A stretch of 64,000 nt of DNA. Origin: Hemicentrotus pulcherrimus. Its lineage: Eukaryota; Echinodermata; Echinoidea; Camarodonta; Strongylocentrotidae. The stretch covers positions 98,398-162,397 of the forward strand of contig BEXV01000687.1 of NCBI GenBank assembly GCA_003118195.1. The letters run 5' to 3'. The number at the start of each line of letters is the position of its first letter. Positions within the stretch are counted from its first letter, which is position 1. Positions 1 through 64,000 of this stretch are shown one piece after another. Under the pieces are notes generated by a model. That model worked only from the letters and a program-made list of their open reading frames with translations, searched no databases and was not told the DNA's origin. Position numbers and translations under genes: made by a program.

Positions 1-1101
1 TTTTTGTTGTAGCTAGGTCTATATTATTATTATGTTTACTTGCTGTGAAGTGTGATCAAAGTATCAGACAGGCAGTATTCATTTATGTGCTGTACTGGTT
101 CCTAACTCTTAAGCTGGCACCCGTACATGCACCCAGTGCCACAGTGCTAATCCCTATTGTGCCAGCGACAAATCCCCTGCGTGGCCAGTTAATTTTAGGG
201 TTGGTTCAAGAGCGTGTTTTTTTTAAATCTTTACTATGTTTGATCCACTATAACTTCTCAATCGTATGTTGTATAAACAAACATTGTACATGAAAGTTGT
301 AGGAAATTTTACCATCTTTCCATTGATACCAATATGTCAAACCAATCCGTCATCTCATATGGTTTCTCAATATGTTCAGTGCACACAACAAAGTACCCTC
401 CTTTTATATATGATATAAAAAACAAATCGCTAAATTACTCAAGAAAAATCCAATCGGACTGTTGTAGACAAAGAAATGTAATCGAAAGACGTTAATCTGA
501 TGCACGCGATGCTCCTTTTAATAGTGCTGCAAATTAAAGCACTCAGCACGGTGCAATGTGCATGAACAATAACTGTTATTACATATGCGTGCTAGCGTGC
601 ATAAAGCAGAGAAGCGGTAGCTCGCAAGCATGAATGTAGCAATCAATCGATAGCGAGCTCGCGTGCACAAGGCACTATAACAATAGTGCGCTAGCAGTCT
701 CATGGCAGGATATGAGTTAAAGCAAGGTTACTACTTATACAAATTTGTTACGGAAATTCAAAACGTGAATATAAGTTGTGAAGGTACGATTTGGTCAATA
801 GCTGATTTGTGCATATAAACCTGATAAAAACATAAAGATATATAGCTGTATGATTGGAAGAATACCTCTTCAAATTCTTTTGTTGTTTGATTGATTTCTA
901 CAGAGTGGGTTTCCAGGAGTTCCTCAAATTCAAAATATGAATAGGCCTGAAAAAGGTAGGCCTGTGATTTGGACAATAACTTATTAAAAAGTATCATTTG
1001 TGATAAATGCATTTAAACCTGATAAAACCATAAGCATATAGAAGAACTGGAAGAATACCTGTCTAGATCATTTCATCATTTTAATTAATTGCTTTCTACA
1101 G
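1..1101 (+). other. CNGK intron, no exon seen
   Basis: No channel motif in either strand. It holds a dispersed repeat at 493-720 (see 26706-26919) and the 5' copy of a short tandem duplication (787-919). Confidence 0.6.
493..720. repeat. dispersed repeat, copy 1 of 2
   Basis: Shared with 26706-26919. Both contain AAGCACTCAGCAC, AACAATAACTG, AATCGATAG, CACTATAACA and GGATATGAGTTAAA in the same order. Diverged; class unknown. Confidence 0.8.
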
Positions 1102-1117
1102 AGTGGGTTTCCAGGAG
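787..1117 (+). repeat. tandem duplication of an intron end plus the first bases of a CNGK exon
   Basis: Copy 1 (787-919) and copy 2 (966-1117) share GATTTGG, ATAAACCTGATAAAA, GGAAGAATACCT and the acceptor with 16 exon bases, AGTGGGTTTCCAGGAG. Only copy 2 continues into coding sequence. Confidence 0.85.
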
Positions 1118-1218
1118 AAGCTGTTTGCCGTCCAAGATTTCATGAAGAAACACAACTTGACCCCAGATCTTCAACAGAGGGTTGTCAACTATCTCAGTCT
1201 GGTCTTCAGAAGACACAG
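1102..1218 (+). CDS. CNGK: CNGK exon: C-linker of repeat 2
   Basis: The frame reads VGFQEKLFAVQDFMKK, then a stretch ending in FRRH, the helical C-linker after S6. The acceptor is the AG at 1100-1101; a second AG two bases later would also fit. The donor is at 1219 and the exon ends in phase 2. The first 16 bases and the upstream intron are duplicated at 787-919. Confidence 0.85.
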
Positions 1219-4200
1219 GTATGTTTGCTTTAAAATGTTCATCAGCATCGGCATCAGCATCAGTATCGTAAGTGTGAGGTGATCCTGTTGAAACTTTTGG
1301 TTGTTACATTGAATGGTGCTTCATTCTAATAAACCTGAAACTATTTTTGCTCGCATGGTAGGGGGATGCACATATTAAATTTTATGGAAGCATTTGGTGC
1401 TGAGAGGACCAGTGCTTGTCCAATCTGATCTTGAAAGAGTTGAGTGAAGATGCGGAGATGACAGATGTAGGAAGACTATTCCAGGATTCGACTACTCACT
1501 GACAGAAGCTGTTTCTTCTTAGGGCCGTTTTGCTCCTTTGCTTATACAGCTTCTGGTGGTGTCCGTTTGTAGCTTCATGAGGTGCAGATGTGAAGAAAGC
1601 ATAGTGGGTATATACAGTAGTCGTTCGTGAAGTAGACATCTTGGCGAACACTGAGCAAAAAGGTATTACGCTTCTGTACGGAAGTATGCATAAAGGGATA
1701 CTAGTACGTGCAAGCAAGGAAGCGTAATACCTGTTGGCTCAGTGTGCTGCCCTCTATTTACCCACGCATGAACAACTTTAAAAGAGAGAAAGTCATCAGT
1801 TTCCAAGAATAGAAGGTCATAATTCGCTGACACCAGACTTGGGTGGACATACCAATTAATGAATTCAAATCTTGCACACAGCTTACCCATAGCCCCAGTT
1901 TCTCAGAGAGTCTTTGGGTGAGAGAAATGAAAGCAATGCATTTTCGATAGGTTGGAAATGCAGAGCATTACATAATGCCTGTTGTCCATAAAACCGAAAG
2001 TCAAACCATTTCTTACCCCGGCCTGCATACTTGTTATTTCCTTCACAGAGGAGAAGCCATCCCGGGTGGAGAGCGTGTAATGCATGACATGCCTATTCAG
2101 CTCCAGCAGGACATCGCATACCAGGATGTACATGAGACACTCAGCAAGGTAATAGCTAGTTCAGATTCTGTCAGTTTTTATTTATTTGTTATCCTTCACT
2201 CGACTATGTCGTCCTTTATACACAACACACAACCCACACAGATTGTGCTATTCCCAAAAATATCCCTGCCATTAGGGAGGTTTAGAATGAAAGGCCAGTG
2301 CCCCGTCTTACAAAGAGTAACGATTGATCCAAATCAATCGTAAGTCCTCCAATCAATCGCAAGTTTGCAGTCTCCTATCTCTTATGTACGTAGTTACGAT
2401 TGATATCAATTGCAAATAAGTTACGATTGATATCAACTCTTTGTAAGACGGGCCCCAAGACTGCCTCTGTTTTAGCGTTGAGGGTTTATTTTCTCGACTG
2501 ATTGGGCTCGCAACACAGAAAACGTCCAGGCACTGGACTAGGTAATAGACCCCTTTCCAATGCTGCAGATGATGTGAACCTCTGAAATTATAATACTTCA
2601 TTTCACACTTTTTGAGTAGAATTTTTTTTTCTTTTTTCTAAAGCTAAAAAAGCTTCACAAATAATGCCTGAGGCCCACTGATACTGTAAGGATAATTAAT
2701 ATCAATACAACAGAAAAGTGGAAATAAAACCTGGGTTGATATTTGTCTTGTGTTGTTTCTTAATTCTTTTACATGTCTTTGGTCTTTAATTGTTGTGATG
2801 AACATGCATGTTTGGGTATTTGGTGGTGCTCTGAGGGCCTACATGTATGGACAAAGTACTACAAATATGTACCATGATGTTTGATTTGCTATATTTGATT
2901 TTTTTTTATTTTATGCCCTTTTGGCTCCAAGTATAATAAGACCTCAGGGGTGGATTCTTAACACAGAACATGAGACAATCCAACTCTCATGGCATGCTTT
3001 TTGTCACTTTTTTGTGTTAGGTGCCACTGTTCAAGGAGTGTGACTCTAACTTCCTGCGCATGCTGGCACTGAAGCTCCATGTGTTCATCTTCATGCCTGG
3101 TGATGTTGTGGTATATCAGGGGGATATGGGTCGCGAGATGTACTTCATCAGAAGAGGTACCTGTGAGGTAAGCCTACCAACAACACTTATTTTAAATTCA
3201 TCTTTATTGTAGGAAAAATAAAAAAAGCCTATTGGTAAATGATGACTGATTTAGCTAAAAACGCTAAAAGCATTAGAAAAAATGAAAAGGGGGCTCTGAT
3301 GGACAACATGAAAATGAAATGAGACATCTCCAAATTACTGCGATGAAATCTTACAAACTGCAACAAATCCTGAAATAGCTTTTGTCATGAGATGGCAATC
3401 ACTTGATGAGCAACATCCAATCTTCCCAGCATTTTAACTAGGTTATACAAACTACTCTCTAACTGATTACATGTTATCTTGTCACATTTCCTGCCCAGGT
3501 TTTGTCCAAAGACGGCAATCATGTGATGAGCAACATTGGACCTGGCCAGTACTTTGGCGAGGTTGGCCTAATCTTTGGGGATTACCGCACGGCCACCGTG
3601 CGTGCAGCATCATACTGTGAATTGTTGATGCTGAAGCGAGTGGATCTCGACAGGGTGCTCAAGTTCTTCCCTCTGATTGAGAAGTAAGTTTAAGGCTTTC
3701 TGTACCGTTTCATTTATTCTAGGGATAATTTCTCCAGGGGTTGTTTTGTCAAACATATCAGGTTTGGCTTTAAGGTTGTGATTTAGTTTTATGATAGCTT
3801 CAAGATCCAGAGATGAAGTTTGGGATTTGTTCAGTGAAAGAAATAACTGAAGCAATTGTTTCATTTGCATAATAGTATATTGATAGAAATATGTTTTGTT
3901 TACCCATGGTAGCCTCATCACTATTCATACTGTTCCCCCCGGAGACCTTGCAATCATATCATTACCCTTTCTTTACCTGAGCTACCATGAAAAGGTGCTC
4001 AAGCATTCAAGGAATTTCTTCCTACCATGTACCAATTTATCTTACCTGGTTACAAAGCACCGTTGTATATAAATCTTGTCTATGCCTTGATATTGTGTTT
4101 TCCTCCTTTTGATAATCAATGCCAGTCTGAACAAATCCTGAATCAATGATTTGTCTATTTTTGGTCTATCCTGTGTGTGTTTGCCACACTCGACCCAGGT

Positions 4201-7200
4201 GAGGTAAATGGGTACCTGGCAGGAAGTAATTCCTTGGAATGCTGGAGCGCTGTAATGGCAGCTAGGCTAAACCTGGGATAATAATACATGCACCTTGGAA
4301 TAAAATTTCTAGATAGACGGCGCTATAGAAATGCCTAATATTGTTATTTTTGTGTGTTTACAGGCAATTCTCAGATGCGGCAAGGAACCAAGGCCATCTT
4401 AGAGAGCTGAGAGATGCATCCAAAGTAGACAAGAAACCAGTTGAATTCAGTAAGTCAACATCTAGGGGTACGTTCAAATGATGTTTTGAAGCTAGAATCA
4501 TAAACATGAATCACAAATCTAAACGCTGTTAAAAACATGGTTACTGCAGGAGAACGTTCAACAGATTTTTCATCGATGCTGATTCTCGCTCATTTCAAGC
4601 CCAGCCACTGCTGATTAGACTGTGCAGTTTGACCGAGGAAGTATAGGTCAACGTCGCTGCATGCTTTGTGAATTTTGTTACGGTCGACTGTCAGCCAAAC
4701 TGGAAGCAGGCCACGATAATGACGCTATAGATTCATGATTGAGATCTCTGTTCTTTCACGTGATTCAGTTTAAGCAAAATGCATCTTTTGTCAGCGTTTC
4801 ATGCTTGCGTTTTAAAACATGTTTATTTTTATGACCGACGAAAAATCACTTGAGCGCAACCGTGTTTTAAACTAAAAGTCTTTAAAAACTGTTTTTCTAG
4901 GGTGAACAAGTGTTGATTGAATGCATCCTAGATCTAACAGTCTACAGGAACTATTTTAAGAAGGCTCTGCTATCTTTGTATTGCAGAATTCCTAGCAATA
5001 TGAGTAATTTTGATGCACTAGAAAATTAGATTATAGATCTTAAGTTAGAACTAAGTTTGAGTGAAGATCGGCATATGGAGAGCAATAAAGAGACCGCAAA
5101 AATGGATGTACCTAACTTTGCATCTTTCAAGGATCTTTAAAAAAAAATCTGTCATTCATCCGCTCAAGTAGTTTGAAAATTCTTCCGTAACTTGAAAGCA
5201 AACATCTATCGATTCACAATATTTCATTATATTCATTTCATTATATATCAATGAATTTCGTTGATTTATTGTCTAACAATATACTTGGGGAAGCGTTAAA
5301 AAGATTTGAATTTAGTTGTAATTATGGTAGTTAGCTTATAGTGGCATGATAAACCGTATTGATAACAGATAGGGCTGAATTATTGGTGATTTAGTGCTGT
5401 GCCTGTTACATGTACATGGCAGTAGCATTACCAAAAGTGTGCATGTAAATCAAATTGTGAGTGACTTGCAGTAACTCATTTAAATGGCTTTGATATAATG
5501 TATGTACTATGTAGCCTCATTGTTCGATACAAGGTTTGTAGCTTCTTTTAACTAACAGCTAATGAATATTTATCGCGGAAGAGGTTTACGGTACACCATG
5601 TGTAAAGTCCTAGGAGGCATAAGGAAAGTGGATGAAAGTAGAAGTGAAATGGAAAGGCGAGAGAGTGGAGGTTTGAAGGAAGAGTATCTTTCAAAAGTGA
5701 GTGTAGTCCTGAAAAGGACTGTAAACCAAAAAAGTTGTGGACAGGATGAGAGGTTGAGTAGAAGACTGGATTGAGTAGGAGGGTTGAGTAAATGTGAGAA
5801 GCTGGTTGAGTTGGCGAGTAGAGTTGCAGAGCAGGAGCAGGAGAGTAGAGTACACTCTCCTGCTCCAGCTCCAGTCTTCTACTCAACCTCTCATCCTGTC
5901 CACAACTTTTTTGGTTTACAGTCCTTTTCAGGACTACACTCACTTTTGAAAGATACTCTTCCTTCAAACCTCCACTCTCTCGCCTTTCCATTTCACTTCT
6001 ACTTTCATCCACTTTCCTTATGCCTCCTAGGACTTTACACATGGTGTACCGTAAACCTCTTCCGCGATATTCATACCACCATGCAAACCTTCAAACATCA
6101 TCTAATGAATATTTTGTTAAAGTTGTATATTATATAACTTTGTTTTTAATCCTTGGTTTGAGGGCTTAATAAATTTAATACAAAATCTCCATTAAATTGT
6201 TAAGAAAACTGTGAAACAAAAAAAAAAATGAGGCAAAGCAAAATATAAATCATTTGTGACAAAAGGCCAGTGAATGTGACAGGATGTATAAATCTGGACT
6301 TGTGTTACAATGAGTTGATATCAATCTCAACTTATTTGTGATTGATATCAATCTATTTATATAAGAGATGGAGAATGCAAATTTGCGATTGATTTGGATC
6401 AGTCGCAACTCTATGTAAGACGGGGGCCTAGATCATAAATATTTTGATGTTGTTGACAGCTCCTGGTACTGTGTTGGAGCCAGAGGATGACGAGGATTCT
6501 GAGGACATGTCTCTCTACCCTGCAGCCACCTCTCTCAGACCGGTAGATATCTCCATCAAGGTCTTTGACAAGTAAGTCTCAAGTTTATTTATTTATTTAT
6601 TTTTATTTATTTATTAATCTTTTTTAAGTAGGGCGGCTCCATCAGTAGTTCTATACTGTTTTCCATGGAGGCCCTACATCATAAATACAAAATTTACAAA
6701 CATATTGATGTAAACAATCCACATTGAAACAAAAGGAATTTGTGAAGGTGTGAATTTAGTTGTAATTAATAAGCTTATAGTGGCATGATGATAAATCATT
6801 TTGATACAGACAGGGTTGAATTATTGGTGATTTAGTTTAGTTTCTTTTATTTCTCCTCAAGAGATCAGCAGATGACAATACATATGTAAGCATACAAATG
6901 TATGAAAATACATCAAATGAATTATCAAAAGTGAGTAAGGCATTGGCCAAAAAGGAAATAAACCTTGTAAGAGGCCAACCCGTTAAGAAAGCAAGATACA
7001 AGGTGTAACCTAAAAACACATCAAAAAGGAACTAAAAATAAGATACGATATGAAGTACCTAACCTCATGAACTAGTCTTTCCAAACACTCTTTGGATACA
7101 CACTTTACTGTTGATGACATCTTTTCTGTATTCTAAGCTGTATGTTTATCATTGGCAGTTTTAACCAGTCTGAATATTTAGTCTTATACAGCTCTTAATG

Positions 7201-10200
7201 CGGGACTGCACTGCTTGTAGCTACTTGCGCCCTGTATACAGCAAACAATGCGTAAGCGGTACCTGTTGGTCCCCCATAATCCCCTTTTTCTTATGTTAAT
7301 TGAGAGCTGATTTGATGAAATAAACCACCTGTCAGTGACCATGCAGGGAGGTCTAATCCCTCCCGGCCAATCTAGTGCAGACAGGCTTTAACATTCAGAA
7401 TGGTTCAATGACCATAACATTGTCGTTTCATATGGATAAATGAATGACAAGAGTTGGTTTATTATAATTGAAAACTTCTCTCACAAATACTGTTATTATT
7501 ATAACCATGAGTTCTGATATTTGATAATGTATTGATTTATAAATGGTTCCCTTATGTGCAGGAAAAGTGAGGATTTCCAGGAGCCGTTCCAGGAGATCAG
7601 TCTGCTGAGTCGTCTCTTTGCCAAACTTCTCATGAGGTATTGAAATATCCTACTCCTTGCACCAATGAAAGAAAGGGATACCCAATGTTATGCCCAGTCA
7701 TCCAAATACTCACTCTTGATTATTATAATAGCCAAGATTTTCATTATGTCTTCTGACATGAGCTAGAAGGGCATTAACTCTGTGTTGGTATATGAGTTCA
7801 TCCCCTACATAATGGTTCTAAACATATATTTATTTATAGTAATTATGGGTGGTCTAACTAACTGTTAAGATTGTAAATAGTGTTAATTACATTGTTTAGC
7901 ATTCAGAAATGAAAGGAGAGAAGATGGTGTCATAGAAGCACAGGAGCTCTTCATTTGAAACAAAACAAAACAAGTTGTTGTGTCAATCTAACATACAATA
8001 TACCAAAGATGATAATAATAATGATTATAATAAAGATATTGATAACATTAATAATTCAATGATAGATGATCAAGTGTTGATTGAATGCATCCTAGATCTA
8101 ACAGTCTACAGGAACTATTTTAAGAAGGCTCTGCTATCTTTGTAATGCAGAATTCCTAGCAATATGAGTAATTTTGATGCACTAGAAAATTAGATTATAG
8201 ATCTTAAGTTAGATCTAAGTTTGAGTGAAGATCGGCATATGGAGAGCAATAAAGAGACCGCAAAAAGTGATGTACCTAACTTTGCATCTTTCAAGGATCT
8301 TTAAAAAAAAATCTGTCATTCATCCGCTCAAGTAGTTTGAAAATTCTTCCGTAACTTGAAAGCAAACATCTATCGANAAATTTATGTGAATGAGGAGGCA
8401 GCTATAAAGGAAATACCTTATTGGTGCTGCCACCTACAAACAAACTGAAAATTTGAAATTAGGATAAGAAGAGAGTATGAAAAGACCAGATTGAAGATTT
8501 ATATAGTTGTATGTACAAGCATTATGTACCCAAAAGATTTGCAAAACAACCAAACTAAAACACTAAAAAACAAAACAAACAAAAACAAAAACAAAAATAA
8601 ACAATATAATAAAGAAATAAGGAGAATAATGAAATGTCACTACTAAATTATATTTTTGATAATAGAGCTGTGTTTCTTTACTTTGTCACTGTAATGTATT
8701 ACTAAGTATGAAACATTATTACAATGTAATGGTATGCCTCATTTATTTCAATGTTACATAGATATGAACTCTAGATTTGTATTTCTATTTTTCTCATCAA
8801 CCAAACTAGTCGTGCTTTCATCCCGAATGGAACGTGCTTCAAGCGTTGGGAAGCAATCCGTGTTGCTGTGGCAATCCTGGCTGCCTTCACTGTGACCCTC
8901 CAAGCGGCTTTCCTTCACATGAACATTGGACTTTGGGTCGTCACCTACGGCCTAGATTTCATCTGCTTCGTTGACATGTAAGAACTTTTTTAAATGTTAC
9001 CTATACCAGTAAAATCCAATTAGTTTAAAATTATGTTTTTCCTAACAAATAATTTTGCTAATGACAGGTCATTAGTAAATGCTTATGACAGGTCATTAGT
9101 GAAATCATGTTATAAAACAAATTAAACACCATCCTATAAAACAATACTACACATAATTTGGTGGGGCATTAGTAAAATTACCACACTCAGTACCATCAAA
9201 ACAGTCCTAACACCCTCAGCTGTGGTCTAGGGCGTGTTAGACTGTTCCAAAGGTACCTTGAGTGGGTAATTCTTACTAATGCCCTCTCTGCTGTGTATTA
9301 TTTGTAAACTATTCCAAGAGATCAACTTTTCTTTCATCTGCTTTTTGACTCTGCTCAGCAGGTGGGGGATTTACATGTTTCGCTTTGACCTATTTCACAA
9401 TAGCATATTTTTGCAAAACCATAGTCCATTAGCTCCTAGTGTATGTCTATATAGAATCAGCAAAAAATAAACTCAAACAATCATAGATGTGATAGTTGTG
9501 ACCTTGACCATGACTGTCAAGTTTAATGCAATCTATCATTTGTCATTTGACAAAGCTTATTTAGACCAATCGTGTTGCAAGATTTTTGCTATGTGAGATA
9601 TAAGTCGTTCCATCACATACATGAACCTAAACTGATTGGAGCTTGGTTTCACAACTTTGTTTCATTGATCAGGTACCTGAAGTTCCACACTGCATTCTAC
9701 AATGAGAGCAACGTGCTAGTCACTCATCCATTATCAACTGCAAAGCACTATCTCAGGTAAGCAATATCAGTCATTTGCTATTTCATTATCATTTACTGGC
9801 CCCTTTCAAGGGAGTGATTTCTATTCATCCTTCTGGCTTGGAACAGACGGTATGTTTATACTGATGTACGTTTGACCTTGAATAGGATAATTGAACCTGT
9901 TGTGGTGTACGTGTTACACATATTCATGCTTGTGGACAGACAATTCTTGTATACAGTCTATTTAATCTGATCAAAGCTCTGATGATATTTCTCTCATTTA
10001 TTTAAAGAACCAACTTCCTGATCGACGTCCTTGCTTGCTTCCCAACCGAGCTGATAGCTTACGCATTGATTGGAAATTTCTCTCGTAAGTACAACAAAAT
10101 TAAACTTCTTAACTTTCCATATTCTCTAAAGTTCATTTTATTTCATTATGGATTTTAGTTTTCTCTTTTAAATGCACAACAAATTGACCATTTTCTTGTT

Positions 10201-11735
10201 TCATTCTTCCCTCTACTGTAAAGTTCAATTTCATGTCATCATTACAAAAATGAAATAAGAAAAATAAACTGTGAATCATAGTGGAATGCTCACAGTGGAT
10301 CACCATAAGTAAATGAGTACACAAGGTGAGTTTCATTGTCATTTTTAAGTGATATCATGTTTGAAATCATCAATTTTAGCATGAGAACACAAGAAAAAAT
10401 AATTTATATTCAAATGCTTTCTTTTTTAGTTGTGTAGTGTGAGAAGACTCTCTCTAAAAACCTGCTATGGCACATTTCTTATTTTGTTGTCCTGTCGTTA
10501 TGTTTTTTGTATCACAGAGGAAGCGATTCATGTCTATGCCTTGGTGAGAATCAACAGGCTTCTGCAGCTATACAGAGTGGTAAGTAGTTTGCTCATGATG
10601 TTTGTCCACCATTTTGTATGTAGATATTATTCAAGCCTGGGTCAACCCTAACGGTATTAGAACTGGAGTTGGATGTACACAATATTTCCTGCAAAAAATT
10701 AGAGCTGATCCATCGCCAAACTGTGCCTGTGGAAAGATCCAAACTGTGGATCATGTCATTGATGCTTGTTCTATCCACAAATCCCCCCACGGTGCTTGTG
10801 GAGTTCGAGAGGTCGATGAGGAGACCATCAGTTGGTTACATAATGATCTCGTTACTAAGATGATGTACTCCTTCATATTCTTGGAAAGAAATGAACAAAC
10901 GATGCAGAGATGTAGTCATTTTTGTTAAATACCATGTACTCCTTGTATCTATCTTTCAGCCACTTGCTTTCAACTACTTGGAGTCCGATGTCCAGAATTT
11001 GACAGGAAACATCAGGTAAGAAAAAGCCTGAAACACTTGATATCAACATGGTTTATTTATCACCTATAATAAATAAGCTTGACCAGAGAACTTTCATGAC
11101 TTCTAATGTGACAGTTCTGGTAATGATAGAAAATGAATTTTCAAATAGTTATACAAACTTGTCACGGAATGGTCAAGACTACACATTTTATCGTTCAATG
11201 ATTTTTGAAAAGGTAAACGCTTTTTGAGCATCATTTTGCCATTGGCAAACCAGTACTAAAGGAACCTGTGGCTAGAACAAATCTGCCTGTCAATAAAGAC
11301 AGTTTTTTTTGTTCAATTGTTCAATTGAGTGGTCACTAAATCCTGTTTATACAGGCCACACATTGGAAACAAATTCGACCACTGCAGAGAGGTACCCTTT
11401 ATAGAGCAGACCGGATTGACTGAAAATTTCATCATATAATATAATCAGAACTTAACAATTCTATTCGTTGGCTTCCATTTGTTCTTCCCCTTTTGTCACA
11501 GAATGATGAAGTTCTTCTTCTACATGGTCCTATTCATTCACATGCTGGCGTGTATGTGGTACATGAATGCTTGTCCACCAGTCTTCAAGTACCCGATTAC
11601 TGGCGAGACTTTCAACGGCTTCATCACCACCAACTTCCACCGCTGCAAGAACAACTCCTGGACGTCTAAAACGGACACAAGTTTCTGTGAGTTTCAATGC
11701 CATTAGCAGAAGCAAAACAATACTTGAATATTTAA

Positions 11736-11766
<31 letters not shown>

Positions 11767-14700
11767 TCTTTTCCATGTGAACATTAAAATGATAGTATGT
11801 AATTTTTAAAATACAGACATATAATAATCAGATATCTGAAGTGGGATGATCTTGAAAAGGACATAAATGGCTTAATATAATAAAGACATTTAAGATCTAA
11901 CTCTAAATTTATAGTTTTCTAGAAAATCAATTAAATGTATAAATATGTCAAGTCAAAGGAAATGTACTCATTTTAAGTTTTGATTTAATTTTTGTTTTCT
12001 TTGGCAATGATAGATGACCAACCAATTGCTGCACAATATGTGACCAGTATGTACTGGGCATCAGCCACCGGAGCCTCAGTAGGATACGGAGATATCCATG
12101 CCAACAGTGTCTCCGAGGTATGCTTACCTAATTTGGTGCTCTTGTGCCCACAGTTTATGAGAAAATACCTCTATTATTAACCAATTTCAATTCAGCTAAA
12201 TTCTTTTCTAAAGATAGCCAATGTGCATTGTTTAGCTGCACATGTGTCTCTGTATATTTGTTTAGGGGAATGGGCGGGAGAGGATAGTTGGTTGGAGATT
12301 TCTTGTCAGCTTCTTTTCAATAATTGTCATTAAATATAGCAAGAGCAAGGCAACTAAACCCTTTTCCAACTCTTAACATTCAATTATTATAATTCGCTCT
12401 TGTCTCGCTTCAAAATAAATTCATTATTAATATTTACTTTTGGCATTACATGTGAGCAAAAAAACATTAATGCAATCATATTTTAAACATGGTCTAAATA
12501 AATATTTAAAAATCTCTCTCATAATTAGAATAGATTGGTACAAATAGATCATTGTTCAGAGATATATCACAATATAGTATACAGTGTACATAGCAATGAT
12601 AATTGACCAGGACAATGGATTTGCCAGGGAAGGGCATGGCATACACACATGTACAGTTGTACAGATATGGCACATAGTTTAATGAGACAATATGTATGAG
12701 GTAATAAACATTTCAAAATTTATATAACATGAAAATAAATCAGATAAAGGTGTTGTTTTTTATAATATGAGAATAAAGTTGTCAGTAACATTGAGTATAT
12801 TGACGACCGTTTAATTTGAAGAATGACAAAGACAAATATGCGGTAAAATTTAGCGTTATGAATTTCTTTCATTCTCATGGTATCTGTCAATGATTTTCTC
12901 TTCTTAGATGATCTTGGCTCTCTTCTCCATGATCGTTGGTATTGTCTTTTTCGGGTACATCATAGCTAGCGTAGCAGCCAGTTTGGCCAACGCAGACGCC
13001 CAGAGAGCACGATACCAGGAGAAGCTTACCGCTATCGCAAGATACCTCAAGGTAAAGAAAGAGTGTTAAATTACATAGTAATGTTATTGGTAATGGTAAT
13101 TGTATTGGTACTATATTTGGTAATGGTAATGGTTTTTGTAATAGATTTGCTATTGGTAATGGTACTGGGAATGGAACTGTAACAGGAATGGTATTGGTAT
13201 TGGTATCGGTAATGGTATTGGAATTGGAACTGGTAATGGTAATGGTATCGGTAACTAATGGCATTGGTAATGTACTACCAATAGTATTGGTAATTGCGTT
13301 AGTAATTTCATTTTTCAAGTAGTTTCTCAGTAGACCCCTCCACATTTTTTCATTTATTTGTTATTCTAGATCTCAATGTGTTCATGATGCTCTGTATACA
13401 TGTATTTGTTATTCAAATCAATCTAAATACTTGTCATAAATTGATGTGGAATGTATGAACACAAAATGTTGGTAATAAAGTATTAATCATCGTAACTACT
13501 AGTTTTTCTTCTATCAGATGATGATTCTTAAAACTTCCTGTTTGTCCATTCTTGCCACATACAGGATCAGCGTGTAGAGAAATCCTTGGCCCAGCACGTT
13601 GACGTCTACTACAACTACATGTGGTTAAGGACCAAAGGTGTAGAGCCAGACTCTCTGTTTGATGGACTTCCTCTGGCTCTCAAAGCTGATGTCTCCCTCA
13701 ACCTCTATCAAGGGATTATCAACAAGGTATTAGATTACTCAACACTTACATGTAGGGTGCTGCAAAGTTCTTGCAGTAATAACATCCTGACGCAATTGGT
13801 CTTTTGAAGAAATTGTACCTTAATGACCTAACACTAAATCATGTATGATAGAGGCTTGTCCATATATATGCCATGGAAAAGCTTTGTGGTAAACCACATT
13901 TAAAAAAAAATTGTTCTGCACGTCACATAGTGTAACACATGGATAAGTGAGTATGGGTAAGGCGTTCATTGCATCTAGCTATTTTTTCTTTGTTTATCTT
14001 TAGCTGTTAAATAGGTTATTCATTAGTAATCTCTAACATTTCTAGAAGAAAGTATTGAAGTTGCACTACATATAGTTAAAAATGCATAGCTTAATTTTGA
14101 AAATGCCATCTGGTATCATAAAGCGTATCTTGCGTAATGGTGTAGGTGAGAACATTGATGTCATTTTTTTGTTTGTTGTATAACTTTGTTTTCTTTCTGC
14201 ATCTGCAATATGATAGGTACCATTGTTCACGAACACAGAGATAGGCTTTCAAAAGATGTTGGCCATGTGTATCAAGCCAGTATACTACCTCAACAGGGAA
14301 TACATAGTACGCAAGCATGACTTTGGAAAAGAAGTAAGTAGAATGTCCAGCTCATTATCATCTTGAGATCATTCAATTCATTTTTTTAGTGATTTTCTAT
14401 GTTTGCATATTTCCATTATTAAAAAGCTCATTTTGTTTCGTTTTGTTTTTCATAAGATTAATTATTTGAATGATAAGATACATACAAAAAAAATATCAGT
14501 CGAAGCTAAAACTTCAGGGTGGAAGTGGAGGGGGGGCGGGGTGTAAAAAGACTTTGTTGTCCAAGGTTAATATTAACATGTTGGGGCGGTGGGAGATGTG
14601 GTAATTATGAAGGGAATAGTCAATAAAAGTCATTTTTTGCTAAACTTCTTTGTTAAACATCGCTGTATAGATCAAACTTGCACAACAAAGGAGACATAAA

Positions 14701-17700
14701 AGCCCAGGGTAAAACCAAATAACTGGTAGATGCAGGGCAAGGTCATGGTCACGTTTAGGAACTATCATATAAAGTGAGCTTAATAAGTTTCTGAATGTGG
14801 GATGAAGGGTAATATCCTCAAATACTGTTCACTGGTACATTAGGCCTGTCTATATATATACGATAGAAGCGTACTAATTATTAAAGGGACTGGGTAACAT
14901 TGTTCAGATGAGAGATAGTGGTTCTAAGGTAGTGACTTCGATGCTAGATGTACACTTAAAGATAATCTGAAAATTTGAGTGAAAACGGACCATTATTCAT
15001 GGTACAAATTGAGAAAAACTGATCTGATCGATTCCTTAATTCTCCCAACTAGGTNNNNNNNNNNNNNNNNNNNNNNNNNNNNNNNNNNNNNNNNNNNNNN
15101 NNNNNNNNNNNNNNNNNNNNNNNNNNNNNNNNNNNNNNNNNNNNNNNNNNNNNNNNNNNNNNNNNNNNNNNNNNNNNNNNNNNNNNNNNNNNNNNNNNNN
15201 NNNNNNNNNNNNNNNNNNNNNNNNNNNNNNNNNNNNGTTGAGGTGGTCTCTGAAGACGGGTCAATTGTCTTCGATACGATGCAATCAGGTAGATTCTTTG
15301 GTGAAATAAGTCTGGTCTTCAGTTGTCCAAGAACAGCCTCCATAAGGTATGGTGAACTATCCAGGCACAAACTTGTGTTAATCGTAACGCATACCTCATA
15401 CTGTAATTGTTTATAGTCTCAATTTATTTAGCTGAAGTCATATTCACAGATTAGTTAGGTTGTGTGCTCCTCATTTTGGACTTAGTGGCCAGAGCATATC
15501 TAAGAGGGATGGGAAACTGTTGAGTTTGGTTTTGGAGAAGAATTAATTTTGATAAGCTTGCCTTGCAGCAGCTGTTTTTCTGAACGTTGTGAATAGCAAA
15601 CTCATTATGTAATACCTATCAGTTGAAAAGTAAAATGCTGTTTGTATAAATACTTAAATGATATTGAATTTACCTTGGAAACCCAAGATAATCAGACTTA
15701 GAAAATATATAATGTTGCAAAGATGGAGAGAGGGGCGTGTCCTTTTAACAGTTATGTATTTTATCTTTGCTTTTACCCATCAGGGCCCAAAACAATGTGG
15801 ACATGTTTGTGCTGAACAAGGAAGATTTAGACGAAGTACTGACCCACTACCCATCCATCAAGGACCAAATCAATAAGGTTGCAGAAGATAGGATCACCGC
15901 TGTACGCAAGAGAAGCGAGGCCAAGGTTGACCAGGCAGTGAGTCCTTAAACCTCTATTTCTCAGAAACGGATTTGAAAGGCAATCCTCGGTCCTTGTCTT
16001 CAATACAGATTCAATTGATTTATATCGATGGAAACTGAAAATCAGTTGTGACTTCATACTAAAGAGAGTTTGTATAGTGGAGGACTATAGTAGATGATGT
16101 CAATCCATTGTAAATCAATTCTGATTCCTATTTCTGTTTCTGTTGAATCAGGAAATAACATAGTACCATACACAATTGGGGGCTGGGCAATCTTCCTATT
16201 TTTTCCGTAAGTACCATTTTCTTGTGCTGCAGCCCTTCAAAAAACAATTTGTCACTATCAAATATAATAATATTTTAAAGTACTGTACCAAATGTCCTTT
16301 TGATTGATGTTGAATGTGTGTGTTGTTTGTCTCAGAGCAATACCCCAAACAACAGCAATAACAACAGCATCAAGGGTAGTAGCTTCAACAGCATCGAGAA
16401 GTCTGAGAACTCCACAGCAAGCGCAAGCAGCAGCGGTCACCCATCATGCTCCTCTACAGCCGACAACGCCAGCAGCCAGACAAGACCGGAAGATGGACAT
16501 TCCACAGGAACCGCTGCAGCCGCCAGCGATAACAGGAGCGAGCCGGAGAGCCCAAGCGTCAGCAGCACGGCAGCCACGACACCAACGTCTACTGAACCAC
16601 CACCTCCAGGTGCTGCCCCCATGAAGCCGGCTCGGCAGATCCCTCAGCCTAATGCCAACAACAATGCCAGCACTGGAGAAGGCAGTGGTAACAACAACAA
16701 CCAAGGAGGAAATAATGGTGAGATTTTGTAGTATGATATTACTTACCGGTAACCGCTTTTTCAGCGATTCTGAACAAGAATGTGGATGTCAATTAGTAGT
16801 TAAGCTTGTAAATACCTTTGATTTGATTTTTCAAAAGAGAATATGTTTTGTACAGTGTGAGATTTGTGTGGTGAGAGTAAATTAAGACCTCAAGTTTTCA
16901 TTGAAATGGAGAATTCATAATTCAATTTTTGCAATGTATAAATGATGGTGCTTTGCTTCCTACATGTACATGTACCTCTTTGTACAATGATGTTAAAAAG
17001 TAAGAAAAATACGGCTTGGTAATGTAATCTATTGATTCTAGAAGTTCAAATCATCTTCACAGCCTCAAACACGCAATCTGACCCATCAGCCCCTGATAGT
17101 TCCTCCTCCACGACCCAAGTACCCACTCGCTACCCAATGCCCTTCTGCTGCATCAGACGGGACAAGAACTACCTAGAGGCACTACTCCACGCAAACCGCT
17201 TCGTTCTGAACCCTGACAGCCCTGTGGTGCGGAACCTGGCCAGACTGACATGCGTTCTGGCTGTAGCTACTTCCTGGACCATCATGTATCAGGTAATCTC
17301 TATTTTCATTATCGTAACCCAGATGGTAACATTGTCTGGGCCCTGTTCTGTGGTCTTTAGCTATAAAAGCTTGTGGGCCCAGTGTGATCAAGAGTTATGA
17401 TTTATCCACATTGTCTCATAAGACATGGTCCAGGGCCATGTTTGTATGACAGATTTGCTCTTCGCCATTAAAATGCAGTAGCTTATAGCAATTATTTTAA
17501 ATTGTTATTGGTAAGAAGTTTAATGAAACAGGGCCCATCTTTATGTACAGGCTGTTTATATTCACATGTTTCTTCTCATAGGAGTATCATTTATATACAT
17601 TGCTTGAGAGGGCAGTTTGGAATAATGAATATAACTCGCTCAGTCTTTATTTTGACATATACTTCTTCAAGGCCTCCAAGGCTGCCATATGTTCAAGAAA

Positions 17701-20700
17701 TCTGCCTACAATGACAGTCCATAAAAGAAATTTATAATGTTTGATGAAATTGAGTATTTATGACAGTTCATAATTTTGCTTATTAATGTATCACCTTCGG
17801 AAAAATGCTCATTGTATTTAATATTACTAATGTTATCAACAAACTGGGTACTTTTATGAATGCAGAAGAATTTGTGAATATTACATTTATTGATTCAGAC
17901 CATTTCTTGAAATCATCCTTTTTATGCCTCTGTTACGAAGTATCCGGAGGCATTATGTTTTCGGGTAGTCTGTCCTTCCGTACGTACGTCCGTACGTCCA
18001 GTTCTCGTGATCGCGTTATCTGAAGAACCGATTGATGGATTCCTGCCAAACTTTGGTCATGTATATATCTTGCAGAGCCAATGAACTGATTAGATTGTTT
18101 GGGTCATGAGGTCAAAGGTCACAGGGCTCATTATGTATATAAAAACAGCTCGTGATCGCGTTATCTGAAGAACCGATTGATGGATTCCTGCTAAACTTTG
18201 GTCATGTATGTATCTTGCAGAGCCGATGAACTGATTAGATTTTGGGGTCATGAGGTCAGAGGTCAAAGGTCACAGGGCTCATTATGTATGCAAAAACAGC
18301 TCGTGATCGCGTTATCTAAAGAACCGATTGATGGATTCCTGCCAAATTTGGTCATGTATGTTACTTGCAGAGCCAATGAATTGATTAGATTTTGGGGTCA
18401 TGAGGTCAAGGCCAAAGGTCATGCGGCTCATTATGTGTGCAAAAATAGCTTGTGATCACATTATCATTAGAACAGTTTGATGGATTCCTGCCAAACTTGG
18501 ATCATGTATCTATCTTGCAGAGCCAATGAACTGAGTAGATTCTTGGGTCATGAGGTCAAAGGTCATGGCTCATTATGTATTACTATTTAACTCAGGACAT
18601 CTTGCAGAGCCAATGAACTGAGTAGATGTTAGGGTCATGAGGTCAAAGATCAAAGGGTCATATACAGTATGTATATGAGAAATTGCTTGTAATCACAATA
18701 TTCTGAGAACCTGTTAATGGATTACAATTGAACTTGAATTTGAAAAAAAAATTCTGTTTTGGTTTGTTAAATTTCTCTATGACGGAGGCATTATTTTTGA
18801 CTGCGCGCAGTTGAAATTCTATCTAGTTTTTTACATCACCAATAATTGAACTTTGATTTGAATCAAATCTCAATGCAATGTTCCCAGAAATGATATTGTA
18901 TTTAGTTTCCTTTCTTTTACATGTAGGCATTCTATCAGGTTCAGAGCATGCCTTTCCTCATCTTCAGCTACGTTTGTGAATGTGTCTTCATCTTTGAGGT
19001 AAGTTCATTCACTTTTCACAGGCTCCTAGAGCCTTGTCATTTATTTGAGTTTAGATAGCTTTACCATTTATTTGAGTTATTTTTGTGTGAAGTGAAGTAA
19101 TTAAAAAATAAAATAGCCATCTAACAAAGGATGATATCTGTCCGATCAACGATTATTTTTTCATTCATTTTCTTCCAGTGCATTCCTGCTTTGTTTACAT
19201 GAGGTCCACAAATTGAACGTTTATGTAAATGAATCTACATCAGGTTTTCTGTTAGGTGTTAGTAAATTAGAAACTGAAGTAGATTCCACGATTTCCTTTT
19301 TCCTTTAGATCTACATCAAGTTACATGTCAGCAATGCAGACGAGTACGGTGCCCTTGAGAAAGACTTTGGCAAGATTTACAAGAGCTACTTACGCAAGTG
19401 GAGCGGTTTTGCCCAGGACTTGATACCCACGCTTCCCATAGAGCTCTTTGCGTTCCTTGCCCAGGGGGACAAACAATTTGCAGTGCTGTCGTTCTTGCGG
19501 TTCCGTCAGGTTATACGTCTGATGCGTGTCTCTCAGTTATTTGACAGATGGGAACAGGAACTCAATATCAAGTGAGTATGGCTAGAGGTTTCTAAAAGGG
19601 TTTGTACAATTCCTTCATCATCAGTTTCATGTTTTAGTTATCTGTGTGCAGATATGATATATTTTTGAAATTAATCATGAGAGGAATTTCTCTACCCCAT
19701 CTTGTTTTACCTTCAAAATTAAATGTTTTTATTCCTTAAAAGTGTATTACTAAAACTTCCATATAATGAAGTAAAATAATTCACACACAGCATGATTTCA
19801 GTTTGCCTATAACAGCCACGTAGAAAGACCTGAAATATGCTATCAAACATGAGAATTGGTAATTTTGTTTAAACACTGGAACAAATATTTGAATTATGAC
19901 ACCTATAACTATCTGTTGTTTTGGTGATTGGTGATGAAGGTACACACATGTCTTCTCATAATTATTCATGATACTAGTAAAAATAGAGAGCCTCCAGGAA
20001 ATCTTATGTTTATCTTCCAAAGCAGCTGTGATTACTGATGTATGTAATACAAGGCCAATATTTTTTCAAAGCACTTACAGACATTCGCATCTGCAACATA
20101 AAAATAAATACTATGAGCAGTAGATGCAGCTAGTTGTTGTATTAGAATGGGGTTAAAAATAGATTCAGTGGAACATGCCCAAACTGATTCTCACTTCTTT
20201 GTTCTATATTAATCTTCATTGCAGCATCCTAAAAGTGAGATTGACCAAGTTCCTGGTCCTACTACTGATCATAATTCATCTGTTTGCTAGCATCTGGTAC
20301 ACCATAGCATGTCCGCTGAGTAATTGCAAAAAAGGCTCATGGGCTACTATGATGGGTAAGCTTTTGCCTCTTCTATCCTCTTTTTCTTCTTTTCATCATT
20401 CTATCTCCCTCACTTTCAGTTTCTTTCTTTCATTCCATTCCCCTATCTCTTTCTCCCTCTCACCCCTCTCCCTCTCTCCCTCTATCCCTCTCTCCCTCTC
20501 TCTCCTTCTCTCATTTTATCTCTCTCGCATCTTTTTTCCTATCAATTCCTTTCTTTCCCTCCTTCCTCTCTGTATCCCTTCTCTCCTCCTTCTCACTCAA
20601 TATATCAAAGGCTCTTTAATTATTGATAAATACCCTTAGGAGTGTTTGGAAATTTAAAAAATCTGGCTTAACATTTGGGGAAAATGTGTTGTTGACTTTA

Positions 20701-23700
20701 TTGTATTTGCAAAATACTAATGGCAGCTTTATTTATTGATTCAAAAATATATGCATTGTATAGGGTAGCTTATCTTATTGAAATAAAGATGCATAAAAAC
20801 TGATACCCCACATTCTAGTGCTGTAAGTCAGAAGCCATGTTTGTGTTTGGTTCGGTTCGGTTCGGTTCGGCAAATTTTCACTCGAACTTGGTTCGGTAAT
20901 ATAATAGCAAGCAGCGTTATAGCTATGGTGTTTAGCACTGGGCAGTCCGGCTGGCCGGGGCCGACCAGCACGGAGGACTTATGCCCATTCCTCGTGAAAG
21001 ACACTGCTTCCGACCAGCACGAATGTCACATTCAAAAGCTGCTCTAAAGTCTAAACGTAATTATTTGTGAAGAAAAGAAGGATTTACATTCATATTTACG
21101 TCTTTAATCACGTTTTTTATTTGCAACTGTACAAGATTCCTGTCTTCAATCCGACAATAAATGATTATGTTTTAAGATTTGCCGAGTGTTGTTTGTCTAA
21201 AAATGTTACAATTCACTAAAACTGTCATAATGAATGTACCGTACGTACCGATGTATAAGGGTACGTATACATGGGTAAATTCAATATGGCCACCCAGGCT
21301 CGATCGATTACTGTTCTTATAAATGTTTATTTTTAATAGGGTAAATAAAAAAAGATCGTAATTTTCCAGAAAAAATAAATTGAAGTACTGTAATATATAT
21401 CTATTTCACCATTTATATTGTAAAATTTGTTCCGAAATTGTTACACTCCTGTATCATGTAACAAACACACATACATACACACACTTAAATTCCCAACGCC
21501 CAGTACCACCAGATATATATTTAGAATCGACAAACATCCATCTTCATGATAGTCATAATCATCAATCAACTAGAAATATTACAATAATAATATTTTGAAA
21601 AATATAATATTGCATATTTGTAGGTTCATAACAAGTATTTACGCTACAAAATATTGCTAGATTTTTTTTTTTCTTCATTGTCACATATTTTTTCATCTCG
21701 CTACATGAATTATCACACGTGGGGCAATGCACATTTGTATCCATGGCGCACGTACGTCAACATTTTGGTTTGAGCTGAGCCAAACTAGTTTTGAACAGCG
21801 CCTAGTATGCACATGTATTCTTGTTTAAAAAAAGTTTATAATTTTCTGCTGAACATCCGAACCAGGCCTTAGTGTTCGGTTCGGTTCGGTTCGGAAGTGC
21901 CATGTTCGGCGAACTTCCGTTCGGTTTGGCGGTTCGGCTACAGCACTACCACTGTCCTTTTAATCTGAACTTAAAGGGATAGGCGTCACCCACTGATTTT
22001 ACATTGATATTAAAGATTTTGATTTTATCTGAACATTGACAGGTTACACAGAGAATGAACCTTACATATTCTACCGTTACTGTGATACTATCTACTGGGC
22101 TGTGGCTACGTTGACATCAACAGGATACGGTGATATCCATGCATACAGTGTTCCTGAGCTAGGTAAGTCTTTGAGTTGCAAAATGTAGTTTGTGGTCATT
22201 GCAGGAAATCTGTACATGAAACAACTCAAATAGGAGGCTTCAGACGTTGTGGACATAAAAAGAATCAGAAACTCATAAACAGTTCTTACCTTTATTGAGG
22301 AGTAATGCGTTCAGGTAGTGACAGCAAATATAATGACAGAAATATACAAAATCAAACTTACTACAATCAAAGTGAAATATGGTAAATAGAGTTGATAGTA
22401 TGTTATGTGTGTATGATGAAAGATTAAACAGCAAAACATAGATATATTGGCCTATATTTAGTTTTCCTGACATGTGTCGTCATATTTTGACAATTGGAAA
22501 ATATTCTCATAAAAAGATGTCTATCAAGTTATAAACTTTCTTCTGGTCTAAACAATCTACCTACTGCAAAATAAATAAGTCAAACAAACATTGTTTCTCA
22601 TAATCAAACTCCATTATTAGAATTTAATTGAATTCAAAAGACCTTATTTCCATTAAAAAAACAAACAAATATATTGGTGTGATATAGTTCAGACAGTTCA
22701 AAATATATAAATCATGAGCATTATGTTAAGTTAATTTCAACAAACTGTGAAAATGTGTAGCAGGAAAAAAAGCACCATAAGAAATCTTGTGTTAGCTTGT
22801 TGATTCAGGCATTGAAGCCCAGCTGTAATGTAAATATGTGATTTAATATGTTTCTCCTTTCTTCTGGTTCTAGTATTTGCAAGTATGGTGATGGTGTTTG
22901 GAAAGCTACTCTTTGGTTGGGTGCTCGGAAACATCGCCTCCACCCTCGCAAACGAAGAGTCGGGACGAGTCAGCTATGAGGAGAGACTTGCAGCGGTCAA
23001 GGTAAAGATACAAAAATACATTTGTATTATTAAATCCTGAGTCTACTTCTACTCTTTCCTAATGCTTTACTGTCATTTATAACAGATGCATACAATGTTT
23101 TTCATAGTTATATATCATTATTGTATCTATAATAATATTGTTTTCATTGGGTATCTTTAAAGTATCATTGTTGAGAGTTTGTTGTTTTCATCACAGTGCA
23201 GTAGAGTATATTAATAAAGTAGCTGCACTATATAAATTTATGTAACTATGATCTTGCCTATTTCATACCATTCCATCACAGGACCAAATGAAGGACATGA
23301 GATTAAACAGTAAGCTGAGGAATCGAGTCATCAGCTACTTTGACTACTTATGGGCACGTAACAAGTAAGTCAATGCAAATAATGGGAACCAAATGTTTTT
23401 TTGCAAATTTGATGTGGTTTTTGAGATATTAGGGTCTGGATACAGCGTTCTGATTTACTCCTGATGTATTTTGACATTTGGGTACTTTGGCTGGAATTAT
23501 CTTTTTTTCTGTGTACAAATAAATAAAAAGTAACGGTATTACAATGAAGAGTCCCATGATCAACAAGTAACTTGGAAGGTGGATGAAACGAGCTGGTATT
23601 CTTGAATACTCAAATTTGGACAGTTGAGAACTGCACTGGAATTGCAAGAGAAGTTCATGAGCAGTAGCCCATGTATAGTATGGAATGTTATGTGCTCAAT

Positions 23701-25723
23701 ACTGTCTTATTGTCTTTGTATGTGCAGGGGTATAGATCAGAGTATCCTATTCAGAGATGCCCCATTCTGTCTCCAAACTGATCTAAGTCTCGATGTCGCA
23801 GGCGATCATCTACAGAAGGTTGGTATAATTCCATCCACAGTTTGCGAGAAACAGTTGGTTAAACTCTGTGCCATTCTAAGTGTTTGCCGGGTGCCACCTT
23901 GTTTAACTCTAAGAATATCCAAGTTTATGATGGTAGCTCTACTAGAGCAGGAGGTGACATATCATCACCACTTTGTATCTTCTTGAAATAGCATTAATCT
24001 GACCATTATGATTATTTGTATTGCTATTATAAAGGTGATATATCAATTTTTTCAATTCAATTCAATTCAATTCGTTTTATTAAACCATATACAGCACTGT
24101 GATGTGCTACACTGCGCTACACTGTACTATACAACTAATCCTGCTCTGTGATACATACATACATACTGCATTGAAAGTACTATTTGGTTTGATATACAGG
24201 TGGCTCTATTCCGAGAGGCTGATGAAGCATTCCTTCGTGCTCTTTCCCTGATGCTCAAACCTGTTCTCTTCATGCCTAACGATCTGATCGTCAGACAGGG
24301 AGACGTAGGAGATGAGATGTACTTCATCTGTAGAGGAGGGGTATGAATAGTCATTTATTTTTTATTTTCGGCGTCCTTCTGAAAATAAATAAGTGCTCAA
24401 TACAGATGGGAGGTTAATCCTCGGTCACATATGCACCGGCAAAAAAGACATATCATTATTTAATTTTTTTATGAGATTTAAATGTATACAGTAGGCTTGC
24501 AGGTGCACTACATGTATATAAGAGAGAGGGCGGGTTTGGGAGTCCTGAAAGGGACTTTCGGTAATCTTTCTTTAGTGTGTGTAGTATGTAAATGTAATAC
24601 ACTTCACATGCCTGTATCTTAAAACACAGAGTTCAATGAATTTGCATATGACCTTTAATAGTTGTATGCTGTTGCCATTCATTTACAGGTTATGAAAAAA
24701 GATGCTGTAGTCACTGATTTGATAATGAACTACTCTGATGTGATTTTTGTTAGGGGGGGGGGGTCAGTTTTCTGGGTTCTCCTGTAGTAGATTGAATGTA
24801 CATGATATATAAAAGTTGTAAAGTCTCATTTAAAAAAAATAAGCCACCACAAGAAATTTTACTACGGTTATTCTAGATTCTTGAAATAGCAATCATTCTC
24901 AATCAATAATGTATGACAGACTGCATCCATGGATATATTTGATATATATCAGTCATACTTTTGATAAGATTGTTAAAGATAAAGTTGAGTTCTGGTCATG
25001 GGATTGCACTGTGAAAGAAACGGTGTGGAATCTATCAGAAAAGGTTGCTCATCTAGTATATAAGTATTTGTGTGTATTGCAAGGTTCTGGAATCATCAAA
25101 ATGATAAGAAATTTGGCCAAATCTTGGCAAAGTTACAAGCACTGTACACAAAATGATGTACATGGGACTACACGAGCACATGGCGAAAAAAACCTCCCCC
25201 CCCCCTGATTTTTACGTATTTTATGTCATATTTAGAATATGAAGGCATTTGAAGGGCTGTGCTTTTCAAGGAAAATGTTTATTATGATGTTCTTCCATCC
25301 TTGCATAATAACAATGATATACGCTCACAAATTATTTTTTACCTCTTCCCAGAACTCAACCTTCTTTTTAAACTATACTCCCTGCTAGTGGCATTTTTCA
25401 ATATACATTTATGTTCATTTTATGATTCTATATAGGTTGAAGAGCTGGAAGTGAACAGCCATTCACGTGTTGCTAGGGTCTTAGAGACCGGCGAATTCCT
25501 AGACGACATCAACCTCCTGTACGACGTCCCACGGCGAACCTCGTACCGAGCCCGAACCCACGTGGACGTCCTTTCGCTGTCGGTGCATGATCTGAAGTCG
25601 GTGCTGGAGCAGTATCCGCAGGTGGAAGCGCAGATCCGTCGGATTGGGAAAGAGCTCTATGGTGACTATGCCAGCAGTGTTAATGCCCAGGAGAACTTCC
25701 CTGCTAAGCAAACCGAAGTCTAA
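1102..25723 (+). CDS. CNGK (tetraKCNG): CNGK/tetraKCNG-type cyclic-nucleotide-gated K+ channel gene (3' part; about 30 exons, 5' end outside window)
   Basis: This is a single-polypeptide channel built of tandem repeats, each with S1-S6, a pore, a C-linker and a CNBD. The window shows the C-linker and CNBD of one repeat, all of a second, and all of a third that ends in a stop codon. They are numbered repeats 2, 3 and 4 because the known family has four. Both complete repeats have a GYGD K+ filter, so the channel should pass K+, unlike vertebrate CNG channels. Intron phases match at every junction, and each CNBD has an intron before the V-x-L-F strand. In sea-urchin sperm this channel is opened by cGMP and hyperpolarises the flagellum during chemotaxis (established knowledge). 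Part of the repeat 3 CNBD lies in the N gap. The exons are listed separately. Other four-repeat CNGK orthologues in marine animals cannot be excluded by eye. Confidence 0.93.
2049..2148 (+). CDS. CNGK: CNGK exon: C-linker of repeat 2
   Basis: It completes an Arg codon with the previous exon and continues GEAIPGGERVMHDMPIQLQQ to a final Lys. The donor GTAATA is in phase 0. The same Lys/V-x-L-F boundary is used in repeats 3 and 4. Confidence 0.88.
2301..2456. mobile_element. MITE-like element with inverted ends
   Basis: The left end CCCCGTCTTACAAAGAGT is mirrored by ACTCTTTGTAAGACGGG at the right. The inside holds several GATTGATATCAAT and GATTGATCCAAATCAATC palindromes. A related copy is at 6302-6427. 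It lies in a CNGK intron. Confidence 0.8.
3021..3167 (+). CDS. CNGK: CNGK exon: start of CNBD, repeat 2
   Basis: Forty-nine codons in phase 0. It starts VPLFKECDSNFLRMLA and contains the usual PGDVVVYQGDMGREMYFI core of the CNBD beta roll. It is flanked by TTAG and GTAAGC. Confidence 0.93.
3499..3683 (+). CDS. CNGK: CNGK exon: phosphate-binding cassette of CNBD, repeat 2
   Basis: It carries an intact phosphate-binding cassette, GQYFGEVGLIFGDYRTATVR. The Gly-Glu pair and the Arg-Thr that contact the cyclic phosphate and ribose in this family are all present. It then runs into the C helix (LKFFPLIEK). The donor is GTAAGT and the phase is 2. Confidence 0.93.
4364..4449 (+). CDS. CNGK: CNGK exon: end of CNBD and linker after repeat 2
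   Basis: It completes the split Lys codon, then reads QFSDAARNQGHLRELRDASK and a charged tail ending VEF. It is flanked by TTTACAG and GTAAGT and ends in phase 1. Confidence 0.85.
4907..5212 (+). repeat. 306-bp repeat, copy 1 (nearly identical to 8071-8376)
   Basis: From CAAGTGTTGATTGAATGCAT to AAACATCTATCGA the two copies differ at only a few bases. No ORF. It lies in the intron before 6460. Confidence 0.9.
5305..5400 (+). repeat. short repeat also at 6748-6840
   Basis: It shares TTTAGTTGTAATTA, AGCTTATAGTGGCATGAT and TGAATTATTGGTGATTTAGT with 6748-6840, same orientation. The two copies flank the exon at 6460. Confidence 0.75.
5562..6074. mobile_element. large foldback palindrome, arms of about 205 bp
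   Basis: The left arm (5562-5770) and right arm (5870-6074) are almost perfect reverse complements. The ~100-bp centre contains a further small hairpin of GAG/CTC repeats. The direct repeat CTAATGAATATT lies at 5559-5570 and 6102-6113. No transposase; the ORFs on both strands are mirror images and not genes. It lies in a CNGK intron, so the pre-mRNA would form a long hairpin. Confidence 0.85.
6302..6427. mobile_element. MITE-like element, related to 2301-2456
   Basis: It has TTACAATGAGTTGATATCAAT on the left and CGCAACTCTATGTAAGACGGG on the right, with the same GATATCAAT palindromes. It ends about 30 bases before the exon at 6460. Confidence 0.75.
6460..6571 (+). CDS. CNGK: CNGK exon: acidic linker between repeats 2 and 3
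   Basis: It reads PGTVLEPEDDEDSEDMSLYP, then a stretch ending DISIKVFDK. It is a hydrophilic, acidic inter-repeat linker with no recognised domain. The phase joins both neighbours, with acceptor GACAG and donor GTAAGT. Confidence 0.85.
6748..6840 (+). repeat. short repeat also at 5305-5400
   Basis: Second copy, with small indels, in the next intron. Confidence 0.75.
7562..7636 (+). CDS. CNGK: CNGK exon: N-terminal segment of repeat 3 before S1
   Basis: It reads KSEDFQEPFQEISLLSRLFA then KLLM. Both ends are in phase 2 with consensus splice sites. It is the amphipathic run-in to the S1 exon. Confidence 0.82.
8071..8376 (+). repeat. 306-bp repeat, copy 2, abutting an N
   Basis: Same sequence as 4907-5212, ending exactly at the single N at 8377. 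The coincidence suggests an assembly join, though a recent insertion is possible. Confidence 0.85.
8810..8977 (+). CDS. CNGK: CNGK exon: S1-S2 of repeat 3
   Basis: Two hydrophobic segments are visible: one around AIRVAVAILAAFTVTLQAAF and one around WVVTYGLDFICFVDM. These are taken as S1 and S2. The acceptor is CTAG at 8808-8809 and the donor is GTAAGA. Confidence 0.9.
9673..9756 (+). CDS. CNGK: CNGK exon: S2-S3 loop of repeat 3
   Basis: It reads YLKFHTAFYNESNVLVTHPL and ends HYL plus a split Arg codon. This is the S2-S3 segment of the CNG/HCN fold, where the equivalent residues precede the S3 Asp. Splice sites and phase fit. Confidence 0.88.
10008..10084 (+). CDS. CNGK: CNGK exon: S3 of repeat 3
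   Basis: It reads TNFLIDVLACFPTELIAYAL. The FLIDVLACFP pattern is the S3 signature of CNG/EAG/HCN channels. The exon ends in phase 1 with donor GTAAGT. Confidence 0.92.
10518..10579 (+). CDS. CNGK: CNGK exon: S4 of repeat 3
   Basis: It reads EAIHVYALVRINRLLQLYRV, the S4 voltage-sensor-like helix. Only three Arg residues are spaced along it, fewer than in voltage-gated K+ channels and in line with ligand gating. The donor GTAAGT is in phase 0. Confidence 0.92.
10960..11015 (+). CDS. CNGK: CNGK exon: S4-S5 linker of repeat 3
   Basis: It reads PLAFNYLESDVQNLTGNI plus a split Arg codon. It is a short exon joining S4 to S5, flanked by CTTTCAG and GTAAGA. Confidence 0.9.
11502..11686 (+). CDS. 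CNGK: CNGK exon: S5 and pore turret of repeat 3
   Basis: S5 reads MMKFFFYMVLFIHMLACMWY, followed by a long extracellular turret with several Cys and an N-N-S sequon. It ends in phase 1 before the pore exon. Confidence 0.93.
11734..11766 (+). repeat. GATT microsatellite
   Basis: Tandem GATT repeats in the intron after the exon ending at 11686. Confidence 0.9.
12014..12117 (+). CDS. CNGK: CNGK exon: pore helix and GYGD filter of repeat 3
   Basis: It contains YWASATGASVGYGDIHANS. GYGD is the K+ selectivity filter. The Thr usually found two residues before GYG is Ser here, with Ala ahead of it. Both ends fit phase, and the donor is GTATGC. Confidence 0.95.
12908..13051 (+). CDS. CNGK: CNGK exon: S6 and start of C-linker, repeat 3
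   Basis: S6 reads MILALFSMIVGIVFFGYIIA, followed by SVAASLANADAQRARYQEKL. Forty-eight codons, phase 0 at both ends. The final Lys boundary is also an intron position in repeat 4. Confidence 0.94.
13077..13312 (+). repeat. imperfect hexanucleotide satellite (GGTAAT/GGTATT)
   Basis: Some 235 bases built from variants of ATTGGTA and ATGGTAATGGT, starting shortly after a donor site. A minus-strand ORF here rich in Thr, Asn and Pro is repeat-derived. Confidence 0.9.
13565..13726 (+). CDS. CNGK: CNGK exon: C-linker of repeat 3
   Basis: It reads DQRVEKSLAQHVDVYYNYMW and, later, LFDGLPLALKADVSLNLYQG. This is the classical C-linker pattern of CNG/HCN channels. Fifty-four codons, phase 0. Confidence 0.94.
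14217..14333 (+). CDS. CNGK: CNGK exon: start of CNBD, repeat 3
   Basis: It reads VPLFTNTEIGFQKMLAMCIK and ends HDFGKE, just before the expected MYFI strand. Thirty-nine codons, phase 0. The rest of that strand is not visible and should lie in the gap at 15055-15236. Confidence 0.9.
15055..15236. other. assembly gap (182 N)
   Basis: It hides an intron end, an acceptor and the start of the CNBD strand of repeat 3. Confidence 1.
15237..15346 (+). CDS. CNGK: CNGK exon (5' end in gap): phosphate-binding cassette, repeat 3
   Basis: The visible part starts VEVVSEDGSIVF and contains an intact cassette, GRFFGEISLVFSCPRTASIR. The donor is GTATGG, phase 2. Roughly eight to ten codons linking it to the previous exon, plus the acceptor, are hidden in the N run. 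From memory, the repeat 3 site is the one reported to control gating of the sea-urchin channel. Confidence 0.9.
15784..15937 (+). CDS. CNGK: CNGK exon: C helix of CNBD, repeat 3
   Basis: It reads AQNNVDMFVLNKEDLDEVLT, then a helix ending EAKVDQA. The donor is GCA|GTGAGT, phase 0. Confidence 0.92.
16336..16717 (+). CDS. CNGK: CNGK exon: Asn/Ser-rich linker between repeats 3 and 4
   Basis: It is about 127 codons of low-complexity sequence. There are Asn runs at both ends (PNNSNNNS; NANNNASTGEGSGNNNNQ), a Ser/Thr/Ala/Pro-rich middle and a PPPP run. It is probably a disordered cytoplasmic linker. The frame is fixed by phase 0 entry and phase 1 exit into the next exon. An overlapping +1 ORF is a shadow. 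Confidence 0.88.
17042..17292 (+). CDS. CNGK: CNGK exon: linker end and S1 of repeat 4
   Basis: It reads through TRYPMPFCCIRRDKNYLEAL to a hydrophobic LTCVLAVATSWTIMYQ, taken as S1. A second AG at 17061-17062 would give an in-frame exon seven codons shorter. Phase 0 exit at GTAATC. Confidence 0.9.
17923..18830 (+). repeat. tandem array of ~150-bp units with nuclear-receptor-like DR1 motifs
   Basis: Four main units start near 18004, 18150, 18301 and 18451, with a partial fifth from about 18590. Each has TCGTGATCGCGTTATC (more or less), GATGGATTCCTGCCAAA, TTGCAGAGCCAATGAACTGA and GGGTCATGAGGTCAAAGGTCA. The array is framed by similar GGAGGCATTAT motifs near 17946 and 18784, so it is probably carried inside one element. 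It sits between the S1 and S2 exons of repeat 4. Confidence 0.9.
18927..18998 (+). CDS. CNGK: CNGK exon: S2 of repeat 4
   Basis: Twenty-four codons, phase 0. It reads AFYQVQSMPFLIFSYVCECV, a hydrophobic S2 segment. It is preceded by an intron full of tandem repeats (17923-18830). Confidence 0.88.
19309..19571 (+). CDS. CNGK: CNGK exon: S3-S4 of repeat 4
   Basis: S3 region: FAQDLIPTLPIELFAFLAQG. S4: VLSFLRFRQVIRLMRVSQLF, with four Arg, one more than the S4 of repeat 3. Repeat 3 codes this stretch in several exons and repeat 4 in one. Confidence 0.93.
20225..20355 (+). CDS. CNGK: CNGK exon: S5 of repeat 4
   Basis: S5: KFLVLLLIIIHLFASIWYTI, followed by ACPLSNCKKGSW. It matches the M-K-F-F...ACMWY exon of repeat 3 in position. 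Phase 1 exit at GTAAGC. Confidence 0.93.
20399..20530 (+). repeat. pyrimidine-rich CT/TCCC low-complexity tract
   Basis: TCTCCCTCTC-type repeats in the intron after the S5 exon of repeat 4. Repeat-derived ORFs only. Confidence 0.85.
20816..21948. mobile_element. non-autonomous hAT-like DNA element
   Basis: It begins TAGTGCTGTA and ends TACAGCACTA. Each end has a subterminal run of GGTTCGGTTCGG (near 20850 and 21876). The flanking 8-mers CCACATTC and CCACTGTC match at six of eight positions, fitting an old hAT target duplication. No transposase found. It lies in the intron before the filter exon of repeat 4. Confidence 0.75.
22043..22162 (+). CDS. CNGK: CNGK exon: pore helix and GYGD filter of repeat 4
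   Basis: It contains TIYWAVATLTSTGYGDIHAY. This is a K+ filter with Ser-Thr directly before GYGD. Acceptor GACAG, donor GTAAGT, phase 1. Confidence 0.95.
22874..23001 (+). CDS. CNGK: CNGK exon: S6 and start of C-linker, repeat 4
   Basis: S6: FASMVMVFGKLLFGWVLGNI, then ASTLANEESGRVSYEERLAA. It ends VK at the same codon boundary as in repeat 3. Confidence 0.94.
23282..23364 (+). CDS. CNGK: CNGK exon: C-linker of repeat 4
   Basis: It reads DQMKDMRLNSKLRNRVISYF, then DYLWARNK. It starts with DQ, as the equivalent exon of repeat 3 does. Confidence 0.93.
23728..23818 (+). CDS. CNGK: CNGK exon: C-linker of repeat 4
   Basis: It reads GIDQSILFRDAPFCLQTDLS and ends GDHLQK in phase 0. The phase 2 start matches the G-E-A-I-P exon of repeat 2; repeat 3 has no intron there. 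Confidence 0.92.
24050..24075 (+). repeat. TTCAA pentanucleotide repeat
   Basis: Tandem TTCAATTCAA before a short AT-rich stretch in an intron. It could be the tail of an old retroelement, but no coding part is seen. Confidence 0.7.
24200..24340 (+). CDS. CNGK: CNGK exon: start of CNBD, repeat 4
   Basis: It reads VALFREADEAFLRALSLMLK and contains PNDLIVRQGDVGDEMYFICR. Forty-seven codons, phase 0, donor GTATGA. Confidence 0.94.
25436..25723 (+). CDS. CNGK: CNGK terminal exon: altered CNBD cassette of repeat 4, C-terminus, TAA stop
   Basis: It starts VEELEVNSHSRV. Where repeats 2 and 3 have F-G-E, this one has ETGEFLDDINLLYDVPRRTS: Gly is replaced by Leu and Glu by Asp, while the Arg is kept. 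It ends ENFPAKQTEV and TAA. The exon is more GC-rich than its surroundings. The altered cassette suggests weak or no cGMP binding by this repeat. Confidence 0.95.
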   Translation, partial: VEELEVNSHSRVARVLETGEFLDDINLLYDVPRRTSYRARTHVDVLSLSVHDLKSVLEQYPQVEAQIRRIGKELYGDYASSVNAQENFPAKQTEV

Positions 25724-25742
25724 ACAAAAACAAGCTACCAGG

Positions 25743-25887
25743 GACACGTTTCACAAAGCTTTTTTTTCAATGACAAACGACAAATAACATTGACAAATCT
25801 GCTGATAACTAATCATAAGCAAGGATTTCTGTAGCTTATATTAACAACTGTCATTTGTCGCTGATGACAAGTTTTGTGAAACACCCC
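25743..25887. mobile_element. MITE-like inverted-repeat insert in the 3' UTR
   Basis: ACACGTTTCACAAAGCTT at the left and AAGTTTTGTGAAACAC at the right are inverted. The inner AATGACAAACGACAAAT pairs with ATTTGTCGCTGATGA. It starts about 20 bases after the CNGK stop codon. Confidence 0.75.
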
Positions 25888-26705
25888 CCAGCTCTGCCAG
25901 GCTGGAGACGGCAGAGCGTCTGTTTCACCCAAAGTATTAAACGATGGTGACAAGTTATGAGCTGTTGAATGGCGGGTGGCATGCGAGGTGGGAGAGAAAG
26001 AGATAATAAGAAAGAAATACTTGCATATTTATAGCCAATTGTGGCCTAAATACAATGTTTCTTGTAGACATATATTATGCAATTGTGTGCATTGTATGAT
26101 GGTGTGTATTCCCTAATAATTCTGTAGTTCACAGTGAATAGATAGATAAGAGTACTAAGGATTATTCTATATCCCCGACTGGAGTGAAAATGTATAAAAG
26201 TATATATATCTAAATGAAGTGCTCGGTTACCCTAAAAGCGGACATTTTTTTCATGGCGTAGCGATTTTCATGAATTGTAAACGAAAGCAAACATTTGCAT
26301 ATATCTATGCAAAGTCAACGGGAGGAACTGAAAAAGAGAGGAAGATGCATTCGAGCAAACAGCCCAAATCCTTGCATATTAACGTTTCAGTGATGATGCT
26401 TAGTGTGAAAATTGTGAAAGAGCTATCGGTTTGACAGTAACATTCTATGAAATATATATTCCTGTAGCTTACGATAGTGCAGTGGTAGAGTTTCCAACTC
26501 GAGAGATTTTGATGTTGATGTATCTGTTTGCATTATATACTATACCTGTGCCAAAAAATTGAGGTTAATTACGACGGGTTTTTGTTGATGCCCAGATGAT
26601 ACATTCAGAAAGATGGTGGCAGCAGATAAATGTTTGCCCCTTAACTTTCATCCTGCCATAATGAATAAAGCCACAAATCCCCCTGTGCCAAGTTTATTTT
26701 GAGAT

Positions 26706-26919
26706 AATCTGATGGTACGATCAATAGCGCGTGTGAAGCACTCAGCACAGTACACTGATCAAGAACAATAACTGCCATTATTAATGCGAGCAGGCATGCA
26801 TAAACCAGCTAAGCTTTTGCTTGCTGCGTGAATTAAGCAACCAATCGATAGTGCGCTCGCGTATACACAACACTATAACAGTAGCGTGCATGTGGCCTTA
26901 TGGCGGGATATGAGTTAAA
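26706..26919. repeat. dispersed repeat, copy 2 of 2
   Basis: Same family and orientation as 493-720, here in the presumed 3' UTR. No coding capacity. Confidence 0.8.
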
Positions 26920-29900
26920 ACTGGTATATGATGTAATGAAATGTTCATATATAGCGAGATGAGGCAAATTGTAAAAGCTGCCATGAAATAATTGTAGATG
27001 ACTTATACATGTGATGTAACAGGGTCCTTTCTAGTATATAACATATGTAGAAACAATTATAGCAATTTTACTACATCTACATGTATTTTACCCAAAAATT
27101 TCTTTGCAACAAAGTATCTAATGGTAAAATTATGTAGTAAAGCTATTTTTTTTCCTTCTCTTTCTCCTTTTATAACATTTGGTTGTATGTGTCAAAGATT
27201 GAATGTAGAATATTCATAACCTTATTCAACTGTGAACTTATTTGAAGAAAATGAATATGGTCTTATAGGTTTATATAATGGATTCTGCAACGGTTTACGG
27301 CACTTGATGCACTTACAATGTTGAGCATCACGTTTTCTGTAATGCAACGAAAGTTTACAAACAGGATAGGGACAAAAATTGTGCAAGTTTGGTATTCATT
27401 ATCTAAAAGTGTCTGAAGTATACAGTATAATGTATTTTGGCTGAAATTGTAAAGGTTATTTATTAACATACATTTAATAGATTGGTAATCCTATTTATTC
27501 TGAAAAGTTCAGCATATGAAAAGATAATTAAAGATTTTGTTTATGAGTGGAAATATATATAAGTTTACTGCTGAAAGGTTATACTTTCTAAATTTCTTTT
27601 TATGAGAGAAAGATGAAATGATTGAACCAAGCATATGAATTTAGCTTATAGTACCTCCCTTTTATCTGATATATTTGAATGCTAAAGCTGGGAGACGGTT
27701 GCGTGTGTGTATATATATATAAATGAATATTTCAAACTTGTATATAACTTTTTTCATACTGTTTTTCAGAGTTTTTGCTTTTTAATTTTGATTCTATTCG
27801 GCTGTTTCTTGTTCTGCTGTTTCAAGTTTTATTCAATCTTTGAGTCATGGATTATTGTGGAAGATCAGTATATTGTACTCTACATTTCTACACATTTCTC
27901 TTTGTGATTAATTTCTTCCTAATTGAACCTCATACATGTAATTATTAGCATCTTTATGGATCAAATTCTTTGCAGTCATGTTCATGTAAAGTTCTGCTAT
28001 GCTAAGAAGGATTATCATATTTAGAACATGTTTTGCTGCACCATCTACAAAGTGTTCATTTTGTCAAATAAACATTCTTTGACTTTGGCGCAGTGACATG
28101 GCGCGTCATCCCAAGGTGCCAATAGAAAGCCCAGTTCAAATGAATTAATTCAAAATGAATGTCACCGCAAACATCGAAAAACAGTGCAGATAATGATGGC
28201 TACACACAAAAGAGTTGACCCAATTTTCCTCATGTCTCAATTGTTTATGAGAAACATGGATTTTTATGAGAAACCCGTCTCATCATGTTCTTGTTATGAT
28301 TTGTTTTTCATTGGATAATTTTCAAATAAAATGTTCAGAAGAAATTCTCAATTAACTTGTCTTTTAGAAATAGAGATAAAATAGTATTGGTATACACATG
28401 TATTAGGAAAAGAAAGGAAAGGTACATTTTGTAAAATAGTTGAAGTGGTCATGATCATTTGAAAGAAGACTTTAGATGCAAGGAGGGAGCATTATAAATA
28501 ATTTCCTTTAACTATTTTGTTCAAAAATTCATTGTATTCTTTCTGTCTGCAAATGTGTATACTTACATCTTCCTTTATCTATATTTCAAAACCAAAATTG
28601 CTTCTTGTGAAAGTCTGGTTTTCTCTATTCAAATGTTAATACGAGCAATAAGAGAATGTTTTCTTTCTGTATGTTCAAATTTGATTTCTTTTTTATATTT
28701 TCTTCTGCATAATTATTGATCCAGTATTGCTACTTTGGATGTATATAGAGAGTTTATTTCTCCTTTCATGTCAAATATTTTAACCAGAGCATATCATAGA
28801 TGTAGATTTTCTTGTCTACCCCCAACGTTGGACACTAATAGTTATCTCTATCTTTCTGAAAATGAACCGTTTGGAGCTGTAACAAAATTCATTATAATGC
28901 AATTGAAGATGTAGTCGAAAATGTATATAAGGAACAATGCATTGACCTTTAATTTGCTAAAGGGTACAACAGTTTGTTTTTCTTCAATTTCATTCAACAG
29001 GCATATTCAGATGTATTTAAAGAATTGAGCTTAATTTATTTTAAAGTACAATATGAATGAATGTTACATTACAGAAACTATAGGATCATAACACTTTTGA
29101 ATGATTCTTTTGGGATATAAATTGACAGAACGTTGGATCTTAAAGATGGCATTGTATATGGATTGCTTATGCTTTTGACTGTGTGTGTTTCCATATACTC
29201 CTTATATACAATCATGGCACTCTGTCTCTTTCTTGTAATAGCAGTGTACTTTTGATATCAATAACAAATAACATAATCTCTGCCCTACATTGAGAAAAGG
29301 ATGCAATCAGCTTACACATGGACATTTGTCAAAAGATGATGGGAAGATGTCCCAAAATTTTGGAATTGTGGACAATTAGAATGTATTGAGCAACCTTTCA
29401 TGTTTTTTATTGGAAAAAAAAGCCCTAGTGCTGAAAAAGTACCTCTGTTTTAACGGGAAAAATATGAAAGCTAATTGTATTTTTTTTACTGGTTTGCTTC
29501 CTTTTGTCAAAGTTGGGCAGATTTGTCTTGGATACAAGTTATAGATTTTATCAGCAAAGGTGTTAAAACAGGGTGTCCTTACCTCCAATATGTGTGTTCA
29601 GTGAATCTAGTATTGAACCCATTATATTTACTTTATTGAATTATTCTCTTTCTCGCTTTGTAATCCCTCTTAATCTTCTCTCTGACGCTGTTGTCTATAT
29701 CGATTGTTCATAGAGTTTTTACCTTGTATATATATAGTGTATAAAGAAAACCAATTTGCTATCATATATCAAATGTGATAAGTTACCGACTTAAAAAAAC
29801 AAGTAGTTTGAAATAAAGTGTTTTTATCATATCCAATTTATGTTGCCAATCTAATGTATGTAAGTGTCTCACATGGTTTCCCATATTAAATGATGATAAT

Positions 29901-30838
29901 CAATTTGAACTTAAGGAAAAATGCATTCACTGGAAACGTGTGTAGCGTATACTGAATATAATTTATAGAAACCTGCTCAAACCTGTTTCCATTGAAGCAC
30001 TTTGAACTCATTAGATTAATTGGCGTGTACTGCTTCTCAGGCTATATAGTAGAGTTATTAGAATGCCAAAGAAATTAACATGAGAATAATATTAATTATA
30101 TCCATATAATTCTTCTTACAGAAAACCTGTGGAGTTATCAAACTGTCTCTTGGTGCCACCAATATTTACCTAAAACCACTTAATTTAAGAGTAAATCCTC
30201 TGGCATGTGTGATAGCAAATATAACAATGAAAATGCCTAGGCATGACTAAGGAGTATGAGGTGTATTTAATTTGCCTATACTAGTTAAGCCTTTCATCAA
30301 GATTGACGGTTGCGTTCATTTTCTTAATATCGCACAATTCTGTTCCGCTGTAGAAACCACGCTCGGTGACATTGGAGTTTAAGCTTTCACAGGGGCATGA
30401 ATCGAAACGGGCTTGATGAGAGGCTGTGAAAAGATTTGCTGCCAATTTCTTGCAACAAAACTCTGTCCTCTCATACGAAGCATTCTAGCATAGATTTATT
30501 AAAAAAAATAAGTTTATTTTAGAAATCAAATGTGTTTTTTATCCTCCTAGTCGGTTTTGGATGAAATGAATGACTCTTATTATTGTTATAATGAAGATTT
30601 GTTTTGCATTTTAAACATAGCTCTTACAGGATATTGTACATTTGGGATCAGATTTTTTTTTAACCGTTTAATATATTTCCCTTTTTGTTCTATAGTTGGT
30701 TGAGAACTATCTATTTCATGAATCTTTCTTTTCGCCTATTCTTTCGTCGGTTATATAGCCGGAAAATGCTGTTGATATATTCTGTTTTGCCCAGTACCAT
30801 TATGGTTTCTAATATTGGACAATGTATTTTCACACTGC

Positions 30839-30900
30839 AATAAAAGTTTCCAGTGTGTTTTACGAATGTTTGTTGTCTGTCTGACTGGTCTCCTTATTAC
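30839..30900 (+). terminator. candidate poly(A) signal with GT-rich downstream element
   Basis: AATAAA at 30839-30844 is followed within 10-50 bases by GTGTGTTTT and TTTGTTGTCTGTCTG, the usual order of a cleavage signal and its downstream element. A diverged copy of the downstream part recurs at 31322-31378 without AATAAA. Confidence 0.5.
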
Positions 30901-30989
30901 AGATGTATTGTCCTGAATGTATGTTACAGTATTTACAATATTGATATGTTCCCATTATCAGTTTCTCCTGCACTCCGTCCTGTTCTTCT

Positions 30990-31270
30990 TTTCTCTCTCT
31001 CTCTCTCTCTCTCTCTATGGGAATCAAAGAGAAAGAGGGAAAGAGAGTTGTGTGTGTGTGTTGTGCGTGTGTGAGAGAGAGAAAGAGTCTTTTTGTGTGC
31101 ACGTTTGTTTTGTGTGTGTGTGTGAGAGAGAGAAAGAGGGGGAGGGGTAAAGACATAGAGAAGGTGAATGAGAAAGAGAGTGAAAATGCTTGCGTGGGAT
31201 AGAGAATGAGATACAGAGATAAAGGGAAGGACAGAGGGAGTCGTAAATAGAGAGAGAGGGAGACATCTTG
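30990..31270. repeat. CT/GA/GT microsatellite cluster
   Basis: CTCTCTCT, GAGAGAAAGAG and GTGTGTGTG runs. All ORFs here on either strand are repetitive Ser/Leu or Arg/Glu reading and are not genes. Confidence 0.9.
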
Positions 31271-31321
31271 CAAACACGTTTTCAACACCATGTTTGAGAT
31301 TTACTATCAGAAATGCGAACC

Positions 31322-31378
31322 AGTATCCAGTGTGTTTTACGAATGTTTGATGTTTCTCGGACTGGTATCCTAATTAAA
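31322..31378 (+). repeat. diverged copy of the sequence after the distal poly(A) signal
   Basis: It shares CCAGTGTGTTTTACGAATGTTTG and GACTGGT with 30849-30899. Confidence 0.8.
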
Positions 31379-31439
31379 TGTCTACTGTCTCAAATGTAGT
31401 CGCACATTTCTATTTTATTGATTTATCTGCCTCTTCCCC

Positions 31440-31520
31440 ATTTCCCTCCCTCACTCTCTCTCCCTTTTCCCTCATGCCTCGCTTTCTCTCTCATATGCGC
31501 TCTCTCTCTCTCTCTCTCCA
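31440..31520 (+). repeat. CT-rich microsatellite
   Basis: CTCTCTCT and CCCTCC tracts; no gene. Confidence 0.85.
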
Positions 31521-31848
31521 GGTCGAAAAAACAGTTGAAACCAGTTGGATTTTCAACTGGTATCTACTGGAATCAACTGGTATTGTTGAATGACATGGGA
31601 TTCTTTGTATGCAAATGCAAATTCATCTTAATGAACAATATATTATTTGGACAGAAGAGAAACAGTGTTTGTACTTATATATCTATATAATATCATATAA
31701 TATAATATCTATATGTCATGACAAATAAATCAATTAAGGGCAGATTTTTGCTTTACAGACTCAGCAAATTCGCCTCGCCTGCTTATTTACATGATTTAAC
31801 TTAACCATTTATATTCTAGCACTTTTAACCCTTATCCTCCTTGTCTTT

Positions 31849-32572
31849 NNNNNNNNNNNNNNNNNNNNNNNNNNNNNNNNNNNNNNNNNNNNNNNNNNNN
31901 NNNNNNNNNNNNNNNNNNNNNNNNNNNNNNNNNNNNNNNNNNNNNNNNNNNNNNNNNNNNNNNNNNNNNNNNNNNNNNNNNNNNNNNNNNNNNNNNNNNN
32001 NNNNNNNNNNNNNNNNNNNNNNNNNNNNNNNNNNNNNNNNNNNNNNNNNNNNNNNNNNNNNNNNNNNNNNNNNNNNNNNNNNNNNNNNNNNNNNNNNNNN
32101 NNNNNNNNNNNNNNNNNNNNNNNNNNNNNNNNNNNNNNNNNNNNNNNNNNNNNNNNNNNNNNNNNNNNNNNNNNNNNNNNNNNNNNNNNNNNNNNNNNNN
32201 NNNNNNNNNNNNNNNNNNNNNNNNNNNNNNNNNNNNNNNNNNNNNNNNNNNNNNNNNNNNNNNNNNNNNNNNNNNNNNNNNNNNNNNNNNNNNNNNNNNN
32301 NNNNNNNNNNNNNNNNNNNNNNNNNNNNNNNNNNNNNNNNNNNNNNNNNNNNNNNNNNNNNNNNNNNNNNNNNNNNNNNNNNNNNNNNNNNNNNNNNNNN
32401 NNNNNNNNNNNNNNNNNNNNNNNNNNNNNNNNNNNNNNNNNNNNNNNNNNNNNNNNNNNNNNNNNNNNNNNNNNNNNNNNNNNNNNNNNNNNNNNNNNNN
32501 NNNNNNNNNNNNNNNNNNNNNNNNNNNNNNNNNNNNNNNNNNNNNNNNNNNNNNNNNNNNNNNNNNNNNNNN
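31849..32572. other. assembly gap (724 N)
   Basis: Bounded on the right by a TA microsatellite (32573-32635), which probably caused the break. Confidence 1.
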
Positions 32573-32632
<60 letters not shown>

Positions 32633-32635
32633 TAT
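32573..32635. repeat. TA microsatellite
   Basis: (TA)n directly next to the gap. Confidence 0.95.
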
Positions 32636-33344
32636 AATTGATACAGCTGAACCATTGTCTCTGCCTATCTCTATGTTCCCCCTCCCACTCATTTTCATTC
32701 TATATATGTCACTTCTTTCTCGCCCTCTCTATCCGTTCTTTCCTTTCTCTCTCCTTTTTTCTCTCCTTCTTCTTCCTTTTGTTATATCGCTTTATTTCTC
32801 CCCTTTACCATTTTCTTTATTTCCTTCTTATCTAAAAATGGGCTCCATGGTTAGTATAAGCGTATCAATGTATAAACAGGTTTAACATATATGCCATGAA
32901 ATGTACAGTGATCATCACAAATTGTATGCCTCTGATTAAGTTTGATATTAACGACAATGACATGATAAACTACAAGAGGGTGTATCAAATTTGTTTGATC
33001 TTCCTCACACAAGCACCTTCATCCTTTTGGCCTCATAAAGAAATATGATGGAATAAATAAGGTTAGTAATTCACCATTGACAACAAATATTCCTTTTGTA
33101 TTACGTGATATTTTAAAAGCAAACACACTATTAACGAAACATATCACGCGAGGCCATAACGGTTGCAGTAACAGCTAAAATATCATTTATGTCTTTGTCG
33201 TTTACAATTCGTATAATTCCTTTTTTCGATGGTTTGTAATGAGTTTACCTTTCTTTCGTTTCCTTTTTTTTATACTGACGCCTATGTTGTTGTTTTTTTT
33301 TTCCTAGAAGAAATTTGTAAGGTAATTGTTATTTAAGAAGATTT
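32636..33344. other. intergenic stretch, nothing recognised
   Basis: AT-rich sequence with a CT-rich part (32650-32820). No coding pattern or clear repeat boundary seen. Confidence 0.5.
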
Positions 33345-33775
33345 AAAGCGTAATTTATGAGCATTTAATATGATGGCGTATACAACATGTAATCTCTTAA
33401 CAGATTCCAAAGCTTCATCGGTAAGTACGTAAATATCACAGGAGATAAGTAATCATAAACTATGTAACGACATGATAGCTGATATTACCATAAACAGGCC
33501 GATTAAATTACAAACACCCCTTATCACAAGCCTATGAGAAAAACTGCAGGGCATACACGTAGGCCATCGTGATTACCAACGTTGTCACTTTTTTTAAAAA
33601 TAGATTGCGCCAAACACAAGCAGTGTCGTAAGCATTGGCACATACAGAATGATTTTGATACACTTATAAATTTATTAATTACAAAAACCCATAAATATAT
33701 TGTATTTTTTCTAGCATGTGGTCATACCTATTAAGAATTGTTATTTCATTTAAACTTTCTATTTAGAAAACGCTT
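33345..33775 (+). repeat. old duplicated block, copy A
   Basis: It shares an ordered series of blocks with 35845-37163: TAATTTATGAGCAT, TAATCTCTTAACA, TATGTAACGACATGATAGCTG, TACACGTAGGCCAT and ACTTTCTATTTA. No ORF. Confidence 0.8.
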
Positions 33776-33924
33776 GGAATTGCCCTGGTGCCAATGCTTT
33801 TATGCTCAATCTTCATAGCAGGGTCCTGGAACCTGCATAAATATATAAAAGCCTATATCACCTATTTTTTCATGTAATAGTGGTTTATGCTGTATGGAAA
33901 TATATATTCTTCATACTAAAATAT

Positions 33925-33945
33925 TCTCTCTCTCTCTCACACGCA

Positions 33946-33982
<37 letters not shown>

Positions 33983-34012
33983 TCTCTCTCTCTCTCTCCA
34001 TCCCTCTCTCTC
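33925..34012 (+). repeat. CT and CA microsatellite
   Basis: (CT)n, (CA)n and (CT)n runs. Confidence 0.95.
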
Positions 34013-34320
34013 CCTCACATCATATAATCATACAATAATAGTTTATGCTGCATGAAATAGTTTTTGCTAATAATAAGGATGACGCTTTCCGTTACGAAAT
34101 AGTGGCATCATTTGTTTTTCTAATATCGAAGAGGATTCGATCTTTGGTGTATACAAAATGTCGTTTCTCCAATATCATAACAAAGTTGATATGGAAATAG
34201 CTTTGAACCTGATTCAAGTGTTGCTTTTTTGTGAATAACGATGTAATTTAAGATGCTACCAGTTCCAAAGGCCTAACATTCTTATCTTGGAGATATGATA
34301 TCAAGTACATATTCAAACAA

Positions 34321-35014
34321 ATCGTCGCCGTTTTCACGAACCGGCACAGCCCAACGCGCAACGAAATAAGTACATTCTGAGAAAAACGCGTATTACGTTT
34401 AGCCCGTTTTGAATTCGCCAGAAACATGCCTTATCTCAAATTTTATATCACAAAATACATATCAATGAAAGGAAAATATTCTGTATTTTCTATACATTCC
34501 ATTTGTTAAGCATAATGACAATTACTATTAATATTACGAAGCTTTGGACTCTCGTGCCGGTTCGTGAAAATATTATTTTGCTGTTTACGTAGCAAAAATA
34601 TTTTCACGAACCGGCACAAGCCACTGTGTCGTTTTTCCTATGTAACTTTACGCGCAAGACAAAAGCGCTCGCGCTGTCTCAGCGCGTATTTCATTTTCAC
34701 GAACCGGCACAACCGCCTGTGTCGCGTCGTCTAGGTCTTGTAAGCGCAAAGATATTTTCACGAACCGGCACAGCCCATTGACTTATAACGGCGCGTGCCG
34801 GTTCGTGAAAATATGAATTGTGCTTTTTGGCTCGTGTGTCGTTTTTTTCACTTGTGTAACCATGGATATCTCAAAAACTAAAGCGTTTTGGATGCTGAAA
34901 TTTGGTGAAATGAAAGATTGTTGATAACTTATGCTAAAAATGAAAAAAAAATAAAAACTATATTTTGAAGGGATTTCGGTGGCTTGTGCCGGTTCGTGAA
35001 AACGGCGACGAAAT
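34321..35014. mobile_element. inverted-repeat element with seven copies of an 18-bp motif
   Basis: The ends CGTCGCCGTTTTCACGAACC and GGTTCGTGAAAACGGCGACG are inverted, and AAAT flanks both. The motif TTTTCACGAACCGGCACA occurs forward at 34331, 34601, 34694 and 34755, and reversed (with at most one mismatch) at 34553, 34794 and 34985. The second and third copies form a hairpin. No ORF. Probably a non-autonomous DNA transposon. Confidence 0.85.
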
Positions 35015-35844
35015 ATTACTTAAGGTAAAACGCACGCAATGTTGAACAGCATGTCGTCATTAAAAGTATTTCAAAATAGATGGTGCCGTTGATTTAACAG
35101 CATGGTAGGGAAGATAGACTGGGGTGACCTGGAATGGGAAGGGGTGGGACACCTCATCTAGCACAAAAGAGGTATTTAATCTCTAGTATTTGAAAACTAG
35201 TTAGTGTTCCTTTTAAATACTATTGTTAATGCCGTTTGTGTAATTTTTGTCTTTCTTTGTTTGTTTCGAATACATATACATATACATATATATGAGCCAA
35301 TTCAATTCGTCTGCATATTTACATATCTATCCATTTCTATTTGAACACTCTCTTCATAATATTGAAGAAATAAAATGATTGATGTGGTTAAAGTATTTTA
35401 TTTTTGACATTTGTCAACAAAAACATGTTTTATTATTTCAGAAAATCAAGTTATAGATCTAGAAACGGGATTTCAATCTTGCTGCTTTGTTGTCATTTAT
35501 AAAGGCGAAATTAGTAGAGAAAAAGATCAATAAATATTTGACCAAAATACGATAAAAAAGGAAGTAATTATTTATTTTCTATTTTGAATTTTTTGTTTGA
35601 AGTCTTGATTTAATGGAAAGATGTAAATACTTGTTAATATTATCATTATTACAAAGGCTATCATCATTAGCGAATTGATATTATTCTTCAAATTCCTTTT
35701 ACATTATTCACTGTATTATAAGCATTACTAATTCTGTTATGTGGGGAAATGTACTTTATTTTGTAATTATCGACGCCTGCACCTTCTAGTCCTCCTAGTA
35801 TACTGTGTAATAAAGGTTATTGTAAGTTTACCCAATTGTGCATA

Positions 35845-37163
35845 ATTTATGAGCATATAATATGAAGGTGTATACGGGATTTAATCTCTTAACATACTCC
35901 AAACCTTTTTTGATTTGATTTATTTACCAACAGCAATACATTTCATACAAAAAATTACATATACACGTACAAGAAGAAAAACTATTGGTTGGTAAAAGGG
36001 GCCAGATAATAGCACATGTGCTAGTCGAGCCTTACCCCTGAAACAGCTAAACAAAGTATTTTGGTACAAATCAGTTTAGAGAACGTTTTACAAAATAAAT
36101 AAATAATGAATTTACTTTTACATTAGATAATCAAAAAAATAAAAATGAATAATCAGTACTCAACAATGTCTTACATTGTACAAACTAATAATGTAAAATA
36201 TTAACATTGGATTGTTTACACTTGATATTTCATTCATGAAACGTTCAACAAAATGACTTGTAATCGAATTCCGAAACCTATTTGTAGACCTTGTCAATCT
36301 GACATCAACAGGTATCTATTCCAAAATTCACTGCCCACAACAAACAATGAAAATTTACCTTGTGTCGTTCTTTATTTTGGAAGACGTAATTGTCCACCTT
36401 CTTTTTGTCTTGTGGAATAGCTATGTTCTATAATGTCACAGTACTCTATCAAAATATAATGCAAATTGTCATTGACTAGGTCAAACATAAAAGTAGAAAT
36501 GGATAAATCATTTAAATTATACAAATTTAGGATTCACAATCTTTTAAATAATGGATCTGAAGGAGTTCTCCATTCACTAAATGTTATGGCACGAACTGCC
36601 ATTTTCTGTGAATATAATATACTTCTTAGGCTAGTCTTATAAGTGCTTCCCCACACCTCTATTCCGTGAGAGATGCGTGGTTGTATAAATGCTTTATATA
36701 ATAATATCAGAGTACGGCTAGGAACAAAATGTCGCAATCTAAATAGCACTCCAACTCTCTTTCTAATACACTGATTTACAAAACGAATATGGCTAGTCAG
36801 TAAGTACTAAACTCTCGCAGGAGGTAAGCAATCATAAAATATGTAACGACATGATAGCTGCTACTACCATAAACAGACCGATTGAACAAATATTCCTTAT
36901 CACAAGCCGCTGAGAAGAATGCAGGTCTTACACGTAGGCCATTGTGATTTATATCAATGTTATCACTTGATCAAAATAGATGGTGCCAAACACATTCTTT
37001 TTCAAAGGTGCCTACCTCATAGATTGCTCTTGGCACACAAAGAATCATATTGGTACACTGGAAATTCAGTAATTATGATAACTCTTCAATATATTCCAAA
37101 ACTCCAGCATGATGCTCACATCAATTAAGACTATGTCATTTTATTAACACTTTCTATTTAAAC
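35845..37163 (+). repeat. old duplicated block, copy B, split by a LINE insertion
   Basis: Matches copy A at 35845-35905 and again at about 36795-37163. The intervening ~890 bases are a minus-strand non-LTR retrotransposon end absent from copy A. Confidence 0.8.
35906..36795 (-). pseudogene. 3' end of a non-LTR (LINE) retrotransposon, broken
   Basis: On the minus strand the frame upstream of 36534 reads RLRHFVPSRTLILLYKAFIQ, then PRISHGIEVWGSTYKTSLRS, the thumb region after the reverse transcriptase of Jockey/CR1-like elements. A stop and frameshifts follow, with fragments continuing to about 36250. The low-coordinate end is an A/T-rich tail (AAATAAATCAAATCAAAAAA on the minus strand) at about 35906-35930. 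It is inserted in copy B of the duplicated block. Confidence 0.8.
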
Positions 37164-37269
37164 TGTCATTATGAGTATGTCTGTGTTGATGGGTATGGAC
37201 ATAGGTGTCTGCATGGTTCCGCATGGGTATGTGTCTATAATGTGTTGGTGTATACATATATAATCATGT

Positions 37270-38439
37270 TCTACTTCTAACCCCGCCCCTTCTCCCTCCC
37301 CCTTTCTCTTTATCTCTCCTTAACTCTCAAAATATCCTTTCTTTCTCTTTTACTCTAAATCTTTTCGATCCCTGTTCTCCCATTCACTCCATGTCTTACT
37401 TTCTATTCTCCATCCTTTTATATACTTTTATTTATTTATTTTTTTTATCTAAGACGACATTCATACGGACGAATTAATCAGCGTTTAATATTTGATGCTT
37501 TTGAATCAAAATATGAAAATATTATTCTTACAATCAATGGGATGAATTGAAGCCTTCCCAAATCTAAAGTTTGTGCAATTCTGTCAAGTCGCAGCCTTCT
37601 TTCCGGTATAAACATTTTGTTTCTAAATTGTTATTATGTTCGTGTGTAGGGATGTAGATCACAAGTCAGTGTTGAAGCAATTCGTCTTTGCAATAAGTAC
37701 AATGTGTTAAACAAAACAAAAAATAAAAAAAAATAGATACACATTTAGCTAGCGATGAGTTATTACATTCACATGTAACATGTGAATAACAATAGCAAGG
37801 ATCCTAATTGCATGCTAATTACATATATTAGAGGAAGCGAGTTTGATTTTTTTTTTAACGGCTTGTCCTACGTAAAAACAGATATTTTTTTGGCATTCTA
37901 TTGAAAAATAATTATTCGTGACAGGTGAAAGAAATATGACGTAATGAGGCACTTAATGCAGACGTATGTATCAAACGTCATGTAATGCCATATTTTTGAC
38001 AGATTTAAGTTTTTACAACATCTTGCACAAGGTCATTCTTGCTATTTTTGATTTTAAAAATCTGCTTCTTTGGCATTAATGGTGCTTTATACTTTATGGA
38101 AGTGGTAATTCGTCATAATAAAAATGGAACTCATTTTATGAAAAACTGACGTGACTTGTCTTTATAAAGGTTGTTTTTCTGGGTGTATATACTTTATTGT
38201 AAAATTTTTCTTTTAAAACTGTATATTTCATTGAATTTCATACCGATAGTGACATGGTAATTTATAATCTTGTCGAACTTTTTCTTTTAATACAATTCAC
38301 TACGAGAGAGTAACATCATTAGACTGTGCAATATCATAATTATTTTAGTTTTGCTCATATATCGTCCGTCTATGAACCTGTTATGGCAATCAATTAAACA
38401 ATCTAAAACCCGAAAGCAATCTACGCTAGAGGAAGGCAG
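37270..38439. other. intergenic stretch, nothing recognised
   Basis: A CT-rich tract (37275-37445), then AT-rich sequence with no coding pattern seen. Confidence 0.5.
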
Positions 38440-38790
38440 ACACATCAAAGAAGTTGACCGGTGAAAGACTTAATATGACAAAAATGAGACAGTTATGATT
38501 TTAGGGAAAGTTGTACACTGGGAGGAACCGAGCTTTGTTATTCTGGCTCATTTTTTCTGATTGAGGTGTCATATGAAATTGCAGAAGAATAACTTTCTAG
38601 AAATGTGAGTTTCCCTTTAAAATTCAGATACCGCCCGCCATACGACTTTTCGGTACTCTCTCTTCCAATTGTTTTTAATCACTCATGCGTGGAATATGCA
38701 TCATATGAGTTGCACCAAACGAAGAAGAGGATCTAAGCTTTTCAAATTTGTGTCATTTATTAATTAAAGTTGTGATTAAGTTATGACAAA
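38440..38790 (+). repeat. inverted partner of 43680-43990
   Basis: It shares, in reverse complement, TCTGGCTCATTTT, GAGGTGTCATAT, CAGATACCGCCCGCC, ATCACTCATGCGTG and CATATGAGTTGCA. Diverged; no ORF. Confidence 0.75.
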
Positions 38791-39551
38791 AATACGACGA
38801 TTCACGGTTTCTTTTTTTTTTCTTTCTGAGACGCACTCTATATTGGTAAAGTGAGGGATATACTTTCAATCCACCAAGAAATTTTATCTTTAACAAAAAA
38901 ATATGTATAACAAATATGGGCGTGGGCGTAGGCGTCTATTGATGTGGGTGTGTATTGGTGTGTATGGGGCGTTACCTTAAACTTGTTTGTATGGTGTAAG
39001 GGTATGGTGTTTATGTGTATGGGTAAGTGCGGGTGTGGTTGGGTATGAGCGTGGGTTTATATGGATGTGAGTTAGTATGGGCACGGATTATTATTATCAA
39101 CTATGTAGTTCCGTTCTATCTGATGGTTTTGTGATTAATTTACACAATAGTACGTTTTCAGTAAGTGCAAACAGGTCCTTTATCAGATATCACAGTTCCG
39201 GAATTCATTCATTATTGGTGTACCCATTAAACACCAGACAAGATTGGCAATGTCCTGCAATGCTACCAGTGGCCATTTACATTTGTTTTGCCTGGATAGA
39301 AGGCATATTCAAGAATTTTGCAGGGGATGAACCCAACTCTACTTTACATTATTAACGGAGAGGGGCGTTCTTTTATTTAGACATCAAGTGCCATCGAATG
39401 GCAGAGTCTTTGTGATCCACTGACACACAGTTTTGCACACGAAGCAAAGCAAAACAAAGATGTCAAAAGAAAAAAAAAGTTATATTAAAAAATGCCACCA
39501 AAACGAATGGAAAAAAAAAAATAATAATAATTCGCTTCACATTATAGCTAT

Positions 39552-39882
39552 AAAGGTAAAGACCAGTATTGGAAACGCCCCAATTTCAAAAAATGAAATG
39601 GAAACTCTCATAAACCAATCATGTGAAAGAATATGTTTTGACTAATACATGATGATAAACAACTTGCCTGGAAACCGCCTACTAATTCATATATTTGGTA
39701 AATTTGTTTCTCTCATGGTATGTGAGAGATATAGGGTAGTCCCATATTCATCTTTCTGTGTATAGTGCTTGTAACTTTACGAAGAATGGGCCAAATTTCT
39801 TAGATGATCAACCTTTTCTGATGGATTCCACAACGTTTCTTTCACAATGCAATCGCATGACCATAACTAGACTTTACCTTTG
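39552..39882. mobile_element. MITE, copy 1 (pair with 60567-60940)
   Basis: Ends AAAGGTAAAG and CTTTACCTTT are inverted. The inside is almost identical to 60567-60940 (for example GTATTGGAAACGCCCCAATT), apart from ~40 bases missing near 39797. Confidence 0.85.
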
Positions 39883-40689
39883 AAGCGAAACTTTTTCATT
39901 GTGATGTCCCAATAAGGATTATAGGCTGTCACTTGATTGTCAGCTGAAAGAAAACATATTTGTATCGATATGTATTTTTCTTATTAACAATACAAACTTG
40001 TGATCTTTAATTTATGAAATATTTTCAACACTTCTTAAATGTATCAAAATACAGTGATAACGATGGTAATAATCAAATATGTTGATTGCTCTCAAAAAGG
40101 AAAGAAACTGTAGGAGGAAACCGGATTTAATATTTTAAGTAATACAATTAACCTTTTTTAAAAATCTTAATAGTTTGTGAGGGGCTGTCTACGTGTATGT
40201 ATAGCATTAATAAGCTAATACAGAAAAAAAAATGATACGTACACCATCTATTGACAATTCAACAAAACAGTGGTTTGTTCTTTCAGCTGCTGTGGAGAGT
40301 ATGTATGCTGTGCGAATATAGTGACGTTTAATAGCCCTGCACATTGTCAACGGTTTTCTTTTATTTTTAAAAAAATTTTAATGTGTGTATTTATTGTCAT
40401 AACTCTAACAAACAAACAATGAATTTATTTTGGATGATGGACGGTTAAAAGAATGTTCAAATATTATTTTGGTTTAATCATGGACCTATTACGGATAGAC
40501 ATTCATCGTTTTCTTAACGAATTCATTGTGTTGTCTCCGTTAATGTCGTCTCAAACTCTCAATGCAATGACATTCTGTACATGTTTCATCATTTGATCTC
40601 ATGATGGTCACCGCCAAAGAGCCGGGACATAATCAAGATAGTGATTTGTCACATATTAAACTCAATGCGCCCTTTTGATCGATCCTCGT

Positions 40690-41560
40690 TTCTACACTTG
40701 AGGACCTCGTCTTTGCAGATGATCTCGCTCTACTCTCACACACCCACCAGCATATGCAGGAAAAAACATCCAGACTCAGTGGTTTTGCCCAGCAAATTGG
40801 CTTGAAGATCAGACAAAAGAAAAAGAGGTGATAACCCTGAACATCTCGGACCCTTTACCTATACAAGCAAACGGGGAAAACCAACGTATTACTGAGGAGT
40901 TTACTTACCTCGGCAGCCCTGTCAGGCACGACAGAGGCGCAGGCAAAGACATTAAGAGCCGTCTTAGACCCCGTTCTCACTCACTGTGAAAGTGGCCTTA
41001 GTTAGACCGCTCCAGAGGAACGGGTCTTGAGGTACGGTTAGCGAGCGTTCACAATCCGAGCAATTTGTTTTATGGCTTAAACCGCTCCACGAGTCAAAGT
41101 GGTCTTGTTGCTATGGCAGCCCAGGTCAGCAGGTCATTTTTTTTTCGCGCGCGGAATACAAACCGTTTGTACCGTACTTCATGTTTCGCACGGAACGTTA
41201 CTAGATCACTTCCGCTCAAAGTACGCTTCCGCTCACATTGCACGTTTGAGAGGTCCAAACCGCTCTTAATAAGACCCGTTCCTAAGGCCACCTCCAGAGG
41301 TGGTCTTCTGGAGCGGTCTAGAAGTCCACTTCCTGGACCACTTTGACCGTTCTCACCCACCTAAGAACTGCTCCTCAGGAACGGGTCTTAGTTAGACCGC
41401 TCCAACGAAGTGAATGAGAACGGGGTCTAAATAAAGCCAGAAATGCGCTCAGAATGTTCAATAATAGCAGTACAGCAACAAGAGCCAGCCAAAATTGTAC
41501 CAGAGCTGTGTCGTTTCCACTCTCTTGTACATGTGTAAAAGTGTGCGAATCAGTAATAAT
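40690..41560 (+). pseudogene. broken non-LTR reverse transcriptase, interrupted by an inverted-repeat element
   Basis: The plus frame reads LEDLVFADDLALLSHTHQHM; FADD is the catalytic palm motif. A frameshift in the A/G-rich tract near 40820 shifts to a frame with EEFTYLGSPVRHDRGAGKDI. After the insertion at 40969-41428 the same protein resumes with KARNALRMFNN and LYQSCVVSTLLY. It resembles the RTE/CR1-like elements common in marine invertebrates. Inactive. Confidence 0.85.
40969..41428. mobile_element. inverted-repeat DNA element inserted in the reverse transcriptase
   Basis: It starts GACCCCGTTCTCACTCAC and ends GTGAATGAGAACGGGGTC. TA lies directly outside both ends, fitting a TA target duplication. 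The inner part repeats TAGACCGCTCC and AACGGGTCTT in both orientations. ORFs on both strands here are shadows. Confidence 0.85.
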
Positions 41561-42340
41561 ACATTTTATATCACCAAAATCGTCTGCTTTTCAACTTTGC
41601 TGCTCCCCATTGGGGATGTTTTTTTCTTTTTTCTTTCAAGACATACTCTTACAAGGCACACCATCCAAACAAAACCCACGAGAGGGAAACTGCTCCTTTG
41701 TCAATTACCGTAAATGTTTACGCAGTCGTTATTGTTAAAACAGCTGAATGTTCTAATTAAGATGCACATAATCAGAAGGTGGTGACTCTCATTGTATCAA
41801 AGAAAGAAACACGTCGAATGTCCATCCGTAATAGGTCCATGGTTTAATTCGGGAGATTAGGTTGTATTGTCATAAAACACATAGGTAGAATGATTTTTTT
41901 GTAAACAAACGTGGGTTTGCTAAGAAATCCTTGTTTGTGTTTGAAGGGATGTTTAATAACAAATCAAAANAAAAGATCTTTGATTCCAAGTCTTTTGAAG
42001 TATAAACCTTCACTTTCATGGGCATTGATCTACTTCATAAAATTTGAGCTGAGCATGGTTAATCATAAATGGGACGAAAGAGAAAAAAAATCGTTCTAAC
42101 ATTTACCTAGAAGTAAGATTTCTTTGTTAAGGACAAGACCTGTAGGTGGTTTCAACTTAGACTCATGGCAACCGTTTTCAGAATACATGAACAAAGTTAT
42201 TCAGATATTAATTGCTTTTAGGGTCACGGTTAAATATATTGCCCCAAAGGATCCCGAAACGGTAGTGTGACCCCAAACGAATTATGTCCAGAAAATGAAC
42301 GAATGAAGGAAAGGACAACCAAATACGCACGAAGGCGCGG
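41561..42340 (-). other. presumed 3' UTR and downstream of the SDR gene
   Basis: No coding sequence seen. A single N at 41970. No clear AATAAA on the minus strand; ATTAAA variants occur near 41842 and 41950. Confidence 0.4.
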
Positions 42341-42556
42341 TCACATCTCTGAGCCGTCATCATTGCATTGGTCGACATCTGCATCGTCTGCTCCTTGTAC
42401 AGACGCACCTGTTGTCTCCCTTCGATAGCTCTTCCCATCTTCTCTTGGTCTGTATCCGGCCATCTTTGGAATAAAATCGAGTTCGATACACGAGTAAGCC
42501 ATGTCGATCACAGACTTCTCTATCTCAATTGGGTCATTGACGAGTACGGATCTACC
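42341..42556 (-). CDS. SDR gene terminal exon, stop at 42341-42343
   Basis: Seventy-two codons in phase 0. It reads GRSVLVNDPIEIEKSVIDMA, then YSCIELDFIPKMAGYRP, a typical family C-terminus. A polar tail rich in Asp and Gly follows, ending GSEM and TGA. Confidence 0.9.
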   Translation of the reverse strand, partial: GRSVLVNDPIEIEKSVIDMAYSCIELDFIPKMAGYRPREDGKSYRRETTGASVQGADDADVDQCNDDGSEM

Positions 42557-45500
42557 CTAAAGAGGAAAGAACATGATGTTGAAAAGACAAACGAAATTAT
42601 ATCCAAGATATCATCGATATGGATTTTGAATTAACTGATTTGATTTAACCATAATAAGGCCGGGGGGAGGGGGCGTAATGTTTTCCCCACTTAAGCTCCG
42701 GACCCCTAGTAAAAACACATTTGAATATAGCCAATCAGAGCTCATCTTGTCGATAAATGAACGATTCGAAATCCGAAACGGTGCAAAGCTCTGGGCCCTA
42801 CACAGGTACACACAACGCCTTGCCTATATCAGCATAGTACATGGTGTGTGTGCATAGGCATAGGCTTGCAAATGTTTCATTTCCGCCCTAGCATATCTAC
42901 CTTTAGCAAATTTATCATAGATCTACACCTGAAATGTCATTTTCCCTAAAATAGATCAAACATTGGTTATTGGGTCTTGTTTAAAATTTAGGTTGTTGTT
43001 TTGGGAGTCAAAGAAGTTGAATTGTAGTAAGAAATGAAACGAAACAACAAAAACAATAAAATACATAAGTTAAACAAAAAATGAAATACATAAGAAATAC
43101 TAAAACAATAGATAACATAAGGAATAAGCTGGCTCTTTCAAATTTTTTGTCGTATTATTATTCCAAATGGTGTAATGAATATATGTAGTGAAAAAGAATG
43201 CTTAGATAATGAATGATATATGATTTATGGGTAAAAATGTGATTTCATGATCTTTTTGCATAAATTACCATAAAATATGAAAATGAGTGAATAAAAACAA
43301 ATGGAAATTATCATATTATTTCTTACATTTCACTTGAAATGCGTGTCAATTTTTTGCGGAGATCACACGTTTCACGGCCGAGATATTAAGGGGGCCATAA
43401 CCCNCCCGACCGTACTAAGACCTCAAGTAGCCAGGCTTTTATGAGGGTAAAGCTTTATCAAGAACTGCAATAGTGTATAATTATGAAATTCCAATGCGTA
43501 TTTGTGGATTACGCAGTTGCTACTCAAATGCCTCTGTCAATTAAATTTACAATATTCATGAAATTTGCATTAATTACAATTATCATAGTCATTGCAATAA
43601 AACATGCTACTTAGAATTCGATTCAACACTAGCATCAGAAGAAAAGAAACCAATACTTTTCAATGTTTTTTCATATCTTAATCAGAATTATAATTAATTA
43701 ATGACAAATATTTGTAAAGCTTAGATCTTCTTCTTTTATTTGATGCAACTCATATGCACATTTCACGCATGAGTGATTAAACACAAACTGAAGAGAGGGT
43801 ACAAAAAAAGTCATTTGGCGGGCGGTATCTGAATTTCAAAGAGAAATCACATTATAGAAAGTTGATCTTCTGCCCTTTTATATGACACCTCAATCAGGAA
43901 AATGAGCCAGGAATAACAACATTCCTTTTTGTTTAAAAAACTGATTGTCTTTCCATAATTTGATTAAACGAATCCGTTTTCACTGGCTGCCTGCCGAAGT
44001 AAAAAAACTTAACTCCGTTTCGTTGACGATCATCCATGCACAAAGAAAACGAAAGAATTGATTTATTTCAACTCTACAATAAGCATGAAGAGTTGTTTAG
44101 CTTACCTTTTGCCAGCTTACTTCACTTCTGTTACCGTACAAGTCGCTAAGATCCTGGCTCATGTTGTCCCAACTATTTATCCAGGTCCAGGGCTTAATCA
44201 ATTTGAATGAGGGAAAGCTGTATCCTAGACAGAGTTATCAAATTCACAACTCATTGGATTGTCTTACTAACTAACAGTTTGCAAAATACAGATATATCAT
44301 CAAAATCATGTCATAAAATTATTTATTTATTGGATTTGACTGAGAACTATCTCTATATTGTGGTCATGTTTATTGCTGGATATAATCTTTCTCCCTCTAT
44401 ATCGCCTTTCCTCTGCATGTGCAATTGTAAAAGTAATGATGATAATGATTATGATGATAATAATAATATTAACAATAATGATAATTGTAGTAATAATGAT
44501 GGTAATAAAAATGATGCAACATTCCAAGTTTCTTGATGTGCTGTATAAGCAAAATGTGAACCAGTTTTCATATTTAATCAAATTAATGATAAAAGATAAT
44601 CAGGAGTAAGTACAATCAAATATATCAAAAAAGATACAAATTAAGGAAAGGATTCCAAGTGATATAACAACAATAAATGGCACACACGAGTTCGTAAAAT
44701 TAACATTACTAAGTGAAACAGAAATAGTGTGGTTTTATTAGAAAGTGCATCTAGACATCCGCCGATGTAAAGAATGTATTTGTATCAGTGTATGTTTCCG
44801 AAAATAAAATATAAAGTTATATATCGTCGGTGGGTTAACAAAACCTCGTATCTCAATTTGTTGAGATTTCGTGTTTTTTTTTTACAGAATTTTGTACCTA
44901 ATGGCCTACGAAACCACTTGATAAATCCATGGAACGCCTCCTGTCTCGGTTTTTTCACAAATTCCACACAAAGGACGGTGTCACAGCACTAAATCTGTTG
45001 AGCTAAGAAAGGTTTTTTCGCTCTCCTTAAAAGTTTAATGATTTTTGAGATACAAGGTTTAGTCACCCCACCGACGATATATATATATATATTATAAATG
45101 CAGACGCCAATGTGAATGTTTAAACAATTGTCATGGCCCGACGTTTGATTGATCCAGGGTATGTTAGTTTGATTGATCTGAAAACTAAAGTAAAACAAAA
45201 AAGGTTTTTGCTTTTTTTGTTACCAGTTACATGGTTAGAATTTGTGAACATGCAAGCAAAAAGCTAGCAAAATATTCCCTAGTTTTAAAGACCCAACTGA
45301 GGGCAGTAGGATTACCGATGTTGATTAATGACACATAGGGGAATTCATTTAGAGTATTGTACAATGTTATTTTTTCAACTCAATGTTTTATAAATGATAG
45401 ATATTTACACGTTTTCCTTTTTCTAATTTACATTAACTTGCAGTTAAAAATCAAAGATTTTAAATACAAGTATAAACATTACCCATGTCTTTAAATTCAT

Positions 45501-48500
45501 TCTCTAGGATGCCTGCCATCTCCTTCAAGCTTAATTGCTGTGAGGCGACGACGTGATTCATGTCTGAAGTTTAAAAACAAATGTGTGAAATTAATAGAAT
45601 GTGTGTATCAAGAAAATCATGCATAAGAGTAAAAGAGAAGAGATGTTTTTAAAGCTGTCAGACTTGGGATGAAATAGATCTGTCGCAGGGTAAACTAGAT
45701 TGAAAGTCATCATTGGACATGTTATACTTTGATTGGATTAACGGTAAGATAAACCTGTGGTCATAATTTGTCTTTTCGGTTGTCTGACACATTTTCCGGC
45801 GACCCTAGGTCATAACACTTGTTACAAGGACGAAGTGTATAGTTGCGATTAAAGATCACATGGATTGGGGATTATTAATAATTAATTCGACCAAAAAGAG
45901 TCGCACAAACTTCATTTGCCAATAATATAATGTATCTTGCCAAATTTCCGCCAAAATCTCGTTTTGCATATTATCCTAGCTTCTTCAAAATGTTTTTCAT
46001 TCTATTCGACAAAATTATCCCTCGCCCTAAATACATTATCAGTATTACGTTATTAGGGATTGACTAATGATAAAGTCATGACAAAAATGCCAAGAAAAAG
46101 ATGGATGTAATGACAAATAAATGTCTACTATCTAAAGCTAACTGATCTCTTGAACATGTAATATTTTCTTCTTGAAAATTATCTGCCATAGATTATGAAC
46201 TAAGGGATAGAGCTTTACATTGAACAACAACATTAAACAAAGCTCAGGGTCTATTTTTGAACTGCTTTAACAAGTAGCTTCAGACTGAAATATGAAGGAA
46301 AACAAGATTTGTCAACATTGGTCGACTTTCAGCTTTTCAAAAAATCTAAGATGTTTCCATAAATCCTCTTGAAATTACATTCTACGCCCTTTTTTACCAG
46401 TGACAACGGTCTATTTCATTGAAATAATACACCAGCCAAACCCGAGCTCATGGACGGAAATCTATTGAAACATTAATCAATTGAACCAAAAAGTCTAGAT
46501 TTTACACTAAAAACTCACCCGGGGTTATTGCATTCATAATCCCCTTGTATATTAATGGACTCACCTGATGCATCTTTCACCTTCAAGGCATTGACGTGGG
46601 CTTGAGCAACGTTGCGTACATCACATACGGGAATGGAGATATCGAACGCTCCTTTTTTGGAATTTACCATTCTACGACGTACGATCTCAACATTGGCCTC
46701 GGCTAACTCGCAGAGGATTGGTCCCAAGACAACTGGAGTCTTGATGATCCCTAACTCAAACGTAAGTTTTTCTTTGAAAGTTCAGAAACAAAAATGTGTG
46801 CTTTACTAGCTTTATCCAATGTATTTTCTTTACATAATTGAATTCAAAGAAATTGTACTTGTATTCAAAATATGGAAAACATATCCCGCCTTTTATCAAA
46901 GCAGCTAATTCCACAAACCAAAATAATTCTCTAAAACATTTATATTCAACGAGAAGTTTCTCACCTTTTTTTTTCTTCTTTCAATACTTACTTTTCCGAA
47001 GTATGAATATGTATATTAATTGTGTAAATGCTCTGATAGTATCAATTAGTTTCTGATCATCTAAATATTATCCAATATCTAATATCTTCTCTCTTTCATT
47101 TGTTAAAAAGGGGGGTGGTTCGTGTATAACGACAAAATCATTTTGCACAGCCTGTTTACAATTTTTAAAAGATCTGCAGGAAAAAAAAAGGATGAATGGT
47201 ATACACAAATTGAGTTACCTGGTGGACTCTTAATGAATTCTCTGGCTGCCTTTTCGGATACATCTTTGCAGATTGCATCCTTCAGTGCGCTGTTGATGCT
47301 CGTCCATTCTTTATTCCTGAGCTTCTCCTCTTTACATTGGATATTGAAGTGAATAGCAGACAAAAAGCAGACAATTGGTAGATAAGTTTTCATTTAGTTT
47401 ATCGTTATGTATACATTTATACATAAATAATCACTGATATTTATTTCTAGTAATTTAATGCAAAGGGTTAAAATAAAAAATCTTTGATTTTTACGTTCTT
47501 AAGAATGTTACCATAGCCTTTCCCGGCAAATTGTGCATTCAGTTTCAAAACAAGCTCAAAGATTATAGCACAAACATCTTTCTTCCTCCGAGAGTGTCAT
47601 TCAAAACTTTACTCTATTTCATTTAGCGTACCGGGCATTCAAATTCATTCCGCCAAGCTCATGTAGCAACACTCATTTGGATGTATCGGTACTTCCAGAA
47701 ATGTGATCTCGGGTATTACAAGTTGCAAATACAAAATTTAACCTGTGCACAGGCATGGGGTAATCAAGTTTTGGGGGATGAAATGAAGATTAAAAGAAAC
47801 AAAATGTAATTGTTTGGGTGGATGGAGTGATCATAGAAGACGTAATTCTGCGGTTTAGAGAGACTACAAAGTTTGTTCCCATTATGTTGTGGGGTGCACA
47901 ACTGAGTCCACTCCAAAAAAAATATTTGCATTTAATAGATGCAGAAAAATAAGGAAAGAGAGCAAAACTAATTTGAGTAAAATCGAATGTTTTAAACAGT
48001 ATAAACAAACAAGTATGGAACAACGGCAATTACTACACAAATTGAGTTTGTGACGTCATGACCTAACTATTTATCAATTGCGTTATATATTTAAATCCCA
48101 TTAAATTTCCCTTTATCCCCCAAATCTTGATTTCCCCATGCCTTTTGCCCAGGCTAAATAATTTGTTCAATATTACGTGCATAAAATTTCACAAATTTTG
48201 TTATGAACTTTGAAGAATTAATACTATTTTCAGGTTATAGTAGATTCACAATGATTGATTTGTATAATAATAGTTTGTCAAAATTAACACTTTCATGATA
48301 TAACTGGAACAAAAATGGATGCTGGTGCGAGAAAAAAAGATTGTTAGGGGGGAATTAGAAATTTGTATTATCAATAAAACGAAAACCAGAAGACTATAGT
48401 GACGCAATAACGTCACAGACTTTTGAGTCAGTTGCAAAATTGTCTTGTGATTTTCAAAGTTTTTAATGTCATTATGAATTCATAGCTTTCTTATTAGTTA

Positions 48501-51500
48501 TCCGATTTTGCTCATACTCGTTTTGATTGGTTTGTCTGCTTTTCCTGCTTCTATAGAAAATAATTTATTATGGAGCAGACTTTCACTTTAATCATCGTCT
48601 CCTCATGTGTAAAGTTTCAGGAATTATGGTTCATGTTGGTTCATGTCGCGATCGTATCTATATATTGTCAATATTTTCCTTTTAATTAATGAAGATTTTA
48701 CTTTTGGGGCTGTAGAAAAAGGGGACCAGCCTAGATAAGTCAATGGCTTTTTCTGGTCCCCCACATCCCTACTCCTCCCATTAATCATTTTTAGTGTTAC
48801 TGTTGTTGTTTTATTTGTTCTTATATATTTTATATTTATTGCATATTGTATAATTGTATTTTGAATGTTTATAATGCTGTTTTTATTGGATGTGAAATAA
48901 ACTGAAACTGAACTGAACTGAATTGACCGAACAAAATGCAGATATTTCTTACCCGAAATTAAATCGCTTCCACCAGTCAGAACTACTCGCTTTATTCCTC
49001 CAGCCGTTTGGCATACTTGCAGCAGCCTTGTTATATCGTCTTTTGTTGCTGGTCTGCTGTCCTGGAAACGACTTGTATGAATCACATGGGTGCATCCTCT
49101 AACCGCCCTATAAAACATGGACATCGATGATTATAAAGCAATTATCCTAAATGGTATATCACTTCAAAAAGTGCATCATACATTGTTCGTGCCCATGATT
49201 GTCTTAAGCCACTAATATATAAATCTAATTTAGAGAGGTGCCTCAAGTAAAAGAAAAAGAAAAATTAGAATAGAAGAACAGAAAGGAATGACCTTTAAAT
49301 GTGATTGTTTATGTTAATATTGAAGGCAAATGTATTTTGTAAAAGCCAACCTACATTCAAATTGAAATTTCTATGTTCACATTCAGTTTCCATAATTGCC
49401 CTCGTGCAATAATATTTTAATCTCATTCTGCGGACTAGATAAAACATAACATAGAAAGAAATTCTGAATTTGTTAGTCCATGTAATGTATTGGACTTGGA
49501 AGCATTTAGTTCGCCTTTGTAAAAGCCTAGGAAAGTGTCTAAACGTAGCCATAACAAATGTCTCATTTACATGTACATACCCGTTTAGTTGTGTCTCAAA
49601 ACTAACTCACGAGAGTGCATAACACAACATTATGGAGAGATTACCCCCAAAATATGCCTTCATTTTGGGGGAGAATGTTCGAATCCCTAAAACAGGGGTT
49701 ATTCTTTTTTTTAAATGATTGCCGTCACATAGGAAATCTAAACAAGAGAGCAGTCAACCGTAATAATGTTTTCAACACAGATGATAGTAAGGGAAACCGT
49801 CATATTTCTCGCGATTTCAAACATGATTACGGTTGTAATAGTTGCAAATTCTGAATACAGCATTGCTTCATAAAACTATTAACGCAAAACCCTTTACCCC
49901 AAATTAAAGATCTTTATGTAAGCTTTTCTCTGGAAAAGCGATTGCCTACTCAATCAATACAAAGAAAAAATGACAAAGACAGTGTAATAATGATGGCATT
50001 GAAAGTAGAGCTCTCAGGCGTTGCGTTCTTTCCGACCACCTTGTATGCGGAGCAGGGGGGTGGGGGTAGGGTTTTGGTAAACCTATTTATTATTTATTAG
50101 CAGTGTAGGCGATATCAAAAGGAAGCTTTGAAAAAAATGTATTAATACTTACTCCATCCATCCAAAACAGTGACGAACGCCAGCTTCATAAATCATATCA
50201 AGTTTAGGGAACAGTCCATTGATCATTCCAACCTTAGCTATTTGCGCTGAAAGGGCGTCGTCTCTTTCTTGCGTCCCTTTCTTAAAATCGAGCGTCCCTC
50301 GAACCTTATATCCGCTTTTTGTGAGTTCATGTACGACATGAGAACCTATGAAGCCTGAAGGATCCGTCACTAATACGACTATCAAAAGGTATAAACAAAA
50401 GATAACCGGATAAGCATGTTATACGAAACGTTCAGGTCAATAGCGCAGGTCTAAGAATGACATTGTATATATTTCATTGATGTATCCCAAAAACTAATTC
50501 AAAAGAGTTATGAATTAATTTACTTCGTACTGCTCTCCTAAAGATTTTATTGGTTGTTCATGTTTGGCAGACATCCCCCCTCCCACCCCCAAAGATGTAT
50601 CTCCATACTTATTGGACTCCATGAATTATGAATAATTATATTTCAAAATTACATGTAACTTTAACGTGAACCAAGCACCTACAAGTGAATAGTATTAACA
50701 AACATTCACATACTATGCACAAAGCAGCGCTGAAAGCTTTTGTGGGCATTCTCGATTACAAACAAATCCGGGCATGGAACTTTGACTTGGTGTTTATGTG
50801 CGTGTTTGTGTTGTGTGCGTGTGTGTGTCATCAATTTTTACAGACGAATCAGGGTCGAACTTTAAAGGGGTAGTTGAGTTCTTGTTTAAGACCGCTAATG
50901 CATTCACAGTGCATGGTTATTGCTCTTATTCTTATTTATGACATTTCTAGTGTTCTTTTTTAACCTAAAAATGCTATGAAGGTAACTTTAGACCCCAGAA
51001 TGTGTGAAATTTAGCCGATAGGATCATACCAATTTAACTCCACTTAAAAAAAATACGGTAACCGTTAATCAATTTATTAAAATAATAATAACAGTACACG
51101 GGCCGCCTGGTTTTGCGTATTATAACCAACACGAAAAATCCAACATAACGCCAACATCGGCATTGGCTGGAATAAAACGAGGTATTGTTTTGTGTGTTAG
51201 AACAGGAGCATTTTTTTTAATGAAATGACATGTTATTGTTTTGTATTTTATTCATTTAATCATGGTAAAAACCTCCTCTCGGCCAGAAACCGCTTATACG
51301 ATGGACCGTGAACAGAAGTTCACAGATGTTCTGGGCAGCTTAAATTAGAAAATGACAGCATGGAGGGCGCATGCTGAGGAAAGAAAAAAAAAATACATAG
51401 CCCCCCCCCCAAAAAAAAAAGCATCCCAAATATGATTTTCCAAGTTGAATATTTAATTCTCCATATTTTTTGCCTACGATTTGTACTATGTATTTCAATG

Positions 51501-54500
51501 AACAAATCAGCTGTTCCACAAAATTTGTTCACTTTCATTTCAGTATTTAATACTGAAATGAAAGTGAACCTATTAAAAGCAACTCATGCTACTTGTTGGT
51601 TCACTGAATTAAACTACTGACTTTATTGACAGGAAAAAACAGATTGCACATACACTACATTGACACAACGATTAAAAAAAAATGTGGAGAGAAAAATAGA
51701 AGGGAAAGAGAGAGAAAATTAATTATATAAGGATGGATAGATACGATTCTGATTTGAATATTTTATTCTGCTCACCTGGAGGTGACTCTCTTGTTTCATC
51801 TTCCGTCATAAACGAACTTGTCGAAAACGATGTATCTCCGGCTTGGTCATCTTTATGAATTAATGCATGATTGAAATTGATAATCAAACAGCGTTTTTGT
51901 TTCTAATAATTTTAATGAAACTTTATGAGTAATAGGGAAGAATTTAACCCCCCCCCCCTTCAGTTATGTTGTACTAATTTCATCTCAAACGCTGTCTATG
52001 TTTCATATTTGATTTTAAAGATAGAGATAGATCGACTGTTAATATTATGACAATCAGTAATTACAACCAGTAGAAAAATCTACAATGTTATCAAAAAAAA
52101 AATAATAGCACGTGTATTGATTACATTTTTTCTTTATATGTGATATTTAGGGAGGAACCGTTTTAGTGTGAACCTAAGCACCAATCGCTCATTACATGCT
52201 TTTGAAATGTCACTGAATAATCAAATTCAAATGTTATTATACATGTATATACCAATGACAAAATGTTGATATATATTCAAATTATGAAATATCATTCTAC
52301 TGTTGTAATGATAAAAATATTTCCCCTTCACATCACTTGTCTGTTGTTAAAGATGCTAATTTTAAAACGTATGTTTAGGTCTGGATTTAAGTTTATTTAT
52401 GTTGTTGTTGTCTGTTCGTTTGCATTTTTTGTAGGTTTGCCTTTAATGTCTTGTTTAGTTGGTGTAATTCTTTCTACTAAAGTCGTATCTAATCCAACTA
52501 AAGTATCAATGAGAGTATATGTACACAGTCGGTTAAAATTAAACGTATTCAACAAACTGCCTTTGTCAATATTCACAGGTAGATGATTAAAGAAATATAT
52601 ATTACATTTTAGCGAACTTCTCGAAATTAGCTGAACGGAGAAGTGTGAACCGAGCCATACCCCATGCCCACACACAACATTTTCCGTGATTAGTTATACC
52701 GTTTCGCGATAGTGATACCGTTTTGCTACAGTTTTACAACGAAATTGTGTGTGTGGACGCTCACTAACGATAAGTCGTATAACGAAACTAGTCTAACAAA
52801 CCGCAGGTTTGGGCATCGTTTCAAACTGAAACTCTATAAAGAATCACGCCTAATCACGCCTAATCACGGAAAATGTTGTGTGTGGACAGGGGGAGTGTAA
52901 CTAGTGTAACTAACTGGGCGGGGCTTAACGTGACCTCGAGCGAAAGGAGACCAGACCTCTTATACGACGTATCGTTAGTGAGCGTCCACGCACACAATTT
53001 CATCGTAAAATTATCGCGAAACGGTATCACTATCGCAAAACGGTATAACTAATCACGCCTAATCACGAAAAATGTTGTGTGTGAACAGGGGGTNNNNNNN
53101 NNNNNNNNNNNNNNNNNNNNNNNNNNNNNNNNNNNNNNNNNNNNNNNNNNNNNNNNNNNNNNNNNNNNNNNNNNNNNNNNNNNNNNNNNNNNNNNNNNNN
53201 NNNNNNNNNNNNNNNNNNNNNNNNNNNNNNNNNNNNNNNNNNNNNNNNNNNNNNNNNNNNNNNNNNNNNNNNNNNNNNNNNNNNNNNNNNNNNNNNNNNN
53301 NNNNNNNNNNNNNNNNNNNNNNNNNNNNNNNNNNNNNNNNNNNNNNNNNNNNNNNNNNNNNNNNNNNNNNNNNNNNNNNNNNNNNNNNNNNNNNNNNNNN
53401 NNNNNNNNNNNNNNNNNNNNNNNNNNNNNNNNNNNNNNNNNNNNNNNNNNNNNNNNNNNNNNNNNNNNNNNNNNNNNNNNNNNNNNNNNNNNNNNNNNNN
53501 NNNNNNNNNNNNNNNNNNNNNNNNNNNNNNNNNNNNNNNNNNNNNNNNNNNNNNNNNNNNNNNNNNNNNNNNNNNNNNNNNNNNNNNNNNNNNNNNNNNN
53601 NNNNNNNNNNNNNNNNNNNNNNNNNNNNNNNNNNNNNNNNNNNNNNNNNNNNNNNNNNNNNNNNNNNNNNNNNNNNNNNNNNNNNNNNNNNNNNNNNNNN
53701 NNNNNNNNNNNNNNNNNNNNNNNNNNNNNNNNNNNNNNNNNNNNNNNNNNNNNNNNNNNNNNNNNNNNNNNNNNNNNNNNNNNNNNNNNNNNNNNNNNNN
53801 NNNNNNNNNNNNNNNNNNNNNNNNNNNNNNNNNNNNNNNNNNNNNNNNNNNNNNNNNNNNNNNNNNNNNNNNNNNNNNNNNNNNNNNNNNNNNNNNNNNN
53901 NNGGGGGGGGGGGGGCACAGAATTTACACAAGGATTAAGAGTCGAGTACGTTATAACGAATCTTCTTCTTTCTTTAATAATTTAATGAAACGTCTCAGCT
54001 CCCGTGCTCGGCGCGTAGTGGGGAATTTAAATTCAGACAAGGATTACGAGCCGACAGAGAACGGATTAAGAGTCGAGTACGTTATAACGAATCTTCTTCT
54101 TTCTTTAATAATTTAATGAAACGTCTGGGCTTTTCTATTCCTTTGCCGTTTAGCAGATTTTTAAAATGTTTTCTTGTCAATTCGAGGGTGCTGAATCCAA
54201 ATCCGATGAGTGCCAGGCGCAAAACCTTGAGCATTTTCCGTAAAACGCGAAAATTCAAAATGGCCGCCAAAATGACCGGCAAATCATAAATATGCTCACT
54301 CTTTGGCCGTTTAACAGATTTTTTGATGTTTTCTTGTCACTTTGTGGGTGCTTAATCCAAATCAGATGAGTGCCAGGCGCAAAACCTTGAGCATTTCTCG
54401 TAAAATGCGAAAATCCAAAATGGCCGCCAAAATGGCCGCCAAATTATGAAAACGCTTATACTTTGACCATTTAACAGGTTATTTGATGTTTTCTTGTCAA

Positions 54501-57500
54501 TTTGAGGTTGTTGAATGCAAATCTGTTGAGTGCCCGACGCAAAACCTTCAGCATTTTGCGTTAAATGAGAATTTTCAAAGTGGTTACCAATTTATGGAAA
54601 TATTTATTCTAAGGCCATTCGACAGCTTATTTGATAGTTTCTTGTCAATTCGATGGTGCTGATTCCAAAACGATGATTGCCAGATTATAGTGTCCAAATT
54701 GTATAAGCTCATTTATCTGCAAAGAAACATTCCTTTATTAGTTTGATTTTCCGCTGTCCAATTATAATTAAAATGGCCGACAAACCCAACAATGATGTAC
54801 AATAATCTTTGCCAACTGTATGCATATAAATAGTATACTGAGTGTGTCCGTTATGTAGATGTTACTCACACATGTGATAATAACAGCAAATTGTATTTAT
54901 CCGAGTGGTCCGATATATGAGTTATGCTGCTTTAACACATGCATTTTTGCAGTGGATGCTAGTACACAGTGAACCCAGCAGGCTAGCTAGAAAACAAAGT
55001 TTATTGTGTGTAATGGGAAAGATATATGAATAAAATAATGAATAAATGAATATAAAGATGATATAGATATTCACTGTAAACTATATATTTGTCCATTATA
55101 GACAATCATTGACCATAATTGAAGACTTTTTTTAGCACCTCTATAATAACAGTGCCGAACAATGTCAAATCGCACTGGTATTCACGATTGTCACTGTCAC
55201 TGTCTTAAGATGTCTTATTCATTGGATTTTGGCATTGGACATCGCCCTTTATACAGCGCCAGTGAAGTGAAGATTGTGTGCAGCCGCACTTGGCTGTTCT
55301 GCAGTATGTCGCTCCTACACCCACAATTAATGATATTGAGGACTCTTCTGGTGCGACTGGCTGATCATTTTCGAGATATACAGGTTGAGTTGTAGAAGAC
55401 TTCTTCCTCCATCCATTCTTCAACGGGTCTAAGGCTAGGGGTACTGGCTTGCACACACAACGCCACTTGATAATGGGCACCCTGGTAAAAGTGGCTGAAA
55501 AGCAGCCATGCTTGGTGGAAGACTCATCTATTTGGGAGGGACTATAGGCGTTAGCCACCAGCCTTGCATAAATGATCCTTCGCATTGTGTCAACAGAATC
55601 ATTTGGTTCTTCTCCTTACAGGGATGTCACGTATGTCAAGCAGGATTATATTACTACATCGAGAGAGAGGCTTCAGTATTCCCAAGGAGTAGAGACTCAG
55701 AATAGCAAGGGCTAAATCTTGAATGCAGAAGCCTTTCCTACTCCATATAAACAGGAAACGGTGACGCATCCAGTCAATACTTGGGCTCCAAGAAGATTGG
55801 AGATGATTTTCTTGTGTTTCTTGATAAATTCATTGATATCGATGACTGCTCAAGTGCGGGATGTTGATTCCATTAGCCATTAGTTAGGAAATGTAGATGG
55901 TGTGTAAGAATGAACAGAATATCTGTGTCATCGCACACAACTTTGATAGATGAGTGACCATTCTTAGCCTCCTTTATCATGGGGTAGGCCATTATTACAT
56001 CTGCCTCTTCTTCAAGAGCCCCAAAACCAACAACGATGGGATGCGGATCAGGTTCAGTTACGATCAATCGTTAGCCCAGCTGTGCTTGCAAGGAACACAA
56101 CACTGATCTACGATCATCCTGATGACTTACTGCTTGTTTGCAGTTACATTTAGGATGACGTTGTGTTCTGGCAGAGGATACTCAATCTTCAGCTACAGGG
56201 CTGCAACCTTTTGCAAGTGCTGTTCGGAAAACGAACTCGATGCCACTCTCGTAGTATCTGTCAAAAACCACATGAATAACTGGACATCTGACATATTTCA
56301 TGACCTTTGCTGGAGAAGCAGGCCAAGGAACGGACCAAAGAAGAGCACATCCATTAAGAATGATAACATCTGGCACCTCTGCATTTCGTTGACTACACTC
56401 AACTTTGATTCTTGATTCAAGACAGACTTACTCATGGAATGTGCAGCACGATTCTTGTCGAACAGGGCGGGTGGATAGGGAACCAATTCATAAGAGAATA
56501 AGGTTTTGGTTGAAATCACTTCCCTAGATGTAGCTTTGATCTCGATTACCCGGGCATAGATCATCCCTGTATTGACAACTGTAGATACCTTACCTCTTGA
56601 TGACATATCAGTAACTTTTGCCATTTCGTCGACTTTCTTCGTACTTGTGTCTTGGAACCCCTTCGGCTACTTTATTTTGTACTAGTTCATCTGATCGGGT
56701 CCAATCTTGATTGGATCATCGGCAATTACTGCTGGATCATCCACAACCTGTCCAGTGTAGATGTTCACCAGGCTTGAAGGAGGGTGCTTCTCACTGTCAA
56801 AATACATCTCTACGAGTCGATAGCGCCTCGCGAATATCCTTTCTGTCAGCCGCATCTGATTTTATTTTTTTCGAGACTCTCTTCTTTGTGACAAGTGACA
56901 ACTTTCTGATCTTCCCCTTCTTGCTAGGCTTCACAGTCATTCTTCAGTTGTCCAAAGAGGCTGAGAGACAAAGCCCAGAGAGCAAGTGTAGACTCATTCC
57001 AAGTTGATGCGTTGATGCCAGAAGATCCCTTTCCATAGCGCATTTACGTCGTTTCAATGTACATATCGGACCAGATGCCTTTCCAATGCCATGCTGATGG
57101 TGCATCACATGTTCTCCATCTGAGAACTGCTTGAGTAATGCTGGTGGCAGCTAGACGTTGCATGGAAAGGAGATAAAACATCCCATAACGTGCATAATTT
57201 GTATGCCCTGAAACGAAGAAATAGATAAATAGTTCCTCCATATCTTGCAGATGGAGAGACTAGACACCCTCCCTTTCAGCTCTAAAAATCCATAAAGATG
57301 ATCATAGGCTGAACAGATCATCCACAATTTAATAGTTCGACTGCCTTTCCTGAAGAAAACACCAAATAACCTGTAAAATGGTCAAAGTATAAGCGGTTTC
57401 AAGATTCGGCGGCCATTTTGGCGGCCATTTTGGCGACCATTTTGGATTTTCGCATTTTACAAGAAATGCTCAAGGTTTTGCGCCTGGCACTCATCGGATT

Positions 57501-59434
57501 TGGATTCAGCACCCTCGAATTGACAAGAAAACACCAAATAACCTGTAAAATGGTCAAAGTATAAGCGGTTTCAAGATTCGGCGGCCATTTTGGCGGCCAT
57601 TTTGGCGACCATTTTGGATTTTCGCATTTTACAAGAAATGCTCAAGGTTTTGCGCCTGGCACTCATCGGATTTGGATTCAGCACCCTCGAACTGACAAGA
57701 AAACACCAAATAACCTGTAAAATGGTCAAAGTATAAGCGGTTTCAAGATTCGGCGGCCATTTTGGCGGCCATTTTGAATTTTCGCGTTTTACGAGAAATG
57801 CTCAAGGTTTGGCGCCTGGCACTCATCAGATTTGGATTCAGCACCCTCAAATCTACAAGAAAACATGAAATAATCTGTTAAACGGCCACAGAATAAGCAT
57901 TTTCATGATTTGGCGGCCATTTTGGCGGCCATTTTGAATTTTCGCGTTTTACGAAAAATGCTCAAGGTTTCGCGTCTGGCACTCATCGGATTTGGAATCA
58001 GCACCCTGGAATTGACAAGAAACCATCAAAAAGACATTGTATATATAAAAAACAAGGTTCAGGCCATTTCCTATGGGGCCTAGCCTGGACTATATGCCTA
58101 TGCACACACACACCATGCATGCTGATATACGCAAGGCGCTGTGTGGACGTGTGTGAATTCCAGAGCTTCTCACAGCTTTGAGTGGCTGTATGCAAATGAG
58201 TTCATACTGGGGGTCCGGAGCTGAAGTGGGAACAAAAGTTACGCGGCCGCACCCCCTATTTGTTCCTTAAAGATCGCTCTCGACATATTATAATGCTCGA
58301 AGTAATGATTTGCATTCATTGTTGTTTGTTATGTTTTCACTATAATTCCTTTGCTGACCAGTTTGATTCAAACGAGTTAATTACGGTAATCAGCTCTCGA
58401 TAAAGACCATGACGTTCAATCACACATACAAATACAAATTTGTTGACTTCTTCATTTGACTCAGAGTGGGAATAATGGATAAAGCTTTTCATATGATTCA
58501 AGTATGGTTTCCAGTAGAAAATCAATCAGATTGCTTAGACGATATGTATCGGTATCGGTCTCATAAAATTAACATCACAACCACATTCTACTTTCATCTA
58601 GCTTTTATAATGCAACTTAGACAAACCATACCAACAATTTTCCCTTTTTTGGTAAACCTCTCTTCATATTTTTAGTATAATATATATCTTTATATACATA
58701 AAGAAACACAACAAGAATTTGATGTGTTATTTTTGTATAAAATGAGATCAGAAATAGAAACTGAACGTTAGAAAAAATACAAATGTTAATAGATTTATTT
58801 CAGCTCTGAACAAGTCTTAAATAAACATGTATGAAAATAGTTTTGCTGATCTGACAATAATTAAATTAATAATTCAATTGCAAAGCAACGCGATATTTTA
58901 TCGTAATTAATAATGCAGGGTGATATTCTGATAGTGCGTAAACCTTGCTTCACTTAGTCCACACTTTTATGGACTGCCCGTTGCCAACTCATTTACCCGG
59001 TACAGATTATTTTAATCCTGCAATGAAAAGTGTCCAAAAATTAATTCTGCAATGATACGGGAAGAAAAAGATAATATGAGTATGAACTGAATTTCAACTT
59101 AGTCTTTGTTACATTATCTTTGTCATGAATATTGAAGGAGGAAGATGACACCTAGCATTCCATAGAAGTGTGAAATAACATTCTTGTTTAGTCTGGACTT
59201 AGTCCCGGCTTAACTTATTAGAATACCACCCATAGCGTGTTGCATTTTTTTGTTGTGCTCCTGGGTTCACTATTTGACGAAATAAATTGATACCGGTCAA
59301 AGTGATTTTGAAATTATTAAAGTTCTTGATGTCAACTGTTTAAGTAAATATAATATATGAATATATATTTAATAATATATACCTTCGTCTTTGGCAGGTA
59401 TAGTCTCCCTTTCAATCTCTTCTGTCACAGATTT
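42341..59434 (-). CDS. extended SDR, dihydroflavonol-reductase-like, probable pseudoenzyme (nine visible exons, 5' end not found)
   Basis: Nine minus-strand exons join in phase to 1221 coding bases (406 residues plus stop). The Rossmann start VVLVTDPSGFIGSH follows a charged N-terminal extension. GCTHVIHTSRF, KRVVLTGG, VVLGPILCEL and a C-terminal VIDMAYSCIEL follow as in DFR/cinnamoyl-CoA-reductase-like SDRs, which normally reduce small carbonyls with NADPH. Numbered from the first visible residue, the first Gly of GxxGxxG is Asp48, and the YxxxK site reads I189-C-K-D-V193, so both Tyr and Lys are missing. The usual Ser after KRVVLT is Gly. It probably cannot catalyse the standard reaction. 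The first visible exon has an acceptor, so more 5' exons exist. It is convergent with CNGK. Confidence 0.85.
42650..42890. repeat. repeat with an inverted relative at 58050-58255
   Basis: It shares (reverse complement) CATGGTGTGTGTGCATAGGC, CGCCTTGC, TATATCAGCAT and CTCCGGACCCC with 58050-58255. Class unknown. Confidence 0.75.
42891..43679. other. SDR intron, nothing recognised
   Basis: AT-rich intron sequence with one N at 43404. Confidence 0.5.
43680..43990 (-). repeat. inverted partner of 38440-38790
   Basis: The reverse complement carries the same blocks in the same order. It lies in the last intron of the minus-strand SDR gene. Confidence 0.75.
44106..44224 (-). CDS. SDR gene exon
   Basis: It reads YSFPSFKLIKPWTWINSWDN and ends YGNRSEVSWQK in phase 0. 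The G-Y-x-F-P start fits the family. Acceptor CTGTCTAG, donor GTAAGC. Confidence 0.85.
44430..44515 (+). repeat. AAT/GAT low-complexity tract
   Basis: Runs of GATGATAATAATAAT in an SDR intron, giving poly-Ile and poly-Asn shadow ORFs. Confidence 0.9.
44819..45080. mobile_element. MITE-like inverted-repeat element
   Basis: ATATATCGTCGGTGGG at the left and CCCCACCGACGATATAT at the right are inverted. Next inside, CCTCGTATCTC pairs with GAGATACAAGG. It lies in an SDR intron. Confidence 0.85.
45483..45563 (-). CDS. SDR gene exon
   Basis: It reads MNHVVASQQLSLKEMAGILE, then NEFKDM. It matches the L-x-E-M-A-x-I-L helix of the C-terminal half. Acceptor CTTCAG, donor GTAATG. Confidence 0.9.
46565..46750 (-). 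CDS. SDR gene exon: substrate-domain start
   Basis: It reads GIIKTPVVLGPILCELAEAN, with VCDVRNVAQAHVNALKVKDA later. The D-V-R-N-V-A-Q-A-H helix is typical of this SDR group. Acceptor GAGTTAG, donor GTGAGT. Confidence 0.92.
47219..47329 (-). CDS. SDR gene exon: degenerate YxxxK active-site region
   Basis: It reads EKLRNKEWTSINSALKDAIC, then KDVSEKAAREFIKSPP. Relatives have D-A-Y-C-K-S-K before the EKAA helix, so Tyr is replaced by Ile and the active-site Lys by Val. Donor GTAACT. Confidence 0.88.
47745..48150. mobile_element. MITE-like inverted-repeat element
   Basis: GGCATGGGGTAATCAAG with TTGGGGGAT at the left is mirrored by ATCCCCCAAATCTTGAT and CCCCATGCC at the right. No ORF. Confidence 0.75.
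48660..48925 (+). mobile_element. 3' tail of a non-LTR retrotransposon
   Basis: A non-coding stretch ending AATAAACTGAAACTGAACTG, the short-repeat tail usual for CR1/L2-like elements, inserted about 30 bases from an SDR donor site. No reverse transcriptase remains. Confidence 0.6.
48953..49107 (-). CDS. SDR gene exon: central beta strands
   Basis: It reads AVRGCTHVIHTSRFQDSRPA and later GGIKRVVLTGGSDLIS. Active relatives have Ser after the final strand (VVLTSS); here it is VVLTGG. The phase completes a Glu codon with the upstream exon. Confidence 0.92.
50153..50378 (-). CDS. SDR gene exon: Rossmann nucleotide-binding start
   Basis: It reads VLVTDPSGFIGSHVVHELTK, then SGYKVRGTL. SDRs of this group usually have TG at the third and fourth conserved positions; here it is TD. 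The segment after KVRGT is shorter and more divergent than usual. Donor GTAAGT. Confidence 0.92.
51390..51420. repeat. C-run and A-run
   Basis: Homopolymers of C then A in an SDR intron. Confidence 0.95.
51776..51850 (-). CDS. SDR gene exon: N-terminal extension up to the Rossmann fold
   Basis: It reads DQAGDTSFSTSSFMTEDETR then ESPP, with the next exon starting VVLVTD. The Met could be an alternative start if the upstream exon is wrong. Donor GTGAGC. Confidence 0.75.
52655..53093. mobile_element. foldback-type element, right end at an N gap
   Basis: The left part (ACACACAACATTTTCCGTGA to TCACTAACGATAAG) is the reverse complement of 52955-53080, with small changes. A third copy of the end lies at 52848-52900. 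Blocks such as ACCGTTTCGCGATAGTGATA recur in both orientations. No ORF. Confidence 0.8.
53094..53902. other. assembly gap (809 N)
   Basis: Left edge GGGGGT, right edge a run of 13 G. Flanked by a foldback element and a short duplication. Confidence 1.
53933..54125 (+). repeat. short tandem duplication
   Basis: GGATTAAGAGTCGAGTACGT and the following ~45 bases occur at 53933 and again at 54063. It could be an assembly error next to the gap. Confidence 0.8.
54127..54690 (-). repeat. left tandem array of ~160-bp units (inverted relative to 57355-58030)
   Basis: TTTTCTTGTCA recurs at about 54169, 54329, 54489 and 54639. Units share GGTGCTGAATCCAAATC, GAGTGCCAGGCGCAAAACCT and AAAATGGCCGCCAAAATGGC. 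The last unit is worn. Confidence 0.88.
54691..55204. other. inner part of the element, nothing recognised
   Basis: AT-rich, no ORF. It would follow the 3' end of the decayed gene. Confidence 0.5.
55205..57241 (-). pseudogene. decayed gene of a multicopy PIN/FEN1-like protein family, between inverted arrays
   Basis: Minus-strand fragments lie in a sensible order. Near 57200: NYARYGMFYL and IWSDMYIETT. Near 56540: IYARVIEIKA and ELVPYPPALFDKN. Near 56370: PDVIILNGCALLWSVPWPAS and VFDRYYESG. Near 56050: EEADVIMAYPMIKEAKN and VCDDTDILFILTHH. Near 55450: DPLKNGWRK and a Cys-rich tail. They are broken by frameshifts and stops. I recognise the family from memory as abundant, unassigned proteins of marine invertebrates. 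The EEAD...DDTD pair resembles the acidic XPG-I/PIN nuclease centre. No known transposase motif. Confidence 0.7.
57355..58030 (+). repeat. right tandem array of ~160-bp units
   Basis: Four units, spaced 172, 160 and 160 bases, with GGCGGCCATTTTGGCGGCCA, AGGTTTTGCGCCTGGCACTC and GGATTTGGATTCAGCACC. This is the reverse complement of the left array. Confidence 0.9.
58050..58255. repeat. repeat with an inverted relative at 42650-42890
   Basis: It lies directly after the right arm of the large element at 54127-58030. Confidence 0.75.
58256..59382. other. SDR intron, nothing recognised
   Basis: AT-rich sequence without repeats or coding pattern seen by eye. Confidence 0.5.
59383..59434 (-). CDS. 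SDR gene exon: charged N-terminal extension
   Basis: It reads KSVTEEIERETIPAKDE with a split Asp codon. Acceptor TTGTTACAG, donor GTATAT. The phase fits the next exon at 51850. It has no homology signal of its own, so it is less certain. Confidence 0.6.
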
Positions 59435-60566
59435 CTGTAACAAAAAAATACCACAACGAAGAAAGTAAATTAGTAAGAATCAGTGTAATACCATGCGATA
59501 TTTGGTAACATGATTATCGAGGCAACATGTTAATGTATAAAGAATATAATGCACTTATACAGAGCTTAATAACAAGGTTCCGCAGAAGTTGTAAGCAGTA
59601 ATGTTTGTAATATACACAACTCCTAAAGTGAAATCATATAAAAATCCAAGAAAGATAATTGATGAAAGTTAGAACATTTACATATTAAACTAAAGTTAGA
59701 AAATAAAGCCTACGGCAAGGCCATTCAACTGTTCAAAATGGTTAGGAGGCATCCGAAGTAGTAGTAGAGAAGCAAAATACATCCCAAAGCCAAGTAGTAG
59801 AAAAGCATTTAGTGACAACAAGAAGTGTACATTTTGTAAAGGCAGTGTCAACTACTGACACTTCGAAATAAGGAATACTGACACATGCTGCTAACAGTGT
59901 CCTGGTTTATAGATAGATATGTCCTATAATGCATGATTATGCAAGGTACAAGAACCGAAATCGCTTCATAATTATATACGCCTTCTGCGGAAGATGGCGC
60001 GTTTTAATATATATTGACAGTGGTAACGATATCGGTAAAGTACCATACTTTTCACATTAATTTATGAAGCATAGCATAATAATTCCAGACAAAGCTTTTG
60101 GAAGATTGTTTGAAATAAAATGACACACACACAAACAAAAGTACAATTGTTTTGAAAACGGCATGTCAAAATCTATTTGTGTCACATTTTTGTTTAACAA
60201 ATCAAAACGTTATTATCACGAGCCAACATGACATTTAAAAAAAAATCTTTAAAGGATGATTATGCACTATTTACATTTTTTTCTTCAATGTTGCCAAACC
60301 AATTTCTAGAGGTAACAGGGGTCTACACTGTCATATATTCCCCTAAAATAAATAATCCTCAACCGATGATAGAGTGTCCCATCTGAGAAGGAAAATAGTA
60401 ACCGTCCAGGGAGAAAAGAAATATACATTATGACGGTCCATTTCCTGTCTCATGTACCCACTAAGTTACATGTTTTTCCCTGTTTCTATACAATTACTGC
60501 ATGAATGTATCTTGGCTTTTCGAATTACTCTTAACAAACTTCAGCTATTTTGTTAACACGTTTTTT

Positions 60567-60940
60567 AAAGGTAAAGAACAGTATTGGAAACGCCCCAATT
60601 TCCAAAAATTAAATGGAAGCTCTCATTACCAATCATGTGAAAGAATATGTTTTGACTAATACATGATGATAAAAAATTTGCCGGGAAACCACCTACTGAT
60701 CCATATATTTGGTAAATTTGTTTCTCTCATGGTCTGTGAGAGATATAGGGTAGTCCCATATACATCTTCCTGTGTATAGTGCTTGTAACTTTACAAAGAA
60801 TGGGCCAAATTTCTTATCATTTTGAAGATTTCAGAACCTTGCAGATGCGAGATGTTAGATGATCAACCTTTTTTGATTGATTCCACAACATTTCTTTTAC
60901 AATGCAATCGCATGGCCATAACTGGTGTTTACCTTTAAAG
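60567..60940. mobile_element. MITE, copy 2 (pair with 39552-39882)
   Basis: Begins AAAGGTAAAG, ends TTTACCTTTAAAG. Longer than copy 1 by the block around 60818-60857. Confidence 0.85.
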
Positions 60941-60956
60941 TCGTCTTTAAATGAAA

Positions 60957-60982
60957 TATATATATATATATATATATATATA
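60957..60982. repeat. TA microsatellite
   Basis: (TA)n directly after the MITE copy 2. Confidence 0.9.
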
Positions 60983-61403
60983 CTTGGGGGAGGGTGGGTT
61001 TCTTAGATATAGAATCGTGTAAAATATCGGTAGTTATCAAAGTGTTTATGGCACCTTCCTGCACAATAGGTGGACTGCATTGAAAATCATCATTAAAAAA
61101 AGCTAAAAGCTAAAAGTGGAACTGTTATTGAGAATGGTATGTAACAGAACATCATTTTACCATGTGTGACGATTCATTTGAAATAGAAAGAAATTTCATA
61201 CATCCTGATATCTAATTATATGTTCGGGTGTAATTTGCGTAGTAAGTTTGATTAAAAAAAACAAATACTATTCCAAATTCCCATTTGTCTTTATTCAAAG
61301 AACTATGACGACTACTAGCTTTGAAATTTCTGAAAAATATGACCATAAGTACTGCAGTAGTATAATTCGAAAGAGAGCGCATAGATCGAGTAGTAGGCAT
61401 GGG

Positions 61404-62250
61404 TATGGTTTCGTTTCTTGAACATTGATAAGTGGTTTTCGGTTCATTTCTAGCAGAATTTGAATGGATAATATGAACAACAAATAATAGTGTCTATGTA
61501 CAGGTATTTCTAACTATTTACTTGATTCTCATCTATATCCAAAGTATTGTTATTTTAGGTAAAAGTCATGTATGATAGAGAAATGGCTGTTAAACGTGAT
61601 TATTTCAGTATTAGATAGATGTGTCAGTAATTATGCATACTTCAGCTATTTGGCATGGTATAATATTTAAGGAAAACAATCTTAACAACAGTTGATTGGA
61701 GCAACAAGCGGTTTTCATTGCTGTTCATCAGTGCATCCATTGCAAGGGCTGGTAATTTATTCTTTAAGGTTTAACTTCGTTTTAGAGTTGATTCCAATCA
61801 TAATTGAAATAGTATTCTCAAATAAAGGAAGTAGTAATTTGAAGACACTTTATTAGAGTGACTTGCTATATTTAAACGTGATCCTTAATATTAAAACAAT
61901 GTATTAAAGACAAGGCAGATGATTTAAAAATTTTACTCAAACCGAACGATTGTAATTTGGTTGCCCCAAAAAGAAGAAAGAAATCTTAGTGTAATTGTCT
62001 CAACATGAACTTAACTGGGAAGAAGTAAACGTTATTGATATTCGTTACGAAATAAAGATAATTCATATTTCACAAACCTTATTTACTAGCATTACAGTGA
62101 AATCTAGAATTGATCAATACTACATGAAAAACACGATGCAATGGTAATATTCTGTACACAATTCGGTTGATGTGTCTGCTCTACTGCTGTCAATCGTTGT
62201 TTTTCACGACCAACAAAATAAAAAGGAAAACAAAATATGATTTTCCATCA
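61404..62250. repeat. ~880-bp tandem duplication, copy 1
   Basis: It shares ordered blocks with 63119-64000: TGGTTTTC near the start, ACAGTGAAATCTAGAATTG, ACATGAAAAACACGATG and CACATAA.CGTGAAA at the end. Spacing is about 1716 bases. Confidence 0.8.
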
Positions 62251-62636
62251 CATAACCGTGAAAACGTAGTCCACTTTAGTCATTGTATAGCTCCCCCCCA
62301 CCCCCGCAATAGTTGTTACTCCAGCGTTGCCTAGTACACATCAGTCGAATGGGAATATCAATCTCTCTCCAACGCTATTTGAATAACAATATTTGTTAAT
62401 GTTAGGCACCCTAGGAGAGGTCTTCATTGTTGGCATATAATTTATGGCTTGCACCGAGTAGAACCCACTGGTTCAAGCTTTGTTTTTGAATTTGTTTTCA
62501 ATAACAATACACGACACGCTGGTACTATTTTTTTAAAATACGCCTCGCATGGCATCCAAACGGCAGACACATAATCGGCAGTACCGAGTTTAAACATTAA
62601 ACAACAAAAAATGAATCTAAACCCTGAGCCATGCTA

Positions 62637-62655
62637 TCTCTCTCTCTCTCTATCT
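62637..62655. repeat. TC microsatellite
   Basis: (TC)n between the two copies of the tandem duplication. Confidence 0.9.
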
Positions 62656-63118
62656 TCGCCTTTGCTTCTCTTTCTCCTCTCTTAATTACAGCCTTCATAC
62701 AAAAAAATATGGAATGTGCGCTGCTTCACCTCGATAAAATAAAATGAAATCACTAATATTGCTGAAATTATCATGTTAATTCTTCTTATCCCTATTAGTA
62801 TTAGTAGTTTCATAAATCATATCATGTAATATCACTACTATAGTTAATATATTATTATAAATAAGATGATGTTAAAACTGAGCAGCCTAATTCTTTTTGT
62901 TCAAACGATTTTTACTTTGAAATCAATAAACAACTCTGTATAGACATTTCCGTATACTAAATGGATTATGACAGAATGAGTATTTAATGAAAACTCTGCC
63001 CCTTCCCAATAACAACGTCTATATGTATGCAGGTTAGTGTACAGGCGCGGTCGCAAGGCAACAAGCTTGCGAATTTCGCAAGGAAGAGCAGCGATCGGTT
63101 AGAAGGTCTGTTTAGAGT

Positions 63119-64000
63119 TTCATGTTCTGAACACTGATGAGTGGTTTTCTATTCGTTCTACTTGAATGTAACTGATTGATATGAACAGGAAATAGAAGTG
63201 TCTTTATACATGGATTTCCAACTGTCTACTTGATATAAATCAAGGTCCGAAAAAAAAAATTGTTCAGGTTACAGCCATATGTTATAAAGCAGTTGCTTAA
63301 CGCCTCATTATAGCTGTATTTCCAGGATGTGCCACCAACTTTCCATGCTATGTCTCTGGTCATTGTATGATCTTTAGGGGAAAAACGACGGTTGCTGCTA
63401 AATTTGATCAAATATCGTTGGCCATTGCTCTCTTATAACCATCTATGGTATTAATTGGCAACTGACTCTTTCAGGATTTATTTCACTTTAAAGTGGATTT
63501 CAATTCTAATTGAAAAGGAATTCACAAATATATCTAGTAGTAGTTTAAAGGCAATAAGGCACCTTTGAGAGTGACATGCTATATTTAAACGTCGTTTCCA
63601 ATTAAAATAAAGTGATCCGTAAAATAACAAAAAGTTAGACAAGACATACGGAATGATCATTTTTCTATAACCAAACGATTTTAAATGATTTTTTTTTTTT
63701 AAAGATTGCCTAAGTATAAACGTAAGTTTGAAGAGAGACCGTTTATGTTAGCAATTCATCGTAATAACAAAATAAAAATTGTGTATTTTGTAAAGTCTAT
63801 TTACTTGCCTTACAGTGAAATCTAGAATTGGTTAAAAATCACATGAAAAACACGATGTACCGATAATAATGATAATATTTTGTATTCATATCGGCTGAGG
63901 CATCTTCTTTATTGATCAATAGCTGTCTTTCATGACTCTTTCCTTGCAAAATAAATCCAAAAAAGAACGAGTATTTTTATCACATAATCGTGAAAGCCAC
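63119..64000. repeat. ~880-bp tandem duplication, copy 2 (runs to window end)
   Basis: Diverged copy of 61404-62250. No coding sequence recognised in either. Confidence 0.8.

Follow-up and report, generated by a model that had tools for sequence, protein, structure and literature searches.

A truncated DNA transposon copy, most likely of the AcademX kind, with a decayed transposase-nuclease gene between inverted subterminal arrays in the sea urchin Hemicentrotus pulcherrimus

Inverted ends built of direct repeats are a feature of the TU foldback elements of sea urchins. The Galileo transposase is a THAP-domain protein of the P superfamily, in which we know of no nuclease domain, and to our knowledge the hairpin-forming DDE recombinases Hermes, RAG1 and Transib have no C-terminal FEN1/EXO1 domain. 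The AcademX group was defined by Kojima in 2020, and its nuclease is reportedly of the XPG type. In PMC10045372, AcademX is described with 3 or 4 bp target duplications and a nuclease, and AcademH with 9 or 10 bp duplications and a helicase. Academ belongs to the DDE/D class (PMC9587614) and is a superfamily of long elements, with a mean of 5565 bp in bivalves (PMC10294476). Among other superfamilies, foldback-like elements can have ends made of tandem repeats, as described in PMC4079207: Galileo, a foldback-like element of Drosophila, has terminal inverted repeats whose internal tandem repeats hold extra transposase-binding sites, and Tetris, a foldback element of Drosophila virilis, has terminal inverted repeats with ~220-bp tandem repeats. 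The authors of Tetris found no coding copy, its repeats also form kb-size free arrays, and the same paper argues for a route from transposon ends to satellites in Drosophila foldback elements.

We analysed a 64-kb stretch of DNA, the window (C686:98398-162397), in a host assembly of 414 Mb and 4189 contigs. In the window, inverted arrays of one ~160-bp unit enclose a decayed minus-strand gene at 55205-57337. Dispersed copies of this arrangement share terminal repeats starting with TAGTCCAGGC, 3-bp target duplications, inverted subterminal arrays and one gene in a fixed direction. We consider it highly probable that this is a cut-and-paste DNA transposon, most likely a nuclease-encoding AcademX element, present here as a truncated and non-autonomous copy; its own enzyme appears to join a transposase-like half and a nuclease.

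Tandem Repeats Finder placed ~160/172-bp tandem units at 54141-54583 and 57353-58030. The left array (minus strand) comprises about 2.8 units and a degenerate remainder in which unit similarity runs on to about 54683 (54141-54683); the right array (57353-58032, plus strand) comprises four units. That the two arrays are built of the same unit and face opposite ways, as an earlier note on this DNA had claimed, was confirmed by a 425-nt ungapped arm pair whose arms lie 3011 nt apart and are 88% complementary, and by BLAST of the left against the right array, which matched on the minus strand (E 8e-164) and gave no match on the plus strand. The first two right-array units (57353-57524 and 57525-57696) are 99% identical, which suggests recent expansion. 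Compared with the same reference unit, the other two right-array units showed 67-69% identity ungapped and 81-89% gapped, and the two full left-array units 80-86%.

The arrays are subterminal, with the termini of the element further out, so the earlier reading of the arrays as the element's ends does not stand. Outward from the last unit, the copies compared continue for 65-88 bp and then stop at CTAGCCTGGACTA. In the window, a terminal spacer (58033-58079, plus strand) of the GGCCATTTCCTATGGGG type, which other copies carry 5' of the gene, leads to the exact right terminus CTAGCCTGGACTA at 58080-58092 (plus strand), which represents the terminal inverted repeat and reads TAGTCCAGGCTAG inward. 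The right end of the element is thus at 58092, 62 bp beyond the boundary of 58030 proposed earlier. The boundary proposed on the left, 54127, is no element end: array similarity breaks off at about 54142 with no terminus following, and the place where the left terminus would be expected (53094-54131) is taken up by an assembly gap and a duplicated 69-bp segment. The gap spans 53094-53902; the following stretch (53903-54131) carries a G-run at the gap edge and then the 69-bp segment twice (53932-54000 and 54063-54131), 131 bp apart and 97% identical. This duplicate is possibly an assembly artefact at the expected left end.

A search of the whole host genome for exact CTAGCCTGGACTA yielded seven matches, all at element ends, while the reversed control gave two. 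BLAST between several copies ended within one base of CTAGCCTGGACTA among the alignments listed. The two ends can be told apart, as GGCCATTTCCTATGGGG (with variants) lies on the gene's 5' side and CTTGCTCTC on its 3' side in all four copies that have both the gene and a readable end (C686, C2360, C2945 and C3421). No convincing TAGTCCAGG-like ends were seen in the stretches of C95 examined.

Target duplications, a check proposed in the earlier note, could be read elsewhere in the genome, and none was readable for the window copy. Four of the five copies with both ends in reach carry 3-bp duplications, two of them clean; by the base composition of the window, the chance of a 3-bp identity is ~0.02 per copy. 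TTA lies on both sides of C3523, and TAT flanks C118, whose left end is degenerate and whose boundary was set by alignment. Two copies of a second family, described below, show TAA (C3520) and TTA, the latter inside a TTA repeat (C1446). No duplication was seen at C3421, the left end of which is damaged. The duplications differ in length from the 8-bp or 5-bp target duplications of hAT and RAG-Transib elements. An empty site, the kind of check that had also been suggested, was not recovered for C3520: apart from the flanks of C3520 themselves, a genome search with these flanks joined gave only matches 31-35 bases long at other places.

With a single ~160-bp unit as query we obtained at least 49 matches on 10 contigs of the host genome. 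On C686, C2360, C2945 and C3421, two opposite-facing unit arrays have a member of the gene family between them; C3213 shows the same layout, although only 43-45 bases around a short box match there and its own unit is different. On C441 the gene has an array on one side and an assembly gap on the other. The gene is hence between both arrays on five of the 10 unit-matched contigs (one of them through the short box only) and present on six, and the proposal that this is a mobile element held. The remaining four contigs, namely the short copies C3523 and C118, C3997, which ends at the contig end, and C3553, which ends at a gap, gave no match to any of the 62 family proteins compared; each carries an element terminus, exact on C3523, C3997 and C3553 and degenerate on C118. 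The copy at C3523:19-550 (L018), 532 bp long and without the gene, has both termini and two arrays almost back to back, and is a foldback miniature element.

The earlier note had also allowed for independent satellite pieces, and arrays of this kind could by chance flank a captured or host nuclease gene. The unit number differs between copies, two of the window's units are nearly identical, and the protein family also occurs without the 160-bp unit (C2538), all of which would suit satellites. Against this, a gene and/or the specific terminus is found on 10/10 unit-matched contigs, the opposite orientation of the arrays is kept, and the ends and 3-bp duplications are precise. We regard this explanation as extremely improbable, and independent satellites were rejected because every unit-matched contig has a gene and/or a terminus.

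The copies differ in how much of the gene they retain. In the window the gene starts at about residue 366 of the protein P0001 and abuts the right array at a junction (57338-57353), the first part of the protein being missing. In C2360 and C3421 it starts at about residue 313, with a shared array-gene junction, and in C2945 it reaches the N-terminal part (P0024 residues 67-336). The same internal deletion at the different places of C2360 and C3421 suggests that such copies may have moved with an enzyme supplied in trans.

A second family carries the same termini on plain inverted repeats. In its representative, C2538, a 1478-codon frame interrupted by one stop covers both protein halves and is flanked by ~860-bp inverted repeats that contain no tandem array except one 37-nt pair. 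Both termini begin with TAGTCCAGGC, as in the array family, and the right one is the contig end. Since C2538 shares the terminus without the array, the terminus is tied to the protein family and not to the array. The earlier note had held that a protein family usually occurring without the arrays would speak against its element. This applies in part: C2538 has plain long inverted repeats and other lineages in the same genome showed none of the unit in the search with it, so that the 160-bp array marks one subfamily. The ~860-bp inverted repeat has 46 genome matches, many of them short or single-ended, and a copy of this family lies at C1446:72690-78135; the C2538 family is larger than the array family. 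A divergent relative at C2383:42500-52400 (L066) has a 1429-codon open frame and direct repeats on both sides, with copies ~340 bp apart at the left and 142/159 bp apart at the right; neither an inverted pair, at the settings used, nor a GGCGGCCATTTT box was found in it.

The gene itself had been described as a decayed minus-strand gene with its motifs in order, which was borne out: the minus strand from 57337 to 55205, the later two thirds of the gene, matches P0001 residues 366-1083 at 43% identity over 740 aligned columns, across several frameshifts and stops. Recognisable are the last part of a DDE-like core, a FEN1/EXO1-type nuclease domain and part of a cysteine cluster, with conserved acidic positions substituted in places. 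In the family alignment, the acidic residues of the DDE-like core are nearly invariant where covered. Structural models predict that the first half of the protein resembles a DDE transposase of the Hermes/RAG1 kind, and that the second half resembles a FEN1/EXO1/XPG-type nuclease followed by the conserved cysteine cluster; a warning of the fold tool about a middling Z-score slightly lowered our confidence in the overall reading. The predicted fold of the first half is the point of likeness to Hermes, RAG1 and Transib. The nuclease and the transposase-like half share one reading frame, which makes an enzyme of the element itself the most likely identity of the fused protein; the earlier note had left the choice between enzyme and cargo, and a cargo gene was rejected on the same ground.

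A foldback element of the TU/FB kind that carries the nuclease as a passenger and is moved by an unrelated transposase would explain the inverted ends of direct repeats, and also the short gene-less C3523 copy with its nearly abutting arrays. It does not account for the common frame of the nuclease half and a DDE-like core with acidic residues nearly invariant where covered, nor for the C2538 frame, in which both halves go with the same termini. We judge a passenger nuclease quite improbable.

The protein family comprises 901 matches, with named hosts from sponge to fish among the 120 listed. Searches with P0001 and alignment A3 found no relatives outside the host genome in the viral contig and genome contig collections. 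DNA scans of viral contigs returned 4 stretches with 17-mers and 10 with 15-mers, and the four from the 17-mer scan contain neither unit nor gene. P0001 had no match in a PDB sequence search, while A1 gave six weak matches (E >= 0.78), those with a name being TALE-repeat proteins. In a viral structure library, 13 matches reached E <= 0.001, and most of those with a name were XRN/FEN/XPG-type nucleases; Foldseek with the first half of the protein gave nothing at E <= 0.001. A literature search for DUF6589 found no paper. Pfam yielded no THAP or P-transposase match among the family members scanned, where a missing match is compatible with presence.

Judged by the printed description, the element fits AcademX in every feature tested. 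Its protein has a predicted DDE/D transposase core and a nuclease domain, its 3-bp duplications fall within 3-4 bp, and the copies C2945 (~7.2 kb) and C2538 (~7.8 kb) have lengths that suit a superfamily of long elements. It differs from AcademH in having 3-bp and not 9-10 bp duplications, and no helicase family was among the Pfam matches of two long relatives. What sets it apart from AcademX is its less expected ends, in which a tandem unit forms inverted arrays; no report of an Academ with tandem-repeat ends was found by title or abstract start in the open-access library searched. The earlier label of an undescribed element is doubtful, as nuclease-encoding Academ elements with 3-4 bp duplications are already in print (PMC10045372). 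In its long inverted ends of tandem direct repeats the element resembles the foldback structural class; the likeness to TU elements is in architecture only. It shares inverted ends containing tandem repeats with Galileo and Tetris, but the transposase of Galileo is of a different type, and no free arrays like those of Tetris were seen, as every unit-matched contig has a gene or a terminus.

The arrays carry the box GGCGGCCATTTT in tandem. Ten boxes, one mismatch allowed, lie in the right array (57408-57935, plus strand; starts 57408, 57420, 57432, 57580, 57592, 57604, 57752, 57764, 57912 and 57924), and three in opposite orientation in the left array (54257-54440, minus strand; starts 54257, 54417 and 54429). 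A single extra box of the AAAATGGCCGCC type lies between left array and gene (54770-54781, minus strand), and none was found in 57.9 kb of window sequence beyond the element. We counted boxes with at most one mismatch within 3 kb of the gene, with varying flank lengths, at 16 loci of the 24 P0001-matched contigs, the other eight loci lying outside the count. Boxes occurred at 13 of these 16 loci and were absent at C1191, C2383 and C3965. Out of 79 sites, 73 had the expected orientation (38 left on minus, 35 right on plus) and six did not. The boxes in the five 160-bp-family loci are not independent, because the box itself had been taken from the array in the window; with these loci left out, 27/32 sites at eight loci were concordant. 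A control with 200 shuffled boxes gave a mean of 0.5 sites, with 77 in a single shuffle; one among the 200 is a rotation of the tandem box.

The string common to lineages with otherwise different units (160-bp, ~370-bp and plain terminal inverted repeat) is GGCGGCCATTTTG. In the 160-bp units, and in some of the ~370-bp ones, TGCTCAA follows it some 20-22 bases on. We infer that the GGCGGCCATTTTG box is a candidate binding site of the enzyme, multiplied at both ends. The transposase half would recognise the iterated boxes, and many boxes would make for strong end recognition, as proposed for Galileo. It would cut at TAGTCC and insert into an AT-rich 3-bp target, and the nuclease half would process whatever hairpin, flap or gap the cut leaves. 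Unequal exchange or slippage would vary the array length and produce a satellite look. The window copy, having lost the first part of its gene, could later have moved only with enzyme from elsewhere, and is now dead. As a more specific and tentative proposal, to which we give clearly less than an even chance, a RAG1/Hermes-type core may leave hairpins that the fused FEN1/EXO1-type nuclease opens or trims, setting the 3-bp duplication, and the ends may be a self-amplifying array of binding boxes, in which selection for end recognition builds satellite-like DNA.

The main alternative to enzyme binding is that in this same element the GGCGGCCATTTTG boxes bind a YY1-like host factor for expression or silencing, and play no part in end recognition. 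The box contains CCATTTT, a YY1 core, and iterated host-factor sites occur in other mobile elements. The mirrored arrangement of boxes at both ends, seen at 73 of the 79 sites, is predicted by end recognition and not by a promoter role, and we consider host-factor binding possible but rather unlikely. With binding by the enzyme as the preferred reading, the iterated boxes suggest, in a way that can be tested, how transposon ends could turn into satellite-like arrays. Additionally, a large, mostly unnamed animal protein family is now tied to transposon ends with a terminal motif and 3-bp duplications, and the models suggest that this family encodes a RAG1/Hermes-like transposase that carries a FEN1/EXO1 nuclease within the same protein.

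Two further features of the window were observed away from the element. A separate tandem array at 18004-18559 (150-bp unit, 3.7 copies, 88% match) is unrelated to it and possibly part of another mobile element. An exon-like fragment at 15240-15413 (plus strand), which adjoins an assembly gap (15055-15236), has a sub-threshold match to a cyclic nucleotide-binding domain (E 2e-4) and perhaps belongs to a host cyclic-nucleotide-gated channel gene.
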